This document shows, one piece after another, positions 1 to 64,000 of a DNA stretch of 64,000 bases. The translations under genes were made by a program, and so were the position numbers. Source of the stretch: Branchiostoma floridae (taxonomy: Eukaryota; Chordata; Leptocardii; Amphioxiformes; Branchiostomatidae); contig NC_049979.1 of the NCBI RefSeq assembly GCF_000003815.2, positions 4,359,293 through 4,423,292 of the forward strand, given 5' to 3'. The notes beneath the pieces are model-generated. The model was not told where the DNA came from. It did no database searches and saw only the letters and a program-made list of their open reading frames with translations. Each line of letters starts with the position of its first letter. The first letter of the stretch is position 1.

Positions 1-427
1 TAATTTGGCGGAGAATATGATCACCTTACTGAAGAAGGTATGAGGTCGTGGAACTCTGGTTCGTGTATGAGGCATAGGCGATGCCATCGCTGTTATATCC
101 CAGGAACATGCAGAAACAAACACTCTCTATCCCAGTACCTGTGAGCAGGCGAAGTTGCCTCTTCCTTCTCAGGGCCACCTCATGGACAGCTCTGTGACTG
201 ATGCCTATGTTTATGCCTACTTCTCTTAAACGATGCAAAGTTTCATGATTTATTCAGAGCTTGCAATCTGGAGGTAGTGTCAAGGTCCGATATGTCATTT
301 CTGTTACCATGACAACTGTCTGTCGCAATGAATATCGTCCAACATGGCTGTCATCATGTCTGGGGCAGCTTACAACGTCAGATACTCTCATGTGCAGAAC
401 AAGGAATGTTGGGAAACAATGGTGAGA

Positions 428-641
428 TACTGTAGTAAATGCATTCAAGTTCGCGGGGATTTAATTTCGTGGTAGCGGGAAAAAGGATTTTTCGCGATGG
501 TTTTAACTTCGCGGTAGCACCATGCACTGTAGTCTTTGACTGCCATGGAAAATGTTCGCAGTGGTTTTTAATTCGCGGTGATGTGGCCACCGCGAAAACC
601 GCGAACATTAAACCACCGCGAACGTTTCTGAATTTACAGTA
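428..641. mobile_element. TTCGCGG-family MITE
   Basis: The ends tactgta..aaatgcattcaag and ttacagta enclose repeated ttcgcggt and ccgcgaa motifs, giving many internal inverted repeats. Other copies lie at 37107-37304 and 51336-51490. Confidence 0.75.
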
Positions 642-2401
642 CTTCAAATGTAAAAAAACCCTCTCCTTCCCAATGCGACTACGCAGATTAAAAAAAAGAA
701 AGGCTTTAGTTGCGGGTAAAATTAGATGGAAATGGTAGTTGAAGTCAGCAATCCAAGTTTTGGCAAATTGCAAGACGAACAGATGTCTTTTTCGTGGTTT
801 CCACAATAATCCCCACCCCCATATTCTCCACGCCATTACACAGTGACGTAAACATGTTTCCAGTAGACTCGTCATCATATCCGTGTGTTAGCTTTTATTT
901 CTCTGTGGGAGGAATGAGGAATCGCTTTGCAAGAAGGAGCACCTGTTTGTGTCACCTTTACAGCAGACGCAGTGGGCGAACAAGCTGTGAAGCCGTGATA
1001 ACGACGAGGCTGCTTTATGAATGTGATGAATGCTTCACCAACCAACACATCTCTCCTCGGGGGTTCACATAAAGTAGGCGCCCTTTAGGCGAAAAGTCTG
1101 TTCTGCCAGCTGTCTTCCACAATCTTGCCTGCCAAATGCATGTACTAATAAATAATTTGCTTCTCATGGATCCCTCCTCTTGTGTCACACAAAGGACCTG
1201 AAAACTTTGACGCATGGATTCTTCTAGTATTTGTATTTTTCATTTTAAACTCGACCTTTCAGGAGAATTTTCCACCCTGGGCCAACGTTATTGATTCATA
1301 CCTTGAACCCACGCGCCATGTCGGTAGCAGTCATTACATCCTCCCGTTCAAAGTTAATCCCCTTGATAGCTTGCTTGATAAGGCCTGTTTATTGATTTAA
1401 CAGGTTAGAATATTCATATTTTGCTTCTCGAAACATATCAACATCAAAAGAGGCGATAAAATTCAAATCAAATCATTTTTCTTATCGATTAATGTTGTTG
1501 ATCAAATGTTGGATCTTCATGCATATAAATTACTGCTATTAATTGATACTACATTACTCAATGTCATCTCAACTTTCCCATTAGACTGGTGTTGCCCTAA
1601 CCAATCAGAACCTGTTTTTACATAATATGCATTAGCCTTTTTAAGGCTATGCTGATTTGATTATATGGATGACATCCGCACGCGCATCAATTTTCACCCG
1701 TTTAAAAAAAAATGCTTTCCACCATGCTTTGAATCATGCAAAGCAGATGTTAAAGGAGCAAATACATGTTGTAGATTTAAAAGGAAATATATCGAGAAAC
1801 ATACACTAACGTCAACGTCAATTCTGATGTCAAAAAAGAAGACTGTGGAAACAAAAATGAAGAATCTATTGTTCGGTATTCAATACTCTGCGTTTGTCAT
1901 TTGTTCAGCTTTCCAGACGACTTAGATTTTATGATGAATGCACCTTTTTTGGCAAAATTGCTTTTTTATTCGCACGCTCTCATCAGTTTTGGGATTCCCA
2001 TAGGATGTCAACCATGTAATCAAATCGACTTGGCCTTACAGGTATGGAATTTTATTCCAAGAAGAAATGGCTTGTTTCAGTTTACTGATCCTTTCCAATT
2101 GTTAATCCTCCACATAATTCAACCAACTGGACGCGAAAGGTTCGAACAACCATGATTGATTGGCCCTGACCTAGAATGGAGGTTGGTGCGGATGTGCGGG
2201 GCACAGGAGTCGTCAGGGCGAGTCAGAAGAGTTGCTTCCCCCAGCGAGCTTGTTGACGGCCTACCAGAGAGCAGGGCTGCCTTGCGTCGCCATTGATTTT
2301 GTCGAGTCAATCGATAGAAACACAATAGTGTTAAAGTCGGCGTTTGCGCAGCTCGCTATTAGCGACAGCCGTGACCTGGGTAAATCACATTTATGAAGCA
2401 C
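642..2401. other. no gene seen
   Basis: AT-rich sequence with only short chance frames; I see no splice-framed coding segment and no repeat family member. Confidence 0.5.
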
Positions 2402-2412
2402 TGAGCCACCTG

Positions 2413-2690
2413 TGCAATGGCCTAGTGGGTAGAGTGTTCGCCTTGCATTCGGTAGGTCGTGAGTTCAAACCCCGGCCGAGTCATACCAAAGACTTTAAAA
2501 ATGGTACATGCTTCTTTCTCTGCTTAGCACTCAGCATTCAGGAAAGAGTATGGAAGTTGAACACACACCACTACCAGTGGACTAGCCGCCTGCTGTAGTG
2601 ATTGCGTTGTGTGGCCCAATGGCTACTGAAACGGAGATGGGCGCCGCCCTATGCGCCATCAGGCGCGGGAAGGAACTTTGACTTTGACTT
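2413..2690 (+). mobile_element. tRNA-derived SINE with 11-bp target duplication
   Basis: An A box (tggcctagtggg, 2418) and B box (gagttcaaacc, 2461) sit 43 bp apart, as in a tRNA promoter. The tail is a ctttga triplicate. The flanks tgagccacctg at 2402-2412 and 2691-2701 are identical, which fixes the ends. It is transcribed by RNA polymerase III if active. Confidence 0.85.
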
Positions 2691-2743
2691 TGAGCCACCT
2701 GGACGTGACGTTAGACTTCTTATCCTCGTGATCCGAATATTCC

Positions 2744-2926
2744 TACTATCCAAGCAGAGGTTAGGCTCTGGCTGTTTTTTTTTTACGTTTTTTAGTCGTT
2801 TTTTTTATCGGGCTTTCTATCTTTTTACGTACGTAAGTACGCCAGCCAACAAAATAGAAAACCCAATAAAAACGACTAAAAAAAACTTAAGAAAACAGCC
2901 GGAGCCTAACCTCTGCTTGGACAGTA
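2744..2926. mobile_element. MULE-like MITE, 9-bp target duplication
   Basis: Long inverted arms begin tactatccaagcagaggtta and end with its near-complement (tactgtccaagc on the other strand). gaatattcc flanks both sides (2735-2743, 2927-2935). The 9-bp duplication fits Mutator-like transposition. It lies 42 bp after the SINE. Confidence 0.8.
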
Positions 2927-2935
2927 GAATATTCC

Positions 2936-5900
2936 CACCAGCTGAGAGCTCATATATATTGTTTTGTTGTGATTTTATCTGGTGCTCAAAATGGATTCCC
3001 GCATTCCGTTAGATATCTTCAGTTGCATCTTATTTGCTCTTTTTTGCACTTGATAAACATGCCCATGATTCCACTGATGTTGGGTTTAATATGTTTCGGT
3101 CGTGCAGTCACAATACATGTCTAAGTGGATATTGGCGGATGGGTGACACATAAAGTTTGAAAAAAAATGTTACGTTGAGACTCCTGTTAACTTACACCTT
3201 TTGTGCGTTTGTCTTGTTATTTTAGCGAAACACAAGTTGGTGACAGAACTGTATCTACTTCCTCCAGTTTTTTGTTCATTCGGTACCCCATACGTGTTCT
3301 TTATCGATACCGAAGATGTCCTAGCTGTAATCAAAGACAAAGAACTGGGTTAATTTGACGTGAGGTTTCCAAGACCGATCGGGAAGTGGGTTTCCAAAGT
3401 ATACTCCATCATTCCTTCTCCTTGTGGAGACACCTTTCCCAATAGCCACGTAAATACTGGATCATACTGGCTGTTGACCCAATTACTTCAGTACGAGACT
3501 AGTGCTGTTTATGTCTATTAATCATCAAGCTTATATTGAGAGGGAACTTGAGCTCTATTCCATTGCTATTTGATGCAAAACGCCTGCCATAGTACATTTC
3601 CTTGTTGCATTAACGTTCTATCTCCTTTGCACTTCCATCAGTCACTCTGCCTTATCCGTTTTGCATGTGCACACGTGCGCACCAACTTGCGCTGAGATTA
3701 TATGTTCTCATTTGCTTTAGTTATCAACATTTGCATGTTTTGATTACCGGAAGTCACAGTAGTAACTGAACGACAGCCAAAGTAATATAAAACGCCATTC
3801 GTCGCTCGTGGGGAATGTACATTATTATGAAAGTACAAGCAGCTCAAGGCATTCCTCGTCAACCCGACTATAAGGTATCTTAGACAATCAAATTTACATA
3901 GATAACCCGCAAGGCCGTTCCACCTCTTTCAAAAACGAACCTTCCTATCTAACCATTAGCTGAAGCTTTCTACGAAAGTGCCATTGTTTAACATTATTCC
4001 AGAGACTGAGAGAGGACGCACCTTTGCAAATCCTCGCAAAGACAGTCACAGGACAGGCCGTCACATTAGATAACCTCACTTTCATTTCCTCTCTGTGATA
4101 ATCTACTTATCTTACTATGTAACGTGATTGAGGCAATAGCTTTGCAGACGGACGTTGCCTGGTGTAATGCGTCTAATTTTATCCCAAAGCCCTGTCTGGT
4201 CCATGACAAATGAAGGAGATTGGCGAGTAATCCCTACCCTACAGAAACCCCAGTACTCATTAGTTAACCTGACAAGATAGGTGCAGCAAAACCTTACATC
4301 AACAGCATACAGCACAGCAGGCAGAGTACCGAAAATGAATCTGACCTCGGACATATACACGCACGTCCCTTCTAGTGCTTCAATGGGCTGACTCGAACTC
4401 ATTCCATCATTTTAAGTCTTGTCACCCTAATCATTTGGTAGCTCACTTGTCCTCTCAGCAGCGAAAAGTCGCAAAGATGATTTATAGCACAAACGAAAGC
4501 AGGAGATATTTTATTGACGTGTGATGTATATTATCTGTGTTGCTTTTCTTCTTTCAAGCGGAAGTACACGAGACAAATTGTATGAGCGAGCTCGGGAGAG
4601 GTCGTGTGATCCTGCTGTAGCGGTGTAAGGGCAGACATGAAGTCACCTTAGATGCCATGATGATCTCAATTTGTCCCAGCCGTCTGCGCGAACTTGATTG
4701 CAGGGGTGTGTGAATAGCTCATATCTCTGCACTGCACAAATTGGATCCCATTCGGAAGAAAAGGTCACCCATTACTCTATTGTCTTGAGATTCTCTCAAT
4801 TTACAACGGCCACTTTCAACAGTGTTTCTGTTACCCCTGGCATTTACCTTCATTACCAGACCATTATTTGTCTGCTTCTTCATTTGTAGAAGCTTTTAGA
4901 TAAGGCGTTTTGTTTTGTTTTATGTCTGAATAGATAATGTCTCCAAGGGACCCTCATTTTTTAACGAACACGTTTGAAGATAGCATCAAAACTTTGCAAA
5001 ACGAGGCCAGCATACTTGACCACGGAAGTAGGTTGTTCATAAGTGATGTTTCACTTAATTTCTCTTCAACTTCAACAAGTTGAATAAGTAGATGGAGAAC
5101 AGCCCTCTGAAGTGAATTGGGCACTCTACTGTAGACTCCTCAGTGCTCAGAGCTCTCCTTCGGGAAAGTACAATCCTCCAACATCGGTACATCGCCTGGA
5201 GCTGCCATTTAGAATGTGAATTAAAATTCCTATCATCACATATTGCAGCCTGAAGATTAAAACCTGTAGCATGTACATTTCTATTCCCTTATTCCCCCAC
5301 TGAGACAGCCGTTGCACTTACTACGTCAGCTTGTGATGGACTTGCGTACAGTGTTGATTTCTGTCTGGCCCCACGGGTAGCATGCTATTTCAGGTAAAGT
5401 TCACGGGTACCGTTTGTGCCCTCTGGTTTTATGTGTGTGCCCATGTGTGATCCGTGGACTCCTTATGACGATACTCCCATTTCGCTTCCTTAATGAAAGC
5501 CTGGCGTACCCGGGAATCTGATAACCCTTTCAGGACTTACCTAGTATTACATCTTGTGTTTTCCCAGCTTTTCAATTAGATCCGTTTTCCATTAAAGCAA
5601 CACTTACGGGAAAACGCGCTATGCGCTTGTTTGATCACTTTATGTGTGATAAGAACATGGTTACTTAATGACTACGGCCTGAGTAACCATTTGTGTGCAC
5701 TATATGTATTTCTTCCATCAGTATCCAGAATATAGGCGATTATTTGTCGGGTTTCTGATAACGTATGATTCTGTCCCTAACTAATAGCAGTGTTGGTTGT
5801 TACGTCCTTTATAAATTCATTTATTTATCTATTTATTAGGAAATGTGACAAGTACATTACACAGACTCACAGGCAGCGTTGCTGATATTGGAGTCTACAA

Positions 5901-8900
5901 GCAGGGACAGACAAATGCACAACAATAGCAATTTAACATTATACTGGCATCATATTCATAAAGAGCTCAAAACGGATTCATATCTTATACGTTAATGTAA
6001 AATCAGTCTACAATCTATCTACAATCTACAATCTTAATCACAATTGCATTATATCACGAAAAGTAGTTTGTGCGCAAGTTCGCAGGTCAGAGATCATCTG
6101 AAAAATGCCGCGTAATATAAATATGGCCAATATCAGGTTTTTTACTGATCTATATATATATATTTCTTATATTCATGTTAACACCCGGCTCATGCCAAGG
6201 CGCATCTCATTACTACAAAACTGATTATCGTATCATTTGGTGGGAGGTAGACAGAAGAAAATATGACTCAACCCCCCACGGAACTATGATGATGACGTAT
6301 GTACAACGACAGTGATAAATTTGCATTCGTGTCAAATGTTAAATGTTTTACGTTGAGCTAACCAAACTGGTGCCTCCTTTACTGTAGCAATAAATGCATA
6401 GAGTAGGTCCTGGAAGAAATAATTTATCGATGAGGATCAAGAGAAACAGATGGGCGTAACATCAGCTATTTCAGCACCATGGACAAGTACGGCTTTTAAT
6501 TTTATCAGGCAAAATTTTCATGTTTGACGAACTCACAGACGACCTAGCGGCACGCACGGTTAATGACAGTTGATGTAAGGTTTCCATGAGTTTCAGCATT
6601 TTTTATCAGAATGGTAGATGTATCTATAATGATATGGTTGCTCAAACTCGCGCCTACTTAACACGAGGTAATTCTAGATGAGGGCCCGATTAGGAATTAT
6701 TTGTGTTTCTTCCAGCATACATGCTACACATCTTATGTTAGCACTTTTTTTATATTTCATACAAAGAATTTTATATGCCATCCATTACTGCACAAAGCGT
6801 CACTTCTTTATTCATTTATTTGGTTCCCACTCTAACTCGTAATGCGTCCGAAAAGCGAACTTGTTGATAATAAAGCACGTTTGCAAGATTTTTTTCTTGT
6901 CGTTTTCGGTCACAAATGAAAGATACATATACGGCTCTGGTCTCATAGTGACAGGCCAGGATTTATTCCTCCTGACAGCTGTACCAAAATGCTTACTTAG
7001 AGGTAAATAGGACGAAAGGAAGTCCTATAGCCTACAACCATCCCGGTGGAGGGATGATGAATTGACTTTGTTACGACATCCGTCATTGTTGTAATGGGCG
7101 GCATGATAGGCAGAGATTCGACCATTTATGGAGAACAGGGGTGCGTTACCCCAAGGTTGGCTGGGTTGTTATTACTTTTAGCTGACTACAATTCACGGGT
7201 TTCTTTCTTTAATATGTTTCTTCAATTTCTCAAGCTTCAGCCCTGGCTCGCCAAACTACGTGCAAATAGAATATTGATAGTCCGAATGTCATTTGGATAA
7301 TGTGCTCGTGCCTGTTTTAAAACTACTGTGTTGAAAGTTCCACTTTCTTTTACTTTTACTTAAAAAGAACTTTAACTTGACAAGCTTATATAAATCACGT
7401 CGCAAAGTGCAAAGGTAACAATATAAGATACAAGATACAACAGGCAACTGTTACTGTAGCAGAGACGGAGGAAGAGAAAATGCGAGTTTTTCGGGTGACA
7501 GGTGCTTCCCTGTTACATTTTTTCGGAGTTGAATTTGGAAGGAGGGTCTAGAACTAAACTGCCTTATAAGGTCTGATAGATTACATCGAAAACGTGCCCC
7601 TCATCACAATGGAGGGTGTACGTTGTGCTGCTCACGTAGTTTCAGTTTATACGGCGGGACGTCAATTTTTTTTTGTTATTAAGTGAAAATCGATGAACAG
7701 GGGGATGCCATTCATGAAATCTAGATATAATTCGTAGTCCGAATCCTCATAATCACAACACGAGGTAGGCGATGAGTGTCCATCAATTATGAGATATGGG
7801 AGACGTCCTTATGATGTCAGAAATTACAGTACTGACAGTTGCAATACTCATTAAAATCTGTGGAGTTACTTCCGTATGTCATGTAACGTTACATGTGTGG
7901 TCAGTTTTCTCTTAGATGTGCTTTCTTTTACGTTATCGCAAAAACAGTCACGTAGTATATTTACTGCTTGCAATACTGTTCCACGGATGCGTCCACAAGC
8001 TTAACTTAGATATCCTGTTTAGTCTTAACTACTATCCTTTTATTGCAAATGTCTCTATAACACATGATACACCTTCTCCAGATAGGTCACATAAAATGCC
8101 TGAAAACACAGATAGAATCTGGAAGGCTTAAGATTGAGGGGTGACGAAAGGCCAATCCAATTTCATTTCACCATTGAAAGAGGGATGGATACTTCGCCAC
8201 GATACATACCTGAGGCCGAAATGCCATCTGTCGGTTCAGATATCTTCAGCATTTCACTCAGATTGACATAATAGGCTCCAGGGCAGTGTGATAACTTTTT
8301 TTGCATGTTGTAACCCGATGCCTATCGTAAATGTCACATTTTTGCAGAAGTGCAGCGTGGTGTGAGCTGATATTTCACACGGACATTCTATACTGGTGTG
8401 TGATAAAAGCACGATCTCCTCTCATCTTGGCTTTTGTTGGCAGTCATGAAACAGCCCATGGAAACATTTTCATGTCATTTCTTGATACATAAACTTTACG
8501 AGAAAGAAACACCGAATGGTCTGAATTGTTGTTACTCTTCTTAACCTGAAAACGAAAGTGCCTTATAAATACAGCACAATAATGAGACGGACACTTTGTA
8601 TGTTAATGTTGAAATTGTAAACCTCTTCTCTTCCATTCCTGAATTACGTCGTCCTCACAAAGCTGTCTCCATTAAAAGGGCCATTATTCAAACCGAGGAA
8701 CAAATGGCTGTCTGTTTATCACGGCCAAATCTGTCCGTAAGGCCCGAGCACCCCGGGACAAGGTGGGGCATCACTGTGGAGGCTCGGTTATCTTCTAAAG
8801 GATTGATTCAAATTTCAGCGGTGAAAATTACTTCCTGATTCCCCATCAGCCGAGAGTGGGTAATCAGAGAGCGGGGACTTGTCAGACGTGACGGATGCAG

Positions 8901-9966
8901 GCGAGCTTATCAGGCACGGGTTATGGGCAGGCAAAACAAAGGGGTGCGGGGGTTAATGTGCAAAGTCGATGTTACGTCATTAAACTTAATCGTGGAGCAT
9001 GTGCACCGGTGGACAAACAACACGCATACTGTACCTCCAAGCCTCTACCAGGCTCCACCAAGGTTGCTGGAAAAATAGTAAAAATTGGCCAAATGCAAAT
9101 AAGACAGAAAACACGCCAGATGAGTACAGTTTGCAGGGACGGCCAACACTCTGAGGACAATATAGCTCCTACTAGGCTTTAATTGCTAACTTGGCCAAAG
9201 TTCCCTTCTTCGGCCAGGCGGGAGTCTGGTAGAGACTACTACTTGACAAACAAGAAATTGTTGGTTTGATGTTGACCTACCTGTGTCCCTGTGCGATAAT
9301 CCTAAAGCTTCCTTACACCATCCTTGTATGCATTTTCCCAATAATATGCAGTAGCTGGTTGTAGCAGCATGAGCTCTCTACGTATGATAATGTAGCACGT
9401 CGCATATTTCAAATCTGCGTCCTATGGTTCCACTAGATCACTTTTCCAATATTTGCCTACTGTGTCTAATATGTTAAGGGGGCAACTTTGAGTTCATCTG
9501 GCCTTGATTGAAATGAATATCAGTCACATGTCACAAACCAAGCACAATCTTGTTTAAAGATATGGCTGCTAAAAGTCACATTAAATCCACCCCGGTGCTC
9601 ATTATTCCGGCCTTATTGTTCCCGTGAATGGTGACAGATGAGAATTTTATAACGTTCTAACACGACCACACAGTCAGGTATTGACCTATCTTTGTGCAGA
9701 AATATCGTTACATTTTACGATATAGCGTGTTGTACAGAAGTTTTCATGCGGCTCTCACTGGAAACATATTGACCATATTGTCCATCTGCTGATATACCGT
9801 AAAGTCAATGACTTGGTACCTCATTAACCTAATGGCCGGGAAAGCATGTTCATGGGAACGACAATATCTGCCCGACTCGTACCCAGGAGACCCATTTGCC
9901 CAGCCCGACTGTGGCTTTGGAATTTTCTTTGTGTCGAGACCCTGTCAGGGTGGCAGAGGCACAGAT
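2936..9966. other. 7 kb without a recognisable gene
   Basis: No coherent coding frame. A short (TA)n lies near 6150-6165, and tttattta..ggaaatgtgaca at about 5820 resembles 46308-46335, possibly the tail of a shared retroelement. Otherwise unique-looking intergenic DNA. Confidence 0.5.
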
Positions 9967-10090
9967 ACACTCCGGGGCACGTCAGCAGGCACCCCTGGGC
10001 ATCTCAGCAGGCACCCGGGGCATGTCAGCAGGCACCCGGGGCACGTCAGCAGGCACACCAGGGCACGTTAGCAGGCACCCCAGGGCACAT
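9967..10090. repeat. 21-bp GC-rich minisatellite
   Basis: About five to six copies of the cagcaggcacccggggcacgt type unit are present. Because 21 is a multiple of 3 and the unit lacks stops, all three forward frames stay open; I do not regard any as a gene. Confidence 0.85.
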
Positions 10091-12061
10091 CAAAAGATGG
10101 TCAGCCAAATAACAAGTACAATGTACCTATATAAAAGTGGTTGCTACAATTCAACATGTAACTGAAGAACAGTTTTACCAAAGCTGACACATGTTCGCAG
10201 GTCCAGAATTGCATTGTATTCTAGATATCATCAACCGTTGTCTTTTTCATATCTACTCTTTATTATATAATAATCAGTCACAATAGAGTGCCTTTAGGTT
10301 TCTCTTTGATAAGAAATACCATTTAATAGACCCAAGCACCTTAACTAACATAGGGGAAACGATGGCTTTAGTGCTTACCGATTTTCCCTCAGCCCATAAT
10401 GTTAAATATTGACTTCTTGAAATGAATTTTCCCAGCATCACGCTCTATTTACGCCTTCTAGTGCGAGGACAGGTTATCAATGATGCCTTCTACGCCTTCT
10501 AAAGTAAACTAATGGTACAAATGGCAGCTGCGTCTCTTATGTCGCCGTTACGATCACACATAACAACTTACCACAGTCCTCACTGATAACATAATCACCA
10601 CAGCCGGACGAGTAAAAACAGCACATGAAAAATGTAGTCCATGAGGATGACTGTCGCAAACTCTCCCTGTCATACACAATCTCGTGCGCCCTTTCTAAAG
10701 TACAACGACGAATACGTACAGGACTGCATCATTAAGTGGAGCCTAGCAGCACTAATGCATGTGGCGTGTGTTCTGTCAATGTTGTTGTGAAATGAATGGC
10801 AGTGTAACCGTGCCTAACAGGTTACAGCATCCAGGGAGCTGTTAGTCGTCTACAGGAATACGTCACGTTTCTATATGGTAATGTACATAGAGAGACGTTC
10901 CCAAAAGGGACGTTCCGCCATCATTCTATTATCAAATTTGTTCGGTCGAAAACCAAGATTAACCCTTGACTGCTATAATCATAGCAGTCGAGCTGCGGGA
11001 GAATTACAGGATGGGGTATAGATTTGCTTAGTACTAACAGTCGGCAGGGCACGTCCATACGCATAGTTCAACACGTAATGTGTTTATCAACCAGTCTGTA
11101 GTACCTTAGAGAGTATCTGCCATCTCTGTCATGCACCATTTTATTAAATCAACGGGAAAGTTCTGCGTGTAATTTCCTTTGTTCTTGTTTAGAGATTGGA
11201 AATGCTTCAAAATCTCTGCTCATTCTCCTTTCCATATCAAAGTAAATCAGGTCGATTGAGTTAGAGTAGAGCTTGGTTACCATTAAGCACGGTAATACAA
11301 AATAGACTGATTAATGTCATTAGTGTTGTTTACGTTTATCCCACTCATCCTTATAGCTGCTGCTATGCATGTTTTGCGCTTATTTTGAAATCCCATTACC
11401 CGCCATATTAAACCACGAACGCTCGGAAATGTGATGATATTTGAGTTCATATAATGAAGCTTTGCTCGGTGATGTTTGTACGTGTAACAAATGAATTGGG
11501 CCCAACTGTGGCCAGGGCCAAGGGTCACTGGTCAGATGGCCTCACGTGAGCGCGGGGACGGGTGATATACAGGGGGAGAACAGACAACTACGTCATGTAA
11601 CCTTCGTAGTACTAGTACGCGTACTAAACCTCCTTACTGAAGTCAGTTGTTACTATACTGTCGGGTTCTTCCGCTAATTCAGCTCGGTATTTTCCTGGCC
11701 GAGCTGACTATTCAACATACGTGGACTATTCAACACCTTCCCCCATCAGTGCCAATCCCCCTATGGGGGTACTTGTAATGACCTCGGCACTGGAACGTTC
11801 AATACCCCCGCCTAGCGTTATAGATAACTCACACATCGGAAGCGGCGGTGTAAACATTTACGCTTTCATCCAATATCGTTATCATAGTCACTCCGCAGTT
11901 GAATCGGCGGAATGTTGGAGGGTGTTTTTCAACTGGTGCAACCCAAGACGTAATAACGGGTGTTTGAGGCAGTAACGTGTCCGGTTAAGGCGCCCGGGAC
12001 CGTGTGGGATGGGTAGAATGGTTGCCCGGACGCTAAAACAAGTCTAATGAAAATTTAATTC
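10091..12061. other. no gene seen
   Basis: Small hairpins at 10968-10989 (gactgctat arms) and 11680-11706 (cagctcgg arms) are the only structures noted. Confidence 0.45.
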
Positions 12062-12177
12062 GGGATGCGCGCGCGCGGCCATCATATTAACGTTGAGAAG
12101 AGCGCACTAGAAAATGAAAGGGATGCGCGCGCGCGGCCATCATATTAACGTTGAGAAGAGCGCACTAGAAAATGAAA
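12062..12177. repeat. perfect 58-bp direct duplication
   Basis: The 58 bases starting gggatgcgcgcgcgcggcca occur twice back to back (12062-12119 and 12120-12177) with no difference seen. Each copy has a (GC)n core. This is a recent duplication, or possibly an assembly artefact. Confidence 0.93.
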
Positions 12178-12299
12178 GCGTTACTCCGCAGTTACATATT
12201 CCGATATTGTGAACCAATACTCAGATTACCACATTATCAACGCGCTCAATAACGGTAATGAGCAGTTACCAGGGATATGCAAAATAACGGGTATGCCAG

Positions 12300-12900
12300 C
12301 TTATTACTTCCTACTGCACTCAACACCTTCAACCCATTCCCCGTGTCCCACTAGCCTCACCTCTTCCGTTACTTCCTCACGGCTCATGGCTGCGTGTGCT
12401 GTCTCTCTTCGGGTTCTTTCTCCAGGACTCTCCCCCTAACATCGGCCCCCGAGCTCCGCGGTCCCTCGGCGCCTCCATCCCCGACCCTCCAACGTCGGAT
12501 TGCCCGCTGGAGCTGCCATCTTGAATTATTAATCCGGTCCGGCTGCTGCACTGTTTCTCGCCTTGGTGCTGAACGGAGGGATTTGCATATACGAAGAGTA
12601 AGGCCTCGCAGTACAACAGCGTTCTGTGTCCGGAGTCAGTCGCACTTACCCACCGGGACCCGCGATGAAAGCGCGCCGGACGGCGATCAGCCAGTCTTTC
12701 CGTCCTCGAGCTGCAATTCTGAGGAAATAACTGGAATCAGCGACCCACATTCGCGGCTATTAAACTATCCCGTCCTCGGGGGACCAAGAGAACATTTCCC
12801 ATGAACGAAATTAGTTTTCCTGGGTGCGATCTGTGACCGTCCGGGCCACAGCAGGGCCGGAGATCGCAGCTCAGCAGCAGCGTTTAGCTGAGTCAGACGG
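12300..12900. other. GC-rich, non-repetitive stretch; no gene assigned
   Basis: CpG density is higher than in the flanks. On the minus strand a candidate internal exon (12718-12650) is framed by ttatttcctcag and GGTGG|gtaagt. It is 69 nt with two open frames. It might be a promoter-type CpG-rich region or a noncoding exon; no homology is recognised. Confidence 0.25.
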
Positions 12901-15900
12901 TGATGATGCCAATTAACTAACCTTAATGACTCTCGGAGATGTTTCCACCAGCTCAGCCTAGCGCATAGGGCATTGCTTTTGTACTCTCTGCATAATTTAC
13001 ATGTGGCCATCTGGCCGAGCCAGCCTGCATGTAGTGTGATTTAGGTCCGGTTCAACTCGATAGCGCTGATTTAGAATGTAAAGCGTTGGGTAATCTGATT
13101 AAAAGAACGGAACTGACAAATCGACGACAACTGCTGATTAGAAATACTGCCTAGTCCGGAATCAATGTAAATGGTCGAAAGGATAATAGCACAGGATCAT
13201 TTTTTGAAAATCAGGTCTATCACTGATGATAACAGCGACGGATGGAAGCTGCATTGCAATGACTTGATGCGTCGTGCAACGCCAATGTACCATACGTCTG
13301 CAGAACGGCGCAATCACGGGCTAATTAGAGTACTGTCCCGAGTAGCCAATTTTCTCCTGTGTGATTACTGTGATAAGGTATCACTATGCACATATATTTT
13401 CAAGAGGCAAGTCTTCAGAACTAGCTGAAATATATCCTATCAACAATAGGAGCTTCACTAACTTAGCGGAGGGGGGGGGGGTACTATTATAGTTTCTTCC
13501 AGAATCCCCACGTCGACCAAGGAGCTATTTTGTTGATAAAAGCTCCTTGGTTTGACGAAGTGTCTCGTCAGTGCACGGAAGCGTTTATTGTTTTGATTCC
13601 ATTACCAAGGTTTCCGTCCCATCCTGTTCTCGTTCATACACGCCTGTAATTGCACACTACAACAACTTGGGTAATTCATTACATGCAAAGATAATTAGAC
13701 GCGTAGTCCAGGCAAATGCTGTAGCCCACTCATGATATACGCTGTCAACAAGACAATTTCCGATATTTGAATGAACAGCACGGAAAAATTCATATTTCTT
13801 ATGCAGTTAGACAAACCATACATTGTAGATTCCATCTGTCCTTATGTTTACAACTGCTTTAAGAAGCGAGAAGAAGTTGAACCTGTACATATTAGAATAT
13901 ATCAGTCTATGTAGATGTGGTAAGATACCATTTTCTTATATAAAACAAAATGGTACCTTTAATATCGCTAGAGCTACGACCTGTACTTAGCTTGTTTGAG
14001 CACAAATGTACAACAAAGGTCATTCATTCAGTCATTCATTCATTTTAATTTGCAAATTGAAATTAACGCGATGGTAAGATGAAACATGCAACCAAAACGA
14101 TGAAGTGGAGGAGCTATTTCTCCCAGTTCTCATTGTTCCGTGGCTCTACCATATTTCTTCCCGGCAGCAAATGATATGATTGGAGACGGGATGTTGACGT
14201 TTTGAGACGTTCCTGTGAGTCCATTACCGCTGCTCGGCTGGCCTGTGTGGGCCGGGGCTGTCCGGGTAAGCCTGGAATATGGTCCAAGGATATCGACCAG
14301 GTCATAGGATCCCACTTTTCAGGAATCCCATTTGTTCTGCTCCAAACCTGATAGCCCCCCTGCCGAAGTTGTTTCGGCGGCGGTAATCCCAAGACTTCGT
14401 GTCAAGCAACTCCTCGGTGTGATAAAAGAAATGCAGAATCCTGTCAAGACTCTGTTACGGGATCTCCAGGATGTGCGGCCGGGTGGCGTGTCCTTGGATA
14501 AGACAAGGGAGCTGGGTACCTCCGTATTACCTTGTCGGCAATGCGAAGGGATGTTAACGTTACGTTGTGCGTGTGTGAAAATGGAAACCACTCATTTGTA
14601 CAGGAGCACGACGATTAATAAATATAGTTTGCAACAAACAGTTGACCAAGAAGATAACAGAATATCGCTTGACCTGAAAATAGCATTTTCTCACACCCTA
14701 TTGCACCCAACCCGGGCATGGCAATGCCCTTACCAACCTTGGTAATATCTATATTTGCTGATGTAAACAATAGTACGCTCCTGTACGGGAGACAGCGCCA
14801 TCTCCCCTCTACACCTAACAGCACGTAATCAAAGCGCCGGTAATGACAAGTTGATGCTTTGCGTTGCTCGCTAAAGTGGGCTCACAGGGGTTAAATGTGC
14901 GGTGAATGTTCATATCAGAAGGAATAGAAATGTAGCTAAGCCTGTCGAGAACGAACGCTTACAAGTCTTGCCGACTCAGCCTAGACGTCGCCACAATATA
15001 ATCTCAACTTGACGCATAAACTTGTATCTAACACTGCAGTACTAATCTTCTGCTTTGAAGAACTCTAAGTTTAAGTAAAGAGCTTTTCGGGGAACTATTT
15101 GCAACCGCATCATGTTAGGCTTGTCGCTCAGTAGCACCGCTCTGAAAACACATGTATCAGGCCATACTGGGTTGATAATATGGGTGTAATATGGGTGTAA
15201 AAACTGATGCGAGACTGCGAAGAAAAATGTTCCTTTGTAAGATTTAAGATTGCAAACTGTTATTTTAATGGACGCGCGTGCGGATGCAATTGTAATCAAT
15301 TGTAGCTTTAGCGAGTAGAAAAAAAAAACAATATCACAACGCTATTCAAAGAAGCGTTTGCAGTGCGGCGTGTAATGCATGAAAGCAATTACCACACTTT
15401 TCGGACACCACTATGCACGCGTTGTCATTGGCCATGGTGCTATAAGTCAGCCTTTCCGGCTCAGATTTTGTCATCCCTGTGGTTTCACAGCTAGCTTGAA
15501 AACCAATTTACTGATTAATCTGTTGCTTAGGAAGTACTGCTATTTCTGTGTACGTACAGCCATTATCTGAGCACGCTGCAGCAGAAACATCCATCCGTAC
15601 AAAATCAAAGGGGATCAGTTGAGTAATTCATCAGCTTAGAGACATGACGTATAACGAAGATCTGCATCAGAGTGCCTGCCAATGCTAACTGTGTTATGGT
15701 AGGTGCAGAGAGCGCTCCCGACTACGCCCGCTATCTTATCAGTGAAGAATGAATTTTCTGGCGGAAGATGTACGTACTGAGGCCATGTTTGTCCTGACTT
15801 TGTTCTTCATAAGAGATGAATCAAAAAAGAGATCAAAGGAAATCGTATGAGGAATCATATACTAATACCATACTTTCTGCGAACGCAAGATTCATTTAAT

Positions 15901-15935
15901 CAAAATCAAACAGTCTCAAAGACACAGTCTGTTGT
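12901..15935. other. no gene seen
   Basis: Contains a G-run near 13473 and the ccaaggagct hairpin. Both strands are open for 60-137 codons around 14.1-14.8 kb, but without splice logic or family motifs. Confidence 0.45.
13517..13550. repeat. small inverted repeat ccaaggagct
   Basis: ccaaggagct and agctccttgg flank attttgttgataaa. The gttgataaa-agctccttgg half recurs near 32602-32623, close to the NRF1 site. Confidence 0.6.
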
Positions 15936-16184
15936 TTAGGCCCCCTTTCCACTAGACGGCGATCGAGCTGCGCTCTCACTGCGACCTAAATAAGATATGT
16001 GTAATCTTCACTTTCACACTTGGTATATCATATAAAACGTATAAGTGTAACTGAAAAGACAACAAAACACACAAGGTGTAAAAAGATTCGTTTCTTTTCT
16101 ATAGAATTCGTTGAGCGTTCTGTCAAATTCTAGGTCGCAGAGAGAGCGCGGCGAGAGCGCCGTCCTAGTGGAAAGGGGGTATTA
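15936..16184. mobile_element. MITE with gccccctttccactag ends
   Basis: Left end taggccccctttccac and right end gtggaaagggggta are inverted. A second inverted pair (ctgcgctctcactgcgacct and its near-complement) lies inside. TSD not read. Confidence 0.7.
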
Positions 16185-16353
16185 CCGTGTGGGAAAATGC
16201 GTATGTGTGGATAACTCAGACTTCATATACTTTGCGCGCAGTGTACATGGCGATGTACCTACCTACCTACCTAGTCCCTTGACCTCCTGGTAGTTGGGGG
16301 GACAAGGTAGACAAGAAGTTGGCGATGTACATAGCTGTTAACATACTAGTAAT

Positions 16354-16419
16354 TGAACAAAGTCTTCTTCGTTACACAACTGTCTAAAGAAGGCTGTGTA
16401 ACGAAGAAGACTTTGTTCA
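16354..16419. repeat. perfect 25-bp inverted repeat
   Basis: tgaacaaagtcttcttcgtt at 16354 begins a 25-bp arm matched exactly by 16395-16419 with a 16-nt loop. A gctgttaacatact direct repeat brackets it (about 16335 and 16453). Confidence 0.85.
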
Positions 16420-19299
16420 GTTGATCTACCAAGCTGATAAAACTACTTACGGCTGTTAACATACTGTTACACCTGTGATTTTCAGGATGGTTCGACATAA
16501 ACACTTCTCTGATTAAACGTGTCATTCTGATTCACTCATCTGGCATCTGCTCACGAGCCACGACTTCCTACAGCCTTGTTTAGAATTAGAGTCGGACATA
16601 TCAAATATCGTTCACAACATGTTTCCCGGCCAACTACAGTTTAAATTGAAGTGTCATGACGTAGATCTGTCCAGCCCACTTCTTACAATGAATGAATGAA
16701 CTTTGTAAAGAAGATGCCTTCTCGGACTTGATTATTCAACACACTGATTGAGCCCTGAATGGTATTTTAGGACGGAAAATGTGATAGTTGGAAAAGTTGT
16801 GATAACTTAAAGCTTGTTTTCAATTGTCTACATACTAGTGGCTAGTAATGCATTAATGTGATAGAACGGTGCTATCACATTTGTTCTCTAGTATACAAAT
16901 TTAGACCTGTTTTTGAATAACACCATTTTCGACTGAAACACGAAACATTTTTAAACTGAAATAATGTGACAGATAGTAAGTGCTGCCTTCTCATCATACA
17001 ACCATGTCCCCATGTCTGCATGTAAGGCCCATGTTGGTTCATGTTGTGTTATTTCCACCGTTGCAGTCCGACAAATCCACACAAAACCAAGATACACAGG
17101 ATTGCATATTCGACAGTGATTCACATGAGCTTCCCGAACCCAAACTGCACTCAACAGTCACGTTTGTAGTTAAACGCACATAAAAGTATCAAGAAAATTA
17201 CTCCAACCCGTGGAAAATTACTTATTTTTTTTACCGTCGTTACTTTAAGCTATATTTTATGTACTGTAGTAGATTTATTTTTCTAAATCGATATCGGACA
17301 AAAAAATAAGATGGAAAAGACGCTCTCTACTGGAGGAAGTACTGCGTTACAAATCTATCGCCATGCAGTTTTCTAGTCCTCGTTCACAAAACAGAATGCT
17401 AGACAAGTGCAGCGTTGCCTCCATGCCCTTTCCCGGCATAAGAGAACCCAGCCAACGTTGAAAATCATTGCCTGCCATACTGCACTTGTCTAGGGGAAGT
17501 TTCGATGATCTGAATGTAAATACTAATATAAAGTAAAGCCACCCCAGTGGATGGAATGTCAAAATGTTTTCCATGAAGTTTCGTCTAAAAATCAGTATAA
17601 ACATACAGGTATAAAATATATGGAAGATAAAGCAGAGAATGTCATATGTAGGAGTCAGTACATTAAATCATATTATATCCTGTACCCGGCCCCTCGAGGT
17701 TCACATTGATAAGACATGGCACCGCCGAGCCATCAGCATGCGTTACGTCAAAATGGACGTCTTAACAAATATGTTTTAAATTTGAGCACTGGTCTATCCT
17801 TGGCATTGCACTACATGTTAACAGCGAGCGAAAACATTGCCATGATTTCTGTATTCGTGAAAATTTGTGTTTACTGAAGGGACGTGTGAGGTTGGCATTT
17901 AATGACAAGCTTCTTCGAAAACCATAGCCTAAGCCGTAACAGAAGCGCAGGCCGCATATCGCACCTATCATTACAAATCAAACACAAAACGTAGTTGTGT
18001 ATTCTATTTGTAACTGCGGCCAGTCATTTACCTCTTGAGCAAATTGGTGCCGTTACTCCAACACTCCGCTTCGCACGGCACAGAATGTACAGGCGAACAA
18101 GGCAGTATCTTTGTTGTTCTGCATTATTTATGACATCAGTCACAGGCAGTCGGGGCCCATCTATTTGAGTGCCGTGCAGTCGGTGGCCATATTTTGCCCT
18201 TATAAAGAACTTTGGTATTTTATTGGCGCATTGCGTGTGGCGATGTGGTTCAACACACCCACGGACATGGTGCGCCATCTAGCGACTATGGAAGATTTTG
18301 TTATTCTACACCTAGCGGCGCGCGAGAGCCATCTGGTAATGTTTCTACGTACCGCAACCGATACCTCCGTTTCACCTGACGAAACGAGCTTGCACATTGG
18401 TCCGTGTCAGGAAAGGAGGCGGTAAGAGAGATTTTTCTTTACATCGTGCCCCCTTATCTTAGTGAATAAAAATCCGTGCATCATTTGAACATCTCCTTCC
18501 TTTGGAAAGCCGGAGAAGCCGTTTGGAAAGCTTCTTGAACGGAAAGTCCCTTGCGAATTCCCCATACACTAACAGATCCGTACATGAATAAAGGATGACT
18601 CACTTTCTTCTTTTTTTCTGCGGAGGAGGGGGGAACCAATTGTTTCCAGTGTAGACCGCAAGACACATACGCATGTCTGACAATGACATCGATATCGGTT
18701 CTAATTGTGTAGATAATGACCATGAAACACTGCCCTATTCACCAGTTGTGATCAGGAATGCGGCAGCACACATACATGTAGTAATAAGGACAAATGTGCG
18801 AATATGTCCAAAACTCTTTTGAAGAAATATACCTTTGTAACATCTTTATCCCTTTCGTGAAATATGAAAGCTTATGATTGAAGCAGAGGCTCAATAAGTC
18901 CTTGTTATTAAATTCATTCGAGCCGACAATTTATTTTGCAGTCACCATCGCTTTGCTTCCCAGCGGCTTTTGGAAAGACGCGAGGATGATTACCAACATG
19001 TGAAGTTATCTACACGTAACACGAGGTCAAATTAGGTCGTCAGTACTAGTCTTTCTGATTATTTAAATGCAAGAGCGAAAGATACATGGACCGATGAAAA
19101 TACAATCAAAGAATTAATGGAATTGGCTTAGCGAAGTGACAATTTCATTGAATAAGAAATCAACCGTCTGATGAGAAGAGTGGGACCGTGACCGGGATGT
19201 ATGGTGAATGTTTAGCAACCTCAACAATCGAACGGGAGTTTGGATACTGCGCGTTGGGAAGTAGCCGTTGCAGTCTTCAAGCGGGGCTGGCTTCTTATT
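16420..19299. other. no gene seen
   Basis: Apart from the small element at 17399-17493, only short chance frames are present, including overlapping ones on both strands at 18.0-18.4 kb. Confidence 0.45.
17399..17493. mobile_element. short element with ctagacaagtgcag ends
   Basis: Inverted ends ctagacaagtgcag and ctgcacttgtctag enclose a core related to 19300-19550. Confidence 0.6.
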
Positions 19300-19550
19300 T
19301 TAGAGGGGGGGGGGTGTTGGTTCGCAATTTTCAACGTTGGCTATGTTCTCTTGTGCCGGGAAAGGGAGTCTGCCGAGGAAGGAAGTTTGCCATGGAAGGG
19401 TGTTGCGCCCCGCCTGAAAACCTGCGCTGTTTCGGCATGAACAAACCGCTTAGAGTGGGGCGAAACTCCCTTTCACGGCAAACTCCATTCTACAGCAAAC
19501 TCCCTTTCCCGGCGCAAGAGAACATAGCAAAGAGAGGCTAGTTGGGAACG
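19300..19550. mobile_element. palindromic element with gggaaagggagt arms
   Basis: Arms 19340-19369 and 19499-19528 are near-perfect complements. Related fragments occur at 17399-17493 and about 23567-23656, both containing gagaac followed by agccaacgttgaaaat-like sequence. Confidence 0.65.
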
Positions 19551-20944
19551 GCCTGTGTAGCGTCTCAATTGCTGCCAATGCGTGTGCACCTGCGTGGGGA
19601 TGTCTGTCTGACATAGAGGACACTAGCTAGTAACTAGGTCTGTCTACTGACGGGCAGCATTTCAGCACTAAGGACAGGCCTAGTTTTGCCGGGCGTCTAC
19701 GGTGTAACGGAAATTGGGTGCCTACTTAGTATCCTTCAACATCTTTCTTTCTCTGAAATTTTTCCCATTTGGAGACATTTATGTAAGAAATAACAGGCAG
19801 CAATTTCTTCAAAAGTGTTGAAGAAATGCAAGAGGCTTATTGGTTGTTTTCTATTGGTTTATCAGCAGTATGTGCCCCTGTAATTAGCCAGCGAAAGGGT
19901 ATGTCACCCCGAAAGGGGCGGTATCACCCCGTCGTGTGCGAACATGTGCGAACATGTTTACATTTGATCACGTCGACCGATGATGATGATGATGTGCCCC
20001 TGGAATGATTTTTTACAGGTCTGAGATAGCAAAACCTACATCATTTTTCTTGGGACTAAATTTTTTTTTTCCAGTCGAGAAATCCGAGAAGCAACAAATT
20101 GAATTGGTGTGGCCTAAGTACCGTATGTAAAGTAATGTACAGCAAGACAAGCAACTTTCCATTTATTAGATTGCACATTTATTAGCACACATTCCTTAGC
20201 GTTTGTATTAACAGGCATATGTTAAATTCTCTCCAACTTAGTAAAGGGTAAAACGAGGCAACAATCTGCCCCCTCGCTGTAAGATACCATTCATCTCTGT
20301 ACAACAGTTAATCATTTTCTCTATCAACAATGCCTATGGAAACGGACATCTCATAGTCTTAAATAAACATAGGTACCCCTTGAGGTATCTAACACAATAC
20401 TACTAAAACTACCATGTAATGTTAGCAGGCAATACATGTATATAAGTACATGTATAACTGTCTGGTGAGAACTCTGCTGTTTGTGGGGACACCCCTACGG
20501 TAGACTAGCACCACACACAGCGGGTACTACGAACCTTCTCATGGGCTAGGACGGGGCAATGTGAGATAGAGACAATGTGCAATAGTCAGACATGCCAAAA
20601 TGTCTGTTGCCTTTGGGCTGGAAACCCATTCCAAAAGAAACATTTAAGAATGAACTTAAGTGACTATTTTGATGGCTTACCAATATAGGCTTTGTCTAAC
20701 AAACCGTGACAATTCAAATTCCTCACATTTTGTTCCGTACACATTGAGAGCATGTGAGACGTTGTACCAATAAAAACACCAGGACTGGCCCTGTCCCTGC
20801 CCTGTCTACTGCACAGCTCCCAGAGTTAATAGCACCAAGCTAAGTCAGAAGGCACCAGACACCACACCCTGGGTGGGCGGGCCAACACTCAGGCCACACC
20901 AAGTCTACTGTTACCTTCTTAGACACAGCAGATGCACACATGGG
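19551..20944. other. no gene seen
   Basis: Unique-looking sequence. Minus-strand sequence from 20.7-20.9 kb could be 3' UTR of the frame at 21120-21365 if that is real. Confidence 0.4.
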
Positions 20945-20953
20945 AGTAAAAAT

Positions 20954-21111
20954 TAGTCTCCAAGCAGACCCTACGGTGCCTTAATACAGTATTAAAGCTT
21001 GCCAAGGAGTATAGCCGGCACCGGGTGCCCGTTTGACTCCCTGTGGCCGGCTATACTCCTTGGCCATCTTTGATACTATCTTATAGCACCGTAGGGTCTG
21101 CTTGGAGACTA
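20954..21111. mobile_element. MULE-like MITE, 9-bp target duplication
   Basis: Terminal repeats of about 26 bp starting tagtctccaagcagacccta are perfect. agtaaaaat flanks both ends (20945-20953, 21112-21120). The core contains a second inverted repeat (ccaaggagtatagccgg). Confidence 0.85.
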
Positions 21112-21119
21112 AGTAAAAA

Positions 21120-21365
21120 TCACCAGAACTGGTGAGGTGGGACCTGGCAAAAATCAGCTGGCCATGGAGTACTTGCACTCTTCTGTTGTTTTTTTTCATC
21201 TTCAAGACAGTCTGTTCCAATAAGAACATCAAGTTGCTTTTTGTGTACTTTTGCTTCTATTACAGGGCATGTTTTGGTAACAGCAATTTTTAGTTTCCTT
21301 CCCTGCATTTCTGAGACTAAGACTTGATCTTGGTGTAGCCTGACACACATTTTACATCTTCCCAT
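21120..21365 (-). other. unassigned coding-like frame, 81 codons
   Basis: A candidate acceptor (atttatag) immediately precedes ATG, and the frame runs to a TGA touching the MITE target duplication. The segment KKQLDVLIGTDCL loosely recalls the end of a retropepsin domain, but I cannot assign it. It could be a retrotransposon remnant, a terminal exon or chance. Confidence 0.2.
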
Positions 21366-21647
21366 CTATAAATTAGTTATGTTTACTTACAGCCTGTTCC
21401 AACATGACAGGTACTGCATGGTGAGTGGTCAACATCACGGATTTATGGAAAGTGTTGAGCAATGTTGAACATGTGCAATATTTATAGTATTTCAGCACAA
21501 ATTTTCTATTCAGTGCCATTATCTTTCTTTATCCATACTGCTGACACTGTTGAGAGGACTTACACATCAGTTGCCAGCTAGGGCTAACTATAACCAGTCA
21601 ACAGCATTTTGCCATCACATACAAATAACTAGAGTTCCACGAACACA

Positions 21648-22979
21648 TACCTTTGCCAAATAAACCAGGTTTGTTATGTAGAATGATGTGTTATTCATTA
21701 CATTTTATTTTATATGTCCGGAGCTCGTACATAACATTTCGCCATTGCTTATACAAATTAGATCCCTATTTACATAATAACATTAAATTGTATCAAGCAT
21801 CACTGAAGCTATCAGCATGCCAAAAATCATGATGACCCTTTCATCCCTTCTTGACTTATTCTCTTTCAAAGTAGGAAACTAAACTGGCTCCTGCAGTTCA
21901 TGAAAAGACGTTAGCGGACCCAAACATACACCTCTTACTCTCTGCCATCTTTCTCAGTTACATATGTGACAAGTTTGATAGTACTATCACGGAATGCAGT
22001 GGATTTATCAACTTTCCTCATTAATTATGCAAATTGGCTGTTACTTGCAAAACTAGTATCTCATTATGTAAGTTTTTACTTAGGCTATCTACACACCAAA
22101 AATCATGACGATCCGACAACACGTTCATATTTTGCTATTAATTATGCAAATGATATCATCATCTGCATAATTAATATGTATTAATATTTCTTTATTTCTC
22201 AGCTACAGATGTTTCAAGTTTGAAAGTCCTTTAAAGGAATGCAGTGGATGTACAAACTGTCCTCATTAATTATGCAAATTAGTTGTCGATTTGCATAATT
22301 AGCATTCCATCATGTAAGTCTTCCCTTTGGCTATCTACATACCAAAAATCATGACGATCCGTCAACATGTTCATATTTTCTCATTAATTATGCAAATGAG
22401 GCCGTCATTTGCATAATTGATATGCATTGACATTTCTCTCTTTATCATCTATATATGTGACAAGTTTGAAAGCCCTATCATGAAATGCACTGGATTTGTA
22501 AACTTTCCTCATTAATTATGCAAATTAGTTGCTGATTTGCATAATTTGTATTTCTTTATGTACATTTTTACTTGGGCTGTCTACATACCAAAAATCATGA
22601 CGATCCATCAACACGTTCTCGAGTTATTCTCGTGCAAAGCTCGAAAGGAAATCGGCGACTGCAGTTCCAAACAAGCCGCTAGGGGGTCCAAACTTACAGC
22701 ACTTACTCTCTGCCTCAAGGGTTATGTGCCACTCAAAAATCATAACCACAGCATGTCCAGAACAAGAGATATAAAAAATTGAGTTTCTGCTGCAGTACCT
22801 TAGCAAGCCGCTAGGGGGCCCAATATCGAACTTGACCTTCGTTTTCCCGACCCCTACCCACCTACCAAATACCATTGGGATCCATCCACGGCTTCTTGAG
22901 TTATGCTGTTAACACACACACACACAGACAGACAGACTCACAAGCCCAAAACATAACCTTAGCCATTCTGGCAAAGGTA
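21648..22979. mobile_element. 1.3-kb element with tacctttgcca ends and internal tandem repeat
   Basis: tacctttgcca at 21648 and tggcaaaggta at 22969 are inverted. Inside, a unit of about 245 bp is repeated almost three times from about 21957 to 22690, each with attaattatgcaaat and atttgcataatt. A related fragment lies at 47055-47330. Confidence 0.65.
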
Positions 22980-25297
22980 ACAAAGGGGACTTTTGTATAC
23001 AGAGCCTACTTATCAATTTAACATTCTAGTCAACAACAGTTTGTTTGGTCTTGTAAGTCTCTTACATGATCCCTAAGGTATTACAGAAAATCACAGATCA
23101 TTTGCAACTTGAACAACATATGTCAATGGATACAAAATAGATAATTAGCAGTGGTCAGAAGCTGTGATACCAAGATCTACTGAGATCCTCAGGGCTTTCT
23201 ATTTTTGTCCACATACCAAAGTCTGAGAACAAAAAAAAGATTAGTTTGGCTTTGACAAGTTTTTATGTGGCATCCTCCCCTGCACAATAAACTAGACCTG
23301 TGCTAGCCATGTCATTGTGTCACAGACAGTGTATGGTAATTCCACAAATCCACATGTCTACAGTTGCTAGGATGTGTAAATCAAACTGTGAGCAACAAAC
23401 TTTGTAAGAGCTGCTTCAGGATAAATAGAAGAGGCTAGACAGAGCTTAACTTTTGTGTGAGGACAGTACAACAGGTGTGGGGAAGAGACTAGTCGATTAC
23501 CGCTGTATTGCCTTCGGTTGAGCTCAAACTACAGACTTATTCACTGATGAGTTTTCAGGGTTAAAGGGTTTCAGGTGAAACTCCCTCCCTCTGCAAACTC
23601 CCTTTCCTGCACAAGAGAACCTAGCCAGTGTTGAAAATCGCAACCCCCCCCCCCCAAGCTTTACATGCATGATATATTACACATATTCCCACATATTCCA
23701 TCTAAACCACTGATGCCTTGGCATTGTATTTCTACCTTGTTATGATTTCCAATCCTGAACCTGACCAGACCTTAGCAATACAGACATTAACACATAGCAT
23801 ACCTGAGAACCTTGTACTGACTACATGTACATGCAGAGGTCATGTACTATGACTTTATCTGGCAAGAACATCTCTGACAGGACAATTCTGCAGATGGATG
23901 GATTGAAGATTGCATAATGGCAATTTTCCAGTAACCCAGGATTCATATTGATGTATAAGATCTCTTGGAATAGACCAAATGATCCAATAAAACTCTTTTG
24001 TGTATGTGCATGTGTATATGGTGTTTGTGTGTACATGTGTGTGTGTGTGTGTGTGCATGTGTATGGGTCGGCTAAACTGTATAAGACTGCAAAACTAGTA
24101 CTGTACATAATATGACTGAGTTCAAATCAGAAACAGGGATTCTATCCACCAGACTAAAGAAACATTGTCATCAACAGAGTCAAGATCTCAACACCCACTA
24201 TGTCTGCATGACTTGAGCAGACCAAACATAATCTTGATATGATCTTACAAATGATTACACACAGTAAAATGACAGGTAAGAAGATCAGTTTTCAACTTTC
24301 TGTCGTGTTAATAACTTCTGCAACTGAATGTGTTAACCATACAAATTTTTTTACAGCAACTGTGGTCACTCTAAATCTATTTTACAGTTCTCAGAGGTGG
24401 GGCATACATGTTGCTACTACAGACATACAGGCTTACCATTATTAAGTAAAACGTTAGTGGTTGCAAACAGACAATCATCTTTTACAACAAAACAATGTGT
24501 TGCAACTTAGGTTTCATCTAAGTAGGAGGCCAAACTATTGTTGCATTGCCTTTTCAGTACCAAAGGTATCCCCCTTGTCTCTCAAAGTCATACATCAGGG
24601 AGCCAAATTTTATTTACTTCTGTCATTTTTGCCCAGCTCAGCATTTTTGTCACTGCTTTGCAGTTCGCCCCTTAAATTCATGACAGTGAATGGGCAAGAA
24701 AAGTGTACTAAGATTACTCACCATATGAGTCCACATGGTCAAGTTTTCATGGTGACTGCAAATTTTAAAAGTTGATCTTGCATGTTGCTAAAACATGTCC
24801 AGTACAAACTTGGAGCTGCAGCCAGAAGACAGTTACGGCATGTTACAGTTTCCACATTTTGTCTATCTGTTCTTACCACACAAGTCGATCCTGTACTCTA
24901 TTGCAAAGAACCCAATGGCAATTTCAACATTTGTTGGCCATATCTATTGACATCTCAATCCAATTTAAGGGATGGTGTTTGGGGAAAATCTTATCTTTTT
25001 ACCTTTTGACAGAGGTGCAAGTGGTACCTTTGTGAAAGTCCTCAGACTGAAGTCCTCTAGCATTATGGACGTTGTTTGGCCTTTGTATCTAAAGTGGTCT
25101 GATAGGCATCAAGAGCACAGGAAGCTGTATTTGTCAGTGGTCTTACAATAGCACAATTCAGACTTGTTCCTGTGTAAAATAGCCTGTATTACACATCGCT
25201 GGCATTGCCTACTCAAGCAGGATAGACGGACACATTGCAGTACAGTCCCCCACTGGCAGGCCCTGATGTGCAGTTGAAGTGGTCCAACAAGACTTTT
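22980..25297. other. no gene seen
   Basis: Holds a C-run near 23645 with a fragment of the 19.3-kb element, and the TG microsatellite at 24.0 kb. Short forward frames at 24.2-25.0 kb have no recognised features. Confidence 0.45.
24000..24066. repeat. TG-rich microsatellite
   Basis: An imperfect tract of tgtg and tgcatg steps. Its complement gives a spurious His-Thr repeat frame. Confidence 0.85.
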
Positions 25298-25305
25298 GCT
25301 AGATG

Positions 25306-25635
25306 CAGGGCTTTAGCCAGCTCGAAATTTTTTTCCGTCAGCCAATTACAATCTTCGCGAAAACCGCGAAAATTAACTAGAAGGACTGAACTGAGACCTT
25401 GAAAAACGGGTTTTAATGAGATTATCGTATGCGAAAGGGCGCCGACACACATTGTCAACAATCATAACAATAGCAAAATAAACAGTGTGTGGCTTTTACG
25501 GCATCCCCAAGCCACATGTAGCTTCCAACAAGGATTTTTGTCCGTCAAGGTTGACGGATTGGTTTTAAAATTTTTCCGTCAGACGCAGCAAATTTCCGTC
25601 CATTGACGGAAAAACGGACGCTGGCTAGACCCCTG
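25306..25635. mobile_element. hAT-like MITE, 8-bp target duplication
   Basis: The ends CAGGGCTTTAGCCAGC and its near-complement are flanked by gctagatg on both sides (25298-25305, 25636-25643). The interior repeats ttccgtca and tccgtc. The 8-bp duplication and CAGGG termini fit the hAT superfamily. Confidence 0.85.
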
Positions 25636-25729
25636 GCTAGATGTGAGGAAAAACTAACTCTTACCCCTGGATAACTTGTTGCAAGGCTGGCCATCCCTAT
25701 GAAGGATCGCATAGAGTAATGGGTATAAA

Positions 25730-25735
25730 TTTATT
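25730..25735 (-). terminator. candidate poly(A) signal for KLHL28
   Basis: The minus strand reads AATAAA here, 393 nt past the KLHL28 stop. It is the first canonical hexamer I noticed beyond the stop. Transcript evidence is absent, so this is a plausible site only. Confidence 0.35.
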
Positions 25736-26127
25736 ACCATGACCCTTTAAAAGCTAAGACCCGGCAAAATCAGCACTAATACTGCATGACCCGTCCCGGA
25801 GGTAGGAAACATCACCGGCTCACTGCAGAAACATGACAATCATCTCCCGATGAGGAAACTTTTCATCACAGAAGTACTAGTGATCAGGGAGGCCCTCGCA
25901 CTCCCACATTTAGTATACTGGTACTCAGTGGTAGAGCCATGAATACTCTCAAGCTACTCCTGCCACTCTTCTTGCCAGAGTCATAATTCTATGACAATTC
26001 AGAGCGACTGGTAGCCTTCTTAGTACAATCTCACTCGTCCACATCCAAACCCTGCACCTCCCAGCGGTCTGTGTGGATACGTAATCTCATCTCACCCCAC
26101 TGCTGAAGGCAGCACAAGACTCCATTG

Positions 26128-26291
26128 TCACAGGGCGGCAAGTCCAAAGTTGCACCTGGCTACATTCATGCTGGGTCCAGGTGCCCAGCTGTCCTCCACG
26201 GGGTCGTACTGCAGCACCTGTTGCAGGTACGATGACCCTGAGTGACCCCCTGCTACGTACAGGTGGCCGTTCAGTACTGCAACACCAAGTC
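26128..26291 (-). CDS. KLHL28: KLHL28 terminal coding exon (Kelch blade 6, stop)
   Basis: The acceptor gtccccag precedes GACTTGG, and the split glycine codon (G|GA) joins exon 4. It encodes the last blade (LYVAGGHSGSSYL) and the ending RCNFGLAAL, then TGA at 26130-26128. Confidence 0.92.
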
Positions 26292-29200
26292 CTGGGGACA
26301 GGAACAAATCATCATCATTATCATTTGTCATCCTCACGATGATGTGGAACAAGTGAAGTTTGACTTCCAGTAAAGTCTGCCATTCATCGCTGCGAGGAGT
26401 TCCGGACCGTCCAGTCCAGCTTCTAACTCAATAAGCTTCTTCAAAGTTAGCCTTGGGTGACCAACACATTTCTTACAGAAAACAGGCGTCCAGAACAAGA
26501 GTTTTCTGGCTGGCTCAAACAGGAACAAAAAGGTTTCCCATTCACCCCCAGAGTGTGCAAAAATATGCATATAACGAATTCTTGCATTCGACAAATGTCA
26601 GAAATCAACATACAGCTCAGTGTGACATCTGTGAGTACTTGACTAGTAAAACTTATATAGTTGTCTCGTGTTACTGGCCACACTGCTTACCTGTACTGGG
26701 TGTCTCCATGGGTGTGCAGGAGGCCCACTGGTCACTGTACGGGTCATACCTCTCGATGGTGTTGAGGTGCTGCATGCCGTTGTGTCCCCCCACCACAAAC
26801 AGATACCCGTGTGTCACGCCCACGCCGAAGTTGATCCTCTTGTCGGCCATGGGTGCCACAAACTCCCAGCTGTCTTCAGTGGGGTTGTACCTTTCCACAC
26901 TACAAACATAACATTACATTATACAGCTGTCTTCAGTTGGGTTGTACCTTTCCACAATACAAACATAACATTACATTATATCAGCTGTCTTCAGTTGGGT
27001 TGTACCTTTCCACACTACAAACATAACATTACATTATATCAGCTGTCTTCAGTAGGGTTGTACCTCTCCACACTACAAACATAACATTACATTATATCAG
27101 CTGTCTTCAGTTGGGTTGTACGTACCTCTCCACACTACAAACATAACATTACATTATATCAGCTGTCTTCAGTAGGGTTGTACCTCTCCACACTACAAAC
27201 ATAACATTACATTATATCAGCTGTCTTCAGTAGGGTTGTACCTCTCCACACTACAAACATAACATTACATTATATCAGCTGTCTTCAGTAGGGTTGTACC
27301 TCTCCACACTACAAACATAACATTACATTATATCAGCTGTCTTCAGTAGGGTTGTACCTCTCCATACTACAAACATAACATAACATTATATCAGCTGTCT
27401 TCAGTAGGGTTGTACCTCTCCACACTACAAACATAACATTACATTATATCAGCTGTCTTCAGTAGGGTTGTACCTCTCCACACTACAAACATAACATTAC
27501 ATTATATCAGCTGTCTTCAGTAGGGTTGTACCTCTCCACACTACAAACATAACATTACATTATATCAGCTGTCTTCAGTAGGGTTGTACCTCTCCACACT
27601 ACAAACATAACATAACATTATATCAGCTGTCTTCAGTAGGGTTGTACCTCTCCACACTACAAACATAACATTACATTATAACAGCTGTCTTCAGTAGGGC
27701 TGTACCTCTCCACACTACAAACATTACATCACATTACATCAGAAAATTCCTAGTACACATCCAAATGTTCTTTTCCTGGCCAGCACTTCAGCTGAGTTTC
27801 TTCCACCCAATGTTAATGTTAATCGAGGTTAACAGACAGTTAAGTCATTGTAGCATAACCATCATATATACATGGGTTTTGACTGTAGAAATTCCTACTA
27901 GTAAATAAGTAAATGAAATACAACTTTAGTAGCATATTGAGCCATACTGGCCAAATACAAAGACAGGGCAACTTGAGTGTGCCTAAAAATACATCATGCC
28001 TGGGTGTAACCATTGATGAATCACCAGGTATAGAATCCAAGCCCAATAGCTGTCAATGTTTGTTTACACTGCTACTCCTGGTTGCATTCATTGACCCAGA
28101 TCCTACCTGCCACACTTTCAATGGATTGTGATGAAAAGCAAAAGTCCAAAACATCTTTTCACTGATCAGGACTACAACTTGCATGTTTGCAAAATTTATG
28201 CCGAGTAAAACCAGGTAAGGCCTGGGAAAAAAATGTGGTGTTTCCTGTTTCAGTCCAGAAAAAATTAGGGTCGTAGGAAGGGATTATCTTTTTGTTCTTG
28301 TAATTTTTCAGGCTGGCCAAAATTCTAGTGATACATACATGTATACAATAGAGTTGAACAAAGTAAATCGAAATGCACGAGGACACTTGTCTTTTAATGT
28401 CAAACTTTTATTCTGTGCATGGTGGATAGTTATACATTTATCCTTCAATAGACAGGACAAGCAGTGTTTTTACTTCAATGGGAAGCAGGCTGAATAAAAA
28501 TTCTAACTGGAAGCTATGTGACTCCACTGCCCACCCACCAAAAAAAAGTCTGGGGTTGGCAGGTTTTTCTAGGGTAGGTAGGGAAACAGGAAACACAAAA
28601 TTTTTTTCCTGGGCCTAAGTATGCAGTCCTCACCTGTCCAGATGTGTGGGCCCGTACCCTCCGATGGCGAAGATTGCTCCGTTAGCAGCAGCTGCAGCAA
28701 AACAGCTCCGTGGCTTCAGCATGTGCGACATCTCCTCCCAACTGTTTGTCCGCGGGCTGTACCGTTCTACCGTGCTGAGGTACCGCTCGCCGTTGTACCC
28801 CCCGAGTGCATAGATGTACCCCCCATGCACGGTGACCGTGAGGGAGCTGCGGCAGTGGTTCATGGGTGCTATGGACGTCCAGCTGTTGGTGGTGGGGTCC
28901 CAGCACGACACGGAGTTGGAGTGGATGTGGTGCGTCTCCCCGTTCTGTGGAATGCAGGTGATCCCGCCGAACACGAACAGCCTGTTGTCTGCGACCGCCG
29001 TGGCACAGTTGTATCGCTGGTGGTTGAGAGGCGACACCTCGGTCCACGTGTTGCTCTCGGGAAAGTACACCTCGACACTGGTGAGAGAGAAAGGTCCCAT
29101 TCAGTAACAGGTTTCAATGTTGTCAGCAACTTCATGTGACTTTTCTTGCACATACTTCTTTAGCTGATTGATATAACAGGTGACAGTATGCTAGTATTGA

Positions 29201-32190
29201 AGGCAAAGTATCACTCAAAGACATTTTGACTTGACAAAGAAATGATACAATATGCAAAATAATACACCTCTACATTGTACCTTCATTTCATGGTCTTTGG
29301 TTTATTATGTTACTACTAATTTGTAGGAACAATTACGACTCATTATTCAAATGAAATCTATTTTTGTCGCAAAGATATTTTAGACTTCCTTTCCAAGTGG
29401 CACCATAGCAACATATATTTATCCACTTCTGAAATGTTAGTTCTTTGATACACAATTTGTCCTTTCATTCCCATTATCCAAAATGGTAAAAGATGAAAGA
29501 GTCTAGTGAATCTGTGTTTCATCACCCCTCTGGTCTTACCACATCGGTCCCTCATACATGCCCCTGGAGGAAGCCTGAACAGGTGGTTATGGCAGGGATG
29601 TGTGATCCCACAGGCCTACAGGGACTACAACAGGCAGAAACATGCAGATGGCATGACACCTATTTCAATATCTTTGTGGTCACAGATCATTAACACAAGG
29701 GGCGTACAGTCAAACCTGTATTAGGGGCCACCTCTACAGAGGGGCCACCTGTCCATAATGGCCACTTTTTGTCGGTCCCTTGGGTATTTTATCTACAAGT
29801 TACCACCTCTATACAGAGGCCACCTGTCTATAGTGGCCAAATTTGTCCGGTCCCTTGACTGGCCCCTATAGACAGGTTTGACTGTACTAGTACCTGTGTG
29901 TAGTATAGAATGTAGCTAGAAACTGTCTGTAAAAGCATGGCTTTACATCGGCTTAGCACTGATTATACTCATTCCATGCCAAACACAAGTGGCTCTAAGA
30001 TTAACAGTTCGGGGTAGGGGTGGGTACCGGTACAGAAAATTCAGGTCCAGGTCCAGTTCAGGTCCAAAGGATCAGGTCCAGGTCCGGACCTGAACCTGGA
30101 CCTGATGCAGTATGACTCATACTAATGGTCCATTTCACTACAAAGAAATCTGTTTGGTGGAGTATTAGACTTACTCTGGCGTTTTAAAATCATACAACGC
30201 TAACTGCACCTGTACGATTGGCTGTGAAACTTGGTAGAAATTACTATAAACTTTACTCTATTTCACTCTTGTTATTTTCTTCCACCTGCAAGCCCCAAAA
30301 CGTGTGAATGCCTGATAAAATAATCTGTTGATTTTCTAATCGGTCCAACATCCGGTCCACCTAATTTTTTCAGGTCCGGTTTTTATGGACCGGTCCAATA
30401 AGAAAAATCGGGTTTGTACCAGTGCGCTGTACCGATACCCAGCCCTAGTCTGGGGACCATGTTCAATGTAAATCTAATCTTTAGTATGCCCTTATTGACT
30501 GTATGAGATGTGTGACCCAAGGACATTCAAGCTAATAGTAATACAGCAGAGGAAAAAGAACATTCTGGGGCTTGAAACCTAGCACAGTCATTGTTCCAAT
30601 TTTCAGTTACAATGTTTTTAATTGACTGTAAGAACTGAAATTCAATTGTCATTTGCTTTGTCAAATGCCTGCAAAGCTGAGATGTATTATGGCAAAAGGG
30701 TTTAAAGTTATTAGTTGATCAATTAAGATTCACACTGCTGAATGTGTATGCTACAAGTTTTCCCCATCTGCACAAGCGCAGAATCACAAGCCCAGAATCT
30801 TATTCCACTGGCTACTAGAACTCACCTGTTTAATGTGGCAAAAAGCCCATTCTTCCCCCCCACAGCACACAGGACTTTAGGCGGACACCTTGGTCGTGCA
30901 GTGGTCTGCTGTTCTGTATCATCATCATCCAGCGAGCGCAGCCGGAGCTCGGGAACCAGGTGATACTTCAGGGCATCGTTCAGCAGGTGTTGTGCGGTGG
31001 GGTCCTCTCGCACCAGCGGGTTGGCTTCGTAGCAGCGGGTTAGGAACTTGACGGGTAGCAGCGGGAGACGAATGCACCTCAGCAGTTTGGACAGGTAGCA
31101 CCGGCGGTTTGCATAGTCAAAGTAGATCCACCTTTCCACAGCCTCAAACACCGACTCCTCTGACACGACATTCAGGTTGTCGTTGGACAAAAGGTCCAGA
31201 ATCTCGGACGCAGTCAGCAGGAAGAACTCCTCTGACTTGGACACATCTTCAAAGTGTCTGCAGATGTAGTTATAGGCCTGAGTATACAGCTTGAAGCAGG
31301 CGTGCAGCTGGGCAAAACGGGCCACGCCGATGCAGTTGTGTGGGTGGAGCGCAGACTGCAGAAAATCACAGCACTGCCTGATGACCTGTTCTATCTGGAA
31401 CAGACTGGCCGCGGGCAGCAGCATCTGCACGTTGGCGTCCGTCACGGCCACTGTGCCCGTGTAGGCAAAGTCAATCAGCAGCATCATAGCAGTTTCATCA
31501 ATACAGTGGAACTCCACTTCATCCTGGTCGCGTTCACACAGGTTCCCGGTGAACATGGCCTTGAAATAGGGAGAGCAGCTCGCAAGGACGACCCTGTGGG
31601 CAGATCAAATAAACCAAACATCCCTAAAATATACCTATTAAGTATCATATATACACAATGTCACATATACTTAGTACTACACATACATACACGTGTATGT
31701 GCATGTTATCTTCATGTGCAATTACATTATCATGTCTGGCTTCCTCTGATGGGGAGATTAACATCATTGCGGCAAACTTTCCTGTTACTTGTTTAGGGTG
31801 ATTTGCTATGACAGTTCTGGGCATGAGCCCATACATATTGCAATGATAAACATGAAATTGACACCAGCAAAATTATAATTGAGTCCAACTCAACAAACAA
31901 GGTAAATCAGTGAGACTTCCATTAGCCAGTCTTACCACTGACTGGGATAAATAAACTACGATAACACCGAATTCAGTTTATGGCTTGACATTATTTATAA
32001 TCTGAAAGCTATCATAATTTGTTTCGGGCATTGGAAAGCTGGATGTTTACCTGTGAACATGGAACTTCCTCTCGCCCACCCTCAGCACCACATCGCACAA
32101 CTCTTGCCGCTGTCGCAGCTCGTTCAGTCCGTGCAGGAGCTGTTCGGAGTATGTGGACGTCCCCACGGTTCCTCCTGACAAGCTGTCCAT
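26128..32190 (-). CDS. KLHL28: KLHL28, BTB-BACK-Kelch protein, complete, 5 coding exons
   Basis: Coding exons on the minus strand are 32190-32051, 31593-30826, 29077-28634, 26899-26691 and 26291-26128. All junctions are GT-AG; splice phases are 2,2,2,1. The joined length is 1725 nt, or 574 residues plus TGA, against about 571 for human KLHL28. BTB lies at about residues 20-125 (core HRVVLASCSPYFKAMF), BACK at about 130-240, and six Kelch blades fill the C-terminal half, each with a GG pair and a Y/W pair. The KLHL28-type ending RCNFGLAAL is present. Family knowledge: BTB-BACK proteins bind CUL3 while the Kelch propeller recruits substrates; KLHL28 substrates are poorly defined. The start is the first in-frame ATG (MDSLSGG). 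An open stretch upstream of it lacks an ATG and may be 5' UTR. The gene stands head to head with TOGARAM1, as in vertebrates. No break is seen. Confidence 0.93.
26691..26899 (-). CDS. KLHL28: KLHL28 coding exon 4 (Kelch blades 4-5)
   Basis: The acceptor gtttgtag precedes TGTGGAAAGG, reading SVERYNPTEDSWEFVAPM. The exon ends METPSTG with donor G|gtaagc. Its acceptor and first 31 or so bases are the founder unit of the neighbouring 58-bp tandem array. Confidence 0.92.
26868..27741. repeat. 58-bp tandem array, 15 copies, carrying the KLHL28 exon 4 acceptor
   Basis: Copies begin at 26868, 26925, 26983, 27041, 27099, 27161, 27219, 27277, 27335, 27393, 27451, 27509, 27567, 27625 and 27683. The period is 58 bp, except one step of 57 and one of 62. 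The first copy overlaps exon 4. On the minus strand each unit holds the 3' splice site gtttgtag and the first 30 or so exon bases. Copies near the exon read GAAAGG and distal ones GAGAGG, so the array expanded from a variant unit. Confidence 0.95.
28216..28618. mobile_element. MITE in KLHL28 intron 3
   Basis: Inverted ends of about 33 bp (aggcctgggaaaaaaatgtg) are visible. The interior matches 57210-57608 in reverse orientation. It ends 16 bp before the exon 3 donor side at 28634. Confidence 0.8.
28634..29077 (-). CDS. KLHL28: KLHL28 coding exon 3 (Kelch blades 1-4 in part)
   Basis: The acceptor ctcaccag precedes TGTCGAGG, giving the Kelch motif SVEVYFPESNTW. The exon carries three complete blade motifs and ends GGYGPTHLD with donor AG|gtgagg. 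Blade 2 has the long loop between FVFGGI and SVSCWDP that is also seen in vertebrate KLHL28. A long antisense frame across this exon is a shadow of its codon bias. Confidence 0.93.
29705..29886. mobile_element. short MITE in KLHL28 intron 2
   Basis: The ends tacagtcaaacctgt and acaggtttgactgta are inverted repeats. The interior repeats ggccacctgt and tagtggcca. Confidence 0.75.
30013..30448. mobile_element. MITE-like element in KLHL28 intron 2
   Basis: The ends gtaggggtgggtaccggtac and, on the other strand, ctagggctgggtatcggtac pair. The interior has clustered aggtccaggtcc and ggtccgg motifs. Confidence 0.65.
30826..31593 (-). CDS. KLHL28: KLHL28 coding exon 2 (rest of BTB, BACK, first Kelch strand)
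   Basis: The acceptor cccacag precedes GGTCGTCC, which restores the R-VVLASCSPYF motif across the junction. The 768-nt exon holds most of the BTB fold, the whole BACK domain (CIRLPLLPVKFLTRCYEAN is visible near its end) and the PKVLCAVGGKNGLFATLN opening of the propeller. The donor is AG|gtgagt. Confidence 0.93.
32051..32190 (-). CDS. KLHL28: KLHL28 coding exon 1 (BTB start)
   Basis: This exon encodes the first 46 residues plus two bases, ending FHVH and AG|gtaaac. The motif SEQLLHGLNELRQRQELCD is the typical N-terminal helix and first strand of this subfamily. A candidate acceptor (ccgcag) at 32306-32307 would make 32191-32305 an untranslated leader; the same frame has a TAA just beyond it. 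Confidence 0.9.
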
Positions 32191-32507
32191 CTTCGCGTGA
32201 ACTAACAAATCTGCACAGCGCCCCGGAATGTTCTCCGACAGCCAGGCGGTTGATCCTGTGTGAGCCAACTTCAGACGGCCATATCGCACAAAGTGATCTA
32301 TGGATCTGCGGAATTGTGAACGTTACAATATGCCGATTTATGAACCTGGCATTTAGATTAACCTATACATAACCTAACGTCTGCTAATTCCCTACCAAGA
32401 AAATGTCACAAACCTTCCCAGAGACTAAAAGATTCAGTACAAAACATGCAGGACCAGCTGGTAGCAAACTGTTTTGGAACGATCACGGCCCACTCATCGC
32501 CACCTCA

Positions 32508-32519
32508 CGCGCATGCGCA
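32508..32519. promoter_or_regulatory. NRF1-type binding palindrome
   Basis: CGCGCATGCGCA matches the NRF1 consensus YGCGCAYGCGCR at every position. It lies 318 bp upstream of the KLHL28 start codon. NRF1 sites are common in housekeeping and bidirectional animal promoters; binding here is inferred. Confidence 0.55.
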
Positions 32520-32799
32520 CGCAAGCCACCCTAGGAAAGGGATTGTGGGATGGTTGCTAATGTTATTTCCCATCATCCCGCCCGTGTCCGTGTTTCTAGC
32601 TCGTTGATAAAAAGCTCCTTGGTTGTTGTGATTTCAATTCTGGGTGCATAAGTCAGTATCTGGTCAATAAAATTTTATGGACCTTTTGCGTACAAATGTC
32701 ATTTACATCCGGGATATTGCTTGCAAGCTAGATATCCACGACCCCCTATCTCCTTCCAAAATATGCATATAAAGATGTTGACATTACACATTATCAGCA

Positions 32800-32978
32800 T
32801 AATCTTCAAGCAGATCCTACGGTAGCATAAGATACATGTAGTATCAAAAGCTGGCAGAGGAGTGAGGCTGGCTTCGAAGTGTGTTTTCCTACATGGCAAA
32901 TGGACACCTCTTCGCTGACTACACTCTTTGGCCAGTTTGTTACTATCTTATGCCATCGTAGGATCTGCTTGGAGATTA
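32800..32978. mobile_element. MULE-like MITE in the divergent promoter region
   Basis: The termini taatcttcaagcagatccta and its complement belong to the same CAAGCAGA family as 2744-2926 and 20954-21111. A clear target duplication is not visible. Confidence 0.7.
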
Positions 32979-33161
32979 CACCCAGCAAGGATATGCTACT
33001 AACGTTATCTTTTGCCGGGATCTTCTTCTTCCAGGTCACATGGTATTATTAAATGTTAAACACGTTAATAGCAATAATGGTAACGTTAATACGTAGGTTA
33101 ATGGAAGTTTGTTCGTTGAAGTAATGGTAAATGGTAAAATGGTTAATGCAATCAAAGGCAA

Positions 33162-33216
33162 GGAATAACTTAGGATGGTGTATATTCCAGGGATATACAC
33201 CATCCTAAGTTACTCC
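33162..33216. repeat. 24-bp inverted repeat upstream of TOGARAM1
   Basis: Arms 33162-33185 and 33193-33216 pair at 23 of 24 positions around a 7-nt loop (tccaggg). The arm core is taggatggtgtatat. Confidence 0.85.
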
Positions 33217-33580
33217 TAACCTAGCTGTGTACCACTCATTAAAGTTTAAACCATTCCAAACTAGCAAAATAATTTTGGGCGTGAAATGAAGGAAGGACAG
33301 ATCCCTCAGTATTCATTGATCCAGCGCAATGCATCTTTGACAGCCACAGATTAACTTTGAATCTTTGAAATGCATAATGCAGTATTCGAATCAACCAATG
33401 AAGTTTCATCCTGGAATATACCACAGTAGTTAATATACTTTCCAGCTCCTTGTATTTGTGCGTGCTGTTGTAATACTTACTTAGTCCGCTAGAATTAAAC
33501 TTATCAACGAACAATTTGAGCAGTTATGGGGTCTTGTATGACCCGGTCTTACCTCATTGGATATTCATGAAGGCGATGTC

Positions 33581-33590
33581 GCCATCTTGG
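33581..33590 (-). promoter_or_regulatory. YY1-like site
   Basis: The minus strand reads CCAAGATGGC followed by GACATC, close to the YY1 core AAGATGGC. Such sites often sit just downstream of animal transcription starts. Its relation to a TOGARAM1 start site is a guess. Confidence 0.3.
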
Positions 33591-33746
33591 TAATCAACTT
33601 TTCATGTTTCTCCGTGCATCGAGAGACTTCGTGCTTCCAGAGGCCAAATTAGACATCGATGGTCAACAAACGGGTGGTCATCGGGTGCCAGATGCAGCTA
33701 TCTCCGTAGACGGGTCAAAAATAGATCAACACTTTGGACTGCAAGG

Positions 33747-33812
33747 GATCTGACAGGTGGTGTTGAAGGCGGACCGCGGTTTGACGGCTGGTACGGTTGC
33801 CAAGTTTTCTGT
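33747..33812 (+). repeat. decayed duplicate of the TOGARAM1 start-codon region
   Basis: This stretch aligns with 34314-34385, from gatctg through the first nine codons. The copy reads ACG where the gene has ATG, and then AGTVAKF with four silent third-position changes, followed by an in-frame TGA at 33826-33828. It is non-coding as it stands. Confidence 0.6.
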
Positions 33813-34230
33813 ACACAACATACATGATTGAAGAGTTATGAGTGGCAGGCCGCACGATCTTCAGGTTTAGAGGGTAGAGAGAGTTTACAGAGTCGATCGA
33901 GCGAATTCCAAGGATTGCTGTCTAATATGCAGTTTAGTTCTAATCATCGTAAAAGATTTTTGGTGGGATGGGAGGTCATCGGTTGTTAGGCCATCACCAC
34001 GGACCTAATGACACCATTCATGCCCTGGGGCGAAGCTTTACTTAGAAAGTAGCAACAAATCTGCGACCTATTTAGGGACTTAACGAGCGATTACTCACAT
34101 TGCTCGACAAGGAAATGTACCAACAATTTTTTTGGTGTGTTTTGGTAAAAAAATTTAACTACATTACGACTAGATTTGAAGGTGAAACTCTAACGTAAAT
34201 ACTAAACTATGGCTGCTTCCACTCATTTTT

Positions 34231-34233
34231 CAG
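34231..34233 (+). other. candidate 5' UTR splice acceptor for TOGARAM1
   Basis: A branch-like tactaaac at 34200-34207 is followed by a pyrimidine stretch and cag at 34231-34233, 118 bp before the start codon. This suggests a noncoding first exon further upstream, possibly ending at acag|gtggtg near 33756. No transcript evidence is available. Confidence 0.4.
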
Positions 34234-34351
34234 GAAATTTCCAGGACAAATGTGAAAGTCTAATCCTCCAGGACCAAAAGATGTGACCATCACAGGTGGG
34301 CAGTACTACCTGTGATCTGCTCCTGGGTGATGTGGAGGGAAGCTCGTTTTG

Positions 34352-36352
34352 ATGGCTGGCACCGTCGCCAAGTTCGCTCCCTATGCTAACTTACACGATG
34401 AGTTTGTGGTGAGACAGACTAGCATGGAGGAGGAGGACCTTGTCCTCAACTTGTTGGATGATGAAAGTTTTGCAAAACGCACTCAGGCGCTCGACTACCT
34501 ACGTGTAGCGGTGCGCAAGAATGGAGGACGGCTGGTGTTCCACAACAGGCAGGGTCTGTTCAACGGTTTGGCCAACCTGCTACAGGACTCCAACTGGAAT
34601 GTCCGACACCAGTGTATACAGTTGATCTCTGAGATGATCCCAGGCTTCGGGCCAGGGCTGGATACTGGGATGGCGGCTGTCCTGCCAAATATTGTGTTTA
34701 ACATCGGCGACACAAAGGTGGCCATAAAGAAGTCTGCTATTCAGACTGTTCACCTCTACCTGAAGCATTCGTTGGACCGAAAACTCATTTTCAATGCACT
34801 GGTAAAACATGGGTTAGAGAATGAGGATCCGCGGATTGGAAGAGAAACTGTAGTGGCTCTCCCAATGATGCTGACACCGGAGTTTGCTAAGGAAGATTTG
34901 TTTCCATTGACGCTGGCCTTGGCCAGGAAGCTTCACAGTAGACCAGATGAAGACCCCAAGAAGATTCTTTACTCAATGGACAGAATACGGTCGTTAGTGG
35001 GAGACAACAAGTTTGAGATGTGGGTCTCCAAGTTCCCAACTAATCTTCAGGGGACCTACCACAATGCATATGACCCTGAACGTAATGGCTTTGACACACC
35101 AAAGCACGATTCCGTCAAGTCTGCCAAGTACGAGTCTCCCAGCAGGGAGAGTAGAGAAGTGGACTTGAATTCCAGCGGACATTTCAAGGACTTTCCCAAC
35201 AGATACCAGGTAACCTCCACACGTGAGACAAACCATGCGAGACCAATGGTTGCACATAGATTGGTATCTCATGATGATGGGCCATATGAATTTGGCATCA
35301 TTCCTTCTCATGTCATGCAACAGTTGGTCGACCAGGAGGATTGGCGCATTCGGGCACAGGGAATCGAACAGTTGAAGAACATTATGGCCAGTCTAAGAGA
35401 CGCTACTCCCTTGTTACCTCAGCTGCTGCCCTTTATCAGCTTTCTCTGTAACTTGCTGGATGATGTCAACTTTAAAATCACCACTGTGACACTAGAAATA
35501 TTTGGGTTGTTGGTGGACAAGTTGAACCTTGGTGTAAAACCTTACTTAAAGCCCATTGTGTCAGCTTTGACGAAGCGGCTGGGCGACCTAAAATACGTGA
35601 TCAAGCAGGAAAACTTGCGGGTTCTGATGCAGCTCATGAATATCCTGAGCCCGAAGCCCATCCTCATGCATTTGTATGACGGCTTGGAGCACAAGAACTC
35701 TCGTGTCAGGGAGGAAACATTGAATGTCATCATTGCTTCCTTGTTGACTTTTCCAACCTATGAGTTCGACCTGGGTCATCTGTGTGAAATTATAGCCCCA
35801 ACATTAGCTGATGCCAAGCCAAGAGTTCGCCAGGCTGCGTTAGAGGCCTTCGCTGTTCTGGCCCAGTCCATGGGTCCAGGCCGGCTACAGCCGCTGGTGT
35901 CAGCGGTGGACAGTGTGGAGTTGGGAAAGGACGGGGACGGAGTCATGGCCGCCGTTCAGGCGCGGCTCGCGAGAAGACAGCTGCCCAGACTGGGCACGGA
36001 CGGGTTGGTGGAGTACGCCACACCCCCACCCGCCTCGGCACGGTCCCGCAGCAGTACCGGATCCTCTGCACAGGCCCACCAAGGGGCAGACACGGAGTGG
36101 ATCCTCAACGCGCCGGGGGCACAGGGGAGCAGTTCCAGCGCAAGAGACAGGCCGGAGTCGGAAGACTTCCTGTCTCGCTCCACACCTGGTCCCCTTCCCA
36201 CAGGTGGCATCGACGGGATCACGCCACAGCCGCGCCGCTACTTCAGCGCCGGGAGGGCTCGCAACAAACTTCCGTGGGAGGAGGGAAGAGGTGATAAAGA
36301 GGAGGAAGGAAACTTCCACAGCAGCCATCCCAGCAGTGCACCTGCCACTCAG
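34352..36352 (+). CDS. TOGARAM1: TOGARAM1 coding exon 1 (TOG1, TOG2, linker)
   Basis: This exon has 667 uninterrupted codons, MAGTVAKFAPY to PATQ, with donor CAG|gtgagc in phase 0. TOG2 begins near YEFGIIPSHVMQQLVDQEDW and ends near RRQLPRLGTDGLVEYA. The large single exon carrying both N-terminal TOG domains resembles the vertebrate gene. Reading on past the donor adds a hydrophobic tail and a stop at 36431, which I take as intron. Confidence 0.95.
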
Positions 36353-39300
36353 GTGAGCAACATGTTTCTCTTAATGCTGTTTACTTGTATTGCTACATCT
36401 TATTTACAAACAGCCCAAGGAAAACTTGTATAAACAACTTGGTGTATCAGGCAGCCATGCACGCTTCACAGTTTGTCAGCAAGGTCACAGTGGGTTTTAG
36501 CTTGGTTGTTAACCTCATCGTCCTTTACTAGATTGTGCTGTTTATATGAATGTCAGTGTAAATGCAGCCTGTTGAACCATGGTTGCTGACACTAGCCTGC
36601 TGAAGTCCATGCCTCTCCTGGAATGCAGTTCCCTGATAGAGTGTGAAATTCCATGGAAACATTACACCTCATTTGAAATCCAAACCAGGACAAATTGTTA
36701 GGCTTTGGCAGTTATGTCCTGGACAACAGCCTGCTGATTGATGTAATGCTAATGGGAGGGGAACTGGGATCACCAACAAGTGTGCAGTTATACATATGGG
36801 AAACATTCTTTATGGTCCTCCTTAAATATTCATGCGTCTTACTTTGTTTCAAGGGCAAAACCAGCTTATTATTGTTATTGATATATGGTGATGAGGCTCC
36901 TCTATAAATACTTTATAAACTTTAAGGTGATGTCAGGGCTCGAAATTAACATAGTCCCGTAGGCCCGGGGCACCAACAATTTAGGCCGGGAACACTAGAA
37001 AATCACTTTGGGACCATTTTTGGGACGAAAGATAATCAACATTAGAATGTAAACCCCATCAGTGTTCGAAATACCCGTCTGCAATCTGCAATTTGCATGT
37101 TACAAGTACTGTTAATGCATAAATGTTCGCGTTGGATTTATGTTCGCGGTTTTCGCGTCGGCCATTTCACCACCGCGAACATTTTTCCAGGGCATTAAGA
37201 TACTACAGTGCATGGTGCTACCGCGCAATTAAAACCACCACGAAAAGTCCTTTTTCCCGCTACCGCGAAATTAAATACCCGCGAACTTAAATGCATTTAC
37301 AGTATACAGAAATTTTGTACTCTGAGTCTGACTCAACATTATATTTATTGTTGTATTACATACTTCCTACTTGGGACCATCCATCCTCACTTCGGGACGA
37401 TTGGAATTTATTTTTGGGAACACTTTGGGACAGTAGGGGAAAAAGTTAATTTCGAGGCCTGGATGTGTGTATATACATGTAATATAATGTAACTCCCTCA
37501 GAGTGTAGTCAGGGTATATTGATAAACAACAATACATGTAAGTCCCTTAGAGTGTAGTCAGGGTATATTGATAAACAACAGTACATGTAAGATACTTAGA
37601 GTGTAGTCAGGGTATATTGATAAACAACAGTACATGTAAGATCCTTAGAGTATAGTCAGGGTATATTGATAAACAACAATACATGTATCAAATGCCTGGG
37701 ATTGCTGATTAACACAAAGAGACTGATTGATAACAGTTACTTTTAGTCAGGTGTGGACTTGTCAGGCACGATCTTGTTAGGAATTACCATGTTCTCTGTT
37801 GTAGTGTTTTTTGGCATGTTTACTTAACTTGATTGAGCAGACTTGGCTGGAAGCTTTGAAGTTCTGCCTAAGCTGACCAAGAGTAGTCGGTTCATAACAA
37901 GTTGCATATTTTCACATAAGTGAAAATCAATGTGGTATGAATGGTGCAGACTGGAGCCCCTTTGTTTGATCCTGCTTTGTTACTTTTTTTTCTGTTCTGG
38001 CATGCAGATCAATGTAGTATAAAACCTGCCAGTATTAAAGGCCTGACAATGAACAGTTCTAGTCAGCAGGGTTGCAGTGGTATGTAGACGTTACATGGCG
38101 TATACAAGACAGAAAGCTCCCTACCCCTGCTTGTCGTGTTGCCATGACGTCCTACGCACACATTGTAACTTGTTGACCCATTAGAATATTGACATGGACG
38201 AAATATGCGAGCGTGATCAAACACAGTGTTTGTGGAGGGAGATTTTCTGGCACACCTAGATGTCAAGGTCATGCAACCTGCGTTTGACAGGCAAATTTGT
38301 CATATAGTAAAATAGTCAGTGATACGCATCTTTAACAAACAGCGAGGGAAGATGTCAGCACAGATCTAGTTGAAAGATTGAGAGGTGCTGTCATCAAATA
38401 TGGATTGTTCAAATTAGAACTGGCAATACACTTTTGTTTCCCGTGCTCCATGTCAGCGCTCTTATCATGGCAAACGCAATTTATCGGGAGTGTTTGCTTC
38501 AGGAAAGTGCTTGAAATACCAGAGCGTATGTCTGTTTGCTCCTTTCATAATGTAATTGAACAAACAGCTACAATGTTGCAATAGAAAGCAAACATGTATG
38601 AATTAAAAAAACAAACTTAACGTCATTGTGTTTGAGAATTGATGCATTTTGAACCGCATGAAATGTCAAGATTTATAATGTCCGATATTCCCCTTTCAAG
38701 TTGAGGTAAACTAAAAGCAGCTAACAGAAAATGGTTGTATATAAAGGCAAACATAAAGGCATGTTTGCAATTTACTCTTCAGTTTAAAAAAGTCATGAAA
38801 GCAAGTAAGGAGGAAAAATTAAAATCTATTGAACAACTTACTAAAATTTTTGGCACATACATGATACAGGAATTGCAGCTAAAATTGCCAGGCCTTAGGT
38901 GCACCAACCTGTGAGTTGTGTGTGGGATACTTATGTTAATTTGCATTCTGCTTGCTGTTTAACACCATAACCAATACAAGTTTAGTGCGTAGTGGCTACC
39001 TAACAACTTAAACAAGGCCTGTTACTGAGTGTTAGGAATATATATACGAATTGTTTCATGTTATATTGTCTCGACAGTGTTGTAGGGACAAGCAAGGTAA
39101 AGCTGCAACAGCTGATATATGAATTATCAGATTCATACAGACCATTCATACACATATACTGAACTGAACTGAACTGGATACACCACCCTACGTGCAGACA
39201 GACACGGCCCAGGCTGCCGCTCTGTAGTTAGGATGTTTATATTTTGGGTTCTTTGGATTTCTTCTGACCGGAGTAAGGCCTGGCTAACCCCTGGTGGGTC

Positions 39301-42300
39301 CAGGGTTAACAGGTGGCCATGCATTCAAGGCTGGTTTGACTGGTCCTGAACACCAGAGGACATTGTACTGATCTCCAAATCATCCTTGTCAGAATCTAAT
39401 TTCATATAGCTTGGTACTGGTACTGTTGCTTGCCAGGTAATAGAGTTGATCTTGAGGTCATAGCTGTTGGTGAGAGGTCAAGTTTCTTTGGTGTAACTCT
39501 TAGTGGCAGTTTGCCTAAGAATGTAGGATAACAGATCCCATATGTTGGTGAACACACTGTCAGTGTCCTGTGTGGAATGTACCTGCTTCAGACAGTGGGA
39601 AGGTGGATTAGCTGGTTATGACTCTGTAATATGTACACATTGAAGTTTGGCAAAGTTGCCAACTATTGAACATACTGCAAAATCATTACCATATCATGCA
39701 TTCTCTGCCTTCTCTGTACTAATTTTAGCCCTTTTAGCACCTCCAACTGTACAAATTTTATTCAGATTAACTCACATTCACTAGGCAAATGTTTATCGCT
39801 GTGGCTATTGACACACTCAGTGTGCCAATAGCCAAACAGGCTATTGACACACCGAGATGCCAGTCAGCCAATCAGAGCTTGTAACATGCCTTTCCGGCAA
39901 TATTTTACACAAGCAATAGTTGATTAGACATTGTTCGGAAGATTAGACATTGGAATCTTTGAATCTTTGAATGAACGGACGTATTCAAGTTATGCCCTAC
40001 ATCTGGATACCTAATAATACAGCATTCAACGTGTATGTATGACGTGGCGTAGTGGATAGAACGTTGACCCGGGAATTCATGATACCAGCTCAGACCCGAT
40101 TCGAGTCCGCGCCGGAGTTTTTTTAATTTTTTTTTTTCAATTTTTCTTTTCCCTTTTTAAACATCCATTTGATATAAGAATATTTTATATATAAACAACT
40201 TTTAAAGTTTCTGTTAACAATATAAACCAAAAATAACACTGACCACAAAACATGTCATAATTTTCGACCGTGTGGTTCCGGCGCTATCGGCAGCGACTCG
40301 GAAGAATATTTCTTTCACATTAAAAATAATGGAGGTAAAACAACAACTATAACTTCGCTTCCTTAGTGATATAAGTTTTGAGGCCGAAAATTCTCCAATA
40401 TGGCAGGAATTCGTCGGTAAACACAGCTAAAAACGTGTTCCTAACCGATCCAACATGGCTGCCATGATCACATGCGGTCACAGTAAAACTAGCACCCTAT
40501 ATGATAGCAGATTCCGATGTTTAAAATTGTGCCGTAAACACGTGAAAAAGATCGTATTTTGGGTTGATAATGGACACAGGATGCCATTTGTATTTTTCAG
40601 AGTGTTGATTGTCAAATATAATCGTAAGATTTCCTCATTTTAGTGGTTTCTATCACTGGGTGTGTCAATAGCCTCGCTCAATGTTTATTGTACATTTTCT
40701 ACATAAAAAGTCAGCATAAAATGGTGTTACTTTGCATCGGTGTCTGTGTGCAAAGGTTTGCACCAACTGTGACGAAGGCTTTTACCATAGATGTACACAC
40801 ACCTGATAATTGCAGAGTCAGTGTCAACATCTTTTTCAGCAGTACATGTTGACTTAGGATTAGCAGGAATTACATAAATGACAACAATCATGGCTCTACT
40901 AGAATTGTTAAGTCCCTATGATAAAAGCTATGGGTAATGCAGAAACCATGACCATAACAAAAACTGTGAGAGGATTTAAGACTGCCAGCAGAAATACTTA
41001 AACTGACAAGAAAAATTGCATGAAGCTTTGATTTGAAAAGTTTGTAGCAACATTTCCACACAACATCCGCGATCCTCACTGGTCCGTCCCTAAGTAAGAG
41101 GGGTTTTCTTTTCTGTTGCACAGTATCGAATAACACTTGATATAGAAAGTAGACTAAAGGGCCATGATTGGTAATTGTTAGCCTTTATCATGTGGGAAAG
41201 CAGAACTTTCAAGTACATGGATTTCAGCCTTGGCCTTTTGAGTATGATTGATTTTAATGCTTGAGGTAATGTCTCTAGGGGGCATTTAGATGGCTTACCA
41301 GTTTGTTGTTATAGGATTGTTTCAACATAAACATTTGTGTACACTTTTACCTTTACATTACAAGGCATTAAGGTTGGAAGGTTGGTGTAACCTATATAGT
41401 AAGTCAGGCTAAGGCACTATCTACACACAGTTTTTCCCGATATCGGTGAGCCTACAACCTCTCGCCGACAGCTTTTTTTCATCGTCTAGATGGAACTACT
41501 ATATCGCCATTACGATATCGGGAAAATATCTTCCGAAAGGTCCGGACCATTCGTACGAATACTACGATACCTTACCGATAGCTTAGCAGAGGTCCCCGAC
41601 AGGTTCGCGCACGTGTAGATGCTTCCCGACTTTGGGAAGGCTCATTAGCATATAATGCCATGTGGAAAATCGCGCTATATGTTTATGACTGCAAGCGCCA
41701 TGGGTGTCCGGCCCCCTACGATCCCTCCCGACATCTCCACAAATATCGGTAAAAACTGTGTGTAGATTGGGCCTAAGTTTCTAATCTGGCACCCTATACT
41801 TTAACACACCACTGTTAGATTACATATTGCTGATACAGCAATACAAAGACAGTCATCATCAGCTTTGTACTATTTTCCTGGCTTATTAATTATGGTGAAA
41901 AGTGGGTGCTAATCCCTCCACTGGTCCATCTGTAATATAGGAACGTTTTTTTGGTCTTAATTGTTATGCGTAATCTTCATGTCCTGCTGATGCCTATTTG
42001 TGGCAAACAATTTCCTGCTGATGACATTTAACGTCCTTTTTTCTTTGATTGGCCTGTTGATGAGTCAGCATCTTTTCCAGATGTTTTCCACAGGAAATGC
42101 CCATTACGATATTATATTTTTGTACCAAGACTTCCTAATGCCCAGACATTACGTGACTGTCCAATTTCACACCAAGTAAAAGGTCCCTAATTGTATTGAA
42201 ACATGAAAAAGGACTCAAGGAGGGAAAGGAAGTACACAAACATGCAGTGTAGATGTACTCTAATCAAATCTAGCTATTTTTTAAAGAAAATTTACTCAAA

Positions 42301-45300
42301 TCCTCAGTCATCAAACCACAGCAAAATTGTAGCATAGGGGCACAATCATAATTGTTGTCTTTCTTTCAAGCGTTTCTATCCAATCAGTTTGGGTAAATAC
42401 ACCAGCCTGTTTAACCAATCAATGTAGTCAAGGTCAACTTAATGTTTTATATAGATGGTAACGTGTCATGATAACAAAGCATAGAGTACTCTTGTAATGG
42501 TCTCTCCCTTGTATTTTCTCGTGGTGATTTCTGATAGCATGTTGGGGACGTAACAAGGAAGTACTATGGGTGTGGGTCTGTGGTGTGGTGTAAGGTATAT
42601 GGAATCCCAGCTGCATGTCTGAAGGCTATATAGGATGGTATCTGTTGGTGCATGGTACTGTCTGTTTCCTTGGCAGCAGGCCCAAGGATCTAGACTTGAT
42701 CAGAACTTGTAAATGATGGATTCAGAATGTAGGACAACTAGGTCAGCTTCTGCCATGCTTTTGTCTTACCAACAGGTGGTTTAACTGACTGTCACATGGG
42801 TAGATGGTACTGCAGAATGGCATGGTCAGAGCTCGAAATACAGCTCTGGCTGCAACCTGAGTCAAAAGCCAGGTTGTACCATCAACATTTCAGATTGCCC
42901 CACTTCCAAGTTATATCTTTTGCGTGGGGATTGATCATCATGAGCCTAGATATCGAACCTTCAGCAACTTCAAATGTAGAATTGTGTTATATAAATATGT
43001 TTGAAATATGTTCAATTTACACTAGTGCTCTGTTTGAGAGTTCTACATTCAAACTCATCGAAAAATGTTAACTTTGTTGGCACTGCCTAAGTGTTTCCAA
43101 CACAACTTCAATAGTTACACAACCAGTAAGGAGAAAGGCCTCTATGATTGATTTCAGAACTGTTCTACAGGGAGCAATCAACCTTGCAGACAGGAGGTTC
43201 TAGATCATGCCATCTCAATCTGGCCATTCTGGGGATGTTGATTGAATTGATTGTTACCGGATGACCTAGAATTGCATGGAAGGTCCTTGTGGAACAATCA
43301 AGATGTTCAAACCAATTACTGATGGCTGCAAGAGCTGCTCTAGTCAATTCCCCTCGGTTTTTGTGCATGTACGAATGCAAATCAGAGCATGCAGCGTTGT
43401 TCCTGCGGTCGATCAATTAGTTTTTTTAATAGCCAAACATTTGTTGATTTTTTAATGGATGTAATAAAGAGACACACTGATATGTTTATAGATATGACAG
43501 GTACAGAAGATAGAATTCCAGGTGTGCCCTTCCCTACATCTTCTTATCAGATTGACCATCAGTATCTCAGCAAGCAATTACCTTTGCAATCCATCTTGTA
43601 AGATCTGCTATCTGCATAGTTTTCTACTCTACTGACTAGTATAATGATAAGGAGGCAGCCTCACAACGCTGACATCACTAGGTTTGGCCTGCCAACTGTT
43701 GCTATGGGCTGCTCTCTGTGTGCCACCAGAAAGGTGCTTCTGTAGCCTTAAAACATCTCTCTGACTGTGCATCATCTAGACAAAGCAGAAAGGAAAGACG
43801 TCTCAGCCTAGTGTAAGTATCTTGATAAAAAAAATTATGCTTTACTGTCTCCATGTAAGAGAGGAAGTAAGAAGTATAGTGTTGTCTTTCCTTAGCTTGT
43901 GGGAAACAGGTATGACTCGTACCATATCTGATAGTGCCATTAACGTCATTGAATGGGTTTTGTTTGAGTTTTTTTTTTCCCTGAAACATTCAAAGTCAAA
44001 TGCCCCAAACCAACTTGTCGTTATTGAGGGAAAGGAAGCCATCCCTTTCGTGTGTACTAGTAGATAGTCTATCATGGAAAAAGGTTGAAGGTTGTGAAAG
44101 GAGGATTTGGGAGCCCTTGATGTTTGAAATTGTTAAATATGCTGCTGCTTCAACATAAAATGTGTTACAAGGAAAGATGCATATGCCATAGTAAACATGT
44201 AAGTTATCTAATGTATTAGCCTGTGCTAGAGAGAAATCGAAGATTCCAGACAACAGTGTATTTTTCTACTGCAATGTTACTATGAGACATACACCCTACA
44301 CAAGGACACTCATAAAATGCTTCAGTAGTCACAGAAGAAGATTAGGTTTTAATTTCTTGAGGCCCTCTCTAAATTTGCCCTTGAAAAACGCACAAATACA
44401 TACCTTTTAACTGTCAGTTTTACCTGCATTTCATAAATCGATTGTTTCATTTTGAAGCAGATACGATCAATTATTATCACTGAGGTTTTTTTTTCACTGA
44501 AAAATGATTCTACCAACACAGGGAAGTATAGAGAGGACATACAGGTGTTTCAGCATACTAACCTGTCTCTTCTCAAAACAATTTGATACAGCCCTCTGGA
44601 CATGTCAACTGATATTATGTCAAGAATGGAGACATCAATTAAACAGATGAATACCATTCATCTGCTTATACACAAATAAACGGATTAATACTATATCTAT
44701 ACACAATGCAGGTTTCTATGGAGATTGATATAAATGCTGTATCAATAATCTTTTTAGTATCTAGATACTGAACAAAGTATTGAATCTTTAATTTACATCT
44801 GGAAGAAGCACAATATTATGATATTATTCTGTAGTGTGTACCTTTAGATGTCAGTGTTGTTTATGGGAACTCACCTGGTTATGTGTACTTGACTGCTACT
44901 GCAAGTGGCATAGCTGATTTGAACTACATATACAAATGTAGCAACAACAATAGCCACATTGTAAAACTTTCACTAGGAAGGGAAGGGACTGGTCTGTCAC
45001 CAAATGAAGTAGGTAGCTTAACTTAAGAAGGTAACTTAAGTGTCCAGGATTGATTATATTAACTGTTATACCTTTGGCTTGACTAGGAACTGAGCAGAAT
45101 CCATACTTATGTTATCTATTTAAATTTAATGTCATTGGTCAACATGTAAAAGAATTGATAATCACACCTGCTGTAAGGAGAGTTTAATTTACCTTTAAAT
45201 TACCAAAACATGTAACCTACAAAAACGTCAGTTCCAAGTTAACATAATGTTTCATGTCAGTGATCAGTTTCTTTATCCTTCCAATGAGATTATAGACAAG

Positions 45301-48300
45301 GGTTGGTGCTGACCTATTACTTACATGTGCTAACTTGTAATCTTTGTTTAAAATGCCTAACATGTGTCAGTGATCCAGTGAACATGTACAGAATTTGCCA
45401 AAAAGCAGTTACTCAAATCAAGCAACTGGATATGATTTTGGAAACGGTCAGACCTCGTCGACGCATGTACAAAATTGTCTTTCAATCTAAAGTCAATTTC
45501 TAGCTAAGCCTGTCTGTTAGGAATTGTTACCTCTTTGATGTTTGAGCCATCTGAAATTATCCTACCTGTCAGCGCACATCAAAGGTAAACTTTCCTAATA
45601 CCTTCTCTGCAATTGGCAGAAGTGGCATTAAGGGTTCTGTGGGAGGCTAGTAATCCTGGGGTTCTGGGGATTATGGGTACTAAAGGTAGATGTAGGTCAG
45701 AGGTCAGATACGTGTCCCTACAGACAGAGGTGGCTTAGGTGTGCTCCCACTAATTGGGAGGAACACTTGCGAGCCCTGCTGGTTTGGGTAAGTGTGATCA
45801 TAGTTTAGACACAGACTGATAGGTCAGTGTCTGGTTTTAGATATTACGTTAATCATTATTTCAAACTTCATAGTATGTACATGCATGTATGACTGTGGGT
45901 CTGCTTGCCTTTTTCCGTTAGGTGTTATGAGCCATTTTGATTGACTGTTGAAATTATTTGGCCCACTCTAATTCAACATTAAGCCGATACGCGTTATTGG
46001 TATATTATTTTTGAAGGGTTATTTGATGTTTGAATTCTACGTGACACGTTATTTGTTACCCAGAAGTCATCGTTAACCATTATCATATAGCCAGGCGCTG
46101 TGGACCAATCAGAAGGGCCTATTCCATGTTGGTCATGATGCCAACACATAGATTCGCTTCACTGCCTCGGTGGTTATTCGGTGGTTATAGCAAAGGACCA
46201 GGTGTTATGACACCACATACACCTCGGGGCGGGTCATTAACCCTTAATTAATTCTTCATGATGAGTAGACCTGTGGAGGCAACGTCAGATAACCCTCGGA
46301 GATCTATTTATTTATTTATTCGGAAATGTGACATACCCCTGAATACACTTGGTTCAAGATGATGCTATTGTCACAACTGCACAACTCATAGATCAGCAGC
46401 TTTGATGCAAAAGTTTCGCTTCTACATATGTGTGATTGAGTCCTGCAGAAGCTTCGTTATTTACCGTCAAGTGTTATTGGTCTTTCTGAATTTGCTGTAA
46501 AGCATTACCTGTACTCCTGAATTTGCCATAAAGCATTACCTGTGCTGTACTCCTGAATTTGCGAGCATTCTGGCCCCTCGTGTATGCCACAAGTATCTAC
46601 TGCCCTGCTTGCAATTTTTACTGAACAGAATGTGATAAATAGCAAAGATGTAATATGTCATACATAATGTACCATTAATGATTGTAACACGTGAAAGGTA
46701 ATTTTTGACTGATAACACATGGTAGATTCTAAAATTACAGTAGATAGCTTGATTATGGAACATTATGGGACCCTCTAATGCATCAGAGCTGTGTAGTGAT
46801 CATGTATAATCAGAGGACTAAATATGCCGTTCCAAAATGCAGTGCAGTCACTGTTATTAACATCTAATTGTATAATACTATGATAATGACTGTTCAAATG
46901 ATTTTTGTATTTTTCTCCTAAACATATTCAGCATCGCCGATCACTGTTACTGTGTTCTCAGTGATTCAGGTTTATGGAAGTCCATTTTGATCAAATTGTT
47001 TAATGTGCATTTCCAGATTTTATTCTCTTCAACTGTTACAGGAACAGTAGTATTTTCTGATTAATTATGCAAATAAAGTTTTATTATTTGCATAATGTAT
47101 ATAAATGTGTCTAAGCTACCTACATGCCTAAAATGATGGAAATCCATCTTTCCTTTCTTTAGGTATCTTCTATGGAGTATTTTGACAAAAATGCCCTTGC
47201 AGTTCCAAAATTAAATGTTAGGGGGCCCAAACCTGCCCCACTTTGTCCTGATGTCAAACTCTCATCTGCTACCCAAATGTCAAGACCATATCATTTCCAG
47301 GACAAGAGATACGTTTGCAAAACTGGATGATAGAATCGTATCTTTAATTATACAAATGTCCTGTATAAAATGAAATAACAACTTTTTTTGTCAATTTTTA
47401 ATTGAACTTAGAAATTTAGATATTGAGAATATTTCTTGCTCTTGATGGTAACTTTCCGTTTAGCCATCAACGATGTCAATCATCACAAGGGATAGTTACA
47501 AGCAGAAGCTGCTAAACAGAAGTGAAACACCATCGATTGTTTAATTTACAAAGCACACTCAGAAATGATCACCGTGGATTGTTTGATTTACAAAGTACAC
47601 TCAGAACTGATGAGGATTACCTGAGGATGGGTTACAAAAACAGACCACTTATTCCTGTACAGTGGAGTACCAGGCACTGCCAATGGTCAGTCACGTAGTA
47701 AAGCCACACAACTATTTTTAGTTACAGAGGAGAGCTGCAGGTGAAAGGATGCTTAGGCACGCCTCCAGATGACAAAGCAAATCCTCTGCCTTGTGCTCCT
47801 TTCTTAAAAATCTTATTTAGTTTAATGTCAGTCGTTATCTTTGTCAACAAAACTTGGATATAGAATCTTGGATACTGACTTTACATAGTTACAAGTTTGC
47901 TTGACTGCACTGGTGGATGATGCAATGTAATCTTTAGGCTATCATTGAAGATCCAACAAAGTAGCATGGCAGCACTATGTAACTATTGATCTATTTCTTA
48001 AATATGTCTGTCCAAAAGTGGAAAACAAAATTGTCAATCGTATCAATAGATTCTCTTCAGTTCAGAATGTTTACAGCGCACAATTTATACTGTAGTGAAT
48101 TGTTAAGGTACTACAGGCTTTGCTGAGATTTGCTGCTGTACAATAAAAGGCTCAAACAGTCAAAGGGTACATGCATGATGAGAGTTTGGTATAATGTTGC
48201 CATGGAAACATTCGCAATCACAGAAACGGTGTTCTGTGTTTTGTCTACACATGTTCTGTGTACACAATCAGCAAACAACTACTTTACTGTGCTTCTGGGC

Positions 48301-51300
48301 TGCATAATTGACATTTGAAATGTTATTGTGCATACACAGGTGTTCCCAGTTGGCTTAGAACATGAGCACAACACATTAGAGGAGCTTAAACAGGAAGAAC
48401 TCAACTTGACACCATCATTTGTGTACCGGGTACTGTTTTGAAATGGAACTAGCACTGGAGAAAGTGGTTAGAACCAAGATGGCTGCCTGATCTCAAGTTC
48501 TATTTGTGTAGATAGGAAATTGCTTTGGAGTAACAAATTGTCCTTTTATGTCCACCTGACAGCAGTGATCCAGGCTCTGTCAGACTGGGCACTGCCTGGC
48601 TCAACTCTGATTAGCGCTGCTGCCACCTGAGTTTCAGTAGAATTGGCACAGAGAGTGCACCAATCATATTAACTTCTGTGCTGAGTTACTTAGCCTGGGT
48701 TACTTAGCCTGGGGGTTATTCTCAGAGTCACAGTAAAAAAAATTGTATGCTCTTTAGTATTTTAATTATTGCCATTTTCTTCATATGTTTGTTGTTTTGT
48801 ACATGTATTCAATAAGGAAAGAAAATTCAGTAGAGAAATTGCAGCAGTGAAAGTTTTCTACTATAAATAGATGGGTTGTCTGTTGTCAACCATTTCCGGC
48901 GCAAAGGCTTCACCTTTGATAGAATAACATTCAAGTAAAAATAGTTCAACAAGAAGAATTGTGCATCAGTGAAAAGAACTTAAGGATGGTATGCAATTAC
49001 ACTGTAGCGACACATAATGGAAACTCGGATAAGAAAACTTGCAGTATTTCTTCATATAGTGGCTTTTGTGGGACTGCTTGTTAGATAGAAAGCAGTGGCA
49101 ATTGAAGTCAGGTTTTATGTTGTTGCTTTAATTTTAGTTTAAAGCTTTTATTTAGATGATAAATTCCCTACTGAAATTCTGTTGATTGTCCCATTTATTT
49201 TACATCCATGGACACACCTAGTACTTAACCAGAACTCACAACATCTTCAAGTTGGGTGTTTGAAATCACCTGGATTTCTGCTGTGTCAAAATTTGCATTG
49301 ATTTGCAATTTGGTTTGACTTGATAGGCCCTCCTTTCCTTTCACGAGTCCTTCTAGAGTCCTTCCCAATCAGTCTGTATATGAAGAAGTATTGTAACAAC
49401 TAGCCCGAAAATCAGGGGACAAACGAAGGTGACTTTTAAACTTAAATGGATGTGTGGACAAGTTTGTTGAACCACTCTGGTAAATGATGATGTATAACAT
49501 AGAGCAGACCACTTACATAACTGCCAGTGCTGTCAGGATACGTCCATGAATCAACGACACCTTGACGAAATTTAAAGCAAATTGATTGCTACAACTGGAT
49601 TAAGTTTTCTATTGTAAGGGTTTTGCAGATGCATCAAATTCATCAAATATTGATACTCCTCCCGGTGGGTGAGCATGCTAGGAAGGGAAGATCAAAGACG
49701 TACTAAGAGCTGGTTATTTTCAAGTGACATTTTTTTGTATTCATGGCCCTCGGATGGGAGCTTGTCTTTTTCATTTTACAAGATGTATGTCAGTGATTGG
49801 ACTGCAGCAATATTTTTTCTATTAACTTTTCATTTTTCCCAAGAATACTTGGGATTGTGTGTCTTTTACATGTAGTTTCCTTTTTCTTCATCATTATCTA
49901 GTCCCACAGAATACCAGAATTTTTAGTTACCTTTTACTGTATAACTCAGACTTGACAACCCACCAGGTTTTGAATATTGAAAGCATATTGATTTCGTAAT
50001 CCATTTTTTTGTGTGTGTGTGCACTGAAGTTCATTACAGCATAGTCCCCTCTAACAGATATATTTGTTATTCTAAAAAAAACTTCCATGAAGAGAACACA
50101 AATTCCTTGCACTTCATCTGTCTCCTTTGACCACGATAGTGACCATGATGAATAGCTATGCTCTGATATGCATGGAGTGCCATGTACCTTGTGCTTCCAT
50201 TGGAGCGTGTCCGTCCCCATGCAGTGCGCATGTCCCGTCCAGCTAAATTAGAGCCCCAAGGTCAATACTCTCTTCTCATGATCAGGTAATCCCAACCAAG
50301 TGTTCTTAGTCTTTCAGTGACCTTAAAAGGATATGCCACATTTACATACATACTGTGCTGAACGATCATGATATATTGATGCTGCTGATTCACTATTGGT
50401 CACCTGACAATGGACGTCCCAAGGGCCCCGTCAACTCCAGTCTACAATAGGTTGTAAAGTCTGCACAGAGTCTGGCATGAACTTTTTTATTGCCTGAAAT
50501 ACGCACCTTCAATCTGCATGGTGCAGAACAACTTCTGGGATTGCAGACAGAAAGGATTAAGTCAGGGCTCAAAATACATTTTTCTGCATACCTGCACTGG
50601 TGCAGGTAAAATTGAAAAGGACCAGTGCAGGTTAGGTGCAGGTGGACATCAGAAATACCTGCACAGCTCCAATTTTACCTGCAGTAACCTGCATATGCAG
50701 GTGGTATTTCGAGCGCTGGGTTAAGTTTACGCGTTTTTTTGTTTAACTTGTATAAAGTCACTCTCACATCTCTTTCCTTACCCAGCTCCCTGCTTGGGCG
50801 AAGAATAAAGCATCAAACTTCCTTCCCACAATAACGTACGTTATATAAGTTATTGCATTTCTACATTGTTCTCAATTGTTATAATACAGCTTTCTCCCAT
50901 ATTGGTACATTCCTTTTCTCCACTCCAAAATACTGTATTTAAAATAAATTGGCATGTAAGGATGAACTAGAATGATTCTTGGTTGATTTAACTCTAACTT
51001 ACGACCAATATTCTCAGCAGGAGTGCTGCAAAAAGCCTACCTTATCAGCCTCATGCAAGTTTCATGACAACCGTAAATTAGCAGAGTTGAGCTGCCCACT
51101 TTTCTGGTCCCCAGTGACTTGTGACGTCTGTGGTGACGCGGCGGCACCAAGGGTGACACTATTTAGATCGGGCAATGACGCAAAGTGGTGCATCTGTGGC
51201 TTCTGGCATGTCTGTTGACATCAAGTGCATCATTTCTCACAGGTGTAACTTGTCCTGTAGGCTACGATATTTCATTATTATCTGGAGATTCTTCTCCCAA

Positions 51301-54300
51301 ATTATAGTTGACTTACAGGAGAACGTGTAAAGGGAGTACTGTAAAATTAATGCATTTAAGCTTGCGGGGATTTAATTTCATGGTATTTTTGAGTTTTCGC
51401 GATGGTTTTAAGTTCGCGGGGATGTGGCCACCGTAAAAAAACTGTGAACAAAAACTAACGCAAGCAATTATGCATTAATTTTACAGCACTGAAATTTATG
51501 TTGCATATGTTGCATATTACAACTGCTTTAGGTGTGACATCATTTTTTGCAACCATACACTGTTCACGATGTTCAAATAGGATAGTGTGAACATGGCAAA
51601 ATCTTTCTTTCTAGTAGAATGCATGGGTTGAAATTCCTACAAACATTTAGTTTACATGAGTAGATGATAGCCAGTCAGCTACAACTCTATTCTTATTACC
51701 CCAGAATTTAAGAACATGTTTTTCCCCATAGGCACAGTCTTTTGGTTATCAAGTTCAATATTCTGTCTCCGTCAATGTCTCTTCCTAAAATTATATCATT
51801 AGTGACTGCAATGACTTGCAATGGATTATTTATACTGATGTCTTACTTACTTAGGGTACATGTTAGTGTCAGGTAGTTTGTCCTTTTGAGAAGAACATCA
51901 TCAATGATGAACATTTGTTGGGGACAAGGTTACAAGTCTTTGTCTGGTCTTGTGTCAATTTGACACTGCAGCAACAGTTCTTATCAACAGTCCATTTAAC
52001 TTTAAGTTTATGTACAATGTACTTATATTATGGATTTGCTGATAGTTGCCTGGTAGTTAATAACACGTAATGATTCCCATTGATTAGTTTTTAATGATGA
52101 CAAACGCTAAGATATGTAGATTACCAAGTGCTTAGGTCTTAAGAGGACGTTCAGGACTTGGGAACATATTTAGCATTCAGTTGTCATTGTTGAATGTCGA
52201 TAGTGGTGGAATTTCGGCAAAGCTCCTGGTAAGTAGTGGAAGTTACAGTAATATTATGTATCTTTGTGGTTAGTTGAAGATAAATGTCTTTGTCTTTCAT
52301 GGTTAGTCGAAGATACAGATCTTTGTCATTCATACCCTGGCTGCTTGTACATTGTACTATGTTGCTTTATAGGCAATACTGGTAAACAACCTCACATGAT
52401 ACTTGCTACCGACCATGTCTATAAGACGCGATCTACACACAGTTTTTCCCGATATCGGCGAGCCTACTACCTCTCGCCGACAGCTTTTTTTCAGCGTCTA
52501 GATGCAACTACTATATCGCCATTACTATATCGGGAAAATTTCTCCCGAATGGTCCGGACCATTCGTAAGCCATCTAACGATACCTTAGCAGGGGTCCCCA
52601 ACATGTTCTGCGCGCGTGTAGATGCTCCCCGAATTCGCGAAGCTCATTAGCATATAACTACAGTTAACGCGGGCTCATTAGCATATAACGCGGGAACAGC
52701 GGCATATTAGCGCGGGAGAGCAAGATGGCGGAGGGGAAAGCTGGGCGCTCCCGTTGCACATAGAGCCATGCAGAAACCGCCTTTCTTATAAGTGTATGGT
52801 CGGAGGAGGAGATCCCAAAAGGACGCGGGATTCCTTGGTACACCCCGGTGTACAGGCTCTCCACCCTCCGCCACAATCAGGGCAGCGAGAAAGAACGCTG
52901 CGTTCACTCTAGCCGGCCGCTGTCGTCTCTCCCTGTATCTCAATCGCCTCCTGCGCCCTACCCTTGCATTCTGATGTTTATAGTTTTGATACAGTGTGCC
53001 ATGACCCCATACCTTCACCCAATTGATGTTAACCTATACGACTGATCCATTATTAGTGTTTATCATTGTTTATGCAAATGAAGTCCTCATTTGCATTAAG
53101 TCATCCACAGTCCTCCTTACTTAAGGAATCACAATTTTACTGTCAAAAGAAAGGAAGAATATTCTAGAATCCAATCCTTCCTTCTTATTACTTAAACTCA
53201 TAATCATACCAACTGCTGCAAAAATACAAGATTTAAAGCTTCCCAGATTGTGGCGTCCTATCTTAGCCTGAGTACCACCCTCCATAGTCACTGCAGGCTC
53301 AAGGCTCAATACTTTCGCTCGCTAACCACTGAGTCTGTTTAGCAAGCGAAAGTATTGAGCCAGCGGTCATTACGGAGTATGGTACTCAGGCTAATCCTGT
53401 CAAGTAACGACGAATCAAAATGTGTTGCATCATACTATTTGTAACACTGAGCGTAAAAAAGGTTTATGGACAGTAAGAAATCCATTTTGTGTTCAAAGAT
53501 GTCCTGAAGATCAATAGGTCCAAATTTCATTCATCGATACCTTACTATTTTCTGACAACTATTGACGGAGCACAGTGAACTCGAGTGTGTAAAAAATAAG
53601 CATCTGATTCTGAATTTACGGCATCCCCAGTTGATTGTGTTTGCATGAGAGAAGACGGTCCCCACACATTCATCATGACCTTGCAAGGTGGATGGGAGTG
53701 AAGGTCCATTGTTTGCCTGTCAGACATTAGTGAAACAGACATGCCTACTGACGCAGAGGCACAGGGGTTATCAGCAAGGCCAAGAACATTAGCTGAGTTC
53801 GGAAATGCTACAGATGTCACGTTTATCAGGGCTCAAAATACCACCTGCACATGCAGGTTGGTGCAGGTAAAATTGAAGCTGTGCAGGTATTTCTGGTGTC
53901 TACCTGCACACTGTGGGACCGCGTGGCACGATCGGGAGTGCGTTGGTCTTGGGCCCGAGAGGTCCCGGGTTCAAATCCGCTTGCCGTGTTACCGATCTTG
54001 TGCCCTTGGGAAAGGCACTTTACACGACTTTCCTCACCTAACTCAGGTGTAAATGAGTACATAGCTGCGGCTAGTGGCAGTGACAGGCCTTTGTGGTGGT
54101 GAAAGGCCATAGGGGCATGTTCGGGCATGACGCACCCGCCATGACACACGAGTCAGGGGTAGGAGGAACCCCTTGCATCCTTGGTCGGAAGTCCTCCTAG
54201 GAGACGGAAACTCCAAACAACAAACCTCTGTGGATCTGCCGCTACCAGCCCAAAGCTGCCTAGGCAGATCCGTGTAATGAGTTGTATCATTGGCAAACCT

Positions 54301-57300
54301 GCACCTAACCTGCACTGGTCCATGTACTGGGTTTACATGTCATGTTTCATGATGGGGACTTTACTTTCTGCAATGTACTGTTACCACCTATGAAGTATAG
54401 AAAGAAGTAATGGCAATAGTTTCTGAACAGATTTTAGTATGATCAATACTTTCTAAACTCAGGGTGGTGCAGGTGATTTTCACCTGTGCAGGTATGCAGA
54501 AGAAGGTATTTCAGGCCCTGTTTGTAACCTCAGTAACAGTGGCTCCCTTTGCCAGTACTGCAACATGTTTCTTCAGAAAATCTTCTCGTCATGTCTACTG
54601 GTAGGCAAACAAAAGAAATGTTTGTTTACACCTAAAACTTAATAAGAAGCTGTACTTAGCCCTGAAACTGTCACAGCGGTATGGCATGCCATGTCATTTT
54701 CTTAAGACAGGCAATTGTCTTTTGTTTGCCTTGCATCTATTTTCATGTACAATTTACGAATTTTCTAGCATGCAATATGGACATTTATCAATGACATCTT
54801 ATGTGACCACATGACTTGTTGTACAGAGTGTGTGTGGTTCTTTTGCGTGCTTGTGTGCAATGTTGTAACTACTTCACAAAAGCCACTATTGATTGAGGAG
54901 AGGTGGCGTGTGCTATGGCTCAGACATCTTGGCTAGATACATGTAGACGGGCTTTTGTGTGCTTTGCCTCTCCTTAGAGATAGTTGCTGTTGTGAAATTA
55001 ATAATAGTTGTTTTATGGCTAGTTTACGTTGGGTGCAGTTGTCGCAAAGTGACGTACCGTAGTTTAGTCGATGACTTGAACCTATGGGAAAATTTGGTGG
55101 TAGCAATCTTTTGCTGCAGTAGACTATTCTATGCTGTTGCTTTAGCTTTGCTACTCATGAAATGGCATTAGAAGAAATAGGGAAAGGCTAACTATGCATG
55201 ATTGAATATGGACGGCTGCAGATTTTATATAAAACTGTAGAAAATGAAATCAAAGGTCCTTCCCCTAGCTTGTCTTGCAATCATTTTGTTTTGTATTTGA
55301 TTCAGTTCTTTCAATGTTTAGTGTTTACTGTAGTTGTGAAGAAAACAACCAGCTGGAAATAACTGAGCTGTGTTGTTTCCAAGAAACCTCATAGATATAC
55401 TCCATAATTCATGAAGTATGATTGAGTGATTAATCATTGTTGTCCTCATTACTGTAGTTTTGTGTAGAAAAGAGGTCGTTCATAGATCCAAATCTTAAAG
55501 GTAGAAACAAGTGTTCCAACTGTCATGAATATGGAAGAAAGACTCCATCCAGCTTTGCATGCATACGCAAACCAAAATTGGCCAATTAGTCTCCATTGCA
55601 ATAGAAGAGGGTCTGCATGCTCTTTTCCTTTCGTAGGGCGTAGGCAGCCTATTTTTATTTCCCGTAATTCCTAGGGAAAGCGGTCTTATTCACGTAATTC
55701 GTAGCGAGGCAACCAAATTTTGCGTAGCTGCCTTCCTTTGTTTTGCGTAATACGTAGGGGGATCTTCTGAATTCAGCATAAAGCGTTGTGTGAGACCCCC
55801 CCCATGCAGGCCCTCATAGAAGACAAGAATTTACAGTGTACAGAATCTGGCTCACTTCTTCCGGCTGAAGTTGGGAACATTTGGGGAACCATGGAGCTGA
55901 TCAGGCATGTAAGAGTGGCCATGGCTGTTTGGTTGACCTGTATGAACTTCAAGACAACTGCAGCTAACCATGGCACCAGAATAAACACTTCTTTACCATG
56001 CCAATATACCTGCTAAAGGTGGAACAGAGATACATGTTGATTGATTTGGTTGTGTTGTCACTAGTTATAAGCGCCCCCTAGTGTGCCATATCATTTCTGC
56101 AGCATGTAGATGTAGATCTAGATGTAGATAGTAACAGTTACTGTAAAATTTGATGCATTTGATTTCGGGGAATTTGATTTTGCGGTATGGAGAAAATGGA
56201 GTGTTTGTGGTGGTTCTGAGTTTGTAGTACATGTGTATCACTATAGCCACCTACCCAGCTGATAGGTGAGAACATGATAATCATGTATGCTTATCAATGT
56301 GGAGGACATTTTATGATGGATCTTTGTTTTTATTCCAATAAAATATTGTCTGAAACAGTTATGTGTAACTCTAATTCCCTTAGAAATCCACTAAAAAATG
56401 CAGGGTATGCCATTTCAGAAAGTTTGATTTTCAAAATTTTGCCTCAAGCAAAATACTAATGAGGGTCTAGTGTATTGACTGCCATATCTTTACACCAATG
56501 AAAACTGAATTACTATTTGTTAATTCTCTCTATGCCTGGTTGATACTTACTTTCCAGTAATTGATATTAAACCATCATTTTAACTTAAGACGCTTTTGTT
56601 TAGAATGGATGAATACACAGATATTCCTGGTAAACTTGAATTGGTATTGTATATGCCTTTCTCCGTAATGACATCAAACTTCAGTCCCAGAATTGCTTTA
56701 ATTGTACATCACCATGATGTTGTTCAAGTGCATGATAGGAACTGTACTGTTCCCACCTTTTGTGTTTTCCTGACGGCAGCTTCTAAGTAGAAAATAAATT
56801 AGCTTGTGCACATGTTCAAAGGAACTGATGCTATCTAGGACATTGTTGAGACACAATTATCAAATATCAAGAGGCAATAATCTGGCCGCAGGCGTACCTT
56901 TAGAATATTAGCTGTACAGCCACACCCTTGTCATACAAAATGTCTGCACTGACTGTATGATATGAACGTGTGTGTCTTGGATCTGGCTTCTAAGAGTCAG
57001 GATAGTAACCAATCTATCTTCAACCTTGAAAACAATTATAGTATTGTCCTCCATGTTAGGTCAGGCAGAAATAATTGTACCTGACATCAGCCATGCTAGG
57101 ACAGGGATAGATATAAAATACATTTTATTTCATGGTACAGTCTTTCTGTACCTCACATTGTGATTTAAAAATAATTTTTCTCAGGCCTCAGATTGCAGTT
57201 ATTATTTTCAGGCCTAGGAAAAAAATGTTGTGTTTCCTGTTTCCCTACCTACCCTAAAAAAACCTGCCGACCCTAGACTTTTTTTTGGGGGTGGGCAGTG

Positions 57301-60300
57301 GAGTCACATAGCTTCCAGTTATAATTTTTATTTGGCCTGCTTCCTATTGAAGTAAAACACTGCTTGTCCCATCTAATGAAGGATAAATGTATCTATCATG
57401 CACAAAATTAAAGTTTGACATTGAAAAACAAGTGTCATCATACCTTTCAGTTTACTTTGTTCAACTGTATTGTAAATATGTATCACTAGAATTTTGGCCA
57501 GCCTAAAAAAAATACAAGAAAAAAAAAACTTAAGATAATCCCTACCTACCGACACTAATTTTTTCAGGACTGAAACAGGAAACACAACATTTTTTTTTCC
57601 TAGGCCTCAGTTCAGCATTTATGAAGACATGTATGGATTATGAAGAAGATAGGGCTTAACCAAAATTATCATATAGCCAGGAGGCGTGGACCAATCAGAA
57701 GGCCCCATTTCATGTTGGTTATAGATGGAAAATCATTAACAGCCATGCATTAATAGTTTCATTAACACACACGTGAATTAATGGCTTTTGAAAGATTGAA
57801 CCAATCAGAAGGACAGGCAGAGTGGGACAAGGGACAATGCAGGGGGGTGGCGGCTCCTTCTGTTAACATATGGCAGTTATAGCATTAATGCCCCACCTGT
57901 TCCTCGGTGTATATGGTGTCATAACGCCTGGTCCTTTGCTATAACCACCAAATAAAACCACCGAGTGAGCCATGTACACCTTGGGGCGAGCCATATTCAC
58001 CTTGGGGTGGGTCATTAACCCTTAATTATGCAACACACAGAAGTTATCTAAATCAGGTAGTCTTTTGATAGTTACTTCGAGTCATTGCATGTCCTTGCAT
58101 CCACTGTCATGCTCTGGTTAAGGACAAAGGGAAACAAAGGCTAAGCAGGCATACAAAGCTCACTCAAGGCCATATCTTATCATTGAAAAGCTTCAGCCTG
58201 TTGTCTAGCACAATGGGAATGTAAGAAAGATAGATAAGTTGGACTGTGATCAACCGTTGGATGAATCCTCAGGTTTGTGGATATGGTGTAATTCTTTTAT
58301 CAGTGATAGCAGTTGCTGTTTGAAACTGCTAGGTATACTATTAACTATCGTCATCCAACAAGGTTTATATCTGTATACTTTACAGTGCTTTCCTTGTTTC
58401 CTTGCTTTGCTAGATAAAAAGATGACTATGTGGCCCTTTGTAAGATATTTTTAGGAATGGGAAAGACATGTAGGAGGGTTACCTTCAATTGTTAAATGTC
58501 GGTGTTAAAGCTGTTCTCCACTTGTTTGTTTTTTTAGTTCCTGTTACACAGTTTATTTATGTACCTCAATGGACTTTGATAGTAAATTTAAGTACATTAA
58601 GACATGTAAAACCCCTGCATGGTATACATAGGAAAATAGATTAAAGAATGTCTAGACGTTAGAAATCCCTCCAGTAATTGTAAAAAGCCATTTTCATCCC
58701 ATACTATGCCAGGGTTGGACAAGTTTTCTAAAATTTACTTGTCCTATCAGGCAAGTACATAAAAAATTTACTTGCCCGAAGCAGCTTTTCACTTGCCCGA
58801 AATTTGAATGAAATTTTTCTGTATATTTTCATCGATGGAATTCTTGTTATTGTTATTTTCTTCGTTAACTAATGCTTGATGCCATGACTGTGAAAAGTAT
58901 CAAGTATCAGAATCTCACTCGATGGAAAAAATCTAACTTGCCCGATCGGGCAAGTAAGGTAGGATATGCACTTGCCCGATTGTCTTTTTCACTTGCCCGG
59001 GACAATAGGGCTAGTGGACTTGTCCAACCCTGTATGCACCTTTGTATTAAGTAGATTAGCCTTATAGAACTATAGATGCCATGCTTTGTACCTTGTACAA
59101 TTGTTGCGCAATTAAGTTATTATATTGTGTAATATCTTTCATGTTCACCTGTCTGCCCAGGTACCTCGCCCCAAGCAGGAGATGCAGCCTCCTATCAAAC
59201 CCAAGAACACCTGGGGTTTTGGCGAGGACGAGGGGTCGGACGTTTCTGGCAAGCGGGGACGCCGCCGGGGCAAAGGTTACAACGGGAGGGACGATTCTCC
59301 CAACTCAGGTGAGAGAAACGCACATCCAGATAGATCAGGATCAAACATTACCCTGTCTGTACAAGGGGCCAGGGTTGTAGCCAGCACCCGTCCTTCCGTC
59401 CTTTGATGGAATTTTGCAGCTGGGGCCGGAAAAAAGATTTGCCCATTCCGTCCTCTATGACAGACAAAAATCAGTAAGTGAAGATAATAATAAAACTGTC
59501 TTCCTTGTGTAATTTTTCACCAAAACAGATGCTGTTGAACAGCTTAATCTACCAGCAAAATTTACACCTCAAAATGCAGGAAATAGCGTGTCAGAGGGTC
59601 TAGATTTCGAGGGGAACATTCCCCTGGACCCCCTAGGAATGTCGCGCCTTCGGAGCTCGATAGTATTCAAAATCGAGGGGACGGAAAATGATTTTAGGCT
59701 GGCTACAACCCTGCAAGGGGCAATCATTACATACGAGGGTGGTTCAAATTGAGATATTTCAATCTCAAGACGATATATGCCTTTACCTTGGTGCCAAATT
59801 TCAACTCATTCAATGGAAAAATAAGCATGATATAAAACCTGTGGCGTTACTTTCTGAATCACCCTGAGGCTCGTAGTAGGAAAAGGAGCTAGCAGGTGGT
59901 GAGAAGGTATAAACCAGAACCTTTATAGATTCGTATAACACTCATTATGACCATGCTAATTTTTTCTACACTAAATGGCTTTTAATTTGTTTTGTTTATT
60001 CTGCTTTGTACATTGTCAAGTCTCATCAGAAAGGCTGTGTTGGGTGTTATAGAGTCTGAATATCTGGTTTACGACTAACGTGTTGTTTCTTCATCCTGGA
60101 GAAGTGCATTGGTTGGATGCGTGCCTGTTGATTGGCAGATGCCTTTTGACATTTAGAGATGGTATCTAAATATGTACACACCCAAACGTGAGGTAATATG
60201 GTAAATTCCATGGAGCAGAAGTCTATTGAGGAGAAATGCGTTTTTTCTGTCACAATTGATTCATCTTGGAAAGAGGTATTTTCAGACATGAAAAAGCTAA

Positions 60301-61743
60301 TAAGGACTAGACTTCAGCTCCCAGGCAAGTATGTAATGCTAGTTCACCTTTATCTGTGGAGTAACATTTATCCGTTGCTTTTGAAAATAGGGTATTCAGA
60401 GACATTGAGTCGAAGGACGGTGGTTTCAAATTGCAACATTTTGAAAATATTGCAGTCTGAAAGTATAATTCGTCAAATTGGTATCCCTAAATGCCTTGTT
60501 TTGAAATGCAATGGATATAGGTTATCCTACGGATAAAGGTGGACTAGCGTTATATAAAGAAAGCATGATGTATTAATGTATCTATAGCGTGGTTCAGGTG
60601 TACATGTGAGACTTAAGATTCAGATTTATAGGTAGATGGGTGGCAGTGTATGCATATAGAATTTTGGTGCACTTCATTTTTTAGATGCCAGCTCCCCTTC
60701 ATAGCTTTTCCAAATTAACGCTAGTTCACCTTTAGTTCAACCTATGTCCGTTGTACAAAATGTATATAGAAGACATTTAGGGATATCCAGTCGATGAACA
60801 GTGGTTGCGCACTTCAGTATTAAAAAAAAAATATTACAAGTTGAAACCACCGTCCGTCGATTTGCAACTTGATATCCCTGGATTTTTAATACAATGGATA
60901 CAGGTGAACTAGCGTTATAGTCTTTGGGGCCTTTTTGTCTTGAGATGAATTCATTTGGAAAGAGAAGGCCAGGGAAAGAAGTAGGGATGCAGGGAAGAAT
61001 AAGATGTTTACTTTCCATATTATGTATGCTGGGTTTGCCATATGGAAACACAAAGACAGGTAAATTACAGACTGAGGACCCATACATATGATATGGTTGT
61101 AGATTGGATATACATATACTATAGACCCAGCAGCTGTAGGCTAGGTGACAGTGTTAAGTTGATTTATGTCTCTGCAAACCATTTCAGCCACAAGCAATAT
61201 GCTTCTTTGTGTTGGATGTTGGGCATTTTCCTGGAATGTTCGGGTTGTATGAAATGAGCTATCAGGTTGTGTGAAGTGAGTTTTTAGGTTGTATGAAATG
61301 AGCTATCAGGTTGTGTGAAGTGAGTTTTCAGGTTGTATGAAATGAGCTTTCAGGTTGTGTGAAGTGAGTTTTCAGGTTGTATGAAATGAGTTTTCAGGTT
61401 GTGTGAAGTGATTTTTCAGGTTGTATGAAATGAGCTATCAGGTTGTATGAAGTGAGCTTTCAGGTTGTGTGAAGCGAGTTTTTAGGTTGTATGAAGTGAG
61501 CTTTCAGGTTGTGTGAAGTGATTTTTCAGGTTGTATGAAATGAACATCTGACCACAGCTGTGTGCCTTCCCTCCTCCCCAGGATCCCAGCCATCGGGCTC
61601 CTACAAGAAGGAGTATCTTAAGAAGCTGGAGTACAATGCCCGTGTGGCCACCCTGTCTGGATCCCATCCCCGCGGGCGTGTGGTGCCGCTTGAGCAGGAC
61701 TCCGCACCCTCCAGCGCCACCGCCACACCAGCCTCAGACAAAG
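34352..61743 (+). CDS. TOGARAM1: TOGARAM1 (crescerin-1), 5' part; gene continues past the right edge
   Basis: Visible coding exons are 34352-36352, 59161-59308 and 61582-61743. They give about 770 residues, against about 1,720 in the human protein. The first exon holds TOG1 (about residues 20-240) and TOG2 (about 310-555), both made of paired HEAT-like helices, then a Ser/Pro-rich linker with the family motif SAGRARNKLPWEE near residue 630. The pair ADTEWIL and LPWEE match vertebrate TOGARAM1. Family knowledge: its TOG domains bind tubulin and shape ciliary axoneme length; human mutations cause a Joubert-type ciliopathy. The start is the first ATG after an in-frame TGA at 34328. TOG3 and TOG4 must lie outside the window. 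Intron 1 is 22.8 kb and repeat-rich. Confidence 0.93.
36934..37461. mobile_element. CAGGGCTCGAAA-ended element carrying a nested MITE
   Basis: The ends CAGGGCTCGAAATTAAC and its near-complement are flanked by gatgt. The TTCGCGG MITE at 37107-37304 is inserted within it. It lies in TOGARAM1 intron 1. Confidence 0.75.
37107..37304. mobile_element. TTCGCGG-family MITE, nested
   Basis: Runs from tactgttaatgcataaatg to aaatgcatttacagta. It is inserted into the element at 36934-37461. It is opposite in orientation to the copy at 428-641. Confidence 0.8.
37493..37690. repeat. 49-bp tandem repeat, 4 copies (TOGARAM1 intron 1)
   Basis: The motif agagtgtagtcagggtatat recurs at 37500, 37549, 37598 and 37647, an exact 49-bp step. 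Copies differ at only a few positions. Confidence 0.93.
39839..40673. mobile_element. element with ggctattgacacacc ends
   Basis: ggctattgacacacc (39839) and ggtgtgtcaatagcc (40659) are perfect inverted ends about 835 bp apart. A near-palindromic solo pair of the same end sits just outside at 39803-39833. The interior holds the tRNA-like fragment at 40045. Confidence 0.65.
40045..40112 (+). mobile_element. tRNA-like Pol III promoter fragment
   Basis: An A-box-like tggcgtagtgga (40045) and a B-box-like gattcgagtcc (40098) are 53 bp apart, followed by T-runs. The acceptor ends do not pair, so it is not a functional tRNA. It may be a SINE head inside the larger element at 39839-40673. Confidence 0.4.
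41413..41773. mobile_element. PIF/Harbinger-like MITE, TAA target duplication
   Basis: The ends GGCACTATCTACACACAG and, on the other strand, GGCCCAATCTACACACAG are flanked by taa on both sides (41410-41412, 41774-41776). A 3-bp TWA duplication is the hallmark of PIF/Harbinger. Confidence 0.8.
46086..46250. repeat. interspersed repeat, copy 1
   Basis: Shares catatagccagg, gtggaccaatcagaagg, agcaaaggaccagg and gggtcattaacccttaatta with 57664-58025, where the middle part is inverted and longer. Class unknown. Confidence 0.6.
47055..47330. mobile_element. fragment related to the octamer-bearing element
   Basis: ttaattatgcaaat with an inverted atttgcataat, then gcagttccaaaattaaatgt and agggggcccaaacctgcccc, resemble 22500-22830. 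Confidence 0.55.
50563..50718. mobile_element. palindromic acctgcac element, near-perfect 8-bp duplication
   Basis: The ends read CAGGGCTCAAAATACA and, on the other strand, CAGCGCTCGAAATACC. The flanks gattaagt and ggttaagt match at 7 of 8. The interior is built from repeated tacctgcac and its complement. Confidence 0.75.
51336..51490. mobile_element. TTCGCGG-family MITE
   Basis: The ends agtactgtaaaattaatgca and its near-complement are well preserved. The interior has lost several CpG sites relative to the other copies. Confidence 0.75.
52425..53020 (-). mobile_element. truncated PIF/Harbinger-like element with possible transposase fragment
   Basis: The left end (gacgcgatctacacacag after taa) and about 230 bp match the MITE at 41413-41773. 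No matching right end is seen. On the minus strand, 53018-52707 is open for 103 codons, with an Arg-rich stretch, a hydrophobic AFFLAALIVAE helix and FWDLLLRPY, reminiscent of animal Harbinger transposase N-termini. I did not compare it to a profile. Confidence 0.45.
53264..53394. mobile_element. 131-bp MITE
   Basis: ttagcctgagtacca and tggtactcaggctaa are perfect inverted ends. Inner arms tcaatactttcgct and agcgaaagtattga also pair, so the whole element can fold into one hairpin. Confidence 0.75.
53827..54520. mobile_element. palindromic acctgcac element interrupted by a SINE
   Basis: This is the same family as 50563-50718, in the opposite orientation. It starts CAGGGCTCAAAATACC and ends tcaggccctg. 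The SINE at 53910-54296 splits it, and about 130 bp of other sequence lies in its right part. Confidence 0.7.
53910..54296 (+). mobile_element. tRNA-derived SINE nested in a palindromic element
   Basis: An A box (tggcacgatcgg, 53924) and B box (ggttcaaatcc, 53968) are 44 bp apart, the canonical tRNA spacing. The flanking acctgcac (53902-53909 and 54297-54304) is a duplicated target. Removing the insert restores the host element seen intact at 50563-50718. Confidence 0.85.
56138..56230. mobile_element. partial TTCGCGG-family MITE
   Basis: Only the left half is present (ttactgtaaaatttgatgca onward), with CpGs mostly decayed to TG or CA. It is a degraded copy. Confidence 0.5.
57210..57608. mobile_element. 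MITE in TOGARAM1 intron 1
   Basis: Second copy of the 28216-28618 family, with ends aggcctaggaaaaaaatgtt and complement. The two genes thus carry sister insertions. Confidence 0.8.
57664..58025. repeat. interspersed repeat, copy 2
   Basis: Longer relative of 46086-46250; the cctggtcctttgctataacc stretch is inverted relative to copy 1, as expected for an element with inverted ends. Confidence 0.6.
58710..59032. mobile_element. CAGGG-ended MITE with tatgc flanks
   Basis: The inverted ends CAGGGTTGGACAAGT are flanked by tatgc on both sides. The interior repeats acttgcccga. The 5-bp duplication differs from the 8-bp hAT-like copies. Confidence 0.75.
59161..59308 (+). CDS. TOGARAM1: TOGARAM1 coding exon 2 (linker)
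   Basis: The acceptor ctgcccag follows a pyrimidine tract, and phase 0 continues exon 1 as VPRPKQEMQPPIKPKNTWGF. It ends DDSPNS plus one base with donor G|gtgaga. The 49 codons are rich in Lys, Arg, Gly and Asp, as expected for the disordered linker between TOG2 and TOG3. Identification rests on phase, codon-like composition and position. Confidence 0.8.
59370..59713. mobile_element. hAT-like MITE in TOGARAM1 intron 2, 8-bp target duplication
   Basis: The ends CAGGGTTGTAGCCAGC are a perfect 16-bp inverted repeat, and caaggggc flanks both sides (59362-59369, 59714-59721). It is the same family as 25306-25635, inserted 61 bp after the exon 2 donor. Confidence 0.88.
60334..60552. mobile_element. 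MITE in TOGARAM1 intron 2, copy 1
   Basis: taatgctagttcaccttt and a near-complementary aaaggtggactagcgttat form the ends. The interior contains ggacggtggtttcaaattgc. A 112-codon open frame across it is a by-product of the repeat. Confidence 0.7.
60716..60918. mobile_element. MITE in TOGARAM1 intron 2, copy 2
   Basis: taacgctagttcacc and ggtgaactagcgtta are perfect ends. It is the same family as copy 1, 163 bp away. Confidence 0.75.
61242..61545. repeat. 22-bp minisatellite before TOGARAM1 exon 3
   Basis: About 14 copies of aggttgtatgaaatgagcta (plus tc) lie here. Two sub-types (tatgaaatgag and tgtgaagtgag) largely alternate, suggesting a 44-bp higher-order unit. The array stops about 37 bp from the exon 3 acceptor, so it may overlap the branch-point zone. 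Confidence 0.93.
61582..61743 (+). CDS. TOGARAM1: TOGARAM1 coding exon 3 (linker)
   Basis: The acceptor cctccccag joins in phase 1 to make GSQPSGSYKKEYLKKLEYN. The 162-nt exon ends PASDK plus one base with donor AAAG|gtattt, so it is symmetric (phase 1-1) and could be skipped without a frameshift. A 22-bp minisatellite ends about 37 bp before its acceptor. Confidence 0.8.
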
Positions 61744-64000
61744 GTATTTTTTTAAATTTATCTTTTTATTAATTTCCAACAAAGGCAAACAAAGAATAAA
61801 TACAAAGGAAATACAACGGATCCTGTGATAAGGATAAAGCAAGTAAAAAGAACGTAAATGGAGTAATTCTTATGAATACAAATCATTAGGGGTAGTAATT
61901 ACAAATAAACAAGCAGATATAATACAAACAAACAGAAATAATCCTGATTAGGATGATATAAAATCAAAACTGTAACACAAGATTATATGCTGAACATAAG
62001 GAACTGATTTTTATAACAAAAGAAAATCATGATAACATATAAATGGAAAAGTATCCATTGGTTTGGCTGTTCAGCACACACAGCCAGGCCTGCCCAACTA
62101 GCCTGTGGCTATTACAAAGGGCTAGCCCTGCTGACGAAAACAGAGACAATACAAATGGAATTGGACAGGATACTTATCAAAATAATATTCTAAGTACAAA
62201 AAAAGATAGAAATAAAAAAGATATATACATGGTGTAAAGTCAAGATGCAAATTTTTCTTATATAATGTCACATCCTATAATAGTATAAATCCACAGTGTA
62301 AGTTACTATAACTTATCTTAGACTGGACCACATTTCAAACTATTATTGAGGCCTCCTCTAGACTGTCATGAACACCTGGATATCTGAATTGTGTATACAT
62401 CGGGGCTTACTGATGCTGCATTCAGTACTGTAGATCTCTTTGAATTCACCGTGTCATCACTGTGGCAGACTTGATGTTACATCCCAGTCATGCACTTTAA
62501 TTAGGTAAGCGCGGATGTAACACTACTACAGTCTTCTCAAGTCAGTATCAGTTCAGATTGAGTCAAAGTTGTCCGGACAGAATCAGTAATTTCCGGGATG
62601 AAATAACACATGTTTTACTTCAATTGGTATGGCTTTTATGCCATATGAAAACTTGGATTATGAGGATTAGTCTAAGTACATGTACATGCAAGGTGGCTTT
62701 GGGCTCTGCCCATGGTAGTCATTTTTCTGTGTGAACCATAAGGGAATACGGGCAGGGCTTTGGAAGTCCAATAGTAACGTCCATTATTATGTTTGCGGAG
62801 AGATGTTTAACAGCACCTTAAACGGTAGGTCCCTTGTGAGATATTGTTTCAATCTTTGATATAAGTTCATTGTTGTATTTTATGATGATGATCATGATGA
62901 TGATGTCTTAGCTTATTACCTAGTGACGTAGTGGTGGGTATGTGTGTTAACTATTACCATTGTACCATCCTTGGGGAAAATATTGCCATTACATACAATA
63001 TGTAACTGTATAAGACAGATATCTGTGCTCCAACATTTGACAATTGGGTGTCAGAAAAGTCTTACCATTGTTTGGCAGGGACTTTTAAGTGTATCACGTG
63101 TCATACATCTAGCGGCAAGGCATTAGGGGTGAAGTGTCTCTCGGGTATTCTTGGTTGAAGGAAAATACATCACTATGATATCACATAGGATTTGCACATT
63201 CTCTGCTGTGTGTAATTCTCAAACTCACATGGCTATCAACATCATCAGCTGAAGGTTGAAACATTTTGTAATTTCTACACAAAAATTGTGGTCTTCATGG
63301 ATATTACTTGGTTCTAACTGGAAAGCAACAGGTAAGAAATAATTAGTTTTAATGGCCATCCGTGCAACCAGCACGCATGGATGATGATGATGATGAGTTT
63401 TAATGGTAGTGGGCACTGCTTCCTGTCATGGGCTAGACATCTCTATGAAATATCCTGTTTGCAGCTACGTAGAGTAAGAGGATTGCCTTAAAATAGCTGA
63501 TAGTAGTAGTCATTTCCTTTCGCTGCTACAAAGCAGCTGCGGTAGCTGGTATGCTTGATGAAACAATTTTGTTTGATCAGCTTAGTTGATGCTAGGAAGG
63601 AAGTGATTTGATGTAAGAAGGATGACAGCAGGGATGACAGCCAGGATTATGCTTAAAGAAGCAAAGCCTCGGTCTGTCGTAATCAACAGGTTAGCTCAAC
63701 ATGTTGACATGGAGCATTTTATTAGAAAGGTGTATCTTGGTAAACATCTGTTAAACCAGGAATGAGTGTCATTTGAAAAGATGTGTAGTGTCACTTTGGT
63801 GTTTTGATGGCCTGCCTCATACCACACTGATGTCAAGTAGTATGGAAAGAAGCAGAAAGCAATTAGATCCTTATTGTATATATTATAAACATGTCATGAT
63901 GACATTAGGATGGAATCCAGAGGTAAAGAATGTATTGTCCTCCCTTCTTGTTGTTGTGAGATGCAGCCACATGAAAAATGCTAGGAGAAGAGTTAGTAGT
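61744..64000 (+). other. TOGARAM1: TOGARAM1 intron 3, start
   Basis: Starts at the gtattt donor and is immediately A/T-rich (about 61.75-62.25 kb, A-rich on the plus strand), which may be the reverse-oriented end of a retroelement. No further exon is visible before the right edge. Confidence 0.6.

Follow-up and report, generated by a model that had tools for sequence, protein, structure and literature searches.

Tandem arrays that cross splice boundaries are already known in lancelets, where they are called 'mirages'. They have been described in the Adh3, globin and troponin C genes (PMC3087553), and PGBD5 was added to the cases in a second report, which in the sections cited here discusses the splicing of the PGBD5 repeats without an RNA test (PMC3902484). 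The Adh3 data and RT-PCR of a globin gene are said, in the same sections, to suggest regular splicing (PMC3087553, PMC3902484), and the Adh and troponin C mirages are stated there to generate no aberrant mRNAs (PMC3902484). The human interferon-induced gene 6-16, or IFI6 (G1P3), carries a minisatellite with multiple splice donor sites (as cited in PMC2572611), and the Rogers model derives intron gain from tandem duplication of AG/GT proto-splice sites (cited in PMC3087553). The amphioxus VCBP genes have partial exons with splice sites in their introns, and their cDNAs include unusual or prematurely stopped splice products. Duplicated exon pieces can therefore reach mRNA, as far as the part of that report used here goes (PMC2632668).

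Here we describe an array at the boundary of intron 3 and exon 4 of a gene, most likely KLHL28, in Branchiostoma floridae. The window is the whole stretch of 64,000 nucleotides that was analysed (contig NC_049979.1, positions 4,359,293 to 4,423,292 of the forward strand). KLHL28 is absent from the described mirages, and no earlier report of its array was found in the literature searched, the coverage of which leaves out most subscription journals. The array is very probably an amphioxus-type mirage minisatellite, with splicing presumably kept to the authentic acceptor.

The host gene was reconstructed from five minus-strand exons that join in frame to give 574 residues. These, the intron with the array and the neighbouring gene are as follows.

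32051 to 32190, minus strand: coding part of exon 1, start of BTB (in-frame splice, Pfam).
30826 to 31593, minus strand: exon 2, remainder of BTB and BACK (in-frame splice, Pfam).
28634 to 29077, minus strand: exon 3, Kelch motifs, ending CTG GAC AG/GTGAGG (Pfam, in-frame splice).
26900 to 28633, minus strand: intron 3, phase 2, with 14 decoy units at its 3' end (exon reconstruction).
26691 to 26899, minus strand: exon 4, 209 nt (in-frame splice, Pfam).
26128 to 26291, minus strand: exon 5, the last coding exon, Kelch (in-frame splice, Pfam).
34331 to 36433, plus strand: neighbouring gene, whose open reading frame encodes a TOG-domain protein with FAM179B, or TOGARAM1, as its best PDB match (5dn7, E 1e-74).

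Pfam matches to BTB, BACK and Kelch motifs give the predicted protein a BTB-BACK-Kelch architecture, and among the best 60 of 201 PDB matches, the top ones other than designed proteins are KEAP1 and KLHL20 chains. We take the product to resemble human KLHL28. The first-pass annotation had already called the gene KLHL28, and this is most likely what it is. The name is well supported by position, since TOGARAM1 (FAM179B) adjoins the Kelch gene, as in mammals; KLHL28 and TOGARAM1 are adjacent in the portion of a goat gene list consulted (PMC9902602).

Tandem Repeats Finder (TRF) places a minisatellite at 26867-27742 with a period of 58, 15.1 copies, 96% matches and a score of 1597, against a best array score of 52 when the window was resampled 20 times with a first-order Markov model. 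Read on the minus strand, the unit consists of 28 nt of intron end followed by 30 nt of exon 4 start, with the consensus CTGATATAATGTAATGTTATGTTTGTAG (28 nt, intron end) and then TGTGGAGAGGTACAACCCTACTGAAGACAG (30 nt, exon start). The spacing of units is 58 nt, and once 62. This bears out the first-pass annotation in its account of a 58-bp unit of acceptor and exon start repeated 15 times, and its first exon base, 26899, agrees with the minus-strand reading. The tandem repeat spans the exon-intron boundary with a single authentic copy at the exon, and of the 15 acceptors the one at exon 4 is alone in continuing the conserved frame. A DNA search of the genome (513,431,437 bases in 431 contigs, very common words skipped) found no second site for the array. 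A 30-base probe from the unit, allowed up to three mismatches, matched 14 places, every one inside the array; the copy missing from these matches is the one with an insertion, copy 5. The array and the copies that are singled out below are as follows.

26867 to 27742, minus strand: 58-bp minisatellite of 15 units across the intron 3/exon 4 acceptor (TRF and unit alignment).
26956 to 26958, minus strand: copy 2, the nearest decoy, its acceptor dinucleotide being AT instead of AG, immediately before exon-like base 26956 (unit alignment).
27118 to 27125, minus strand: copy 5, GTACGTAC, a 4-bp tandem insertion whose extra GTAC makes a donor-like GAG/GTACGT and a frameshift (unit alignment).
27685 to 27742, minus strand: copy 15, the outermost and most diverged unit, with an intron-side CTG in common with the exon break point (unit alignment).

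Like the mirages of Adh3, the globins BflGb6 and BflGb9, troponin C and PGBD5, the KLHL28 array is a boundary-crossing tandem duplication with many AG/GT copies, and like the BflGb6 mirage, compared by its published description, it has homogenised inner units with the edges excluded (both from the cited sections of PMC3087553 and PMC3902484). It differs from the described mirages in its gene, its 58-bp unit and its 15 copies, and also in a nearest decoy that lacks AG, in the closing of every decoy by a stop and in the CTG common to the inferred break points. With the Rogers model it shares a duplicated boundary whose every unit holds an AG as well as a GT-like site, but the host intron pre-existed and no new intron was formed. 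IFI6 is also an intragenic minisatellite that repeats a splice signal; its repeats hold donors, whereas those of KLHL28 hold acceptors, known here from genomic sequence alone. The donors of the IFI6 minisatellite are reportedly used in mRNA.

The authentic acceptor reads TGTTTGTAG/T GTG GAA AGG TAC AAC CCC ACT GAA GAC AGC TGG on the minus strand. The first-pass annotation had counted about 15 near-identical acceptors. That picture stands for the 13 of the 14 upstream decoys that keep the AG, but it missed the AT of the nearest one, copy 2. Between -20 and +3, 10 of the 14 decoys are identical to the authentic site. When spliced to exon 3, all 14 hit an early stop, the outcome already foreseen for decoy splicing. 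The GAC AGC TGG of the gene becomes GAC AGC TGA in 11 of the 14, which puts a count on what had been noted for most upstream copies. The other three end in a later TAG (copy 15), in a TGA after the frameshift (copy 5) and in the TAA that had been pointed out soon after the start of copy 2. The closing TGA looks like a by-product of the join and not a design, since the CTG of the exon meets the ATA of the intron at the duplication junction. By the usual distance rule, the decoy products would be subject to nonsense-mediated decay, since each decoy exon would extend for over 200 nt from its stop to the exon 4/5 junction. Exon 4 is 209 nt long with the authentic acceptor versus at least 324 nt with the usable decoys; the 324-nt form, from the next usable decoy, would stop early. 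At the start of 13 of the 14 decoys is CTGAT, a branch-point-like motif; the authentic copy instead has CTGTAT.

By its local sequence the authentic site has no advantage, because the decoys match it on paper. What sets the authentic acceptor apart is its closeness to the exon 4 donor. We infer that exon definition would pair that donor with the nearest usable acceptor, and since it would favour the nearest, splicing would be expected to keep to the authentic site. The extra copies would be tolerated because they are located on the intron side, and any decoy use would be low-level noise ending in nonsense-mediated decay. Pure first-AG scanning would predict decoy use, since the decoys are no worse on paper and 13 of the 14 have CTGAT. 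The CTGAT of the decoys, the AG loss in the nearest of them and the splice products of the VCBP genes count against the mirage reading.

The units show little variation, and seven of the 15 are identical. Differences from the consensus are most numerous in copies 15, 2 and 1 (4, 3 and 3 positions, respectively), followed by copies 3 and 9 with two each and copies 14, 13 and 5 with one each, the insertion of copy 5 not being counted. The copies are thus nearly identical, with a homogenised middle and diverged edges, although the inner copy 9 differs at two positions, the same as copy 3. In the authentic copy, the exon part matches the consensus except at two third-codon positions, and the intron part is one base short. 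Once the 4-bp insertion of copy 5 had been removed, the 14 decoys together vary at 7 of their 392 intron-like positions, as against 7 of the 420 exon-like ones (Fisher p = 1). Such equal variation of the splice-signal and exon-like parts is what is expected of neutral minisatellite turnover. Retention of the AG is likewise what chance gives, with 0.48 losses expected and one seen. The sole AG lost is that of the nearest competitor, for which the chance is 1 in 14, and this could hint at selection. Selection on the decoys in general was considered and rejected, the variation in the two parts being equal and the AG losses being at the chance level.

The first-pass annotation had proposed a copy-number-tuned splicing switch, in which part of the splicing goes to the decoys and the copy number sets how much KLHL28 mRNA is sent to nonsense-mediated decay. 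In its favour, 13 of the 14 decoys keep the AG, 10 of the 14 match the authentic site at every position between -20 and +3, and every decoy leads to an early stop that lies over 200 nt ahead of the exon 4/5 junction. But the decoy signals are without constraint (7/392 versus 7/420, with AG losses at the chance level), the nearest decoy is dead, comparable arrays are found at other genes of the genome (see below), and the published mirages are said, in the sections cited, not to disturb splicing (PMC3087553, PMC3902484). We consider the switch very unlikely. Equal variation, chance retention of the AG and similar arrays elsewhere leave it without support from the sequence, although it is unsupported rather than refuted. 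A further elaboration, to which we give a similarly slight chance, is a heritable rheostat of variable copy number. In it, 13 decoys would each divert a small share of pre-mRNA to nonsense-mediated decay, array length, even somatic, would tune the dosage of KLHL28, and selection would have begun killing the nearest decoy.

As to the origin of the mirage, the array was probably seeded by one tandem duplication of 58 bp across the intron 3/exon 4 boundary, with subsequent expansion by slippage or unequal exchange, after which the middle units would have been homogenised. A CTG is common to the exon (CAG-CTG-GGAG) and the upstream intron (TTTT-CTG-ATGTAATG), and the usual unit junction is CAG-CTG-ATATAATG. 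With a chance of about 0.05, by a simple model, for at least three shared bases at the break points, this 3-bp micro-homology is suggestive only. The recency of the spread can be bounded from a mutation rate of 5.89e-9 per base per generation and an effective size of about 1.7 million, as given in the part of the source used (PMC12862219). At that rate the identity of seven units puts their spread in the last 1.25 million generations or so, which is below 2Ne, though gene conversion could make this estimate misleading. With the spread so dated, the copy number is probably still segregating, and the age bound suggests length polymorphism or somatic instability of the array.

Two other explanations touch on the individual units. 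The array could be an assembly artefact, or its copy number could be wrong in the reference; one published globin mirage appeared aberrantly assembled in the draft genome (PMC3087553). Several of the KLHL28 units are marked individually by substitutions or the insertion, the array is at one genomic place only, and like structures are found at other loci, so that we hold an artefact to be highly improbable; the copy number in the reference, above all of the seven identical units, may nevertheless be off. Alternatively, the array might be a cradle of a new intron or micro-exon, from which decoy exon pieces would be recruited later by way of the donor-like GAG/GTAC site. A 9-nt piece, TGTGGAGAG, would keep the frame and insert S-V-E, the donor-like GAG/GTACGT is already present in copy 5, and a recruitment model has been published for the globin mirages (PMC3087553, in part). 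The present units are closed by stops, however, and the improved donor is in only one copy, and such a role is highly improbable.

We asked how common such arrays are at exon edges in this genome. A Kelch_1 profile search gave 150 scored matches of 844 candidates. The first 30 loci were taken, and these merge into 22 stretches (76,474 bases), one of which is the gene in the window. TRF was run on 30 of the 30 loci; only L025 and L018 were compared with exon edges, with L013, L017, L020, L023 and others left out, and the survey of boundaries, much of it done by eye, is a lower bound. An acceptor-spanning duplication is present in at least two of the 21 merged Kelch stretches other than the window gene.

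L025:298-1548 (G000 C15:16742756-16745881): 72-bp array at a Kelch gene, with 18 copies of the acceptor, the single authentic one included (exon assigned to Kelch by Pfam).
L018:2156-2281 (G000 C7:13157944-13161075), minus strand: 62-bp acceptor duplication in two copies, located upstream of a Kelch match; a stop closes the extra copy.

The units of L025 are spaced by 72 bp, with two exceptions of 51 and 70, and its last five decoys read open in frame into the exon. Since 72 is divisible by three, each unit included by a slip there would make the Kelch blade 24 residues longer. The exon of L018 looks, by eye, like the end of a BACK domain, and the duplication there would be a nascent mirage. 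A genome search for globins placed nine matches.

For background, we used 20 random stretches of 190,254 bases without N (the first 20 of 60 drawn from 10 contigs). They contain 35 arrays with a period of at least 15, of which the 13 with at least three copies cover 3.8% of the sample, so that overlap of arrays with exon edges is to be expected often. These 35 and the 12 arrays of the window yielded 314 open pieces at the edges of the 47 arrays; for L034 and L036-L038, edge pieces were considered at 35 residues or more. Nine edge pieces were compared with Pfam, seven of them without a match, including those of L034 and L047, and two (one shortened) with the PDB, where L047 had no match and L034 matched aminopeptidase N at 9e-10.

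L047:9289-9625 (G000 C3:22297332-22307331): 168-bp duplication in two copies, likely covering an exon end and the GT donor that follows it (no Pfam or PDB match for the exon).
L034:8775-9532 (G000 C3:5157995-5167994): 51-bp array of 15 copies, reaching from the final codons and the stop codon of an aminopeptidase N gene into the 3' flank (PDB 9e-10, no Pfam match).

A third candidate, the 194-bp intron duplication in two copies at L043:4084-4460, was rejected as a mirage, since 5 nt lie between its end and the acceptor of the exon, which is ecdysteroid-kinase-like. Two other repeats of the window can be recorded here. At 61239-61543 is a 22-bp minisatellite of 14 copies, several units of which read TTTCAG/GTT; some 40 nt separate its end from the acceptor of a possible exon, starting near 61582, that has no Pfam match. 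At 12062-12178 is a 58-bp duplication without mismatches, which includes a stretch where C and G alternate.

Arrays at coding edges, at splice sites or not, are not rare. This is compatible with minisatellites that arise at random and persist when their additional copies come to lie to the non-coding side of the edge. The survey points to mirages being no rarity in this genome, which matters for gene annotation and for models of intron gain. The KLHL28 locus itself is a natural test of acceptor choice, setting distance to the exon 4 donor against the first AG, with 13 competing acceptors of which 10 are identical to the authentic one over -20 to +3. The L025 array offers the matched contrast, in which slips would lengthen the Kelch blade instead of running into a stop.
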